A stretch of DNA of 64,000 nt from Polytrichum commune (taxonomy: Eukaryota > Streptophyta > Polytrichopsida > Polytrichales > Polytrichaceae), in the NCBI GenBank assembly GCA_950295325.1, contig OX485809.1:40581081-40645080 (forward strand). The letters run 5' to 3'. Each line of letters opens with the position of its first letter. Within the stretch, counting starts at the first letter, position 1. Of the stretch, positions 1 through 64,000 are shown one piece after another. The position numbers and the translations under genes are program-made. A model generated the notes under the pieces. That model was not told the origin of the DNA and made no database searches. It saw only the letters and a program-made list of their open reading frames with translations.

Positions 1-1109
1 CTACCTTTACGTCAACATTCATAATAGCCTTTTTAAATGTACACACTAGGAACTTTAAAAAATTAATTTCTTTGGTGTACCAAAAAAAAACCTTCTCCCT
101 TGTGTATATTATGTACACTTATGCCTTAGATAATACCCCTTCTTACATTCACATTAGTTCATATGTGATATGAAGAGTCTACCCCCTAGAGGTCATGGAC
201 CTATCATAAACCCCGATTGCTATAGGATTGAGGCATGTAATTTACTTTTCGAAGTTCACACTACATGAAATGTAAACATTGACATTTGAATTATGATATG
301 ATGGGTGCACTTATTGTTGTCCATTTGGCTTGCACATATATCCTTGGTGTTGATATATGAGTACTAGAGGATTTAGACGTAACTTCAATATAAAATAATT
401 GAATCATGTCTGTATCTCTAACTGATGTTCAAAGTAATCACAAAGTTACAATTTAATTTTCTTTCTTCGTGACATCTCCACAATTTATTTACAAAAAGGG
501 AATTCATGTCACAAGGGTGAAAAAAAAAGAAACCCTTGTTGGGGGGGGGGGGTGTATGAACCTTATTTTGTGTGATATAGAATTCCACACATTTATAGTG
601 ATGGAATCCAATAAATAATAGATATTCCAATTTCAGAAATCCAAATGGTGGATGTTTGTGAAAAACTATGTTTATTCATAATATATATATTTTTCAAAAT
701 TTTAGATACATTTGCGCTAGGTAAATGCCATTTAAACTAGTGGAGGGGCCCTTGCCAACAGCACAACCCCCCCCCTACAAAATAAAATAAAATAAAATAA
801 ATGAATAAGTGAATAAAAATTGGGTGGAGGGAGTTCAAATGGATGGATCTCCATAATTTAGTGCTACAAGCGTTTCTAGGACGCCTCCCGTGGGCAGCGT
901 TCATGTCCGAGCAACCCGTTCCTGTCCTCCCTTCCCGACTTGCCCTTCTTTCCCGACCCGTCCTGCCTCCCCAACCTGGCCTTCCTCCCTGCGTCCGCCT
1001 TCCTACCCAACCCGTCCAATCCCTGTCTGTCCATTCGTCCGTCCAATCCCCATCCCGAGCCCTCTCTCCCTCATTCTTCCTCCCATGCGCCGCAGGAGAG
1101 CTCCAAAGC
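1..1109. other. Intergenic, no gene seen
   Basis: AT-rich sequence without a recognisable gene. It holds a G homopolymer near 541-552, an (AAATA)n tract near 778-801, and from about 900 to 1080 a pyrimidine-rich stretch of CCCGTCC/TTCCC-like words. Overlapping reading frames over 843-1339 exist only because this C/T-rich stretch and the adjoining rDNA piece are GC-rich; they look like no protein. Confidence 0.6.
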
Positions 1110-1378
1110 TCCTCACACTGAGGTCAATCGTGGAGCAACAGGGTGTGAAGTCAACGCAGTTCTCACCCTCTCCGATGTCCCGTTCCAGGGATCTTCGGTC
1201 CAGTCCGTTGCAGGAGGACGCTTCTCCATACTACAACTCGAGGAATGGAACCACACGATTTGCAAGCGGGGCTCTTTCCGGTTCGCTTGCCGTTACCTGG
1301 TCAGTTTCTTCTCCTCCGCTTAGTGATATATATCCTTAAACTCAGCAGGTAGTCTTTCCTCATCTGAGGTCTGACCAG
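1110..1378 (-). rRNA. Truncated, decayed 5' end of 26S rRNA (with ITS2 junction)
   Basis: Read on the minus strand, this matches the start of plant 26S rRNA. It has the ITS2/26S junction words, CTGAGTTTAAG, AAGCGGAGGA, GAAGAAACT, then AACGGC-AGCGAACCGG, AAGAGCCC-GCTTG, GGAGAAGCGTCCTC and GGAGAGGGTGAGA, in the right order. Compared with the usual gene it carries many transitions, an insertion in the TATCAATAAGC word and a short deletion before TAACGGC. It ends after the GTTGCTCCACGA word. Only about 250 nt of a roughly 3.4 kb gene are present, so it is a non-functional dispersed fragment rather than part of an rDNA array. Confidence 0.85.
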
Positions 1379-2102
1379 CGCCCCGCGTTGAGCTTAGGAC
1401 CAGTAAACGCAGTCGTAAGCTTCCATTCCGCTTTGGCCCCTCCCTTAGATTGAGGCCTAGCTACCACAATTTGCACAGCAACCTCCTCATTCTTGAAGGT
1501 TGAATCTTGTCCTAGGTGTAATGGTTTGAACTCACCAGGCTGACGAGATTCCTCTAACTCTTCCTTCCATGACCAGATGGGGTCTTTGCTAGAATGGATA
1601 AAATGTACGACGCCTCGCAGAGACAAGTGCATGAAATACCATCACTAAGCACAACCTGGTCGATATGAATGCGAGTATGAACATCAATGTGGTCTCTGGG
1701 TTCAATTCCAGTGTGGAAAGAAGAACTCTGGTGCTAGGACTATCGTGACGCCTAGAAACTAAAACTAGAGAATGGATGGGATACCCCACTACTTGTCCGG
1801 GAAATAAATCTTGTCAATTTAATAACACCTCTCCATCGATGGATTCCTCCCCATGCTCTCTTTCCAAGCGTGGTTCTTCTCTTTCCAAGCGTGGTTCTAC
1901 TCTTTGTGAAAGGTCAAATCTCCAATGCATAGAAGTATTAAAAGTGATTTGAAACACTGTTTTGAAAGGAAGAATTGCCACACCGGTTACCGTAAATTCC
2001 AAACCACTTAATCATGAAGACTTTTGATCTGATAGGTTTGCAGTCTTACGAGTTCAAATTCGTGTCATTAATATCCCAATCTCCTAAATTTCTCAATCTT
2101 GT
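1379..2102. other. Intergenic between two rDNA fragments
   Basis: No gene recognised. The first bases may still be degenerate ITS2, with a GC-rich word at the junction; the rest is unique-looking sequence. A short direct repeat (TCTTTCCAAGCGTGGTTCT) occurs twice near 1858-1896. Confidence 0.45.
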
Positions 2103-2197
2103 CAATTTACCTCCCACTTCGAGCTGCAATCCCAACCAGCCTGACTCGCAGACAACGCCTCGTGGAGCAACAGGGTCTGAACTCGACGGGGCTCACC
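2103..2197 (-). rRNA. Second small 26S rRNA fragment
   Basis: On the minus strand the words GGTGAG-CCCCGTCG, GACCCTGTTGCTCCACGAGGC, GCGAGTCAGG-TGGTTGGGA-TGCAGC and GGAGGTAAATT follow the order seen roughly 150-250 nt into plant 26S rRNA. The piece overlaps the 3' part of the fragment at 1110-1378 (both hold GTTGCTCCACGA) but lies 5' of it on this strand. It is therefore a separate insertion or a duplicated, rearranged copy, not the continuation of the same gene. Confidence 0.8.
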
Positions 2198-2659
2198 TTC
2201 AATCTTGCTTAACCCTAAACTCTTGCTCTTCAATCTTGTATCTGTTTTATAACAAACCTGATGCATTTTGTCAGTTGTGCTGCTTCAATATGCCAATTTA
2301 TGTTTTGTTGCATCTCTGTCCTAAAAAATCTTAGTATTTTGCAGCACCTTCTTGTTCTGCAACCTTCGAATTCGTGTGTTGTGGGGGGAGTTCTTTCCAG
2401 CAGCTGGAGTAGGACTCCCATTTGTTACGATGACAACATGACTGCGAAGGTAAGATCATATAGGATTTTTTTTCCGTCGGGTTTAGGTTTTTTTTTTTTA
2501 AGTTTCTTCATTTCTTCTCCATCGCTTTCATATATGTTGTCATAGCCCAGAGCATATCTTCTTTCATATCATCAATGCATTCAATGAGGTTTTTCAATAC
2601 GCATTTAATTAAGGTTAGTATGGTTTAAGGGAACATCCTCATCATTTTGCAACGTCTAG

Positions 2660-2830
2660 GACGTTGATCGTAAGGGTTCCGACCTACCCACCTTGTCCTA
2701 CCGGGAAGCAGTTGAAATTTTGAGAGAGCAAGCTACCATCCTCGACTACAAGGGGGCAATTATGCCAGGTCCTATATACAGGGGGGCAAACTTGTGGGAG
2801 GCCTCACCCCAAGTCCCTGATTCCTATTAA
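2660..2830 (+). other. Unassigned exon-like open segment (56 codons)
   Basis: An open frame follows a possible splice acceptor (…CGTCTAG) and ends at TAA. It reads DVDRKGSDLPTLSYREAV… then ILDYKGAIMPGPIYRGANLW…, a balanced, non-repetitive composition unlike the surrounding AT-rich noise. I do not recognise the family. It could be the last exon of a gene, a relic of one, or a chance frame. There is no start codon in frame and no clear partner exon nearby, although ATGACTGCGAAG followed by GTAAG near 2439-2455 looks like a first exon with a donor. Confidence 0.25.
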
Positions 2831-3036
2831 AAGAGGGCCATATAGGGATGGGATCAATTTTTTTAAGGGTGGGCAACAAGGGGTGGCGGATTGATGTAGG
2901 TGGGTATAGAGTGGGCTCCGGGGGTGCTCAAGCAAGAACATTATGATATACCAAGAATAAGAAATTTACATATTAGATTATGCAAGAAAGGAAGATTAAC
3001 AATATTTTGCTATACTTAGCATGTGAGCAAATGGTG

Positions 3037-3152
3037 TTTGGAGTTAGGTAACTCTAAATAAAGAATTGGGTTAGACAACCCAAAAAAGAATGGTGCACAA
3101 GGGCTAGACACAACTCATAAAGGAATTGTGCACAAGAGTTAAACAACTTCAT
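3037..3152. repeat. Left array of a ~20-bp palindrome (4 copies)
   Basis: Four imperfect palindromes close to TTGGAGTTAGACAACTCCAA lie at about 3037-3057, 3065-3083, 3097-3118 and 3131-3152. Each has a TAGAC- or TAAAC-like centre. The same motif recurs in a second array about 1 kb away. Such paired arrays of short palindromes are compatible with subterminal protein-binding sites of a transposon, but I could not define its ends. Confidence 0.55.
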
Positions 3153-3159
3153 ATCAAAG

Positions 3160-4100
3160 ATCTTTGCGTTTTTCGCGCACTTCCCCATGAGGAGTGCCCG
3201 AAACACCATGGGCACAAGGGGGACCCCAGAGTGACACCCGAGACTTGTGGTGCCATAGGTGAGAGGGCCCAAGTAATCCTAATGTGGGTGAGGGTCGTGA
3301 GCGTTGGGAATTCCTCCCACCCATGGAGAGTAGGAATCACAAGGGTAAGGCAATGAGCTATGAGTAGCATATGGCGTGCAGATTCTAGAATGCTCAAGAA
3401 CACCTCAAGGGGAGGTATGAGCTAGGAGATATGGCATTTAAGTGGGGCGTTGCCGAAGGACAGTAATGACCTGTGAGTGGTGCCCGAGATTGCCTAGGTT
3501 TGAACTGCCATAACTTCCTCATATTTGCTTGAATGGGGCAGGTGAAAGGTCCATCGGCATCTACGCAAAGAGTAGATGTCAATAGAATGGTTGTTTGATG
3601 CATTGAAGATCAGAAGTAATGGTGGTCTAAGGGAAAATGTCTATTCGGCCCCAACCCTTGGGAGAGAGACAAAAGGTTTCTTGACGGTGGGGTAGGGGCC
3701 CTGTCCAAAGTCCTAAAGGCTTACATGGGTGAGGCGGCATGGCCGATTGAACCCATCCAAGGTTGAACGACAGGGCCTCCACAAACATTGGCCCAACGTG
3801 AGGGCATAGTTGCCTAGTTTGGTTCGGGTTGTTGTGGTGTTGCTCCAGCAACACGATGATCAACTTAAGATTGGACTTTTATGAATGGAAGTCTACATCT
3901 AACCATTGGTTACCGATTAAGGGGAGAGTCTTGAATGCAAGTGCAGGAAGGTTGGTCCCCCACCTATGAACTAAAGAGGTCCGTGGTATGGAGAGCTAAC
4001 CATTTGCATGATGGAATGTGAAGGGTTAGTGCTCGTAAGCCTTGCTAGAATTGGGAAATGGTGAAGATAGTTAAGGGGCGCTAGCAAGCATTGCGACAAC
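3160..4100. other. Spacer between the palindrome arrays, no gene seen
   Basis: Moderately GC-rich DNA with no convincing gene. Short frames run on both strands but show no protein family. Together with the flanking arrays it may be the body of a non-autonomous element of about 1.3 kb. Confidence 0.4.
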
Positions 4101-4288
4101 ATTGGAGTTAGACACCACCCTCTAGAAGATCTTTGTGTTGGAGTTGGACAACTCCCTCTGACAACTCCCACCGGATGGGTGTTATTCATTGGACCTAGAC
4201 AATTCTCAATGATTAAATCTATTTGGAATTAGACGGTTCCAACTAGAAGAATGGATGATTGGATGGAGTTGGAATTAGATAGTTTTAA
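4101..4288. repeat. Right array of the ~20-bp palindrome (5 copies)
   Basis: Palindromes around TTGGAGTTAGACACCACC, TTGGAGTTGGACAACTCC, TTGGACCTAGACAATTCTCA, TTGGAATTAGACGGTTCCAA and TTGGAATTAGATAGTTTTAA lie near 4101, 4136, 4188, 4222 and 4269. The arms change together in several copies (GGAGTT/AACTCC against GGAATT/GGTTCC), so dyad symmetry appears kept while sequence drifts. Confidence 0.55.
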
Positions 4289-4442
4289 TTAAAGGATTAT
4301 AATTGAGTCAAAAAATAAGAAAATATCATATGGTGAAGTAGTTATACATGTATACTCATATATAAGGAATATTCTATCTAAATTTAATAAGCCTTAAGAC
4401 TTCTAAAAGTATCTCTTAGATATAATGAATAAAGATGGATAA

Positions 4443-4936
4443 GGGTCGCTCACACTATGGCCATCCAAGTCGAGAGGCCATGGGATCGAATGGCCAAACT
4501 TTGTTAAGAATCCAAAGAAATGGGCTGAAAATAGCTAAAAAATATATGAATTGGAGCCTTCAGCCAAGCATAGTGTGAAGACTCCAAAGGCCAAGCCCAA
4601 AGTTCAAAGAAAGAAGAAGTATTCTACTTTATTCCTTGCCCAAAACAACCTCTCCAATCTAACGACCAAGATCTTGTCAGTTTTTGAAAATTTTATGATA
4701 AAAATCGATGGCCTCTTGACCATAGTTTGGGTTTCCATTTCTGTCTAACCCAAACTTCCTCCGAGAGTCCGTTGCCTTGGTCAAAAAGTATTGCCATGTA
4801 GGCATTTTGGAGAGCAACAACCTTTGGACTTTGGCCTCTAGTGTGAAGGGTGGAGAGGCTGAATTCTTGGTTTCTTGCAATTTGATTGGTGGAAATTGAC
4901 GGCCTCTCGACCTTCGGCCATAGTGTGAAGCAACCC
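4443..4936. mobile_element. PIF/Harbinger-like MITE, 494 bp, TAA duplication
   Basis: The left end GGGTCGCTCACACTATGGCC and the right end, read inverted, GGGTTGCTTCACACTATGGCC form terminal inverted repeats. Each end is flanked directly by TAA (4440-4442 and 4937-4939), the 3-bp duplication typical of the PIF/Harbinger superfamily. There is no transposase; the short frames inside are not protein-like. The CACACTATGG core links it to the elements near 10.4, 16.4, 22.6, 26.3 and 34.9 kb. Confidence 0.8.
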
Positions 4937-4939
4937 TAA

Positions 4940-6978
4940 GACTAGGAGTGCCTTTAGGTATAAGAGAGAGCTCGGGGGAGGAGAGAAGGTCATATTGTGT
5001 CTCTCCTATGGTCGGGTGGTTCAAGTTCATAGCAATCACGATGTTGTGTTTGAGTTGTAAGCTTTTTGTAATGCATAAAGTTTGAATGTTCTCAAAATTG
5101 GTGTCTCATGTGCATTCATGCTTGTAGTATTCTTGTATAAAAGAAGAACATGACAAACTTAGTTCCCAATGGAGTTCCCAAAGAGATATCCATTAGGAAC
5201 TATGTTCCAACTTGAGCACCCTCGGAGCCCGCTCTATCTCTTAAAATAACCTTTAAGGATAAGGTTTGCACACAAGATGGAAAGTGTGTTGACGGTTAGT
5301 AGGTTTTCATGCTAGCCCATTGTGGTGCATGAGATGTGGGTTCAATTCCTTGCTCCAACATCTTCATGCCTCGACACTATTTAGTAGAGTGTGGGCTCTC
5401 ATACTTAGTCTCATACTTAGTGAATTTGAAGTTTATAGGGAGTGCTGAAAATCCATTTGTTGGGAACATTACTAGTTCAATTCATGGATGAAATCCGCAA
5501 ATTGGACGATTCTTGGGACTCTACACGCCACGCCCACTAAAAAAAATGCCAATCAATCTTGGCCGTAAATGTACATCCAACAGTCTAAATCCCTTCGCCC
5601 TTCTTGCATGGGCCCCCTTTCGGTAGGACCTAAGGACTTGACCCCCCAAATCAACCTAAAGATGATAATGGTCCAATAATGTACTCTAGGTGTCGTAGGC
5701 CCTACCTAGATACCCTATATATCATGAAAATATCTATTAAAATTTTAATAATTAAAACAGTACTAAAAATAGCATATTGGTGAAATATTCATATAAATGT
5801 TTATATATTTGGTTTATTATGATATAATAATGATACGATAATGACATTATATTTTCAACCTAGAATATTTCATTTTGATAAAATAATAAATTTAAATGTT
5901 GCTAGTTTTGAGCATAATATACTATCATGGGCCGAAAATTGATGTGGGTCACGAGAAATTACATTGACCAAAATTATCACGCTCTGACAAATTCTAGAGT
6001 TGGGCCACAATAATAGATGTAAAAGGTGTAGCCACATAAGACAAGTGATCACATAAGACACATAACATTACTTAGGGGCCATCTTCTGATCACTTTATAT
6101 TTGAGAGCAAGCCCTGGGTTCAAATTCATTATGAAAACCTAGAGATTCTCACAACCAGCAGTTATATAGAGCCAACCCCATGGAACAAGCTAGCTCCCTT
6201 GAGCAATGTTATAATGTTCTCCCTCTTTAGTATTACACTTTTGGGATATACACAAAAAATCATATTATCGAGGTGTCTTCTTCTCATTAATATGACAAAT
6301 GGCGTAAAGTTGTCGTATTATTGAGGGAATACGAAAACATAAGTAATATGAAATAATAACTTATAACTCCGAATAAATACAATTATTCTCAAGAACTCTT
6401 GAAATAAGAGTCCAAAGATCTCTAGTGTTGCCTAGTACCCAAGTTAGCAACTATCATCTTATCTAAATTCCCTATCAACTTTTCAAAACTAATAATTTCA
6501 TTAACATCAATATATAAAGAGTTCTCTAATAAGAAACTAGACAACAATGATGCATGATGTTTAGCATCAAGATATTGATGATACTATATCACCTGTGTAC
6601 AAGGCAATACACTAGGTAGGAGGCCACTCTCACCCTAACTTTGTCCATTCTACATTAGTAACCTTAATTATCATGAAGATCCCAATGATAAGTGAAGTTC
6701 CCAAGTGAAAATGGATGTATTTTAGACATACATAACATAGATAACTAATTTTAGCATTAACTACCTCTTTAATATGACAAAATGGAGATTCTAAATGTCG
6801 CAGTCGTATAAAAGAGGGATTTTTGAACTAAAAAGTTTGGTCTCACAAAAATGCGTCGTAATATATCGAGGGTGTCATATTAACGAGGTTAGACTGTATG
6901 CAAATTCTCAACAGTCCGAAATGATTCTGTATTACTAAAGTTCCATGTTTGGCCATTCCTAGGGATGCCTCCAAAAGG
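4940..6978. other. Intergenic, no gene seen
   Basis: About 2 kb without a recognisable gene, changing from moderate GC to very AT-rich (5700-6900). A few exact GGTTCAATTCC words (for example near 5339) resemble pol III B boxes, but no tRNA fold surrounds them. Confidence 0.5.
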
Positions 6979-7050
6979 TGCCTCCACAGAGGATCGAACT
7001 CTGGACCTTCAGTTTACAAGACTGACGCTCTACCACTGAGCTATAAAGGC
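6979..7050 (-). tRNA. tRNA-Thr(UGU)
   Basis: The minus strand folds into a full 72-nt cloverleaf. Acceptor GCCTTTA pairs with TGGAGGC (with G-U pairs); the D stem is GCTC/GAGC; the anticodon stem TCAGT/ACTGA closes the loop CTTGTAA with anticodon TGT; the T arm is CAGAG-TTCGATC-CTCTG; the discriminator is A. The A box (TAGCTCAGTGG) and B box (GTTCGATCC) are intact, and a TTTT tract a few bases downstream can serve as the pol III terminator. There is no intron and no encoded CCA, as expected for a nuclear gene. It decodes ACA and, by wobble, ACG. Confidence 0.93.
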
Positions 7051-7224
7051 GGATGTCTTCCGAGTGTTTTCGATAATTTACTCAAAGTGATCATATGCCA
7101 CATGGACTCTTGGGCCTCCCTGGAGGCGACAACTGTCAGCCTGGCATGTGTCCACCTGGCAAGCCTTGGTAAGGGCTGGTGACCAGATTTTCGAAGAGCA
7201 CTGCCTTTATCTTTGTAATTTTAG

Positions 7225-7586
7225 GCGAAGTGTTTGATTGTGAGTCTGAGATCCTGGCAGATTCAAGGAGAATTTTATCTGAATTTGTTGCACAATCGAA
7301 GTGGAAGCTGTTTCAATCTAGTGAGATGACTACTGGTATGGAGGTGGACTCAGTTCCTGGCGTTGTTACAGAGCGAGATCTCAGTTTTGGCAACACTCTC
7401 CTCACTGTAATCTTGCTTCTCCTGCCCCTCTGTTGAATTTGAGTGCTGGTTTTGGGTGCGAGGCTAGTCACTTTGATCTGCTTCAGGGTTTAGTTTCAGG
7501 GCTGGCAATGATGAGGTTCATAGGGAGCTGGAACGGAGGTAGAAATCTTCAGAGTTTGGAGAAGTGCTCTTTTAAAGTAATTCGTT
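7225..7586 (+). pseudogene. Coding-like relic of an unrecognised gene
   Basis: After a possible acceptor (…TTTGTAATTTTAG) a frame reads GEVFDCESEILADSRR and continues through VAQSKWKLFQSSEMT and MEVDSVPGVVTERDLSF. After a one-base frame change it continues as SPAPLLNLSAGFGCEASHF…LLQGLVSGLAMMRFIGSWN before a stop. The amino-acid mix looks protein-derived, but I do not recognise the family. The frame change and missing start suggest a relic. It directly precedes the tandem duplication at 7556-8425 and may belong with the exon-like segment at 8482-8826. Confidence 0.3.
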
Positions 7587-8425
7587 GACGAAATCATGCT
7601 TCCAGAAGCTTATGGAAGTGGCTAGATTGTCATGGGATGGTGTGGTGTTCTTTGTGGTTGTGCTTTATATGATGTGGTAGCTAATTTGTAGCCATGGCTG
7701 GTGGTGGATGATACCACTTATAAGAAGTGATACATATTGTACTATGGAGGTCAGAATGGGCCGACGGGAGCACCTATACTTTTTTCTGAAACAAGTGTAC
7801 CACCTGTTGTATCTGCAAAACGCTCAAATTCTAGGTTACATCAGCTTAAGGTCATTACCCTAATGTGATTTGAAATTTTTTGAAAAGTTGGGTTGATTCC
7901 CATGGGGACGTTAACCCTACGTAGTTATGTAATTTTTGTATTTCGGAGCTCTGTCAATTGGACCACTGTACCAAAAGTTTGGAGAAGTGCTGTCTTACTC
8001 TAAATCCATGAGAATGAGTATGTATGAGAAATCATGTCTGGTAACTTATGGAAATGGGTCGATTCCCATGGGATTGTGGTAGTGTTCTGTGTACATATGT
8101 TTTAAACGAGTTGGTAGCCAATTTGTAGCCATGGCTGGTGGGGAATGATGGTATGTATAAGAAGTGGTACAAATTTTGCTATGAAGGTCATCAGTGAAGA
8201 GGATCGAAGAACCCTGTGAATGTTTTGCAGAGTGGGGTCAGAGTTGAATGGGTTGAAGGGTAGACCCAATATTTCCTTCTGAAACCACTGATGCGTCTGC
8301 CAAAATGCTTGAGTTCCAGCTCACATCAGCGTGAGGTTAAGGCCATGAGGTCATTTGAAGATTTTTGAAAAGTCGGGTTGATCGCCATGGCGGACCTTAA
8401 CCCTACACGAATATGTATAACCAGA
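7556..8425 (+). repeat. Tandem duplication, two ~0.43-kb units
   Basis: Unit 1 (about 7556-7975) and unit 2 (about 7976-8425) share in the same order: AGTTTGGAGAAGTGCT, AAATCATG…CTTATGGAA-TGG, ATTTGTAGCCATGGCTGGTG, TATAAGAAGTG-TACA, TTTTTGAAAAGT-GGGTTGAT and TTAACCCTAC. The units differ at many sites, so the duplication is not recent. No reading frame is kept across it. Confidence 0.8.
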
Positions 8426-8481
8426 GATGCCTCACTTTTCCCACAAGGGCATCGCTGATTGCTAATGGACACTATTGACAG

Positions 8482-8826
8482 GATGATGCCGCAAAAGCGA
8501 CACAACCACTTGGATTGGAAGGAGCGGAGAAGAAAGACAAGAACGATGAGGGAGGGGCAAAACAATTCAGGGAATATGATGATCCACTCCTTCAGGGGCA
8601 TGGAGCTACTCACATGTTCAATGACATGCATGGATTCACAACTAGAGTAGAAGACGTGCAAGCATCATTCGATAATTCCTCCCCTACCAAACTGAGGCAC
8701 ATGGCTGGCTTGACTATGGGTGGCCCCAAAAGCACAGGGAACACGGACTGGGGAGCCGGAACGGACGGTGGAAGGAGCGGTAAACCACAAGATGGTGTTT
8801 CTTATAGCTCCTTCACTGGGGTGTAA
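8482..8826 (+). CDS. Exon-like segment, 114 codons, unknown protein
   Basis: An open frame follows a good acceptor (CTATTGACAG) and ends at TAA. It is more GC-rich than its surroundings. It begins DDAAKATQPLGLEGAEKK, is charged and Gly-rich, holds LLQGHGATHMFNDMHGF and VEDVQASFDNSSPTKL, then a Gly/Thr/Ser-rich tail (MGGPKSTGNTDWGAG…). No domain is recognised. It could be the last exon of a gene whose upstream exons are lost or lie before the duplication, or a gene relic. Frames inside that start at ATG are shadows of it. Confidence 0.3.
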   Translation, partial: DDAAKATQPLGLEGAEKKDKNDEGGAKQFREYDDPLLQGHGATHMFNDMHGFTTRVEDVQASFDNSSPTKLRHMAGLTMGGPKSTGNTDWGAGTDGGRSGKPQDGVSYSSFTGV

Positions 8827-8965
8827 CGATGTTTACCTAGTCTATAAAATTGCTCATCTCTTCTTTCACATTGCTTTCCTGAAGCAAAAACACTTGTGGG
8901 AATGACACCTGAGCATTGGCAGCCCTGAACCCTGTACATTCCGGAGGAGATTAGAGTTGTCAGAT

Positions 8966-9990
8966 CGTAGGGCAAGAGATTCATCGAGTACATTTGACAG
9001 AAAGTGACAAGTAATCATGTTGAGGGTTTAATGGAAGCAGGTTTGCTGATGTTGTGCTTGATAAATTGTTCATTAGCATACTAGGGTTAGGTTAGTTGTT
9101 TGACTACAGGCGCTTCGAGCACCCGCAGGTGTAGGTTGATCGAGGTGTGACTTGCTCTAGACTGCAATGAAGTACTGTGGGTGTCTTTGAAGTCATCCAT
9201 TCATGTACACTATTATTTTCTCTTTTTGCCTGAATGTCAAGAGACTAATCTGATTCCTGGCTGGTATTCAAGTCGACTACGCTAATAGAGAAGATTGCCA
9301 AACCGTGAACCCTGAGAGATTCATCGAGTTCATTTCACAGAGAGTGATAAGTAATCTTAATGGAGGAAGTATGAGAGAGAGATTTGATCATGTTGTGCTT
9401 GTTAGTTACTTGTTAGCATATGGTTAGGTTATATATCATTGGATTTGTCTTCTTATCTACTATCCAATTTCACTCCTCGAATGAGGATCATAAGTATTGT
9501 ATTGAACCCTATCTATTATCATCATAATCTATGATCCAATATGTTACCACCCTGGGCACCCGAGAGAGAAAGTCACACCTCTATTTTCCGAAACCCATGG
9601 GTGTTTGAAGATCCAGTAGTTGAACATCTAACCTAACCCTACGCTAACAAAAATTTATCGAGCACAATGTAATCAAACCTCCTTTCATTACTTCCTTGAT
9701 GTGATGGCTTGTCACTCTGTCAAATGAGCCCGATGAATCTCTTGCCCAAGGATTCACACATAATTGAAAATTCACTTATCATAAGTCAACAATTAGCTCG
9801 AAATTGGATTTATGATCCGCACACACCCTTGCAGGTTATGGTGGAGTTGCCACCCTAAGCTTGGGCATCTTTAAAACAATCACTTCATATGCACTATTAT
9901 ATTCTCTCTCTATTTGGATGTTAAGAGACTAATTTCATTCTTGGTTGGTGTTCATGTTGATCATCCTAATAGAGAAGATTGGCCAGTCAA
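8966..9990. repeat. Cluster of direct and inverted local repeats
   Basis: One ~130-bp block (GAGATTCATCGAG…TTGACAGA…GTGACAAGTAATC…TTGTGCTTGATAAATT…TTAGGTTAG) occurs at about 8966-9090 and 9306-9440 in direct orientation and again inverted at about 9610-9745. A second block (CACTATTAT-TTCTCT…GAGACTAAT…TTC-TGG-TGGT…CTAATAGAGAAGATTG) occurs at about 9205-9300 and 9888-9985. The pattern resembles a rearranged segmental duplication. No gene is visible. Confidence 0.7.
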
Positions 9991-10379
9991 GTAAGCTCCT
10001 CTTCTGCCTGCCAGTTGGATCCATGCGAGTGTCCAGTATATACTTGGAGTTTCAATTCAATACTTAGAAGTGGATAAAATCCCAATCTTGAATACAGACA
10101 TCCTCCTTTGAGTACATTCAGAGCCAGAGACCTTAGTACATCATTTTGATTCACGAAAATGTTTAGATTACTGCAAAAGCACACACCCATGTACTCATCC
10201 ATATTCATACTCCTGTCATTGGGTGATGTTGAGATTGCAAGTCTACCTAGCATCTGCATGGCATTGCCTTCTGGTTGTCGACACCTGACATATAATAATT
10301 ACATTCATCTTTGAGGTCATTTGTGTCCTCTTCCTCCTCATCCTCCTCATCATGCTTTACTTGTGGACAGCATTATTAA

Positions 10380-10905
10380 GGGGTTGTTTGCATCAGGAGC
10401 CTCATGCTTCTCTAAAATATGTGCTTGGCCATTGAACTTGTTGTGAACCACTTCAGTTTACATGAAGAAAAATAAAATGTAAGAGTGATCATGGAATTTG
10501 AGGTCCCCAAAACGTCCATTTTCAAGCCTAGATTATCTATTGCCATGGTCCAACGGTTTTTGTGGTGAGAGCAAAAGAGGTTTTCTTGTTGCAAATGTCA
10601 AAGGATCATGATAGAGAAATGGCTTAATAATAATAATAATAAATTTATTTTGGCCAAACATCACTGTAGTTACAAGGAAAGAGGGGAAGAAGGGGAGAAG
10701 GTCAGAAGGTCAAATATGAAGAAAAAATTTAAAAAAATCTTTTTGTGGATATATATTAAAAAAAATTAGTGCATCCACTTTTTGGTGCATGGTCACTTCT
10801 CTTGGTCCATGTTCAATTTGCACCTAGTGAGGGGCCCAAAGACTTTAAAAATGCATTTTTAAGAAATCGGACCATGAAAGTGTGACCATGGAAAAAGGCC
10901 CTCTG
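10380..10905 (-). mobile_element. PIF/Harbinger-like MITE, inverted copy (family H1)
   Basis: This is the reverse complement of the family seen at 34898-35443. It starts TAA then GGGGTTGTTTGCATCA (the right end inverted), contains ACCACTTCAGTTTACAT and GAGGTCCCCAAAA, and ends with the inverted left part CACCTAGTGAGGGGCCCAAAG…GGACCATG…CCATGGAAAAAGGCC. The outermost bases at the 10.9 kb side have diverged. It faces the next copy head to head. Confidence 0.75.
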
Positions 10906-11016
10906 ACATGGGACTAGCCACCAAAACTAGAATAGCTATTGACTGTGCTACACAGCTAGCACTTATGAGTTGTCACACCGTCAAGAGAAAGAATCGCTCT
11001 TATTGTAAACACCTTA

Positions 11017-11440
11017 GAGGTTTGTCTACATCACGGACCACAAAGTTGTCCTATGTCAGATGGCCTACATCCTCCGGTCACATTTCCATGATCAGATTTT
11101 TGAAAAATACAAATTTTGAAGCCTTTGGACCCCTCAGTAGGTGTGAACTAAATGTGGACCAACAAAAGCATTCATGAATCTCCTCTATTATATATGGTCC
11201 CCTAACTTTTGCAACAAGAGGACTTCTTTTGTCTCTCTCATCGTGAAACCCGTTAGATCATGACAGTGAATAATGCAGGCATGAAAAATAAACCTTTTGG
11301 GGACCTCAAGTTATATGATCACTCGTATAATTTTTTCCTTGATGTAAACTGAAGTGGTTCAGGGATGAGTTCAGTGGGCAGTCACATATTTTAGGGGAGC
11401 GAGGGACGAATACTCCATGGTCCGTGATGGAAACAGCCCC
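11017..11440 (+). mobile_element. PIF/Harbinger-like MITE (family H1), 424 bp, TTA duplication
   Basis: The left end GAGGTTTGTCTACATCACGG and the right end, inverted, GGGGCTGTTTCCATCACGG pair as terminal repeats, both followed by ACCA. The element is flanked by TTA at 11014-11016 and 11441-11443. The inside carries the family words TTTGGACCCCTCAGTAGGTG, TCTCTCATCGTGAAACCCGT, GGGGACCTCAAG and GTAAACTGAAGTGGTTC. It has no coding capacity. Confidence 0.8.
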
Positions 11441-11964
11441 TTAGACAAAGCCCACAAGTGAGGCTGACAATGTACATAACCAACTCCCTTCCCAGTTCAC
11501 CTTAATGTAAGTTCCTAACTTCCATTCCACATTCTATTGCAACTGTAAATGTGTCAGTGGTTCCTACATCAACCACATGTGCAGACACGGTCAGATTCCA
11601 GTTGCCCAATCGCAGGTACAGAGTTCCCAGGTATCAATCCCCACCATCGCCAATCATGCAACCTGAACGGCCTAAGAATGTGAGTTACAGGAAGTTAGGA
11701 ACGGAAATCGTGACTAAGTTCAACCGCTGCAGTTTGATGAATGTTGGAAATAGGTGGGATTCATTCAGTCTGCAGGGATCCTTCTCTCTTCGTCCCAGTC
11801 ATCAGGATGGTTATACCTCTCGATCGAACTCGAGCGACACCATAACCGTCACCTGCGGACGCGCGCATGCGTGAATGCATAGATCCTACAGGTCCAAGTT
11901 CGCAAGCATCCATGTCCCAAGCATCCATGTCCCAAGCCATCAGATTCGGCCGGCCACCTTCTTC

Positions 11965-11970
11965 TATAAG
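11965..11970 (+). promoter_or_regulatory. Possible TATA box of the alpha-tubulin gene
   Basis: TTCTATAAGATA lies about 370 bp before the tubulin ATG, in a CT/CG-rich stretch that includes a GAGAGAGA tract near 12045. A pyrimidine-rich tract ending in TTTAG just before the ATG (12310-12327) could be the acceptor of a 5'-UTR intron, as many plant tubulin genes have. This is a candidate by position only. Confidence 0.3.
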
Positions 11971-12320
11971 ATACTCATTCGGCCGCCCCCACTCTCCTCC
12001 ACTTCATTTTCTCGCTCCGGAGGAAGTCCTTGTTCCTACTCGGGAGAGAGAGAGAGAAAGCTTCGAACTTCGACACCATTTTCTCGTTTTGGAGTCCAAG
12101 TCTTTATTCCTCCCTTATTCCTACTCCAGATTGAGAAACTTGGATTGTCGCCGAATCTCATTCAATTTCTTCATGTGCACCGTCTGCTGTTGATAGATAT
12201 TTAAATCGGAGCGATCGAGGATTCAATTTGTGGATCTAATTTCAGAAGCCTAAATTTTCTCCTCGCTAATAATTCCTTTTATAATCATTAAAAATTTGTA
12301 ATCGATATTTTTTTCCTTAA

Positions 12321-16096
<3,776 letters not shown>

Positions 16097-16349
16097 GGTT
16101 TAGTGGCTGCACCCTCAACACTGCAGCAACTAATCACTCTACTCCGCCAATTAGTCCTCCTCCATCACAGACTCCACACTTGCAAAAGGCTCCGAGCGTC
16201 TCTGTAGAGCTCCCCGAATGGATGCATCCTCCCACCGCCCCACAGGCGAGACTTTGATCGACGTTCACGGCCTGCTCATGGTTCTCGTGTTTTCTGAAAT
16301 TCTGTCGGCTTATTATTTGGAAGCAGAATCCATGGGTTTGCCGATCTAA
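16097..16349 (+). other. Alpha-tubulin 3' flank / presumed 3' UTR
   Basis: GC-moderate sequence with short CT-rich words directly after the tubulin stop. No obvious AATAAA is present. It ends where the MITE begins at 16350, so the transcript end may lie in or just before the element. Confidence 0.45.
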
Positions 16350-17240
16350 GGGCCGGTCGGAGCATCGAAGATGGCCTTTTTCCATGGTCCGATTTCTTAG
16401 AAATCAATTTACAAAGCTTTTGGCCCTCACTAGGTATAAACGGAATGTGGACCAAGAAGAATGACCATGCACCAAAAAGTGAATGTGCTGATTTTTTCTG
16501 TTATATGCTCAAAAAGGGCATTTTTGAAAAAAATTCAAGTTTGATCATTCTCTTGTCTTTTCTTGGGCTTCACTTGTCTTTAATTCTTGTTAAATGTGTC
16601 GAAGTTGTGGCTTGCAAATCTTCTCACAACAATTCTTACAAAAAAAAATGAGCGATTTAACTTGTACATGTTCAATGTAATTTACATGTGACATGTACCT
16701 TGTGTTGTACATTCAACATTATTTGCAACCCGCTTCACCATGTGTACTCGAATTCTGGAGTTCTAGATGTCCCACATTGTTTGGTGAAACATGTGGGAGT
16801 CAGTTTAAAAGGTAGGGCATGAAAGGAATGATATGTCTTGTGGGTTGTGATATGATCAACGCACATAGAGGGTGGACTTGCTTCTCAAGATTCATTACAT
16901 ACATAGATGCTAAAAAAATGTACTTTGTGAGCCTTCCCTAGTGGAAGAGTTGTATATAAATCCCCCCAAAATAAATTCATTAAAAATAGTTTATAACGGC
17001 ATTTCTTTGCCGTGGGCCCTTGCCTTTTCCTGCCAGACCACCCCTCTTGCCTCTCTCACCGTAGAACTCGCTGGACCATATTAGTATATTGATTAGGCCT
17101 TAAAATATGTGTTTTGGGGACCTCGACCTTCGTGGTCACTCTACCATTTTTTCCTTGGTGTAAATCGAAGTGGTCCCAGGACGAGTTCAACAACCTACTC
17201 TTGAAGATTTCACAGCACAAGTTGGGTAAGCAGAGGCCCC
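16350..17240 (+). mobile_element. PIF/Harbinger-like MITE (family H1), ~0.89 kb
   Basis: Starts directly after TAA with GGGCCGGTCGGAGCATCG and carries the family words TTGGCCCTCACTAGGTATAAAC, GAATGTGGACCAAGA, GTGGGCCCTTGCCTTTTCC, TCTCACCGTAGAACTCG and TTGGTGTAAATCGAAGTGG. The right end (CAGAGGCCCC near 17231-17240) is decayed. It retains an internal ~330-bp segment that is shared with the copy at 22553 but missing from the short copies. Confidence 0.7.
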
Positions 17241-17700
17241 TCCACTCCAAAATTCCAGTTTTTTGATTAATTTAAGGCTCCCTCACCTATGAATGAAATT
17301 TTTCATAGGAGTCGCTGAACCACATTTGGAGCTCTAGTGAATTGCATAACATACAACAAATTCTTGACTTCATGATTACTAACAGACCTTAAACTAGCAA
17401 AAAAGCAATCATCAATATCAATGTTCGTAGCGAATTGGATGTGTTTGCATGTATGTATTGTAGTGTTAGCGGGAATTTGTGTGTGCCACTATACTCAATG
17501 TTAACATAAACTTGTCCATTTTTTTGATAGCAAGTTTCACAAGGCAAACATGGCGGAGACAACGGATACTATGGTTGAGAACACCCAACTATCAACAGTT
17601 TAGAGTGTCAAATTTACCCATCAGTGATACATACTACTGTACCTGTTGACTTGAAAGCTGTTTGAATTGCATATATGTTGTGTGCAATGGAATTTCAGTT
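17241..17700. other. Intergenic, no gene seen
   Basis: AT-rich sequence before the PPR relic. No further PPR motif was found here on either strand. Confidence 0.5.
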
Positions 17701-17755
17701 TGTGTCAAGGAAGTGAACTTAGCTTACTCCCCTAGCGTATGTTATTCATTCATGT

Positions 17756-18428
17756 TACTCATACAATATCCTTATCAATGCCTGCTCTCACAAGAAAAGT
17801 GTGTCAACTGCTTTTGAGTTGGTGCAAATTATGCAAAATCAGGGTGTTTCTCCCGATTTGATTACTTACAATTCCCTTATCAAGGTTTGCTCAAATTCCT
17901 ATTTAGTTTTGCTCGTTGACGAACCCATATAGCATTTGTTAACTCAATGGTTCCCGAGGGCAGCAAATAACTCTTAGACTTACAATACTTTTGGCATTTA
18001 GTGGGTAGGACATTCAAGTTGGATTCTAAAAATTACATGTGCATACCATCCTAGGATTGGTGAGTCAATCTTTAGGGAGTTGGAGAGCACCAATGTGGTA
18101 CCCAAATTCATTCTTACTGGAAAGATTATTGTGCCCACATTAGCTACCATAATTAGTGTAGTTGGAAAAGAATAATGCCAAGTCTTCTACACATAACTTT
18201 GGGATTGTCAATTCAAAGAGTTTACCTCAATTTGATATGTTCAATTTTTGACAGGTCATATGTCACTGTGGCAACCTGGAGTCAGGGCTAGAAGTTTTAA
18301 GGGACATGAAAGACAGAGGCGTGCAGCCAGATGTTGCCACTTACAACACCCTTCTGGCAACTAGATCGTTTCAACTAAGTCCTTTTCTTTTCAGGCACAC
18401 AAAAAAAACCCATATCCTTGTGCTTTGA
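17756..18428 (+). pseudogene. Pentatricopeptide repeat (PPR) gene relic, two exons
   Basis: Exon A (about 17756-17884) reads YSYNILINACSHKKSV… then FELVQIMQNQGVSPDLITYNSLIK, a typical 35-residue PPR with the N-ILI…PD-ITYNSLI spacing. A GT (17885) to CAG (18252-18254) intron of 370 bp follows. Exon B (from 18255) reads VICHCGNLESGLEVLRDMK then RGVQPDVATYNTLL, the rest of a second PPR, in the same phase. The frame then drifts into noise and stops at 18426-18428. PPR proteins bind organellar RNA; real ones carry many repeats, while only about two are left here. It is most likely a fragment of a duplicated P-class PPR gene; the intact splice phase argues for a genomic, not retro-, copy. Upstream, an in-frame TAG at 17720 closes exon A unless an acceptor intervenes. 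Confidence 0.75.
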
Positions 18429-19734
18429 ATTAGAATATTCCATGTGAAAAGGTAGTGATGTTTTCTTGCTCAGGCTCCTGAAGAAAACTAGGTTTTTGAT
18501 TAATTCATCCTCTTCTTCCAATGAGCTATGGAGTAAAGTGATTGCTAAGGAGGAAGACGTGGTGAACCAAACTGCATTGCTTTGATGCAGAAACGCAAAG
18601 AGATCACTAAACATCTTGTAGAGGAGATGTGATTAGCTGACATCACAACAAACACGCACATGTGGTCTCAACTTAATATGCTCCTATTTTTATTGCAATT
18701 AGCCTTTCTGCATCTGTCAATGATGTAAGGCCAACAGTGCAAAGTAGGGTACCGTTTTCTAACTTTGGTTTAATGCCAAAGCAAGAGCAACTAGAGTCGA
18801 CTGCACAAATTGCTTCGGTTTCTTCAAACACTTCGTTTCACCTTACACATGAACGTTGTGTAGTCTATCTCCTCTTACAAGACACTCAAGTCCCTAGAAA
18901 GTTACAAAAGTTTTTAGTTATATATGAATTTGTACATAGTTAATACAAAATACTACATGATAATGGTTGTTAATAAGAAAACTTACACTAATTTGTCATT
19001 GAAGATTCATTCATGGATTTTGGATACGATAGGACTAGTCATATTTGCATTTCAATTTGTGCATCTTCTTTTTCAAGTAACCCACAGAATGACCAGCTAA
19101 AGACACAAAATTGTGTTGTTAAAACATCCACCCATCCACCGAGAATACGTACCTTACCTAACACTAATTCATCCACCGAGAATGCCCACCCAATCTCATA
19201 TGTGAACTTGCTAAGAAAGAATATTATTATATATTATTCTTTTGTTTCTTTATGTGAGTTCACAACTTTGCTCCAACATAGAGAGCTATACTATGTTGGG
19301 AAAAAAAATGTTATTTCAATGTCTGTTGTTGATGGAAATACTTGTAGGAGGTTGGGGTGACCTTGACCACGTTGGTCGGCAATTCCTCAACATCATTTGA
19401 CACGAAATACATATATCAACAATCATAATTACAATCAACTTTGGTCACTTACTCAGATCAATCAACTGTAGTAGGCTCATGATAAAGAGCCTCACTATAT
19501 TCGTTAGTAAGAGACTTTGGAATGTCTCAAAATAAATGCAAATGGTTGATTATCTAGTTTAATTTTTCATTGTGATGACATGTATTTGTGCCAAATTGGT
19601 TAGTGCCACCCATGCAAACCAATTTATTAAATCACATTGAATATGATTTTGAGTTTTTCTTGTTCTTTGTTTGAGAACCACAATCCTTAAAAAAACTCAA
19701 AATCACGAAAAAAATCTGTAATTACCGAATACAA
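18429..19734. other. Intergenic, no gene seen
   Basis: AT-rich DNA with no recognisable gene or RNA. Base composition changes sharply near 19735, where the C/A-rich retrotransposon starts. Confidence 0.5.
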
Positions 19735-21395
19735 TGAAGAGAAACAATGAAGGTATACAATACACCACCAACACAACGACAAAACACCGCACCCCAACTC
19801 GCCATAGACCCCAAATCACCAGTAGCAAGGATCTACTGTACACACAAGATTGAGACCCCAAGTTTGTAAGGCAATTTGGTCACACACAAACACAAATACA
19901 ACTTGATTACCTAGACCTACAGCAAAATGCCCACCAATTGTCGATGCCAAGACACCCTAGGACCAAACATGCACCAAACATCCATATCACAAGAATAGCA
20001 CCAACGGACACCATAAACAACAAGCCTACGATGGATTCAAAAACAAGAGAAAACAATGGCATTGCTATTGTTCTCACTTGCATCATTCCGCAGTGTATAT
20101 ACACACTCATCTTCCCCACAAAATCTCTCACAATATCACAATATTCAATTCCATCAATGTCCTCCCACATTTCTCTACAAAGACGTTCATCAAATCCTAC
20201 CATCAATACTCTCACATTATTCTTCCAATCCTCACCACTATACTATCCAACTCCATACTCTACACTGAACCTACACCACAAATCTCATAGTCTCATCAAT
20301 ACACTCCTCAACTCTCTCGCCCTCCTCCGATCCACCACCTCAATACCTCTCTCTCACAACTCACACTTCGCCATCCCCCCCCCCCCCCCCCCCCCCGAGC
20401 ACCAGCAAGCAAGCCCAACCTCCGCACTCTATTCCTCCAAACCACAATAAATCGCCACCAACACCCAGACACACCCAACAACAAACCCCCACCAAAAACA
20501 CAACAACGATACAAACCCCACTTACTAGATGCAAATCACAAAACAACACCGCTCAAACCACCAATCAAAAAATAGCTTACCTCCACGATGCTACGCCCCC
20601 CCCCCCCCCAACACACACACCCACACACACACACACATAAACAACAACACCTGCATGCATAAACTGATTCCCATCATTCCAAAACATGCCACCAAATATA
20701 CCCACAAAATCGCAAGGTACACCAACATCTCCCCCTCAAAGCACACAACACCCACTTCACCAATGCTTGATCTAACATCCTCAAATCTTCAACTCATCAC
20801 ATAGAACACATGGCACATAAGCATGCCATGAATCCAAGAACTCCTACACAATTCCCCACATGCACCACACATCATCACGATACAAGAAAGCAAGCTGCAC
20901 AAAAACAAATCCATCACATACATAGACAAAAAAAAAGAGTCAAAGAATACAAAAGCATCTACAACAATGCCAATAACACCACACCACACCACAAAGACCA
21001 AACCCTATGCCCCATACTTACCCACTCATGATGGAATACTGACAATGATACACAAATATCTCTATACAAGCAAAAATATCACCAAAAATTCCAACGCCAT
21101 CCGACATATCACCATACCTACAAACCCTCATAATTAACAATAAACCCATCACCCCTATGCTCATACTACAAATTTACATGTTCGCACACCAAGAAGATGT
21201 ATATCTCATTCAAGAAATCAAAGACCAAATTAGAATACTTAAAAACCAACATCCAAACCATCACACTATATTGGGGGGTGATTTCAATAGGGACATATTC
21301 CTCCAAGGACGACTAACCAACGGAACCACAACCCCCCTAACCTAGATGACTATGAATGGGACCAATATATTCATGTAGCTTGGTTAAAACATGAA
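19735..21395 (+). mobile_element. LINE 5' part: ORF1-like region and endonuclease end
   Basis: The plus strand becomes extremely C/A-rich and G-poor, the same bias as the RNase H part at 23.9-25.8 kb. An open frame of 170 codons (19938-20450), rich in His, Thr, Ser and Pro and interrupted by C homopolymers, occupies the ORF1 position but shows no domain. From about 21090 a broken frame reads SDISPYLQTLIINNKPITPM…ILQIYMFAHQEDVYLI…ILGGDFNRDI. This is the end of an apurinic-type endonuclease, with the GGDFN motif diagnostic for non-LTR retrotransposons. A one-base shift near 21335 is needed to continue into NLDDYEWDQYIHVAW. At least two frameshifts make it dead. The element breaks off near 21395 and no reverse transcriptase follows. 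Confidence 0.75.
20380..20640 (+). repeat. C homopolymers and (CA)n microsatellite within the LINE
   Basis: Runs of C lie near 20377-20396 and 20597-20609, followed by (CA)n to about 20637. These slippage-prone tracts probably explain frame loss in the ORF1-like region. Confidence 0.85.
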
Positions 21396-22172
21396 GATGA
21401 TAAGGCGCACGGGTTGATATTCACATTGGCAAAAGAGAGGCTAATGTTTTCTTTTCTTTTCTTTTCTTTCTTTTGCATGGAAGTACTACACTGCAAGTTA
21501 AGAAGGGTATACTTGTGACAGTATACTTTTACCCAAGTTAGTAAGGCATGTATGAAATGTCATAGTAGTAAATAATCAACCGCACTCAAAAAGCTATAAT
21601 ATCAACCTCCTTAATGTCCCTCCCCTTGTATCCTGAAACCCTAGGGAATGGACGTTCTCATATAAAAATCACTCCTTATTGTCACGTTTCCCTCCCATGT
21701 ATCATTAGTTTTGACATCAAAATAAACCACCAAAGCATTCAAACCACACGCATCACGTTGTCAACGTTGTAATTATTGTCATTATTGCAATGTTGACTTT
21801 GTGTTATTCCAAAAGTCACATGCTACACTAATTCTCTTTTATTACACATTCATTTCAAATGAATCGGACTACACTAATTCAGGGTCTTTGAACCTAATTC
21901 CGGTGTCAATTATTTTAAAACTAGCAACCTCCAGGCTGCATACTATTTCAACGGTTTTATGTTGGATGAATGAGAGGTACACTCATATGTGTGATAACTC
22001 CCACTCTCCATGTACTTGCAAGTAAACGTTCTGCCAATTGTAATCAAGGAGAGCGATATGCTTATATGCAACAGTCTAACTTGTCAGAGTTCTCAACATC
22101 AACTGTAAGATTTATTCATTTATGTGGCAAATTTGATCACTGGTTTAACAAGCCTATGCAATTACACATCAC
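21396..22172. other. Foreign filler inside the LINE, no gene seen
   Basis: AT-rich sequence of a different composition from the LINE. It starts with a TTTTC-repeat tract (about 21436-21470) like the LINE's own 3' tail, then plain sequence. A stretch around 21850-22000 resembles parts of 38330-38460 and 45340-45600 (TCTTTGAACC…GTGTCAATT, ATGAATGAGAGGTA), a low-copy dispersed repeat. The LINE reverse transcriptase should lie here but does not. Confidence 0.5.
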
Positions 22173-22539
22173 ATGACATTTAGTGTCATATGGTATTTTA
22201 TGTCATTATGGCAACTTTTTGGATGACACTTCTTATGAATAAGTGAACAAATATTGTCCTAGATGATGGATGAGTTCATCCATTGGCCAAAACCCTACAT
22301 TGTTTTGTCAGCAACTTGTGATGAAAGATTGTCATGGATGATTGAAATTTGGATGAGAAAACACTTGGTAAGTGATAGTAATTGCAACACTGCAAATCTC
22401 TCATCCCCCAAAAACTTTACAAGGAATGACAAATAACTTTGGGTTAACATTTAGTGTTGGTATCACTAAACCCCGGTTTACAATTAGTATTGAGCAAGAC
22501 AATCAAAATTGGTGACACTAAATACCATATTTAGTGTAG
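22173..22539 (+). mobile_element. MITE of the CTACACTAAATA family, copy M1
   Basis: Ends in TGACACTAAATACCATATTTAGTGTAG and contains the family words ATGATGGATGAGTTCATCCATTGGCC, GATTGTCATGGATGATTGAAAT and TTACAATTAGTATTGAGCAAGACAA. The left terminus lacks about 15 bp. It has no coding capacity. It lies 13 bp before the H1 MITE at 22553. Confidence 0.8.
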
Positions 22540-23020
22540 ATCTCAAACCTAAGGGGCGGTTTACAGCATACACCATGAACTCGTCCCACGGAAGATGCCT
22601 TATTCCGCGGTACGAGTTCATGGTCTACATTTCATGGTCCGAGTGCTTAAAATTTTGATTTACAAAGCTGTTGGGCCCCTCACTAGGTGTAAACCGAATG
22701 TGGACCAAGAGGAATGACCATGCGGCAAGAAGTGGATGTGCTGATTTTTTTAATATAAGCCCAAAAAGGGCAGTTTTGGGAAAAAAATGAAGTTTGACCA
22801 TTTTGTTGACTTCAATTTGCCTTCACTTATCTTGTCAATTAGTTTTTTCTTCTTTTCGCCTTAAAGTTTGATCGTTCTCTTGTCATCTCTTGGGCTTCAA
22901 CTGTCTTCACTTCTTGTTAAATGTGTCGAAGATGTGGCTTGCAAATCTTCTCACAACAATTTTTACAAAAAAAAATGAGCGATTCAATTTGTACATGTGA
23001 CATGTACCTTGTGTTGTCAC

Positions 23021-23315
23021 TACACTAAATAGGATATTTAGTGTTTGATTATATCTAATGTTGTTACCACCCAACCTTGCTCAACACTAAATTTCAATTC
23101 TTTGATAATTAATGTTAGAAGATTTCCCATTGCGCTTCTTTTGACCACCCTGATCTACAGTCACTAAACGACTACGTTTTTTTCTTTTTTCTTTTGCAAG
23201 TGTATTTTTTAAACATTTTGGGGCGTGTAATATACCGTTGGAAAGGTATTTTCAAGACCTTTCCAACGGTATATTACACGCTCCCAAATTCTAAACATTG
23301 CAGCTGGTAGACCAA
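23021..23315. mobile_element. Nested ~0.3-kb insertion with a perfect hairpin
   Basis: The copy at 16350 runs from CTTGTGTTGT straight into the sequence that leads to CTCGAATTCTGGAGTTCTAGATG. Here the matching flanks CTTGTGTTGT and CTTGAATTCTTGAGTTCTAAATG are separated by about 295 bp starting CACTACACTAAATAGGATAT. The insert ends in an A-rich stretch. The insert start resembles the terminus of the M-family MITE. No target duplication is obvious. Confidence 0.6.
23223..23281. repeat. Perfect 25-bp inverted repeat, 9-nt loop
   Basis: Arms 23223-23247 and 23257-23281 (GCGTGTAATATACCGTTGGA… and its exact complement) are identical over 25 bp around the loop ATTTTCAAG. Perfect arms amid decayed repeats suggest recent origin or constraint. 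Transcribed from either strand it would form a stable hairpin. Confidence 0.9.
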
Positions 23316-23741
23316 AAAAACAAATCTGCACTTGAATTCTTGAGTTCTAAATGCCCCGCTTTGTTTGATGAAACACGTGTAAGCCGGTTTAAGGGGTAGG
23401 GCAAGGTAGTGCTAGTATGTCTCATGGGCTATAATATAATTAAGGCACATAAAAGGTAGATTCATTAAAACATTCTTGAAATGGCATTTCTTCGACATGG
23501 GCCCTTGCCTTTTCCTACCAGACCACCTCTCTTGCCTCTCTCACCGCAAAACCCGTTGGACCATGTCAGTGCATTTATTAGGCCTTAAAAATTATATTTT
23601 GGAGACCTCAACCTCCATGGTCCCTCTGCCATTTTTTCCTTAGTGTAAACCGAAGTTGTCCCGGGACAACTTCAAGAGCCAATCAGTTGCCTTGCAAAGC
23701 CCTGGTCCAACTTCATGGTCCATAGTGTAAACGGCCCCTAA

Positions 23742-23916
23742 GATCCAAAGTGAAGAGTTTGGAGAGACCTCCTTGGTTCAAGCACTTGCCAAACTAGTGC
23801 ATGGTTACACTCATGCTAGGGTGTGAATATGTGTAAATTTGACGATTTTTGAGAGACAAAAAAAGGTCAAGGTAGTATTGACTGAAGAATGTTATGCCAA
23901 TCATCAATCAGGTTGA
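23742..23916. other. Short filler before the LINE 3' part
   Basis: AT-rich sequence unlike the LINE. Composition switches at about 23917, where the LINE reading frame resumes. Confidence 0.5.
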
Positions 23917-25845
23917 GTGGCTGGTTATGATACAACCCTCGAAGACCTCCACTGGGCTAGAATGGCCGCTAAAGAGGATGCACAAACAATCACTATCCTA
24001 ATAATAAACCACAAGGATTGGACACCACAACAAATACCACTCACAAACCCGGACATACACATCCTAGCCACAATCCCACCACATACTATAACATACAACC
24101 CCACGCCAGAATGGCCAAAATACTACCAATACACCGAACCATCCCTTACATCAATCATATGCGTACACAACCAAAGAACCATACTAAATAACACCCAAAT
24201 ACCAACCGCATTACAAAGAATACTCAAAAACACTACACATACACACATAGACATCCACCCCATTAAACCCACACCCACACATTACAACGTTAAATTCTCT
24301 AACGCATGGAAAAATGCCCCTAAAACCACCCCCCTCCAAACCATAAACACCCACATAATACCCCTACCAAGCACATTCACAAACACATACCCCCTTAAAT
24401 TCCACCCACAACAATGCACATATACGGATGGATCATTCATCCCCCCGACCAAAAACTCCGAAGGCCAAATAGAAGGAAACACTGCAGGATCGGGAGTATA
24501 TAGCCCTAACAACAACACAAAAATCTCATAAAGATTACCAGGCTACCAAAACATACTTAGAGCCGAACTCAATGCAATTCTCATTGCCGTTAAAAATATA
24601 CAACTCACTAAAATAGACACACACATATTTACAGATAGCCTTAACAGCATATATCTAATTAACAACCACATCCACCGCCCAACATCACAACACCACCCAG
24701 ACAAATTACTCATAGCAGCAATAGTACGACATATATATTGGACCCCACACAAAATACACATACATAAAGTACGGGCTCATACAGGCATCACCGGAAATGA
24801 AATAGCAGATGCACTAGCAAACGAAGGAACTACCAAAGAAAAACCGAATACCACCCCACGTATACACACTGCCCACTCGACCCCATACTGGCTAGCAGGC
24901 TGCCCAACAGCCACACACGACGGAGCCATCCGTAACTTATGTACATTCATAACCAAAGAACACGAAACAAATGAAGCAGACCTAGCCAAACATAAATTCC
25001 CATACGTAGACAAATGGCTATCCAATACCCAAATAAACCAAAAACTCTCCAACCATTTTTGGCAGGACGAGAAAATCCCGGATACCCAAATCACCCAAAC
25101 ACTCAAATTCAGATACGCCCAATATATGGGTAACCACAGGAAAAACATATTTTGGCCTATCACACACCCAAACCCCAATTGCACGCTATGCCATAAAAAT
25201 GAACGTGACACATGGCCTCACCTACTATCCACATGCGAGCACCCATTCCTTAAAGGACTTAGAATTGCACGACACAACAAAGCAGTACATCTCATCGCCC
25301 AAACATTACAAGCCAACAAAAATACCAGATTCTTTACACTAACAAACGCAGGTCACTTTAATAACCAACCACAAGAACAAACAATACCGGAATGGCTGCT
25401 CCAATGCACTTGCCACCCAAACCCATGCCAATGCCTCGCCAAACTAAGACCAGACATCCTATGCATACTCGGAGCACCAAAACAAATACAACCACCTATA
25501 TCACCCTCTCCCGAACATACGATCCAATTCATTGAATTCACATACTGCCATGATAGATTCCCAGAACAAGCCATCACACACAAACATGCCAAATATGACC
25601 CACTAAATAACATCATCCAAAACAACGGTTGGAAAACCAACCCCCTCATAACCATCACGGCAGGAGTAAGAGGAGCCATACACGAACACTCCATTGAAAA
25701 TCTCACAAAAATAAACATCCCAAAATCAAACATCAAAAAATTGATGAAAGACATACACCAAAACGCCATCAAATACCTTACCTACTTAGTACTAAATAAA
25801 AGAAAACTAGACAACAAACAAAAACCCGTACCCCCTCCTAATTAA
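23917..25845 (+). pseudogene. LINE ORF2 C-terminal part: RNase H and zinc knuckle, one stop
   Basis: A single frame of 643 codons is open except for one TAA at 24529-24531. The first ~165 residues form a connecting region. Then an RNase H domain follows, with TDGS (D171), RAELNAILIA (E217), FTDS (D240) and KVRAHTGITGNEIADALA (H288, D298), the complete D-E-D-D set. Further on, CTLCHKNERDTWPHLLSTC (C422, C425, H435, C440) is the C-terminal CCHC knuckle typical of LINE ORF2. Codons are strongly C/A-biased like the 5' part at 19.7-21.4 kb. In an active element this end of ORF2 would remove template RNA and bind nucleic acid; here the reverse transcriptase is missing and the stop lies inside the RNase H domain. 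Near-intact coding suggests fairly recent loss. The translation aligns with the decayed copy at 50.7-52.0 kb (minus). Confidence 0.85.
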
Positions 25846-26004
25846 AGATAGCTTGTTTGTATTAAAACCCTAGAGCCCACCTCCCCACAGGAGGCATAAA
25901 ACCATACACTGCATCACGGAATACCGTGATCAGTGCATGGCTAACGGGCTCGCATTCACGCTGGTATCATATACTAGCGTTACTTTTTCTTTTCTTTTTT
26001 CTTC
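25846..26004 (+). mobile_element. LINE 3' UTR with three stem-loops and TTTTC tail
   Basis: After the stop comes a structured tail. Stem 1 is CCTCC/GGAGG (25880-25894). Stem 2 is CACTG-c-ATCACGG/CCGTGAT-CAGTG (25907-25935), 12 pairs with one bulge. Then comes GGCTAACGG, then stem 3 ACGCTGGTAT/ATACTAGCGT (25958-25980), 10 pairs with one G-U. A CTTTTTCTTTTCTTTTTTC tract ends it. Structured 3' ends are what LINE reverse transcriptases of several clades recognise. The copy at 50.7 kb keeps GGCTAACGG and stems at the places of 1 and 3 with changed bases. Confidence 0.65.
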
Positions 26005-26306
26005 AAAGTTCATAGAGTGCCCCCACCCAAAAGTGGAAGCCAATGAATGCATCTCACTATTTATTCATCTATCTGATTTGAAGTGCAATGAACAACGAGG
26101 TCTTAATCTACATGGGGATCATGGTCAAAACATTCATTTCAAATACTCCTTGCATATATGATTAAGAAATCTCTTGATGCTAAAGACAGCTTGATTGTTC
26201 TTCACACTCTTCTTCTTTTGTTTTTTGAGACGATTAAAACAGTTTAATTCCGTTGTTGAAAACTGTACAAAGACACGCTGGAGTAAAGAGAGGGGCGACT
26301 ATCTAA

Positions 26307-26808
26307 GGGCCACTTCACACACGAGACTGAGAGCCCGTGTCCATTACACTTCAAGAACTCTCATTGGTGGAAAGGAGGAGCCGGTCCAAATTCGCTTCAC
26401 ACTATGCTTGAGAGACCAACGGAGTATGTGAATGCAAGGTGGATGTAAAGTCTACATGGATTCCTACATGACATCAAATGGATCATGTTTCATGGTCACT
26501 TGAATTATTCTCAATAACCATCTCTTGAAGGTAGGCCTAACATAAAACCGGGAGACCATGGCACTCCAAACACTCACAACCATTGATTTATTCTATTTTA
26601 CTATGTGTTAAGACCCCGCGTGAATAAAAATTCATTGAAATAACATTTGGTTGAGGGTCCGGTCACATATGACTTCACACTACACTTGAGGATCCATGAC
26701 CACACTACTACATGATTTTGGAGGTGTCTTGCAACGGCCTTTGGACACTTTCTTTCGGGCTCTCACAATTTCATGGTCATGGCTCTAGGCTCATGTGTGA
26801 AGTGGCCC
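26307..26808. mobile_element. PIF/Harbinger-like MITE, 502 bp, TAA duplication
   Basis: Left end GGGCCACTTCACACACGAG and inverted right end GGGCCACTTCACACATGAG match at 18 of 19 positions. TAA flanks both sides (26304-26306, 26809-26811). The inside repeats words such as TTCACACTA-GCTTGAG and GTCCAAATTCGC/GGTCACAT and has no protein frame. Its terminal core CTTCACAC resembles that of the elements at 4443 and 22553. Confidence 0.85.
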
Positions 26809-26811
26809 TAA

Positions 26812-27270
26812 GACAAACATGGTGAATACACATACAATGGCAGGAAGGGTAAACATTTGGACACACTTCAGGCAAGGAATCAATCGAGGATCCATAGCAA
26901 AAGTGAATTCTGCCAAGGGGCTCCACATAGACTGCGTCGTTCCCAGGTACTCTGGCTTAATATATATCCACCAGTCCAGATGCAAGGAAGGAAGGAAGGA
27001 CAATTAGGTCTGCTTTTGCTGGCTATACATTGCTGGGACATTGCTGGGTCAATGTCCGGGGATATTTTTGGGCATAATCAGTCAAGATCCTAGTGTTTCC
27101 AAGTCCAACCGGTTACATGTTGACATCTTTTGATTTTTCATTATTAATTTGAGATTTGAAATTTGAGATTTGTTCTCTAAATTCCTCTTGAATGATGAGT
27201 AATTTTCCTGCAGTCTTGAGCTTCAACCAAGGGTTTGTTAAACTCAACCAGATCGTCTGTAATTATGCTA
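26812..27270. other. Intergenic, no gene seen
   Basis: Unique-looking sequence with no recognised gene. It contains (GGAA)n-like GAAGGAAGGAAGG near 26987-26999. Confidence 0.5.
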
Positions 27271-28609
27271 GATATGACATATGTCATTATGGTAACTTTT
27301 TGGATGACACTTCTTATGATAAGTGAGCAAATACTATCATGGATGATGGATGAGTTCATCCATTGGCCAAAACTTACCTTCTCTTGGTTCTGCCTCCACC
27401 TTAAGGACTCCTTGTGTGATTTAGGATTTGCTTCATGCTAAACGATGCGATGCAACTAAGCTTAGGATATTTTGGTGGTTGTTCTTTGTGGTATTTTGGT
27501 GTGGATACATCTTTGTAAGATATGAGGAGGAGAAAGAGGGTTATAAGAATGAGTTTACTTCTTGTCTACATGCGCATGCATGCGTTGTTTTGTGTCTCGC
27601 TTGGGATCGTCATGGTGTTGTTTTCTCCAACTCGCCTTAGATCTAATTTTGGGGCTCCAGACCTCACCCTCCTCTGGTGCACTGACTTCTTGTTTCTTGT
27701 TGCAAGTATTTCATCGGTCTCTGTGGGGGGGGGGGGGGTATGATGTGGCATAGTTGACTAGATCTCGCCTTCCCTAGCTCACATGCTTGGGTATTTCTTC
27801 ACAATAGTTAGGATTTAACCCTGCCTCTCAGTCTTGGGTGCTTCTTCAATCGATCTTAGCCTATTTGTTATGCATTTGTGGGTGATCTGCAACGCCTCTA
27901 CTTGTTGAGTCCCTCGGATCTGGTTCATTCCAATGGTAGCCTACATTCCTATGTCCATTGTTGCTTACAAGCAATGATATTTCTTCCTACCTCACTCACT
28001 CGCCCCAAAAACTTTGTGTGCAACCATTTCGCTCTAAATCAATATGGCGCAAAGCAACACCAAAAGAGCTTGGATTGCTTTGCAAGTATATGTATTGGTG
28101 TGGTTGGAGATGCAGATTGCAAATAGTGCATAGAAACTAAAGAGATGGATCTAAGCTGTTTAAACTTCTTTAATTGATTGATTCACTTGAGTCACATCGT
28201 CCAAGCTCCCAACAGATTCAATCTCCATCAAATGAGAAATAGCTTGTGGGTATGCATCACAAGCAAAAGAATACTAACAAGTGAAATCTGAGCAGCAACC
28301 TGACATGGCCACCTCAATAGAATTTTGCGTTGTTCCAAGTTTGAGAAACTTGTATTCTACACAACTTTTCCAAAGTTCTGTCTGAAAATTCTGTGACGAA
28401 ATATTGTCATGGATGATTGAGATTTGGATGAAAATTCACTTAGTAAGTGATAATAATTGCAACACTGTAAATCCATAATATCCCAAAAAACTTACAAGGA
28501 ATGACAAATAATGTTGGGTTAACATTTAGCATTGATGACACTATACCACGGTTTACAATTAGTATTGAGCAAGACAATTAGAATCAATCACACTAAATAT
28601 CATATGTCA
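27271..28609 (+). mobile_element. M-family MITE (copy M2) interrupted by a ~1-kb insert
   Basis: The left part (27271 to about 27385) has TATGTCATTATGGTAACTTT, GGATGACACTTCTTATG and GATGGATGAGTTCATCCATTGGCC. The right part (about 28390-28609) has GAAATATTGTCATGGATGATTG, TTACAATTAGTATTGAGCAAG and CACTAAATATCATATGTCA. In intact copies these two parts are separated by only some 25 bp. The intervening ~1 kb (27386-28389) is foreign: mixed GC, a G homopolymer near 27725-27737, and no recognised protein. I found no clear target duplication around it. Confidence 0.75.
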
Positions 28610-29004
28610 GTTCTCCCTGCTCGTTGTGCTGGGTCCACATGCAGTGCTTGAATAGTCAGTCTGTGTGAAATTAATTACTTGTCCGGATATATGCTCGTAC
28701 AGACATGAAGCTGACCTCTGCCAAGAGCCATTTCAAGCCCACTCATGAGGAAGATGGGCAGCCCTGACTTGGCAGAAAAAATTGGGCGGTTCCAGTGCTC
28801 ACTTGCTTGCCAGTGCTGGACCTGATCCTAACTTAATAGTTGCAATGAACAAGTCCGGCACGACCTGACCTGACATTGACACCATAGCTCATAAGGTAAG
28901 ACTACTGAAAGAGGCAACATCACTTGAGAAATGTGATTCACTTGTATGCATGACAGCTTATTATAGTTGGTACTCGCCCAGGATGATCAGCATTGACTTG
29001 ATAG
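28610..29004. other. Intergenic, no gene seen
   Basis: No gene recognised. Repeated short words (CAGTGCT, CCTGACTT/CTGACC) give it a slightly repetitive look. Confidence 0.4.
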
Positions 29005-29345
29005 TCGAACATATCACTTGTATGTTGAAGAGCATCTGTGTTGGAATCTGTTTTGATCCTCCAAATCCTATCAGAACCTGGGTTTTTCTGGGTTAAATGG
29101 TGGTGTTTACACACCAATATGATCGCCACAAAGCGGACATTGGTGTACGTTGGCATAATAAGCCACAAAGTTGCTGTTCACATTTAAATTGTTGAAAAGC
29201 ATATGTGTTGGAATCTGTTTCGATCCTCCAAATCCTATCAAAATCTGGGTATTTGTGGGTTTAACGGTGGTGTGTACACACCAACATGATCGCAGCACAC
29301 ACCACCAACATGATCGCAGCAAAGCAAACTTTGGAGTTGGTTGTC
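29005..29345. repeat. Tandem duplication, two ~170-bp units
   Basis: Two units share GAA-AGCAT-TGTGTTGGAATC, TGTTT-GATCCTCCAAATCC, TATCA-AA-CTGGGT and GGTGGTGT-TACACACCAA-ATGATCGC. A further short duplication ACC-ACCAACATGATCGCAGCA sits at the end of unit 2. Reading frames on both strands here are by-products of the repeat. Confidence 0.8.
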
Positions 29346-30133
29346 ATGATATGCCCAAAAGTAGTTCCAAGGCACTCGGTAATAGGGTTAAATGAAATAG
29401 GAAAAAGGGCACATTGCATTCCCCCTATAACCCAACTTCCAATTGGCAAACACCAATTCGGTATAAAGACCAGCACGGAAACTACAAGCACTGCAATGAA
29501 ATTACCAGTCCCTAAATCAGCGGTTTATAGTCCCAGTGCTAATAATTTAATCCAATCCAGCAGTATGACACCAAGCGCCGAATGCTTGACTAGTAAGAGA
29601 AAAACATTTACGTCCACTCTGTGAAAGTACCATGCCTGTGAGGTACTTGACAAAACCTTCAACACTAGTCAGTGCAAGCTCATCTGGTGCCTACATTCGA
29701 CCCTTGTGAACATGAGAACTGGTCAAGACAGGTGAAGTACATTTGTACAGAATTGATTGTACATCAAAATGTGGCTCCAGGATTGGAGCGTCGGTACATC
29801 TACCTTGCATAGGTAGCTTCGAAGGTACATTGGGAAATATGTTGTGGTAATCGGGTTTTGAGGTGGACACCTACATTCATCTAAGTGGAGCTTAGATAGA
29901 GAGAAAAAAAAAGCCATATTGCGCCTTCAAGGACGATTGAATGTTTTGGCGAAGAGTAGAAAAACTTCACCAAACATGTGAACCGGTTCTACTCCATCAC
30001 CATGTTCTGAGAAAAATGTGAACCTCACTTGAATATGGACGCACAGTTAAGAAATTTTAGGGTTGGTCACGAGACTTGATGCTTAACCGTCGCTGAAGCA
30101 AACAGCGGACCGTCGTTTCTGAGAGCTCACCAC
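29346..30133. other. 3' side of the MCA exons, no exon found
   Basis: I searched this stretch on the minus strand for the Cys-rich PLAC8 exons expected of an MCA gene and found none. Either a long intron starts here or the gene is cut off. Confidence 0.4.
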
Positions 30134-32063
30134 CTTTTCGAAGCCGCCTTCTCGAGCTTCAAGGGCTCGTTTTCGGTGAGCTCAATAAGTTGCTCAATCA
30201 CATGTTGGTGGTCATAATCCAAGCATGCCTGCAAAACACAATAAAAAGACCAGTTTCTCAGGAAAGATATCTGCATTTGCCTTTACAGGAAGGCCCTGCT
30301 TTGCTCCCAGCATCCATCTCATTCCTGGGTTGGTAGATTGGATGCAATCAACCCTCTGACATCTATAGCTTCTGTGCATTCAGTGAGTTTAGAAGTGCTG
30401 TTACTTGCAATGAAAATGGATGTACTCATTCCATCTACTCCAAAACACAAAGAAATTAGGGTTACTAGCTGCACTTCCAGGATGTGGGGTTGGAGACCGA
30501 CCCGCATGCGCTGGAGTTCTTGACGCAGCATTTCATTCTCATTTCGCAGCGCCTGCGTGATGGGCAAACCGGGGTAGCGTTTAGAGAGCTGGCGAGACAG
30601 CCGGCTGGACTCACTCTTGGAAAGGTCCCTCTTCAGAATTGACTCTTGCACCTTCACCTCATCCACTTCGAGTGTGTAGGGCTTCCGGTCCTTCTCTATG
30701 GCTCTCAAATGCTTCTGTGGCACATAAAACCAATTCCTCGTCAGGTCAGTACTATGCCATATATGAGTTATTGACAAAACACAACATCCTCATGTCCATC
30801 TGCTCGCCGGTGCGGAAACCTGCAGAATCTGGTAACAACCGGTGTCTGTTTCAGTCGGATAACTCCATGCACATACTCAAAGACACTACACTAGAAATTT
30901 CTCTCTGCTCCACCTAGGTGTGGAGACAGATCTGTAGGTTTGCAGACAGATCTGTAATAGAAATCAAGGGCCATGGATCTTAAGCCCACAAATTTCTACA
31001 GCCAATGCAGAATTTCTATCTCGTGCTCCGTGGTCCACTGGAAATCCTCCAAGGCAATTGCGTCACGAATAATCGACGGCGTCTTGCTATCTATAACCGA
31101 CCTGTAGCCGCACAACCGGAGGAAACTGATCTTGCACTCAAGAAAGCATATGCTCGAATCAACGCCATGATTGCAAATACGGCCTTGCAATCATCATATG
31201 GCAAGGTTGCGCTGAACGCTTTTTCCATTGCTATGGGCTCACCAACATTTTCTTGGACAAACAACATGAACAATCAGAACCTCACAGATCCAACACCGAG
31301 GAGGATCAGCATTGCCCGTGGCAAAAGCCACTCCCTCGTCACTTAATCAATGTCTCACCAAGCACACATGACAGAAATAAGGGATGATGTGTTTCGATGG
31401 GACAAGAAATTTGGGTAAGGGCCCACCCGGCTGTCTTCGACAAAGGAGACCATCAACAGATCAGTTCTTCAGACTTGTAGCCAAAGCTATGAACTCACAA
31501 CCAAATTTCTGAGATCCGGCACCAAGGCAAAGCCAATTCCTAATCACTCATCTCACCATGTCCAGAAGATGACAGAAATGGGAACGGATGATGTAGTTCG
31601 GGTGGACAAGAAATTAGGGTGATGGATAAGGACCTACCCGGGAGTCTTCAACAAGGGAAATGAGGGGGATGAGGCGGAGGTACTTGTCGATCTCATCCTG
31701 GTAGTCACGGAACTTGTTGACATACACCCAACCCATGGCCACGAGGTAGAGGTAGCTCTTATCCCTGCAGCTCTCCACCAACAGAACAGCCTTCCGCAAC
31801 GACTCCTCGAACTGCTCCAGAGGCTCACGCGTCTCCGGTCGCTCCTTCAAATCTGTCAAGCTGAGCTGCTCCAGCAAGTTGCTGATCAGCTTCAGGTGGT
31901 GTGCAAACTGCCTGCAGTTCTTCTTGTGCATCCTGGCGTTGTTGGCCGCCTGCACAATCATGCCTATCAACTGCACTGCGTTGATGCCTGTCAGCTGCCC
32001 TATGTTGGCGACGTCTCCTATCGCCACCCATGGCATCCACCCTGCTATCGCTGCCAACGCCAT
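30134..32063 (-). CDS. MCA-type calcium-permeable mechanosensitive channel, 5' exons only
   Basis: Plant MID1-complementing activity (MCA) proteins are plasma-membrane proteins that let Ca2+ in on mechanical stress. On the minus strand, exon 1 (32063-31638, 142 codons) starts at an ATG in good context (ATAATGGCG) and encodes IGQLTGINAVQLIGMIVQ, NNARMHKKNCRQFAHHLKLI, PETREPLEQFEESLR, SCRDKSYLYLVAMGW and DEIDKYLRLIPLISL, the conserved N-terminal MCA region with its predicted membrane segment and EF-hand-like part. Exon 2 (30714-30502, 71 codons) encodes the charged coiled-coil part (KVQESILKRDLS…ENEMLRQELQRMR). Exon 3 (30228-30134) encodes YDHQHVIEQLIELTE…EKAASK. All junctions are GT-AG and phases fit; introns are 923 and 273 bp. 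The Cys-rich PLAC8 domain that ends known MCA proteins was not found in the window, so the gene is truncated here, has a very long intron, or is a relic with an intact start. Confidence 0.85.
30715..31637 (-). other. MCA intron 1
   Basis: 923-bp intron. It contains an unassigned plus-strand frame at 31005-31346 and minus-strand frames at 30996-31273; none shows a family. The plus strand has CAACCAAATTTC/AGACAAGAAATT-GGGT words repeated near 31403-31418 and 31600-31620, so a local duplication lengthened this intron too. Confidence 0.45.
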
Positions 32064-32768
32064 TATATTCTTACCACCTCCTACTTAACTCCAATTCCTC
32101 CTCTCACCCCACCTTCCTTCTCTCCAACTTTCTCTCCGGCAAGCACTTAGCCCTTCACATGCTTATAGTTCTTCTTCTCTGCACCAAGATGCATAGGGCT
32201 TAAGTACTCATCCGCAAGTTCTCTGAGCTTATTCCCATATGCATCTGGCTCGCAGGTTTGCACTCCATGGTAGACCGGTGGACTGTGAAACTCCAGCTTC
32301 GGTTATCCACCTGTGGGCTGCCTAACCCTGTAGCCCTCTTATTCTGCAGTTACAAGTTGCAACAGACACAAACTAGTGGCGTCAGGTTGAGTAGTTACCC
32401 ATATTATAAGCAGAAAGCTAAGTTGAAACTTCGGAATGAGCACTGATTCCTCACCATCACCCACCACGGGCCCACAACATGATGCAATGGCTAGAAACAG
32501 ACTGCGGAACACTATGGTAATCTTGAAAGAGACTGGAGCTGGCGCCACCGTCGAGGGATTACGCTGACCTCTAGAGACCTCCGTGCAAGCCTGCAAAGTA
32601 AGTACTAACTTATACCACCTCCCCGGTGGCAGCCCACTCCTTGCTACCTGACCTCGAACACTCATTGAAGACATATTAAGCTGCTAGGCTCACCCATAAC
32701 ATCATCAATACCGTAAAGGTGAGCTTGCATGAGCTCTAAGAATGAGAATCGACGTCCTTCGGCGGGTG
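32064..32768 (-). promoter_or_regulatory. MCA upstream region
   Basis: On the minus strand the 100 bp before the ATG are purine-rich (GGAGGTGGTAAGAATATA), plausible 5' UTR. No clear TATA box could be fixed. No other gene lies between this region and the tandem array at 32.77 kb, which therefore sits within about 2 kb of the MCA start. Confidence 0.35.
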
Positions 32769-34115
32769 GGTGCAATTGCACACATGTAATATATCAGTGA
32801 GCTAACCCTCGACTTGCATGCAACTTGCACTATACTAAGTTAAGTTACTAAGTTCGATCCTCAAAGAACCTCTCGGGAATAGTCATACAGAAGAACACAG
32901 CTCAGTGGCAATGCCTTCTTGCGAGCTTTACCTGGACCTATGTCTGTTTTGCACCCAAAATGACAGAAACCAGGGCGACAGAAGAAGACTTTTGCGTGTG
33001 CATGGGGTACTTAAGGACATGCACACGCCGGCGGCTTTAGTAGTGCAATTGCACACAAAACTGGGTTAACCCTCAATTTGCATGGGACTCTCATATCAAA
33101 CTTTCAACTATATTATTACGGTAGATCAGAGAATCTTAAGAAGCCATGGGAGACCACACTTGAGTGGTGGACACTACTAGAGTGCAGAGACGCAATGCCT
33201 CAAACCTCCGAGCTTTACCTTTGATGTCAATGGCCGAGCACCCAGAAACTCAAGACTATTGCACCTGCAAGCTACCAGGAACTACTACAATGGCTTCGAT
33301 TAAGCACCCTAGAAGGTCTTCAATCTACGGAACAAGTTTGTGTGTGCACGAGGTCAGCTGGTGCATAAGAACCGGGAAGAAGACCATATAACCCGCCGAT
33401 GGCTTTTTAAGTGCAATTGAACACAAAACTCGGTTAACCCTCAACTTATATCAACCTCTCAACTGTCAAAGTGTTGCTACAGATCAGAGAAGAAGAGGTG
33501 TTGGTGGTTACACAGTGGCCATAGAGCAAGACACAGTGCTTCCGGAGGTTTATATTACCGTCCACAATGGGGGTGGTGACCACCCCAAAAACTCCACAAG
33601 AAACACACACTTCTGCACCTGCGGGTTACCAAAACCTGTACCAAACAAAGCTCGCCGAAGAGAAAGAGAAAGGCTTCAATCTACAGAATTTTTTTGCATG
33701 TGCATGAGGCCAGGTGCATACACAAGAACCAGGAAGAAGACCATAGCTTACCCTCCAGTGGCTTAGTGCAATTGCAGCCAAAACTGGGTTAAACCTCAAC
33801 TTACACGGAACTTGCATTAAAGCTCTAACTAGACTTGGATCAGAGAGGAAGCTATTGGTGGAGGCACAGTGGCCATTGAGAAAAGACACGATGCCTCCGG
33901 AGGTTTACCTTCCACAACAACTCCGCAAAAACTTAGACTTCTGGTTCCCAAAGACTGCACCCACAAGGCTCCCTGACCAGAAACAGAAAGCCTTCAATCC
34001 AAAGAGAAGGTTTGTCGTGTGCGTGAGGTGCTTCGGAGCTCGAAGACGCCGCTTCGCCCACCCCCCTCCCCGCGGTGCCGGAGAACTGCTGCATTCCGAA
34101 GACGCACTTTGCCAA
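32769..34115. repeat. Four ~0.3-kb tandem units upstream of MCA
   Basis: Units start at the palindromic word GTGCAATTGCAC or variants near 32769, 33042, 33411 and 33766 (spacings about 273, 368 and 355 bp). They share AAAACTGGGTTAACCCTCAA-TT, GATCAGAGAA, CACAGTGGCCAT-GAG, CGGAGGTTTACCTT, AAGGCTTCAATCTA, TTTG-GTGTGCATGAGG and AACCAGGAAGAAGACCATA. Order and orientation are constant, so this is a true tandem array, old enough for the units to differ by many substitutions. Frames through it do not resemble proteins. Confidence 0.8.
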
Positions 34116-34897
34116 AGAGAAGTGGGAGGTTAGTATCCTCTGGGCGTCGACCCCCGGATATCAAAGAATCTTCGTCCGATAGTCGCCGTCCCTGATGAAG
34201 ATGGTGTACTCTAACCTGCCAGGTGAGATTCACAGTGGACCAGCCTGCAGGAGCGTGCCACGTGTCATAAGTCAGACCTGACTTGCGTGAGTAAAATTAT
34301 TGCAGAGAGCAGGTTAGAAATTATCTCTTGGTTCAGAGTATTCTTGTGGGTCCAGTTTTGCACCGATTGAATTGTTGGGGAACTTCAGAGGCTCACTATT
34401 TCATCATACTTGAAATTCTCGAGAGCACAATACAATTTGATAGAATGTTGGATTTTAGAATCCCAGGTTCGAGAAAATGATATATTGAAATTTTATGACA
34501 CTTTTTTTGTGTTTGACAAACTACTAATTTGTTTTGGATTTGAAATCATGTCACCAAATCATCTATGAATTTGTCAGTGTAAAGGCTTAGGCCATAACTT
34601 CTTAAAGTAAAGGTCCAAACCATCATAGGGATCCCTATATGTTATTCGTTTTCAACTACCCGGCAATACGTCGTCATGCAAGGGCAACATACCACAGTTT
34701 TCATTAGCATGGTCATGCCCGTGACCAAAAAATCAAAATCTTGTGCTCGTTCTCTTGTGACCAAGCCGTCTCTTCATTCAAATCTAATGAATATAAAAGA
34801 TCGAGGTGTTAAAGTCTTTCACATTGTCCATGAAATATGTTCTTTAGCAACTAAGTGTCAAATCTTACATGCAAATATGAAAATATGAAGCAACTTA
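34116..34897. other. Intergenic, no gene seen
   Basis: On the minus strand a short stretch (34205-34149) reads GRLEYTIFIRDGDYRTKIL before a stop and looks protein-like, but no family was recognised. The rest is AT-rich. Confidence 0.35.
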
Positions 34898-35443
34898 GGG
34901 TCGGTTTACACCATGGGCCATGAAGTCAGACCATGGAAGATGGCCTTTTCCCATGGTCCAACTTCCATGGTCCAATTTTTAGAAAAAAAATCAATTTACA
35001 AAGCCTTTGGGCCCCTCACTAGGTGTAAACCGAATGTGAACTAAGAGGAATGACCATGCACCAAACAAGTGAATGTGTTTTTTTTTTTAAATGTTCAAAA
35101 AGGGCAGTTTTGAAAAAAATCAAGTTTGACCATTCTTTTGCCTTCTCTTGTCTTCATCTTTCTTCCCCAAAAAGATTTCATTAAAATTTCATTATAACAA
35201 TAAGGGCCCTTGTCTTTTTGTACCAAAACACCTATGTTGCCTCTCCCACATCAGTACATGTTGAACCATGTCAGTGAATAATGTAGGCTATAAATTACGT
35301 CTTCTGGGGTCCTCAAACTCCATGGTCACTCTGACATCTTTTCCTTGGTGTGAACCGAAGTGGTCCCGAGACAAGTTCAACAGCCAATCACAGATTTTAC
35401 AGGACCTTGGGACGACTTCATGGTCCATGGTGTGAATAGCCCC
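34898..35443 (+). mobile_element. PIF/Harbinger-like MITE (family H1), 546 bp, TTA duplication
   Basis: Best-kept short copy of the family. It has left end GGGTCGGTTTACACCATGG, right end inverted GGGGCTATTCACACCATGG, and TTA at 34895-34897 and 35444-35446. The inside has TTTGGGCCCCTCACTAGGTG, GCATGACCATGCACCA-like words, TTGGTGTGAACCGAAGTGGTCC and CGACTTCATGGTCCATGG. It has no coding capacity. Confidence 0.88.
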
Positions 35444-36250
35444 TTAAAATCCCAAGCACGCATAACATTGCAAAGGAGGTGCCAAACCATAGGGCCCGGG
35501 CGGTGAGTTGTGCCCCACCGACCCCGGTTGGGATAAAGCCCACCTCCCCGGAAACACGAATATTATCAACATGAGTGCGAGCAAGGAAACGTCTAGCATT
35601 AAAAGCTTAAATAATAAGGGGGAATTTAGTGTCCCACTTCAAATGGTTGGGAGGAAAGGAGGCAAAAGGAGTGTGTCTTGTAGCGATCGCAATGACCTTG
35701 GTGTTGAGTGAGAGAGTGGAATCCGCAACCAAGATCAATAGTTACCCTTTTGTCCGAAAGAATCAAGACTTTACACGGTAGGTCTCATACATGTATATTG
35801 GCATGAGATGTGGAAACTTGTGTGGCTCACAAAGCTACTTCTTAGATTGACCTACTTCTAGAAATTCCCCATTGACAAGTGCTTCAAAAAGGGCTTCGGA
35901 TCTTTCATCTCCATGTCCGAAATTCGAGTGCTCGTCTTGAACAAATACCTATATCTGAGTGGCGTGTGGTGAGGTGCGGATCTAAGAACGGACACCAAAA
36001 AGGCATATGTTTATGTTTAAAGAAGGAATGGCCGTATGAGGGTGGACTTACGTGTTCCGAGTTGTGAAGCATTGACAAACATGGGGGAAAAAGATTCAAG
36101 TTTGGTAAAATCTTGATTAGCGGTAGGTGGTTTTCTTTCTTTGCGCTAAATGTACTTCTAGACAAAAAATTTGGGCCATGGTTTTACATTGAGATAACCC
36201 AAATGGAAATCATTACTAGGGTGATGAAGACATTAACATCCATAAGAAAT

Positions 36251-36288
<38 letters not shown>

Positions 36289-36994
36289 CACCCAAACAAG
36301 TGTATATCACACAAAGTATTTGTATTGGTAAATATGCAAATACTACCCTAATATGGGTCTTGGGTAATTGACTTGTGATTTTAAGATTTTCTCATGTGTC
36401 ATTGGAAAATCTGCAAATCTACCACACTAATTATTTACACATCCTTCCCAGTGATACGAATTGTTTGCCAAAGACTCATATGGTGGTAGTGAAGCAATAG
36501 TTGGGTTAAATTATATAACCACGTTGCTATAATGTGTCAAGCACGTGAGAATATGATATAACTCCACAATTTGGCCTCAAGTTCTAAAAATATTTGTAAG
36601 AGTTGTTTGATTGGGTTACCACATGTTGTCGTATTCAACATGCAGCCCATGATTGTGTCAATTAAGTGTGATATTTTAAAAAGAAAAATGAAAGGATTTC
36701 GATCGTGGCCATATTGTAGTTCAAACATGGCACTACCTCCCATAAGCTTTTTGGTTGCCGATCGTCCTTTTCAAAGAGGCATTCAAGTGACGTTCTAATT
36801 TGTCATCATTCCTTAACTTTCAACAACAACAACTCGGTCTACACACACTTCTACGTACATTACTCTTAATATTACACGTTGGAATAACAATGTTACTCTT
36901 GAAAGTGACTCCTAGATGACGTTAAGGAAGATAACTATCAACAACAAAGCTAATGTTGGTGAACACTAGAATAATTGGAGTGGGCCTCTAAGAG
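35444..36994. other. Intergenic with a (TA)n tract
   Basis: No gene recognised. It contains (TA)n at about 36253-36285 and, around 35900-36010 on the minus strand, one copy of a dispersed repeat also present at 53.95 and 61.88 kb. Confidence 0.5.
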
Positions 36995-37359
36995 TACACT
37001 AAATATTATGTTTAGTGTCATATGCTATTTTATGTATCTACGGTAAATTTTTCTAATGACAATATTTTTATGAATAAGATTACAAAAACTATCACCCTAA
37101 CTCACTTTTACTTCATCCGCAGCCTAGCACTTCTGTAATGAAATATGTCATGGATGATTGAAATGTGGATGAAAAACACACTTAGTAAGTGACAGTATTG
37201 CAACATTAATGTAAATCTGTAATGCTCGGATTTATGTACAAGGAATGACAAATAATGGTGGGTTTACGTTTAGTGTTGGTGACACTACACGAGCGGTTTC
37301 AATTATTATTGAGCAAGACAAATAGGATTGGTGATACCAAATACGATAATTTATCGTGG
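36995..37359 (+). mobile_element. M-family MITE, copy M3
   Basis: Starts TACACTAAATATTATGTTTAGTGTCAT. It contains AATGAAATATGTCATGGATGATTGAAAT, AAGGAATGACAAATAATG, GTGTTGGTGACACTA and TTATTGAGCAAGACAA. The middle segment differs from M1 and M4 (CTTTTACTTCATCCGC…), and the right terminus is decayed. Confidence 0.7.
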
Positions 37360-39337
37360 TGTCTTCTTTGGCTTTCAAGTAACAAGTTGGTCAATGAAAT
37401 CCAACACATGAATCATGGGTTTGAAGATTTAAGGATAAATAACGTCACGCATAGCTATAAGGCATGGGGGCCATATTCAAGTAGTAGACTTAATCGGGCA
37501 CCAATTTCAAGTGGTGATTGGGCCAACTTATTGCTCTCCTTCAATAAATATTCACAATATTCTATATGATAACTTAGTGTCCACAATATTATAGACCAAT
37601 CAAATAACCACACTACAAGGCATACGACAACTCCTATGCAAATGTCCTTAACTAAATTTCTGAATTCTTAGAGGGCGCTCATTTCCTAATTTCCTATTAT
37701 GACTAAACATATGATTTAGTGTGGATTGTATACTATTTGTCATCAACCCACATTAAGTAACAACTGACAATCACTTGGTGGCAACTGCCAACTAGAGAAG
37801 AACATGGTATTTGTGAAAATGTCACATGGTAGGTAAAAATGTCATAAATGCCGTTTTCTCGAATATAAGGAAGGTTGGCTTGGATTGGTCTTTGGATGCA
37901 GCTTTTGTCAATTACATCTGGATGTATTTACAAAATGCTAGTAGCATGTGCAAGTGATAACAAGGGAAGAATTTTTTCTATGTAATGAGTGTTATGTTCT
38001 TCATTGTTACTTCGGACGCTCTTGATAGCAATCAAAACATGACATTCATGATATAAAAGACTTCTTCTTTACTCTATGAACTTGTACCATAGGTGCCCAT
38101 ACAAATCAGTTTAAAAATATTAAACAATAAAAAACAAAAACAAAATCTATAGTTGAAGTGCACTCCACAAGACTCAAATTGAGTTGGCCTTGAAAAAAAA
38201 AACCCCATCACATGTGAATGTGACATTTTCATTAATGCTATGTTGAAGGTGCCACAAATTTTGTCTCCCAGCACATACCATCAAGAGTGCAACCCCTATC
38301 GGTTCATTGTTGAATCATGCAAAATTAACCTCAACAAAAACTAATATAGGGTCTTTGACCCATATGAAGGTGTTAATTTGGCTCCAAATAGTAACCTTCA
38401 AACTCTACATAAGAAGCAATGCTTTCACCCTCCTTGATGGTAGATGATGTGAACAAGTACCCGAGTGTCAAATGACACTTGATGATACATGACAAGTTTT
38501 GAAGACCATTCTAATGAACACGACACACTAATTTTAGTACCATACTATATTAGATGTTTAGTGCATCTAGTGCCAAAATGTGGGATTAAGTGGATCTCAA
38601 CCAATTAAAGAATGACGTGTGACACAAACTACATAGCTTGAAACAGAGACCAACTACATATTTTGGTTGAGTAGAAAATGTATGGAGTAGATAGACCCAT
38701 TTCTACTTTACCCCCCCCCCCCTTCAATCTTAATACATAGAGTCCCCTAAACTTGTGAAGTTCGACACACGTAGCCATCATTTCCTAATGTGATGGAAAA
38801 AAACTGCAAAATTTCACACACGTCACCGTCACATTCGGTGTGATAGAAAAAGTGAGTTAAAAGGGCACGGATTTGAGTTCCTTTGATAGGGCACTAATTA
38901 TAGTCAAGTTTGGTTTCCTACTTATTGGAAATGACTTGACCTATGCTGTGAACATGGATCAAGAAAGCATATTGCCTTTGAAAATTTACTATAATTTCAA
39001 AAATTGACAAAATAAATTACCAGTTTTCCAGTTGAACATAGTGATATCAATTTCTAGGCGTGTGAGAAATCACCCCAATATCACACATGTACCACACTTC
39101 ACTTATGCAAAGTTGCTTAAGTACACGGAAATAGGTGTGTCTACTCTACCTAGCATGCAACATGAGGAAGGACGGACGGAATGACTTGGCAATAGTAATG
39201 GGCATTCTGGTAAAGTCTGGGTACGGGCTGCTGCATCACGCCCGTGACGAAATTAAAGGCACGCTCTCACATCATCACGGCCAGCCCACACTTACAAGAC
39301 ACAAGTACCCATCCCTAGCCTACCACAATATATATTT

Positions 39338-39368
<31 letters not shown>

Positions 39369-39429
39369 TGAAGCTAATTTTAATTGTGAAATCCTATATC
39401 TAATAATGATGTTCTTTCACATATTTAAA
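37360..39429. other. Intergenic, no gene seen
   Basis: AT-rich DNA without a recognisable gene. It holds a C homopolymer near 38711-38722 and a (TG)n(TA)n tract near 39340-39369. Confidence 0.5.
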
Positions 39430-39773
39430 GGGCCCGGGCTAGATCACATCTTCATTCAGCTGGGTTGGGTCCCACCCCTCCCACGGTCTTCATGCGTGGG
39501 AACTCTTCCCTCTTGGGAACCGATGTGACCATACCCGGTCGCTTAAGTCATTAAGCTCCTTTGGTATGTGAAGGAACTTCATCAATCAACTCGGGAATAA
39601 TAAAAGTGATATCAACTTGAATATGTGTAATTATGGTTGGGTATTGTCATATTGGTTCCCAATGGGGAAGAGTTCCCATGCGGGTAAGGGCAGGAAGACC
39701 AGGTAGTGAAGGATGCGTGGGAGGGGCGGGACCTAGCCTAGCTGAATGAAGAGGTGATCTAGCCTGGGGCGCT
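39430..39773. mobile_element. Foldback element, ~344 bp with ~95-120-bp arms
   Basis: The left arm (39430-39521: GGGCCCGGGCTAGATCACAT, TTCATTCAGCTGGGTTGGG, CCCACCCCTCCCACG, GTGGGAACTCTTCCC, TTGGGAACC) recurs inverted at 39653-39773. The right arm carries an extra ~25 bp. About 130 bp of AT-rich spacer separates the arms. No target duplication could be fixed. It has no reading frame of note. Confidence 0.75.
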
Positions 39774-42470
39774 CGAAGGTAGATGTGCCTAATTGGGTAA
39801 TTATCTTAATAGGACAGCTAGTCATTTATTAGTGATAAATGATTAGGGATGATTGTCAAAACAAATATCAAGAAGACATGTGTCTAAAGGATATCAACTA
39901 TATGCTCAAACTATGGTAATTTCTCTAAGTTAAATAGTCAAGTTAATTTGGGGGGGGGAGAGGGGGGTATAACCACGAGAATCTTTGCATTGATAATGAA
40001 TAGGACTCACATTCATGTGAGCATTAGAAACTTATGAGAAAAAATGGCTCCGTCCTCAATTTGAATTTGCTAACGATGGATCCTCCTAATCGCGTTTTTC
40101 ATATCCAAGGAGAAGTGCGCGAGTTGGAAAAAAGTGACCCTTTCATACGCATCTACCTTCATTTGATGAGTTGCTATTTTCTCTCAAAGTTTGTCGAAGA
40201 AATTGAGGTCTACGATGGGGCTTATGTGGCCACTATATTGGATTGCATGTCTATATGTGAGTGGGTTATGGGAAAGGCAAGTCGTAGTACACAATGGACA
40301 CCAACAAGAGACGTGTTATGATGAAATTAGACTATGTGCTCCAAATGCATACATCATTGCAGGTTCAATAGTTGACACGATCAGGACGACCTATGCAACC
40401 ACGCTAAGAGTAAGCATAACCCTCAGTTTGACCTCTTATGAAATTCCACCTCATCTTTGACTCTGAAACTTGAAGTGGTAATCTTTATGATTGGCAATTG
40501 TTAACTAAACTCTTCACACTTATTATTGTGGTCCACTATAATTTTGGTCATTATGATTACTCTTGACACATATCAATTTTGAGCCCACACTATCACATGT
40601 TCAACCTGGGAATATGGAATCAATTACTTTTACACAAGCATGAATTACTCTCGCCTAAAAAGATTACATTAATTTGTATAATAATATTATTACACCAAAA
40701 ATATCCACATTTTGTTAACATTTTCACATTTGATATTTGATATTATATTAATTTGTAAGCCATCCTAGTTCTCAACTGACACGTAGAATATGATGGGCCA
40801 CAAAAAAATTCCTTCCCACTCTAACCTTTAGCCCATAGTAATAGGTATGGCATGTGTAGATTTGGATCCAATGTCCAAGTTGATTCAATGGACATAAATG
40901 TCCCATAAATGCAGTGGAGCTGGCCACAATAAAACCGCATACATTGATATTGGCTCGGATTGCAAAGCATTGACACTTGCCTAAGTTATTGTAGTCACCA
41001 CAAGCTTCACCCTTGAAAGTCCAAGGTGACTCTTGAAATGTAAGTGTATGGTTCAAGATGATATTGACCTCGACTATATTCAACACCGGCATTTCCACAA
41101 ATATAAAAAATTGTTGGAAATTGACTATAGATGGCATCCTCGCAATTAGAAGTTGTATTAATTATTCTTTTCTACAGGGAACTACGATTTATGATTTTGT
41201 GTTCACAATTTTTTCAAACAACTCACATGATATAATAAAAAATGATGAGCTACCATGCACGTACATTTGCACCTAGATTCAACATAACAAAGGCAACATA
41301 AATACAATGATATGCATGACAATGATGACCAAATATACTACATATAAAAGAAAACTAAAACTATCTAGTGCTTGTATGTACTATGTATTTCAACATGCTA
41401 GAGCATCCCATTGCCCATCGTGTAGGAAGGGAGTGTGATTGAAAACATAAGATTGTGTAACTTCATGTAATACTCATTTGGTAAGATGAATTCAAAGAAG
41501 TGCAAACTCATTGTCATGATTTCACAAACCAATTTAGCAATATGTTTTATCGATTTCATTGGAACTGTGAACCAAGTTCACTATATAGACAATCAATTTA
41601 GCTTGAACATTTGACCAATTTCATCACATGTCGTGAACAATTTCATGATTTGGTACCTATATTCATAACTTCACAAAGTCAATTTCATGAATTATATAAC
41701 TTTATTTCACAAAGAATTGTGCATCATGTATAAGATTCTCCTAATTGCTTCCCAGATAGATAGATAGATAGATAGATAGAATAGATAGAAACTCCGGTCC
41801 CAATTTAAGGGGCCGGCGTGAATGAAGTGTCCATTCGTATTGTCAAATGACCCGATGCCCGCCAGACAAGGGGAAATTTGGACAGTACTACTCTCCCCTT
41901 TCGAGGATGGACACTATAGTAACCGGAAGACAAATAAGAGTAACCCACCGTAGTTGTTAGCAAGTAATTACGTTTGTGTTATAGTATAAGTTGTGGTTTG
42001 TTGTGTTGGTGGTCGCCAAGTCATGTTTCCTTGGTTGGTTGAGGGAGGATGTTTGTACTACACTTAGACGGTCCGGGTTCGATTCCCGTTGAGTCCATCT
42101 GATCATTTAGTGTGTTATACATGACTTGGTGCTGTTAGTGATTTATAGGCAGGAAAATTGTATCAACCAACCGGCTCCTACCCATCTTCCTGAGCTATTG
42201 GTGTGCATATTGTTCAATAAATAATGGTCATCATTATGACCCCTTCTCTTGTTCTATTGGTATTGCTTGGTTGTTTTCAATACGTCTTTTATGTAGAAGG
42301 ATTGAACTAGCATATTGTATGGCAATAGTGTTTATTTCTTTGAATGTATGTTTTACAGACAATTGCTTCCCACAACTATCTCTACCAAACTTTGATTGAC
42401 CTCTGACATCTAACCTTGGACCCATGTCTGTAGTGATTGCTTGTACATCATCATTAAATTGTGACCTAAT
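39774..42470. other. Intergenic, no gene seen
   Basis: About 2.7 kb without a recognisable gene. It contains a G-rich run near 39951-39967 and a (GATA)n tract at about 41757-41780. The segment 40190-40330 resembles 57330-57450 (AATGGACACCAA…GACGTGTTATGATGAAATT), a dispersed repeat. Confidence 0.5.
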
Positions 42471-42474
42471 AATG

Positions 42475-43260
42475 TTTGATGATTTTGGAGATCATTCCAT
42501 CCAACATGGCTTTTGATGTGTCCAAATACCCATTGAGAAATGGACTATATCATGGCAAACAGAAGTAGATGTGTCCAACATCTTCAAAAGCTTGTTGTAT
42601 TTCACAAGATTCGCGAAATGAGATATTATGAATGAGGATATACCTTTGTCTATCAGGCCAGGAATCACCTTGGTCTAAAGGAGTTCTAAGAACTTGTTTG
42701 TATTGTAGGCACCAAATGTGACATCGTGTGGAATGACTCCTTCACAACCAATTGCAACCACCAAAGATAAAATTTGACCCATTTAAGTTGGACAAATTTG
42801 TTGGCATCTTTGGCCTTGAAGAGCCCTTTCAAATCGACGTCTCAAACGTAAATTGAAGCCAACCTCATCCACATATACAACATCGTCCATACTGCCACCA
42901 AGCTCTAAAAACTTTCGATGACACTCTATATGCTCTCTAAGACATTCTTCATTATTATAAGAATCCAATTAATAGCACATCAACTTGAGAATAAATCCAA
43001 CTTGACTTTGAATGGCTTTTAAAACACAACTAATAAATACATGGTGTGGGATTTTGAAAAAAAAATCAACTAAAGATGGAGAGATTCTACGGTGATGTTT
43101 GGATTTGCATCAAGCCTCTCTACTACCATTGAATGTGCTCATGTTGTAAAATTAGACAGCAAACACCACCTCTATGTTTGGCAACTTAATGACTGTTTTC
43201 TTCAAAAGCTATGGCTATGCTCCTGATAATTTTGTAAGGACAATCATAATGTTTATTTGT
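42475..43260 (-). pseudogene. Decayed Tc1/mariner (IS630-type) DDE transposase
   Basis: On the minus strand, broken frames give a DDE transposase in order. A helix-turn-helix piece (VERLDANPNITVESL) comes first, then a linker, then an open stretch of 61 codons (42968-42783: HIECHRKFLELGGSMDD, VYVDEVGFNLRLRRRFERAL, GQRCQQ) holding the first catalytic Asp in VDE-GFN. This is followed after frameshifts and a stop by VVAIGCEGVIPHDVTFGAYN and then ILIHNISFRESCEIQQAFED, where the usual DN is HN, and finally YSPFLN with the region of the third acidic residue. At least two frameshifts and stops and the lost Asp make it inactive. No terminal repeats were recognised around it. Confidence 0.75.
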
Positions 43261-43813
43261 GTCACCATAAGATAAGTCCTCATTAAAAATAGGATGTATG
43301 GTTCATGAGCAAAGTGCATCATCTATGTGGGTATACAACTAGGCATAGCTACCGAACTGAACCAATCAATAAGAACAGATTATAACTTTAACTCATCATT
43401 GACACTAGTTCTAACCAAAATCAACAAAAAACAACGCAAAGTGAATTGTTTCCAATTGCTTCCAATCAAGACACAAATACAACAAAACAATGAATCGCTC
43501 ACAACCAAAACCCTAACCCATATGGAACATACCCTACAAATACGTTATTGTTGTATGAGTTGCTTCCAAATTGATTCTACTGTTAGACCTAGTATGAAGA
43601 CGATGTTTGCAAAACAATGAAAAAAATGTTGGGAATAACAATGCCCTATGAAATTGATTTGGAAGATTCGTGAAGTTGCAAGAGGTAAAGATCCACTATC
43701 ATGAAATTGAGGTGTGCCACATGGCAAATAAGTTTCGAAGAATCATGAACTAACTTAGAAGGTTCATGAATTTGGTAGAACACTCCATTAACATTGGTTG
43801 AAACATTCATGAA
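43261..43813. other. Intergenic, no gene seen
   Basis: No recognisable gene; a short plus-strand frame (43327-43620) shows no family. Confidence 0.45.
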
Positions 43814-44194
43814 CTACATTAAATATGATATTTAGTGTCAAGCATTCTAGTTGTCTTGCTCAATACTAATTGCAAACCGCAGTATAGTGTCACCAACACT
43901 AATTTTTAACCCAAAATTATTTGTCATTCCTCATATTTTTTTTGGATGACTATAGATTTATAGTGTTGCCACCATTACAATCACTTACCAAGTGATTTTT
44001 CATCCAAATTTTAATCATCCATGACAATATTTCATCACAAGTTGCTGACAAGAGAAGGTAGAATTTTGGCCAATGGATGAACTCATCCATCATCCACAAC
44101 AATATTTGTTCACTTATTCATAAGAAGCGTCATCCATAAAGTTGCAATAGTGACTTAAAGTACCATATGACATTAAATATTATTGTTAGTGTAG
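43814..44194 (-). mobile_element. M-family MITE, copy M4 (near complete)
   Basis: Left CTACATTAAATATGATATTTAGTGTCA and right TGACATTAAATATTATTGTTAGTGTAG are terminal inverted repeats of about 27 bp. The inside is the inverted M1 sequence, including GACAATATTTCATCACAAGTTGCTGAC and GGCCAATGGATGAACTCATCCATCAT. Length is 381 bp. Confidence 0.85.
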
Positions 44195-45203
44195 CTTTGG
44201 ACCTTCATGAAATTGAGTTGGCACTTCTGTGAAGTTATCTTACCAAAGGCGTAAGTGATGCTAAATATCATATTTAATCTAGTGTCGGATTGGAAGCATC
44301 TTTTTCTTTTCCTTTCTTTTTTCATATCATTTGGGTACCTATAATGAGGATTTCATATTTTTTCGGATACCCATATGTTATGGGTATTTGAAGATATTTT
44401 GGTTTTGATGCCATGTGAATCTATATATCATGCAAGAATCTTCATACCTAGGTACATTTGTCCTAGTGCATGTTGATATGATTTTGAATGGTACCAGCCC
44501 AAATAATAATTCAGGCATACAAAGATTCCCTCACGTTGGGATACCCATCAATATGGATATTTTTGGACATGTATTTCAATTTTGAAAACCATGGCTCATC
44601 CACATGCGAGTTCTTTAATATTGATATTGATTTGTTAACTAGCTTCAACTTGTGCCATCCCGGCATGTTGCATATGAGCATATGAATTTATATTTTGGGT
44701 CAACCCAACCACATACACGCATGCAATCATATGGCCATGTCCATATGCGCCCCATGCATGTGCGTACCTGCCATATGCATGTATACCCATACCCATGCCC
44801 ATGCTCATAAGACCATGTGACCCATCATGCCCCCCCCCCACCAATACCATGTCGTCATTTTGGATTTCGCCCACCATACCCATCTTTGTCACTTGGAGTC
44901 CCCCCCCCCCCCCTCACCTTTCCACAATTGTTTGCTCTTTCTTTCACATGTTTATTTTTTTGGAGAGAATCTCTAGCATGTGGCCCTTTATCATTTAGAA
45001 ATTGTTTTTTTCTTTTTAGGTCAAGAATGGTGAGGCAACAACCTCACCACCATCACATTGTTTATTGCATATAGATTGGTACCGTGCATTCACCCATATA
45101 CCAATCCAACATTGGAACTCACCTCTCCACATATGATGTGGAGATTGTATTCAGACCTAAACATACCCATTTGTGCATCTACAACCTCCTATGTATTGAA
45201 GAA

Positions 45204-45258
<55 letters not shown>

Positions 45259-48200
45259 TCACATACGAGTGTGCATCTCATCCATCCAACATAAAATTTG
45301 AACCGTATAGGTTTGTGGTCAATATGTCTCAAATAATTTAGACTAGACTAAATTGGCATTTTTTCGGACCTAATTCTAGTGCCAAATCAAGTAAGAAATA
45401 CAACCTCCAAGTTGCATAGTATTTTAGTTATTTGATGAACAACATAACTAGTTTGCTCACAAATGTAAAATATAGGCTATGGATGAAACCATGAAGTGTA
45501 CTCATCATGAATAGAAAAGTGCAAGAGAGGTGTTGGAAGTACCCTTGGCTTGGATAAGCAACCAATTATGTTGAATGAATGAGAGGTATGCCCGTAGGCA
45601 ATATTTTCCTCTTGCCCAAAGAGGTGACCCTTGAGCAATATAAAATTTACGGACTCGTATTCACGTGAGCGAGTGAAATATCAATGTTCATTTTGCTTTT
45701 CTATCGCGATTGTACATGCAAAAGCGAAAGGAATGTTGGCATCAATGAGTTTTAATCTAGTGACCTACTACTAGTTTGCGAGTCTCAAAATAGAAAATAT
45801 ATTAAATTGCAAACTTTTGTGATTTTTCATGAATGACATCGTGAAAAACCCAAAAATCTTAGAAATTGAATGAAATTGCCAACTTTTTGATGAACACGTA
45901 CAAAGTTTGATGAAAATGTATAGTCATCCATATGTGGCTCCCCCACTTCACCGCTTGTATTGCCAATGCTCCTCTCTTGAAAGTTTGAGAAAAAATTCAC
46001 TGGCTGGCATGGAGGGCGACCGCCTTGAATGGCATTTGAAGGCGACATTGCACGGAAAAGCAAAGCCCATTTCACGTGATGTTGCCGACCCATCACACTC
46101 TAATTTCTTAGGTTAGGCTCGACGGGACCATGAGTGCATATTGAGAATCCTTTTACACATGGCATCGTGCCCCCCACCACCTACACATTCGATTTCATTG
46201 TAAGTAACGTATTCCTATAAGATGATGATAGGCAAGCCCTTGCCGATTGTGTAGCTAGTTTGGACCCATGTTGTTTTGGTTTGTTGCATATCCATGCACA
46301 TGAATTATGAATCATTTCAATGTATTCTGTAGTGATCCAAGTTTGTCACTTTACCGTTTTCGTTCATTAGGGTAGAGGTGTTTATAACCGATCACTCAAG
46401 AGATTCTACATCAAATTTGGAGAAGTACAAGGCGATGCAAAAATTTCTTATGTAGGAAGATGGAAATCAGGAGGACTACAAAATTTTCAATAATTTTATT
46501 GCTTAAATTGAAATCATTGTGAATTTTTGAAGCCAAAAGTTGGACTGGACATATTACCATTGTCAAGAGTTTGCCATAACCGCTCATTTTAACCACTCAT
46601 TCTTCCTCACTTGAGCACTCAAAACCAAGACATGTGTCATAGCATTGTTGGTTCCGGCCTGATCGAAATTCAAGTCCCAATGTGATCAAAATTTTGTTCT
46701 ATCATGATCACCATTCCGGTACCCTATAGATTGTTGACGGGGTCCTGATGGGGAATATACACCTCTACTATATTCTCAAAACAGTTAGAAACAGTAAGAC
46801 GATGGCCTCACCACCACCTCGTTGTCCATTAAGGTAGAAATACCATAACCCGTTAACCACCTTCTAGCCGTGCACTAGACCACCGTCATAATGGTGAAGT
46901 GCCATTTCTAAAACAGATCATGACTCGGCGGCATCTTCAATGCGTGTACACTTAGTGTAGTCAATGGGAGTCAAGTGTTGATGTACTCATGAGGTAACCG
47001 ATTTAGGCAATGTTATGTATGGAAATGCAGATTACCGTGTTCAGTGTAGGAAGAATCTAGTGAATGAGTAGGGAGTTGGACAACTTTCCACTTTGAAAAA
47101 TTGTAGCATTTTTTGTATAGGGCAAAAAACTATGAAACAACTTGCATTCTCCATGAATCCTTCTCGTCTATCTTGGAAAATTATCTCATGATTGTCAGAC
47201 CAGATCTTCAATGCAAATCACCTTATTTTCACGGGTTATGGTATTTCTTCCTTATATAACAAATGGACAAATTGTAAGTGTTTGCTCTCCCCAATAGATT
47301 ATAGAAGTGGCTTGTAAATAAAGCCCGTGTAAGGAAAAGTCATTCCTAATGTAGAAGTACCTTAACTTTTAACCCCTAAATGCTTATCTTTTAAGAGGCT
47401 GTAATCAATCAAAATGTGAGTGTTCTTAAGGGTTTGAGTAAGCAAACTTTATCCAAATGGTATGTTTCCTAGAATGTTGTATGTTTTTTTCATTTGAAAT
47501 TTTTTGAGGAATATTACTCCTATATTTAGCTAGTCTCAAGCCTTCATGATTTTTTTAAAGTTTCACCATGTGGGATTTCCAATGTATTTCTACGTGGTTG
47601 GTTAAGGGGTATTCTAGGGTGTAAACGGTTGGCAATCATATGTTTTAAAATCACATCTATCATTTGGAGTTGAATTTTGAGGTCTACAAATACTTTTATC
47701 AAAAGGTTGGCATTTGAACCAACAATATCCAATTTCCATGGCAAGGGTCTTGAATATAACATTAACCAACTGCAAGGTTGTGTTCTGTTCTATATTTTAG
47801 CATTTGACATGGGCTTGCACTATCTTACCTTCATGGGAAGAAACTTAGAAACTAGAAAGAAATTGGTGTTGGTTCATGAATAAATAATAGTGTTAGTATG
47901 AACAGTGTCGGTATTTTCAATGATAGTGCTACTATGAATAGTTTTTTCAGTGAATAAAGTTAAAATGAACAAGGTTTCTTGTGAATTTTCCTAGGAATAT
48001 AACTCCGACCAAATTTCCAAGTTTTAGCCTAAATTTATGAACAACTTACAATTATTCTTACTTTGTTTGGGGGCCACATAATATAATTGACATATTCCAA
48101 GGTCATGGAACCAATCCACATGGCTAAACAATGTTATGAAATTCTTGAAAATGTGACATTTTTGGAGTTGTGAGTTGCATGTGATTGGAATTTACAATGA

Positions 48201-50684
48201 CATTCTAATGGTGAATTCACTACACCCAAAACAAATACATATATTGATAAGAAATATAGTGGAAACAAAAAACCTTTCTTTGACATCTCGTCACATAAAT
48301 GTTGAAATATCCTAGTTGGAGATACTTGGACGGCTCAATGTTTCTAAGACACATTTCAACTACAAACTCCAAACATGTGCACAATTGGATTTGAAAATTT
48401 ACTTATTGGATGTCTCCATAACAAACATCAAAGCGTTATTATTCACAAAGGGGCTTCCAAGATCATTTCAAGGCGCCCAACATGTAGGAATTTACTAGAG
48501 CTTAAATGCTTGGGGTTCAAATCAAATCAAATCAAAGACAAGAGGATTTCTTTTGCATATGAGCATATCCCTCATTCATCCATCATAAAAGCCCCAAAAT
48601 AGTGTGTTTCTTGGAGGTTGTGTCTTAAAATTGATTTGACACCATATTTAGCTTTACAAACCCCAGAATACTCTAGCCAAGTCAGTAAATACAAATTGGC
48701 AACAAACCAATAATGATACAAGTTTTTATGATGAATGGATGAGAGATACACTTGCATGTGATAATTCCTCTCATCCAAATTCAAAGATGTATTCTAAATT
48801 TTGTATTGGAGACATTGTTTGGAGTTGACATACAAGAACAATCATGAAGGATGATATTCTAGTCTACATCCATGCAATAGAAATAAGGATTTTGTTGTTG
48901 ATCGCCACCAATTTGTGTTGAAAGCATTTTTCTTCAGAACACGATTGGGCTTCCAAGATTGATTAAAACATCCTGAATTTTCTCAAGTTGATTGTCTAAA
49001 TATGTATACGCTTCTTAACTTGGTGGAAACATGAAAGAAATTACATGTTAGTGGTCACAAACCTTGTTATTTTCTTCATATATTGAATCATGTAACAAAG
49101 AAGAAAATGAATGTTTCCAACTACTTCAATCCATTTGTTCAAGGTCGCTTAGGACTGTATTTTACCCAAGTGGATGGATCTAGGATGAAAACGACTCTTC
49201 TCTTGAGACAATATACAATTGAGTAACATTCACACCCAAGTCTTTTGGGCTTCCACTAAGCACCTATGGGTTAATGTTGGTATATTCTAACCAAAATAAG
49301 CATGACCAATAATGATCTCCCACAACCACATAAAATCAAGAATTCCTAAGGCTAGAAACCATTGATTGAGCCATGCTAAGTATGCTAGTTTTGCCAAGAT
49401 TACTATGTGTTTTGGGTCAAGTGTTGTATGTAAACACACACAATGATTTTCCTATGGACATCACTAATGTTACAATACACCGCACTGAATTATGAACTTG
49501 GCAAGATTCATACAATAAAGGGGTCATCAGTTCTATCAAGTTTGTAGTGCAGCACATGCCACTATAAAAGGATGGTTTTAAATGCCCATATTTGAATGTA
49601 AACTTCTACCAAATTACGAGTTGAATAATGGCATGGTTGTCAAAATTTGCACCATCGGGCAAACATTTAATTCAGCCAATGGTTGTTCGATAGGAAGAAA
49701 GAGGCCTTGATTGAGGGGTTGATCACACCAACCAATTCAAACACCATCCGCCAGCATCTCCGGTTGTAATAGTGTGAAAAGTGGTGGGCCAACATCTATT
49801 TTAAAACATACTCCCCACCAATTTCATGGTGAGATGACCCTCCACCAGTGAATGGTGAGATCACCATCTACAGTGAGTGGTGAGGTCACCCTGTGTGTAT
49901 CAACAATGGGAAAAAAACAAATATGAATCATGGAATCACTTTAGGGTCGTATTCAAGCTGGAGGATAACAAATCTTCGTATTGTAAGTGTTCGACATGTC
50001 ATGATCGAAGGTCACGTCTACTTGCATGTTGTGTATAATATAAAATGGCATCATACTATATTATATGATGTAATACAAGGCAATTTTTGCCCAATGCAAT
50101 TATACGGAACAGTATTCAAGGCCCATCTACCTTAACTCCCGAACAAAAGAGGATGAGGATGGGATGTCGAATTTGGATGAATGCGCATCATTATCCGCAC
50201 TTGATATCCCTGACCGAAGGTGCAGACGGTGGGCGGTGTCAGTGTTGCTTATTTTAAGATAGGCATGGTTCATCCAAGCTTTTGGGATCCCGAGTCCGAC
50301 AAAACTCCTCACCTTACATTCTATTTGGTCTTTGGGTCTTCATCCAATGTCCCCAATCCTCCCAACAAAGGTCTACAAAGGTAATATAGTTATTCGTAAA
50401 GTGAAGGATATGAAACTATGGGTTTAGTCCCAAATCTCGAGTTTATGAGAATTAACACAAAGTCATCAAAGGTTTTTTACTGCTTAAGTTACCATACACA
50501 AAGAGGGTTGTTGTGTTAAGAAAAAACGGTTTTCTAGTTTGTCCTACTAGGATGGGTGCGCCAAGCTTGTGTTGCAAACTAGGATTTACGATGGTCGGTC
50601 TCATGCTCATAGCCTATTTTAGGTCCTAAAATTATCTTAAAGTTTGAGAGGTGGGAAAAGGAGGTCTCAAAAGTTGCACCCAAC
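44195..50684. other. Long intergenic stretch, no gene seen
   Basis: 6.5 kb of AT-rich DNA with no recognisable gene or RNA. Marks: C homopolymers near 44829-44839 and 44899-44912, a CATG/CATA-rich patch near 44710-44810, a (GA)n microsatellite at 45207-45256, and copies of a low-copy dispersed repeat near 45340-45600 and 48600-48780. Confidence 0.5.
45207..45256. repeat. (GA)n microsatellite
   Basis: About 25 uninterrupted GA units. It creates Arg-Glu repeat frames that are artefacts. Confidence 0.95.
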
Positions 50685-51991
50685 TTTTAGAAGCAAAAAG
50701 AAAACTGATGTCAGTTGGTTGACATGAAGTTGGTCCGTTAGCCATCATCATAATATTTCCATGGGGTAATGCCTATCTTTGCAATAGGTGGACCCATGTG
50801 GAGAGAGAGAAAGTAGGGAGAGGGGGTGGTTATGGGGAAGGGGGATTGGTGTTTCACGATTTTCGAGTTTTAGTTTATCAAGCACAATGATGTGAGGCAT
50901 TTAATAGCATTGAGAGAAATAGTTTCCATGAGGTGGTGTATTTTATGTTTGGGAATGTCCAAGTCCAAAAGGTGTGTGGTGGAAGGTTTGTGTATGGTAC
51001 CTCTTATGTTGGCGGTAAGAGTCATGGGAGGAGGGTGTTCTAACCTAATTGTTGGAGATGGGGGATGAGAATATCATATTTTTTTTGTATGTTTACAAGT
51101 CATAGTTTCTACGGGCAATTTATTGTTGTAGTGTGTAAATTCAATGAAATGTACAATGAGATTTGGGGAAGGAGAGAAAGGTGGGTTGTCAGTGGGTGAT
51201 TTGCCTCTAATACATAGGATGTTCGGTCTAAGTCGCACTAAAACTTTGCAATGTGGGAGGAATGGAAGTAGCCAAGAGGGTAAAGTGATTTCCGATGGGT
51301 GGTTATTGTAAGTTCCGGCATGGATCAATGTGAAGTGCCGAATGAGAGGGTGTGAGAGAAAGGTGGCAACAATCACATGTAGTGCTTTATTATGTCTACT
51401 GGTGGGTTTGTTAATACAACATGATAGGAGGTGAAGGCAAATGTCGAAGGTTACAAGGTGGAAAGAGGGTTGGGTTAAAGAGTTGTTGATTTCGTTGATT
51501 GCCCATGTAGCAACCATATTGAAATTTAAGGACTTGAGTGATTTGGGCATCAATGATGGACTTAGCACACTAGAAAAGGTTAGACCAAGTTTGGTGAATA
51601 TATTCATTGTGTAACCATTTGGAAACATATGGGTAGGAGTTGGCCAAGGAGGAGATGGTGTGTCCACGGTGCCTGTTTTCTATATATGTTTTAATGTTAC
51701 AAATGGAACCACCATGTTGTGTGGAGGTGCGTACACTTGAGGGTCATGTGTACCATGTGTACCTCATAGGGAATGTGGTGTCCTTTGAGGTGGAAGGAGG
51801 GTAGATTGAGGGGAATGGGTCACGTATGGAGCCTCGTTTAACCAAATTGTCAGCTTCATTCTTTCCCATTATGCCAACATGCACTCTGACTCTTTGTATT
51901 GTGAATTTATGTTTAGTGTGTTGGATGTGAAACATGATGTTCTTAGAAAGTGAAAGCGGATTGTGTATGTAATAAAGGCTTATTTATTTCA
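50685..51991 (-). pseudogene. Second LINE copy: RNase H end to 3' tail, decayed
   Basis: Minus-strand frames align with the LINE at 23.9-26.0 kb in order. SLYYIHNPLSLSK is followed by RVRVHVGIMGKNEADNLVKR (end of RNase H, with N-E-AD kept), then NKALHVIVATFL…FTLIHAGTYNNHPSEITLPS, LVRLRPNILCIRGKS, FSPSPNLIVHFIEFTHYNN, and a final block TLTANIRGTIHK…NAIKCLT. Several frameshifts and stops are present and the zinc knuckle is lost. The 3' UTR keeps GGCTAACGG (inverted at 50735-50743), stems at 50772-50788 and 50708-50725, and a TTTTCTTTTTGCTTC tail. It is 5'-truncated within RNase H, as usual for dead-on-arrival LINE copies. Confidence 0.8.
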
Positions 51992-54900
51992 TTAGTTATA
52001 TGTTGTACATGTAGTGGAGACATTTATCACATTAAATTGAAAATCTTAATACAAATACATGAGTTTGTACTCTAACCTGCCATTAGTACGTATACATTTG
52101 TTTTTCTATATGAATTTCATGTATATAGGGGTTTAATTTAATAGCGACCCACATACGTCATTTAGATTTCCAATGAGAAGTCCAATGCCTAGGCACAACA
52201 AAACATTTTGAAAAAATTGGACATGACCATGATTAAGAAAACAAACTCATATTCACGTAAACAAAGATGTTGACATTTCATTTTTCCTTTTCGTTCAAAT
52301 TGGTCCTCACCATGTCACCCATTTGATGGGAAATGTAGGGTTTGAGTTCTTTTTTTCTTTTTTCTTTTTTTTCAATAGCATTTTCATGTCCTTCAAATTT
52401 GTTGCCCGACCATACCTCCGTTCACAAACGTACTATTTTCTCAGCAATAGTTACAAGTGGACGGTTCAAATGTTGTGAGATCACTTCATGTGCTCATACT
52501 CAAATCGGTGTAGTTTAGATTATCCCTCACGCACACCCATTAACCCTTGGATGATTGCAAAGTGAGCCATGAGGGTTAGGACCGATTTTGACAAAATTTT
52601 GGCTTAGGGATTTAGGGGTTAATTGGACACCCACGTATATGTAAGTGGTTTATGACAAGGGTTGTAGTGAAGAGAGGTCACCAAAAAGACCCAAATAGAC
52701 GCATGTTGTGATGAGATTATGTGCTCAATCTACATCTTAAATATGTCATGACATCCTTGTCCATGTACAACAAACTTGATGGTTGGAGCTTCACAATTTC
52801 TATGCAAATTCATCCATTGAAAAGGTGAAAATGTGGTGTTTCATTTTACAAGCTAAAAACCTCTACTTCATGGTGTTTGACTTTAGAGGTGGCATCGTGG
52901 ACCCGTGATTGGTGTAGTGAGACCCATTTCTTGGCCATTGGATTCCATAACATGCTTGAATGGTGTTAAAAGCTAACTCTACATACATTCTTGGTTGTTG
53001 GGATTGGCTCGGGAATTGCCTCATCACATTAGCAATTTCACATCGCAAAGATTGTCATTTTGGAAGTCTTAAATAGGAGTTGAGTTGGAATCAAAACTGC
53101 CATAAGTCCAAGTGAAGACTTCGTATTAAATTGTTTTGTCTCTTTAAAAGATCACACACACCCTTCCCATAGTGTTAAGAAATATCAAACTTAGAATGGA
53201 TGTGTAGATATTCTAAAAACATAGTCCAATCTCATAGTGACATGTGTGTTTCATATATAGTGTCCATTTTCAAACCACAAGTCTTACCATATACCACTCA
53301 AATCCCAGTGTCCAATAAGAACGAATGACCACACAAGGCCCACATACCTTGCTTACACGTTTATCTATGAGAGTTGAATTTCGTTAATTAAAAACACACA
53401 CACATTGACATGAGACCGTGTGTATTGTGAATAACTAAAGCATGAATCCGGTCATGCTTGGTGTGAGAATTTGAAGGCGAAGGCATGGACACCGCCCACG
53501 ATACCCAAGAAGACAAAATCAATCATGGGGAAGTGCTCAAAGGTAGGGAAAAAGTGGGAATTGACAATTTGTGGGAGCCACTTGGGCTAACTTTGACGTT
53601 CCTTATCCCTCACACTTGGCTCAAGTTGTGGCATTCTTGTACGACTTATTACGGCATATGGCCTTGTAAGTTGGGACTTAAGAAGTTATCGATTAACGTC
53701 CCCGGCTTGAAGTGAGATAAGTGGGTCTTAAACGAACACTTTTGATTCTGCATCCATTTCTCATAGGATAAGGAAACACGCGATTAGTGCAAGATGGTTA
53801 GCAAATCCACATCGTGGCTCGTATGAATGTCTTGTTTATATCTTGTCAACGTAAAGGTATTACCGAGTTGTTCGATGATCAAATAGGTCTCTTCTAATTC
53901 ATGTTGACTGTTGCATCTGGGATGGATAGTTAGTAAACTGAGAGCACATATTCAATCTCATTTCAACACGTATCTTTTTGGGTGTCCATTCTTAGATCCA
54001 CTCCCAACCATGCACCACTCAAATATAGTTGTGCGGATAAGAAGAGGCACTAAATTAGGCACATCTAACTTACCTCAAGCTGGCAAACTATTCAAAGTGG
54101 ACTTTATGTACTTGTTTAAGAGGCTACAGAACAATAGAGACATGAAACTAGTCTCTTGGACCTGAAGCCCTTGACTATCATAAGGAGTTAGTGTTTTTCT
54201 CTAAATACCCTTGAGACATTTGAGTTTGAGTCTATTTGAGAAGCACACAACTAGTGAGAGGAGGATTTCTTTTTGAAACAAGCCATGCGCATATATGTGG
54301 CAAAGAAAATGAGAAGATTCTTAGTTATATAAAATATAACATGTTGGCATCTCAACATAACACAATTCAAGTATGTTGAGCCATCATGTGGGACCATGGA
54401 CCTACAAAGGAAAATTCGCACATCTACATCCTCTTCTATCATAGTTCTCAAGTTGAATGACTACTCACTTGAGGAAGAGGGAGCCTCTAGTTGGTGCCGG
54501 TAGGTAAAAAGGCAACATGTAAAAGAAACTCAAAGAAACCCATGAATACTTAGATTCCCCTAAATCCTCCCTAATTCATCACGCTTTACAACTAACTCTC
54601 TTGTATAAATTTTTTCAAAGTCTAATTATCTATTTATAGAATTGTGCATTTTCTTTACGCCCTTGGCTGGACACATGAAATAAAATCGATTTTAGAGTCC
54701 AAGAAGTCAAACAAAAAAGTTGATCAAAGTGGGGTGAAATTGCCAATTCCTTGGAGCAACGGAGTGCAGTGGCCATTGTGAGATATCAGCTAATCTCAAC
54801 TTGACTCAATGGCGATGAACGGGTCACGGTGTTAGCCAAATATTATATAATGCGTTTGTTAATTTGATTGACTTTAATACATAAACTTTTTGGTATCCTA

Positions 54901-55360
54901 GATCCTAGAAACAATTATTGTTAGTTTAGCTATACTACTATGAATTGGATGTAACTATGGGAGGATTGGGTTTATCAAACTTCATGCAGCTGCATAGCTG
55001 CATAGCTACATAGCCGCACAATGTGACAACCGCATTACATTTTTTAACAGAAAATAATCAAGCAAACCTTCCCGAGGTTTAGGAACCGTCCATGGTGACA
55101 TTTCAACTATGTCAAAGATAATAGGAGTATTTTCTTTTGATAAACAATAAAGGAATGCCCAAAAGCGGACAAACATGCAAACACTTTTGTATAGACAATT
55201 ACGTCTATAATCTCATATGTCACTAATTTGATTGGCCCAAGCATCGGTGGCCCCGAACATACATAAATCTTATTGAAACTTGAACATGAGTCTTCACCCA
55301 ATTTCTTTTTCACCCACATTAAGCCCAATTATTACCATAGAAAAGGACCAAGCTAATCAG
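51992..55360. other. Intergenic, no gene seen
   Basis: AT-rich DNA without a recognisable gene. It includes a T/C-rich tract near 52348-52372, a copy of the dispersed repeat at 53940-54085, and a short GCTGCATAGCTGCATAGCTACATAGCCGC repeat patch near 54986-55016. Confidence 0.5.
53940..54085 (+). repeat. Dispersed repeat copy (also 35.9 and 61.9 kb)
   Basis: Words CAATCTCATTTCAACACGTATC, GGGTGTCCATTCTTAGATCC, ACCATGCACCACTCAAATATAG and CACATCTAACTT recur at about 61870-62010 on the plus strand and, as TGTCCGTTCTTAGATCC-CACC and CACGCCACTCAGATATAG, inverted at 36010-35900. The family is unknown; the ends are not defined. Confidence 0.6.
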
Positions 55361-55617
55361 GGCTCGGGGAGAACCGGCGGTTAGTTACATATGAACCGGT
55401 GGTTGAGTTTGAGAAATAACCACCGGTTGAAGTTGGAGACTTTAGGAGAATTACCGATCATTTTAGAGGAATCTATGTATGGAATATACCTCAAATGAAT
55501 GAAAGAAAAACCGGAAGATGTTAACATGTAACCAGTTGGATGTAGAGTCACTAGGATCTTGACCAATTATGCCCAAACACTTCCCGGGCACTGAAACTAA
55601 TACTTATCGGAATCCGC
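55361..55617 (+). repeat. Direct repeat, copy 1 (AACCGG-rich)
   Basis: Shares AGAACCGGC-GTTGAGTTTGA, ACCGGTTGAAGTTG, ATCATTTTAGAGGAATCTA, GGAATATACCTCAAAT, ACATGTAAC and ATTATGCCCAAA with 56181-56402. It holds a perfect 11-bp inverted repeat AACCGGTGGTT/AACCACCGGTT near 55394-55431. Confidence 0.75.
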
Positions 55618-55620
55618 TAA

Positions 55621-56142
55621 TGTCCCCTTCCCACCTGACTTTAGCTAAGACCCAAAGTATTTCCTATAAACCGGGTATAGCTCCCTCGGTTATAGCGGAG
55701 GCATCCGGCTATCCCAATGCACCTACAAGAACTTGCTCCAGAGATTTTCAAGTAGGTTTTAGTTAAGTAGCTTTCACACATGTTCATTGTTTTGTCTACC
55801 AAGCAATGACATGTTGGGTAGTTTTTGTCCCATCCCCAAATGTCTTACTACTCACCTATCTTACCATCGGTTTTTGTTAATGGAGCTCCTCGTGCCCTCA
55901 TAGCTAAGACTAAAAAGCAACCAATCACAAGGGCGGGAGGCGACACTTTTAAAGCTCCTATATTCTTGCCTCATGTTTAGGTACAGATGGGAGGGTCAGT
56001 GCTTGAGACTTAAAACCTCCACTTTTAAGCCATGCCACATCATTTGCCAACTAAGCTCGGCACTAGATAATGTCGATGGTGTGAAGGCTAGGTTGTTAGA
56101 ACCAACTTTTAGTCTTAGCTAAAGTCAGGTGGGAAGGGGACA
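55621..56142. mobile_element. 522-bp element with perfect ~31-bp TIRs, TAA duplication
   Basis: TGTCCCCTTCCCACCTGACT and following bases at the left (55621-55651) recur exactly inverted at 56112-56142. TAA flanks both ends (55618-55620, 56143-56145), as for PIF/Harbinger. The inside has no protein frame. Its TIR is unrelated to those of the other TAA elements. The identical arms suggest it is the youngest insertion seen here. Confidence 0.88.
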
Positions 56143-56180
56143 TAAGTATAATGTTTCTAGGTGTAATAATGCTACACCAG

Positions 56181-56402
56181 TCGATGAACGGGAAGAACCG
56201 GCAGTTGAGTTTGAAAAATAATAACCGGTTGAAGTTGAAGACTTCAAGAAAATTATTGATCATTTTAGAGGAATCTAAATGGGAATATACCTCAAATTTG
56301 TAAAGTAAAACTAAATGACCACAACATGTAACAGGTGGGAGTTGGAAACACTAGGGTTTTGATGGATTATGCCCAAAAATCTCCCCGGACATTGACACCG
56401 GT
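56181..56402 (+). repeat. Direct repeat, copy 2 (AACCGG-rich)
   Basis: Diverged second copy of 55361-55617 in the same orientation. The 522-bp element sits between the two, next to the end of copy 1. Confidence 0.7.
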
Positions 56403-59400
56403 CATGTGACCCCCTCCTTGTGTTTGGACGTAAGCATTACTTTTGGTAGCACGGCCACGCTTACTTATTGCCGTATCCCACCTAAAAGCAACTTCTCTAA
56501 CTTACTTGCATGCAAAAAAGATACTTTCAATACAAGATCCCACACTTGTGTGCCATGCCTCGAGCATACTTGTTCTTGGGCCACCGCAAACTTAATATGT
56601 TTTCCAAGTTCTCCGTCACCCATGATTCCCGAAGTCAAGTTCGAAAGCCATAAAAGTTGCGGGGGAGCTCGTTGAATGGGCTTTGAATGAATGTGAAATC
56701 TTCATACAATATCTCAAATTGAACTCCACTCACAATGAAAAAAATGTATGAACTTGTTGTAATGTGAGCCGAATCCAAAGTGTTTCTATAATTGAACAAA
56801 TTGGTGCACAATTATAATTCACTATCAAAATCCCCATATCCATGTGAACTTGGGTAGGAGGTGGTGAATGAATATCACATATCAATATATAACATATATA
56901 TATTTTGGATTTTTTTGGATTTTTTTTCCCTCCCTTCTCAAACGATCAAGATCCATGGCAACACTCCCAAACATGCAGTTATCACTATATTCGTTAATTT
57001 GAGACTTCTCTTGTCTCAAATTAATATATGGACCACAACAACATGGTCTAATGTTTGGGTCGTCCTACCTAAACCATCTTGATATGAGTTCTTAATTGGG
57101 TTCTTGATATGAACACCCGCTTCAAAGTATTTGCATCTTACAACATTCTCCAATATCTGTGTGATTTTATCCATGTTCTTATATTTGTAAATGTCTCAAA
57201 ATGCCGAAAAAGTCCCAAATTAACAAATATAGTGATAGTTCTATTCAATTTGTGATAAGTATGTGGTGCACATGTGGGCCTTACGTGATCACTCTTCTGG
57301 ATTAAAGCACTTTTTTTTTGAGGGGTTTATGGGAAGGCTTCTAGTGATGAATGAACACCAAAATGACGTGTGTTATAATGAAATTGGATTATTTGCACCA
57401 AAAACTTTATCATTCTATGTTTAGTTGTGAACATAGTGGAGTTATCCGCAAAATATCTCAAGGAGGGACCTAACTCATACTCCCATCTCTCTTTGAAAAA
57501 CATTTTATCGATGTATATATATCATTATCTCATCTTGTGTCAAACCCTACATTTGAGAGTTGGGTGAAACTCCTCGGACAACCTCTTTCAATCTCAAAAA
57601 AATTTAAAGAAATTTAAAATCTCAAATAGGATATGTCCATGCCAATCCACAACCCTAACTCCTAGATTTGCCTATGCAAGGCTACATTGGCCCACCAATC
57701 TTGATATGACAAACTAAAGAAATGGCTATCTATAACATGGCCCCACTCGTTTAGCATGTTGCATGCATGTTCTAGTGAAGAAACTTGGATGACTTTATCG
57801 TTTAACTCTCATCTCACCTTTTAGCCAACTCACCCCGGAGTATGATCAGGGTTTGAGTTCAAGACTTTATAGATAACTCTACTTATTGGGAGGGCCTATA
57901 TAGTCTTTTGAAGTTAAGGAGAATCTTCACTTTTGACCTCTTGTAGCTTTTGTTTAAACTTTACTTTAACCTCTACTTTAATTCTAAAATTTGAAACGTC
58001 AATCTTAATGATCTGCAGTTACTAATTGGATGAGACAATTCCAAAACTAAGCCAATGGCTAAAAATCTATGTGGAGTTTGCAAGTGACCACAATGTGTGA
58101 TTGAAGTATGGGCCACACTAGGAGCACGCCCGACACATAAGGTAACTCAATTTGATTCCTAGTGGTCACATTCCCATCACATTGTTTGCATCACTTTCAT
58201 TGGGATTTTTTTTGGTACCACCCAAGGCAATATTTATAAATGAAAGTCTAACAACTGCCCAACCTCACATTTCTTCAATTTACAAAAACTAATAGTGTGG
58301 TCTAGGAGGGATGAAGGCACAACTCTACATCCACTACACTATCTAAAATACATGGTCCTTAGATGGGGCCAAGGATATGTGGCATCCATGTAGCACCGTG
58401 TGAGTTGAAGGTAAAAACATTGGGAATCCCTTACAACTGGAGACCTTTCACTATAAAGGTGATATTAAAATTAGCTTTAGGGACCCTGGATTAATCAAGC
58501 GAGTTTCACCTGACCGATATGAATCAACCACACACCTATAAATATTTGTTATTTTATTTGACCCTTAACATGGTGCCTAAGTCCTAAGCCCTGGGAGGAG
58601 CAATAACTTCAGATAGATATTTTTTGTGCACGTGCACATGTCCAAGTCTAGCTTCAAATACATACATACATATATACATACATATTATTATTTGAAATTG
58701 AGTGATATCATCTATGAACATCTATGAGCAAAGCTTTCCCAACATTGACATAAGATATTCATCTCGGCTACACACACAACAAGGTCAATTGCATATCACT
58801 CATGTAGATTCGTCAATCATATGAACAATGGAATGCGTTCGTGAACCACGTTGAAGGCGTCAAGTAGTTGAGGGAGACCGTTATGATTCACATTATGATG
58901 GAAGTCTCAATCCATGAATTATTGCCATTGTGATTTTTATATAATAGATCTAGAACCATGGGTGTCCTATGTATCAAGTTTGAGTAAAACTGAACAAATT
59001 TCAAAAATTTGAGCTTTCTATTTGACCCTTGAATATGTCAATACGCTTGTGTTATATGTGATTTAATGGGAGATATGTAACCCTCAATTATTATTTGAGT
59101 GTTTTGATGCCTAATATGAATTGCATAAACATGAAATCCCTCTTGAGAAGAGAGTGGATTTTCTCTATCTTGTAATATGGCGAAGGACCATAGCCTAATT
59201 GAAATCTTTGGGGTGTGAACCCTTGTTGTCTTGTGAGATTATCTTCTCCGAGTGGTAGTTAAGTGACAAAACATCTTGGTGTTTTGTGTGACCAATTGTC
59301 TTGACTTAGAAAGAGAGGGAAAGGGAGTAAATAAATCATATTTAGGAATACGGTTATGGTATAAATGTACCTACATGGTGTGAAGCCCTTGAATGAACAA

Positions 59401-61869
59401 AGAGAAGTTGATGGTTAATATTTGAGTTTTGATGAATGATCTTGTATGAATCATGGGCCATCTGCTTGTTTCCCAAAGTGAATAGCTTATGTTGTCAAAA
59501 CGGTTAGTGCATGAGCTTGAAGTAGAATTCTCAGGTGTAAAGCACGTTATTTAATAGGAGTAATTACTGAAGTGTGACTTGTGTGCGGCATAAATAAATA
59601 AAATAAAAGTAACGCCAGAGTTTGGATACACCAACGTGAATGGGAGCCTGTTCCTCTATGCCATGTTCATGTTTGATCAAGCGTCACCGTAAGGGTACTT
59701 CCATTAGTTTTTAGAAAAATCGTTACCCCTAATCTCTAGGGGGATATATGGGGGGTTGTTTGTTGTTTAGCTTCATTTTGTTTAATATCAAGTATGTAAG
59801 GTATTCAATGACGAGGCAAAGAACCGGATGCATAGTCTAACCATTGACAATTGAAGAGGTGAGATTTTGGTACCAGTTACGTACAGTGTGACAACAATTG
59901 GTGAGCAAAAATGTGTGGAAGACATTGTTGTTGGCCAACCAATCAGGAGGACTCATGGCCGATAAGAGTTGACTATTGCCGCTTTCACATTACGAATGAA
60001 TGAATGAAAAAAATGAATTAAAGAAAATGAATTTGAAGTTGCTCAATGAATTAAGAAAATAATTGAAATCAAGTGGAAACCTAAGAGAAGATCAATTGTC
60101 ACAAAGAGCAAGTAATAAGATTTTAAGAATTGGTTCATGAATCACACTTGGACCAATTAATGAATTGGATTATTAAGGGGACTATTTCATACCATTGTCC
60201 AAGGCCATAGTTTGGATTATTGCCCCAACTACATATTATTTAATTATTTTAGGATCGCTTGTGAATTGTGATCAAAATCATCTAAAAGTCAAGGAACGAA
60301 CATTGTTTTGGAACCTACCTAACTTGTTGTAGACAAAAGTTATGGAATCTTACGGATGGATGTCCTTTAGTTGGTCCTGGTAAGGACAATGGCCGGATGG
60401 ATTTATTAAATAAAAGATAAGATTAATTAATTTAGTAACTGGCAGGGTTTTCACTACAATATTTCATGATCCATTCAATTATCACTTAATTAAAGTAGGA
60501 TTGTGGTTCATATTGGGGCGCCCTTGGCCCTAATTATATGACGATACTTGCACTCAAAAGACAATTGATGAGATAAGACTCCTTGCATTGAAAAATACGA
60601 TATAGCGAGTCGTTACTACTAGATTATGGTTGGCTATAAGGGAAAGACTGTACAATTGTATATATTGTATTGAATGACCCTTGTAATCTACCTTTTAATT
60701 TCACATTACCCCATAAAATTCATCTATAACCAATCCAATACAAGTATTCGTACCCGATTCTTACGTAAAACTCATTGTGACTTATCAATAAACCTAATAG
60801 TGACACCTAGAACCCCAAACTGACACTTATTCAACCTTCCTTGTGTGATTTGTTCAATTGAACCCAAAATAAAACCTATCTACACTAATAAAGGGTATAA
60901 CATATTGAACGGTAAGTTATTACAAAACAACAACAACTATGTCACTTTGATATCAATGTCTAACCAATGAAAATTAAATTTTAATGGGTTATAAAGCATA
61001 TTAAGCAATGACTATGGGGCATTTGTCGCAAACACAACAATCAATATCAATAAATGAAGTTAATTTGAAACTTGTAAAAAATGATCACCATAGGGACAAC
61101 TAACCCTATTTACATGTTACTCGACCATGGTCCAGTTGTAATTTCTCTTGTTTAATGTTATTTCCTACCCTATATCAAGGGGACTCTTGAACATGATAGG
61201 GTCAACGAACTCAAATTCATGTCGGTGTTTATTGATGTTTGACTTTTTCTTCTTCTTTTTTCTTGATCACCCCAATTTTGATGAATGACATCATTATTAA
61301 TATCATCATGGATTAGAGATTAAAATATTCATAAAGTTGTGTGGACCGGTGCTACCTATATTGCAATGATCGTGATCGAAGATTCCCAACCTTTTGGCTC
61401 GCTTTGCATTCGATGAGAATGTATGTCACAACTAGATGTAACTTGTAGTATCAAACTTCTCCTTAGAATAGAGCCCCATGTGGTCCACCTATGACTCATA
61501 GTACGTGGTCCGGAGGAACATCATTCCAATCGAGGTTTGACTAATAGGGAATGTGTCAAAGGAGGAGGCATGGGGCTCACCCTTGACACCGGCATGGATG
61601 ACAACGGAACCAAGTTGGACATAAGGTATGTGGGTGTTCTTTGGGTTGTCGTTTTTCGTGTTCTCCAACTTCTAGCGATTAAATTTACACAACAAAACTC
61701 GTGTTGCATCAACGAATTTACAATGAAACATTTGCAAAAACTGGATTGAAAATCGGACTTCCCTTGATTTAGGTATGGTTATTAGAAGTGCATGTTTGCT
61801 GATTTCTTAACTGGATACATAAGTTCTCCCAACTGTGCTCACTATTGAGTGTAAAGTAGTTACTGATAT
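56403..61869. other. Long intergenic stretch, no gene seen
   Basis: 5.5 kb of AT-rich DNA with almost no frames and no recognised gene. It includes an ATACATACATA tract near 58660-58686 and the dispersed repeat piece near 57330-57450. Confidence 0.5.
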
Positions 61870-62497
61870 TTGAAGGCGTTGTCCAATCTCTTTTAAACAC
61901 GTGTCTTCATAATGTTTACTTTGTGATCCTCACTGAACCACATACCAATCAAATCTAGAGATCCGATTAAGAAAATGAGCCACTTAAGACCCATCTAACT
62001 TCCTACAAATACATCCTCACCGGGCTCTCTACTAACTATAGGCCAAGCATCTTAAAATTTACCGCTTATGAGGTTACAAGCAATTTACTTTTGAGGGTAT
62101 GATATTGAACGCCAACTTCCATGTCGACATTCTTTTCACATTATGTGCTTTCAATTATCTCTTGGTTACCATTTTAGGCAATTTTGACATGTAGAAAAAA
62201 ATATCACTAGCATTGTTGGAAGATGATGTCTAGTGTAAATTTCTAAGGTTGCAAAACATTTTTCCTCGAAGTGAATTCACTGTATCAAAGGACAACTACC
62301 ATAGTCCTGGTTGGTTTCAACATTCATTAGAAAACTTTAAGATTAGTTGAAGTTTATGAGAGTATTTTTTTTGGTCAAAGAAATGAAAAAAATGATAGGA
62401 CACTCAATTTACTGCAATGGAATCTTAATAATAAACAAATTATTTGACGAAAGATTTGTAGAACCGTACTAGGACTACGGTTTCAGGTTGTAGTTAA
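61870..62497. other. Dispersed repeat copy and intergenic DNA
   Basis: 61870-62010 is a copy of the repeat at 53.95 kb. The remainder, up to the MITE at 62498, shows nothing recognisable. Confidence 0.5.
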
Positions 62498-62878
62498 CTA
62501 CACTAGAGTTGCTATTTAATGTCACCAATTTTGATTTGTCTTGCTCAATACTAATTGTAAACTGTGGTATAGTTTCACCAACACTAAATGTTAACCCCAC
62601 ATTATTTGTCATTCCATGTAAAGTTTTAGGGGGGATGATAGATTTACAGTGTTGTAATAACTGTCACTTACAGAGTGGTTTTCCATCCAAATTTCAATCA
62701 TCCATGACAATATTCCATCACAAGTTGCTGACAAGAGAAGGTGGGGTTTAGGCCAATGGATGAACTCATCCATCATCCATGATAGTATTCGTTCACTTAT
62801 TCATAAGAAGTATCATTTGAAAAAGTTACCATAGTGACACTTGATACCACATGACACTAAATATCATATTTAGTGCAG
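62498..62878 (-). mobile_element. M-family MITE, copy M5 (near complete)
   Basis: CTACACTAGAGTTGCTATTTAATGTCA at the left pairs with TGACACTAAATATCATATTTAGTGCAG at the right. The inside matches M4 throughout (TTGTCTTGCTCAATACTAATTG, CCATCACAAGTTGCTGACAAG, GGCCAATGGATGAACTCATCC). Length is 381 bp, the same as M4. Confidence 0.87.
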
Positions 62879-62950
62879 TTCAAGAAGTAAATATAAGACT
62901 TATGCGTGAATCTTAGATATCATGAAACTATATACATGTGGTTCTATTAG

Positions 62951-63044
62951 GGCTGGGGCGAACCAATCCGTACACTGGTTCCTTGGAGGCAAGGGTTTGG
63001 GCATCCAAGAAGGAGCGAGTGTATGGGTTGGTTCGCCCAAATCA
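62951..63044. mobile_element. 94-bp foldback mini-element with 9-bp target duplication
   Basis: Flanked on both sides by TTCTATTAG (62942-62950 and 63045-63053). The ends GGGGCGAACCAATCCGTACAC and, inverted, TGGGCGAACCAACCCATACAC pair, and pairing continues into CCTTGGA/TCCTTCTTGGA, so most of the element folds on itself. An 8-9-bp duplication fits hAT or Mutator-type mobilisation. It has no coding capacity. Confidence 0.75.
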
Positions 63045-63053
63045 TTCTATTAG

Positions 63054-64000
63054 CAGACTCTATAATAGAAATGACACAATCTAGTCTTAGATGTGAAGAG
63101 CATATCTTGTATGAATGCGTTTGCTTTGCATGTACATTCAATGTCTAATAAATGAGAAATACACACATAGAGTGACTGCTTCATCCCATTGCTCTTCAAA
63201 GTATATATATTTAGGGTTTCCATCACACTCTCGTAGAAGGCTTCAATTTCTACTCTCCCAAATTACTTATGTTACATCCTGCATGTATCAACATTGCAAA
63301 CAATACTCTCAAAATCCATTAATTTTGGACAATTCATTTTTGTTCATATTTACCTGAATTCCAAGTAGTGAAGTCACTTCAATGGTGTAAATGTCAAAAT
63401 AATATCCATTCAAAAAAATAAAAACATTGGAAAGAACCCATCACATTTTTTTGAATTTTTGAATTTTGGCTTAGAGCTCATGAAAATCATTGTTTAAAAA
63501 TAAACACCCAACTCATTGACCAATAGGAATAAGCATAATTCATGCTCATATTTTGTATCCGAACCACGTCTATTTCAAGTGACTCATGACCACTTTACAC
63601 TAGAGAGTGGGGGCCCTCAACATGTGACATACAAATTATGTGATTGGTTGAGAAACTGGAGACGGTCCAAGTTCACTTATATAGGACCTTGACCCGACCT
63701 TCAAAGCTTGAGGGACTAGAGAAATTTGAATGGGTGAAAATCTACAAGGCATCCTACATAACTACATAACAACAAGTAGAAAACATTTCATGGTCTAGTG
63801 GATATCATAAAAAAGAAGTAGGTACAACGCAAACTAGGGGCTATAACAATCAAATAAACATCCATGGGCTCCTAGAAATTTTTTATTGCCATAATGGAAA
63901 TGTGAACCCAAGCATAGGTTACGGTCCCTCAACACGGCCTACTTTACTTTACACTAAGGCTGAAGGCCCATCAGTTCAAAAAAATGGATTTTAATTTCCC
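63054..64000. other. Intergenic to window end, no gene seen
   Basis: AT-rich DNA with no recognised gene, RNA or repeat. Confidence 0.45.

Follow-up and report, generated by a model that had tools for sequence, protein, structure and literature searches.

A base-paired 3′ tail maintained by compensatory changes in Dualen/RandI-like LINEs of the moss Polytrichum commune and its probable role in template recognition

The last ~110 bases of a group of LINEs in Polytrichum commune form a structured tail, in two helices of which (H2 and H3) compensatory changes have kept the bases paired. Support for maintained pairing is strong for the fold as a whole and for H2 and H3. Judged by their domain content, these LINEs form a dual-endonuclease, Dualen/RandI-like group. 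The tail probably serves them as a 3′-terminal template-recognition element of the stringent type for target-primed reverse transcription (TPRT), a role that we infer by analogy with known systems.

An earlier note on the window (the 64,000-nucleotide stretch analysed here) had placed two LINE tails at 25846-26004 (+) and 50685-50800 (-); both are found there, and every stem pointed out in them is present in the sequence. In copy 1, these are H1, CCTCC/GGAGG (25880-25884/25890-25894, +), the central stem H2 (25902-25919/25924-25940, +), with 12 pairs, four more outside, one A-C mismatch and one bulge, and H3, ACGCTGGTAT/ATACTAGCGT (25958-25967/25971-25980, +). In copy 2, on the minus strand, they are H1, CCTAT/ATAGG (50788-50784/50776-50772), and H3, ATGTCA/TGACAT (50725-50720/50713-50708). 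A closing stem, P0, had been overlooked; its letters differ by lineage (GAGCCC/GGGCTC, GTCC/GGAC or AGTGTCT/AGACACT). The complete layout of lineage 1, as seen on the plus strand of copy 1, is the 5′ strand of P0, GAGCCC (25873-25878), complementary to 25946-25951; hairpin H1 (25880-25894), in the loop of which seven short copies have their 5′ start; hairpin H2 (25902-25940), with a 10-pair outer and a 7-pair inner stem; the junction AAC (25943-25945); the 3′ strand of P0, GGGCTC (25946-25951); the linker GCATTC (25952-25957), which in lineages 1 and 3 usually reads xxATTC or xxAGTC; hairpin H3 of 10 pairs (25958-25980); and a pyrimidine repeat, (TTTTC)n, followed by target-site DNA (25983-26004), with 31 aligned tails diverging past the repeat. 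The copy 1 fold reaches -41.3 kcal/mol against -22.2 +/- 3.2 in 200 shuffles (z -5.96; 0/200 as good).

The second tail, of lineage 2a (50690-50794, -), folds more weakly (z -1.74; 9/200 shuffles as good). It combines P0 GGTCC/GGACC, present in one fold and absent from another, with H1 CCTAT/ATAGG, a short H2 CCAT/ATGG and H3 ATGTCA/TGACAT. A third, decayed tail lies at 59601-59685 (-), matching tail 1 by blastn at E 6e-5 (75% over 61 bases), and its own fold is no better than shuffles (z -0.31). Our covariance model R1, used solely to place tails, matches the second tail at E 6e-4, where antisense copies score too, and the third at E 9e-4; such weak matches prove little, since the antisense strand of the same copies is also matched at E ~2e-4 and weaker. 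A fourth tail-like stretch (TCAACGAACTCAAATTCATG...CTTTTTCTTCTTC) was recognised by eye only near 61170-61265 (+), with a fold no better than shuffles. Across the window, Rfam at gathering score gave a tRNA at 6979-7050 only, and the tails match no known Rfam family.

Upstream of tail 1 is the 3′ part of a LINE ORF (23917-25845, +), containing one in-frame stop, with RNase H (RNase_H E 6e-12 on 24532-25842) followed by the CCHC, RHN and RPD..E motifs of a restriction-like endonuclease (REL), the columns of which are conserved across 12 copies; the best matches of a predicted model of 24874-25842 are six R2 chains. Remains of the APE (EEP) endonuclease part occupy more than one frame at 20832-21345 (+), in ORFs with an LGGDFN motif, and the corresponding part of copies L031 and L177 scores Exo_endo_phos or Exo_endo_phos_2. 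This first ORF of the window is interrupted and frame-shifted. About 2.4 kb of unrelated DNA (21440-23900) splits it between APE and RNase H, probably through a nested insertion or rearrangement. The REL domain of the second LINE persists as remains at 50870-51679 (-), with RHN, RPN and IEFT motifs aligned with 11 other copies.

Other copies have long ORFs, the longest spanning 2,625 codons between stops. In L031 and L177/L178, the domain order is a 2A-like GDIHPNPGP (by eye), APE endonuclease, reverse transcriptase (RT), a PCIF1_WW-like segment and RNase H. L031 scores Exo_endo_phos at E 9e-8, Exo_endo_phos_2 at E 2e-7 and RVT_1 at E 7e-33, and RNase_H was matched at E 7e-16 in the L031 search and at 8e-15 and 4e-13 in the L177-L179 searches. 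The uninterrupted ORF of L177/L178 (Exo_endo_phos_2 E 5e-8) places the APE-type endonuclease N-terminal to the RT; APE sits N-terminally in Dualen. Across 12 copies of three lineages, the alignment of the C-terminal 320 residues shows CCHC, RHN, PD..E and K as invariant or nearly so. The AlphaFold model of this part is modest (mean pLDDT 61), and its six best PDB matches in Foldseek are R2 chains (E 8e-5 to 5e-4, prob 1.00; next match 0.046). The RT matches R2 in the PDB at E 3e-35, and no L1 chain is among its 8 PDB matches up to E 1. Elements that combine the two endonuclease types with RNase H are known in the literature as Dualen/RandI LINEs (PMC4640811). Since APE, REL and RNase H occur in one LINE ORF, the family that the earlier note did not recognise can be placed by its domains as Dualen/RandI-like.

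Searches of the own genome covered 64 contigs totalling 408 Mb, of which seven measure 42-78 Mb. With tail 1 as query, the best 40 of 693 candidates were scored, all 40 at E <= 5e-35; at least 40 good matches make the tail a feature of a repeat family with more copies than the two first noticed. Tail 2 represents an old lineage, found at its own locus and three other places (5 rows). For the comparative analysis, tails were gathered by a C-terminal protein search followed by the DNA behind each match, which avoids picking tails by their structure. Lineage 1 stretches came from 40 of 150 scored protein matches (of 5,078 candidates) and lineage 2 and 3 stretches from 40 of 150 (of 3,052 candidates); 17 tail stretches and 20 of 80 DNA matches were added later. 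By eye, the tail was seen in 40/40 protein-anchored lineage-1 stretches. Among the first 20 stretches of lineages 2 and 3, it was seen in 14, cut by the stretch end in L093 and not seen in L086, L090, L092, L098 and L104. The next 20 included seven with a lineage-3 tail, one (L111) with a lineage-1 tail, 11 with a tRNA-like segment and no tail inside the stretch, and L116 with neither. In the 17 added stretches, the whole tail was seen in nine (L128-L132, L134, L135, L142 and L143; L135 with a deletion), was cut in L138 and L144, lay beyond the end of L139-L141, and was not seen in L133, L136 and L137.

Lineage 1 rows began as the first 83 (sense) of 119 covariance-model matches. Removing the short copies L022, L023, L025, L035, L036, L039 and L040 and the window locus L001 left 75 rows (66 distinct), and removing L016b (misaligned) and L062 and L111 (deletions) left 63, or 65/68 after upstream extension; at 90% identity these form a modest 14 clusters. 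Lineage 3 was reduced to 17/21 rows by dropping L109 and L155 (inserts) and identical rows, and lineage 2b to 15/17 by dropping L100 and L135. The covariation tests covered lineages 1, 2b and 3, leaving aside L132 and the lineage 2a/2c tails (window copy 2, L042, L044, L085, L087-L089, L091, L094, L096, L099, L101, L131 and L134).

The stems are not confined to the two window copies: the same layout, written in different stem letters, recurs in other lineages. Lineage 2b has P0 GTCC/GGAC, H1 CCTAT/ATAGG and H3 ATGTCAA/TTGACGT, and lineage 3 has P0 AGTGTCT/AGACACT (AGTGTCC/GGACACT in L128) and an H3 of ACTCCGG../..CCGGAGT or similar. A further tail lineage is represented by L132 (C1:56471014-56471434, -), which is near the third tail of the window in sequence and folds with P0 AGCCC/GGGCT, H1 CCTTCC/GGAAGG and a 3′ hairpin. 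RNAalifold, run on 68 lineage-1 rows with no stem supplied, recovered five pairs of P0, two pairs of H1 and the greater part of both H2 and H3. Of the 68 lineage-1 rows, 65 retain GAGCC and GGCTC, and P0 is in the single-sequence minimum-energy fold of all 65; it is also in that of 15/21 lineage-3 rows, a longer H1 or another fold winning in the other six. The AA before the 3′ strand of P0 is kept in 67/68 rows of lineage 1, 16/17 of lineage 2b and 21/21 of lineage 3, and both rows that do not have it are gaps at that site. Although its letters differ among the three lineages, P0 can in each of them close H1 and H2 into a three-way junction, with the conserved AA before its 3′ strand. The terminal repeat also varies, being (TTTTC)n in lineage 1, (TTC)n in lineage 3a and (ATT)n-like in lineage 3b, and the conserved structured tail sits just before it, as in LINE tails of the stringent type.

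Covariation was assessed against a null in which substitutions were reshuffled branch by branch with the tree and substitutions kept; the structures under test came from sequences within the sets, but the null begins from the same root states. On a structure-blind MAFFT alignment, the stems of lineage 1 carry 16 compensatory double changes against a null mean of 1.2 and a maximum of 4 in 1000 (63 rows, 31 pairs), and again 16 once P0 is included (37 pairs in 65 rows; null mean 1.27, maximum 6 in 1000). The summed covariation score for this lineage is 235 against 2.3 +/- 28.7, with 0/1000 null runs as high. By helix, the outer part of H2 has 7 double changes (null mean 0.35), its inner part 4 (0.25) and H3 5 (0.31), each count being reached in 0/1000 null runs; within this lineage, P0 and H1 are simply conserved and carry no double change. 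Lineage 3, tested with a structure taken from one sequence (L112), has 11 double changes against a null mean of 1.64 and a maximum of 7 in 1000 (17 rows, 42 pairs). Among the old copies of lineage 2b (15 rows), H3 alone exceeds the null, with 3 double changes against a maximum of 2 of 500, and P0, H1 and the four tested H2 pairs do not rise above it. Structures slid by shifting partners up to five columns yield 0-2 double changes.

The suggestion of a selected RNA structure is partly supported: maintained pairing holds for the whole structure, H2 and H3, but not pair by pair. Across many copies, a single-pair test (R-scape-like, APC-corrected G-test, null by reshuffling Fitch substitutions on a FastTree tree, 66 rows) found no pair at E<0.05, the best being pair 31-66 in H2 with E 1.09. 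The contrast of CCTCC/GGAGG with CCTAT/ATAGG, which had been put forward as covariation, does reflect a stem at the same place, but H1 has no double change within lineage 1 and the contrast is a difference between two lineages. Changes from Watson-Crick to G-U and to A-C pairs occur at 11.6 and 10.8 on internal branches and 26 and 23 on terminal branches in lineage 1, and at 3.4 and 3.1 (internal) and 5 and 8 (terminal) in lineage 3, so there is no G-U excess over A-C in either lineage. Since the two classes are about equal, this comparison does not identify the folded strand, and folding of the plus-strand RNA is not separately shown.

Given these observations and the published cases of R2 and ZfL2 (PMC10499050, PMC4176376, in their relevant passages), we propose that the LINE protein would bind the fold of the tail (H2/AA/P0 and H3) in its own RNA and place the terminal repeat at the nicked target, where target-primed reverse transcription would start by priming on that repeat, with the outcome that mainly RNAs bearing the tail would be copied. 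In favour of such a role are the multi-copy family with a common tail, the compensatory changes and the existence of short copies that contain little but the tail. Several results count against it: no single pair reaches significance, G-U pairs are not in excess, P0 and H1 have no double change in lineage 1, the signal of lineage 2b is in H3 alone, P0 is missing from 6/21 lineage-3 folds and seven short copies have no P0 5′ strand.

Some of the same results would also suit a mutational origin of the pairing, in which quasi-palindrome correction, with a polymerase (reverse transcriptase or replicative) switching template between hairpin arms, keeps the stems in place of selection. H2 and H3 are local hairpins, mismatch-to-Watson-Crick repairs occur both in lineage 1 (6.2 on internal branches, 3.0 on terminal ones) and in lineage 3 (10.9 and 4.0), and the missing G-U excess agrees with it. 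However, such switching poorly explains P0, whose strands are 67 nt apart in copy 1 and complementary in three lineages, and the constant order of stems across lineages and the conserved unpaired AA also speak against it; we regard it as unlikely. Structured 3′ ends can in general stabilise, transport, terminate or protect RNA. The fold might conceivably serve the transcript through stability or transport, transcription end or protection of an unpolyadenylated 3′ end, with no reverse transcriptase contact, and the tail does end in a simple repeat, not poly(A). This we consider quite improbable, given that the tail is found at the insertion joint of aligned copies, including copies of little else, and that LINEs with known recognition have their signal there, as the cited parts of PMC4176376 and PMC10499050 describe.

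An origin of the tail as a SINE or other non-autonomous element captured by the LINE, with a structure inherited from a SINE promoter or RNA, would account for short tail-only copies and for the tRNA-like antisense segment that precedes the tail in some lineage-3 LINEs. It is scarcely credible, and we rejected it, because the eight short copies examined differ in their 5′ flanks, carry target-site duplications and share no common head, and because in lineages 1 and 2 the tail comes immediately or shortly after the ORF; the window tails also have no tRNA match. The tRNA-like segment lies between ORF and tail in L106, L113, L115, L117-L124, L138-L141 and L144, and its minus strand resembles, by eye, an A box and a B box (GGGTTCGATT). 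In L128 and L129, where the stretch is long enough, the tail comes a few hundred bases after it.

Eight short copies (among the best 40 matches of the tail 1 search, and L180) begin inside the tail, each with its own 10-14-base target-site duplication and little but tail. Seven of them (L022, L023, L025, L036, L039, L040 and L180) start in the H1 loop, a hotspot of 5′ truncation, within ~4 bases of ACAGGAGG and in two subfamilies, and are devoid of the P0 5′ strand and half of H1. Two other copies, L032 and L160, begin by eye a short way before P0, and their duplications read CCATAGAGAT and ATGGATCCCAT. The H1-loop starts could stem either from an RNA cut in the loop or from synthesis stopping there; if the RNA were cut, P0 and H1 would not be needed for copying. 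As for a partner SINE sharing the tail, the short copies seen are all headless.

R2 is rDNA-specific and is not known to have an APE. The 3′ UTR core that it needs is small and consists of helices P1 and P2 and, between them, junction J1/2, in which two adenosines are conserved; the change A128U almost completely abolishes TPRT (PMC10499050). The moss tail resembles this core in its succession of stem, junction bearing two conserved adenosines and stem, and its LINE has an R2-like RT and REL. In contrast, the model cited in PMC10499050 gives the 248-nt R2 3′ UTR 11 or more stems, and the strand order at the junction differs, the RNA likeness being one of layout and AA only. The tail might be the dual-endonuclease counterpart of the R2 core, with two helices flanking a short strand whose two adenosines are invariant, all read by an R2-like RT, but this is doubtful. 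If it is true, a LINE RNA handle would have persisted as restriction-like LINEs gave way to dual-endonuclease ones, and a plant-derived TPRT enzyme could be addressed with the tail as a portable tag. Equally doubtful is a second idea, that an RNA cut in the H1 loop might give tail-only templates that are still copied.

Dualen/RandI LINEs were reportedly described in Chlamydomonas by Kojima and Fujiwara in 2005. The moss LINEs share with them APE and REL in one element and RNase H (PMC4640811) and non-poly(A) 3′ repeats, RandI having (ATT)n and (CTATTT)n (PMC3747384) and lineage 3b an (ATT)n-like repeat. They differ in occurring in a land plant at high copy number, in the PCIF1_WW-like segment between RT and RNase H and in a defined structured tail, the class being assigned by domain content; RandI is also described as having SINE partners with a common tail (PMC3747384). 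In the stringent-type L2 clade, UnaL2 ends in a simple repeat (PMC3747384) and the ZfL2 ORF2 protein binds the stem-loop of its own tail (PMC4176376). These elements are like the present LINEs in having a 3′ stem-loop, with a simple repeat at the end of UnaL2 and recognition by the encoded protein known for ZfL2, and unlike them in clade and apparently in having one hairpin instead of a three-way junction and hairpin (PMC4176376). In plants, Ohshima described an L1 3′-end hairpin with compensatory mutations, taken as stringent recognition (PMC3747384); it shares with our tail a plant LINE 3′-end stem with compensatory changes, but belongs to the L1 clade, with a ~50-nt common region and one hairpin with a conserved UCU in its loop and CGAG beside the stem. 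Structured LINE tails are therefore already known, and what seems to be new is the architecture together with the clade: among the matches listed in openly licensed literature, none described this tail or Dualen-like LINEs in a bryophyte.

Few LINEs have had their template recognition worked out in molecular detail. The moss genome contains candidate copies by the thousand (by loose first-look counts) in several lineages, and since one tail layout is kept while its stems change across lineages, recognition could be dissected by comparison and tested by stem swaps. The place of Dualen in the RT tree has been taken as showing that APE-only LINEs arose via replacement of the restriction-like endonuclease (PMC4640811); the RNA handle of dual-endonuclease elements is accordingly relevant to the evolution of LINE template choice.

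Further features of these LINEs were seen outside the tail. The PCIF1_WW-like segment between RT and RNase H occurs in lineages 1 and 3, at L031:4638-6356 (E 3e-8), L178 residues 627-715 (E 2e-6, below Pfam's cut-off) and L179 residues 492-587 (E 1e-10). PCIF1_WW is the family of the cap m6Am methyltransferase. Among the matches listed in openly licensed literature on PCIF1, none described a LINE-encoded PCIF1 segment. The 2A-like GDIHPNPGP lies near the N-termini of L031 and L177, and a second NPGP stands at the very start of L031. The window also contains exons resembling, by eye, alpha-tubulin and a plant MCA-like protein.
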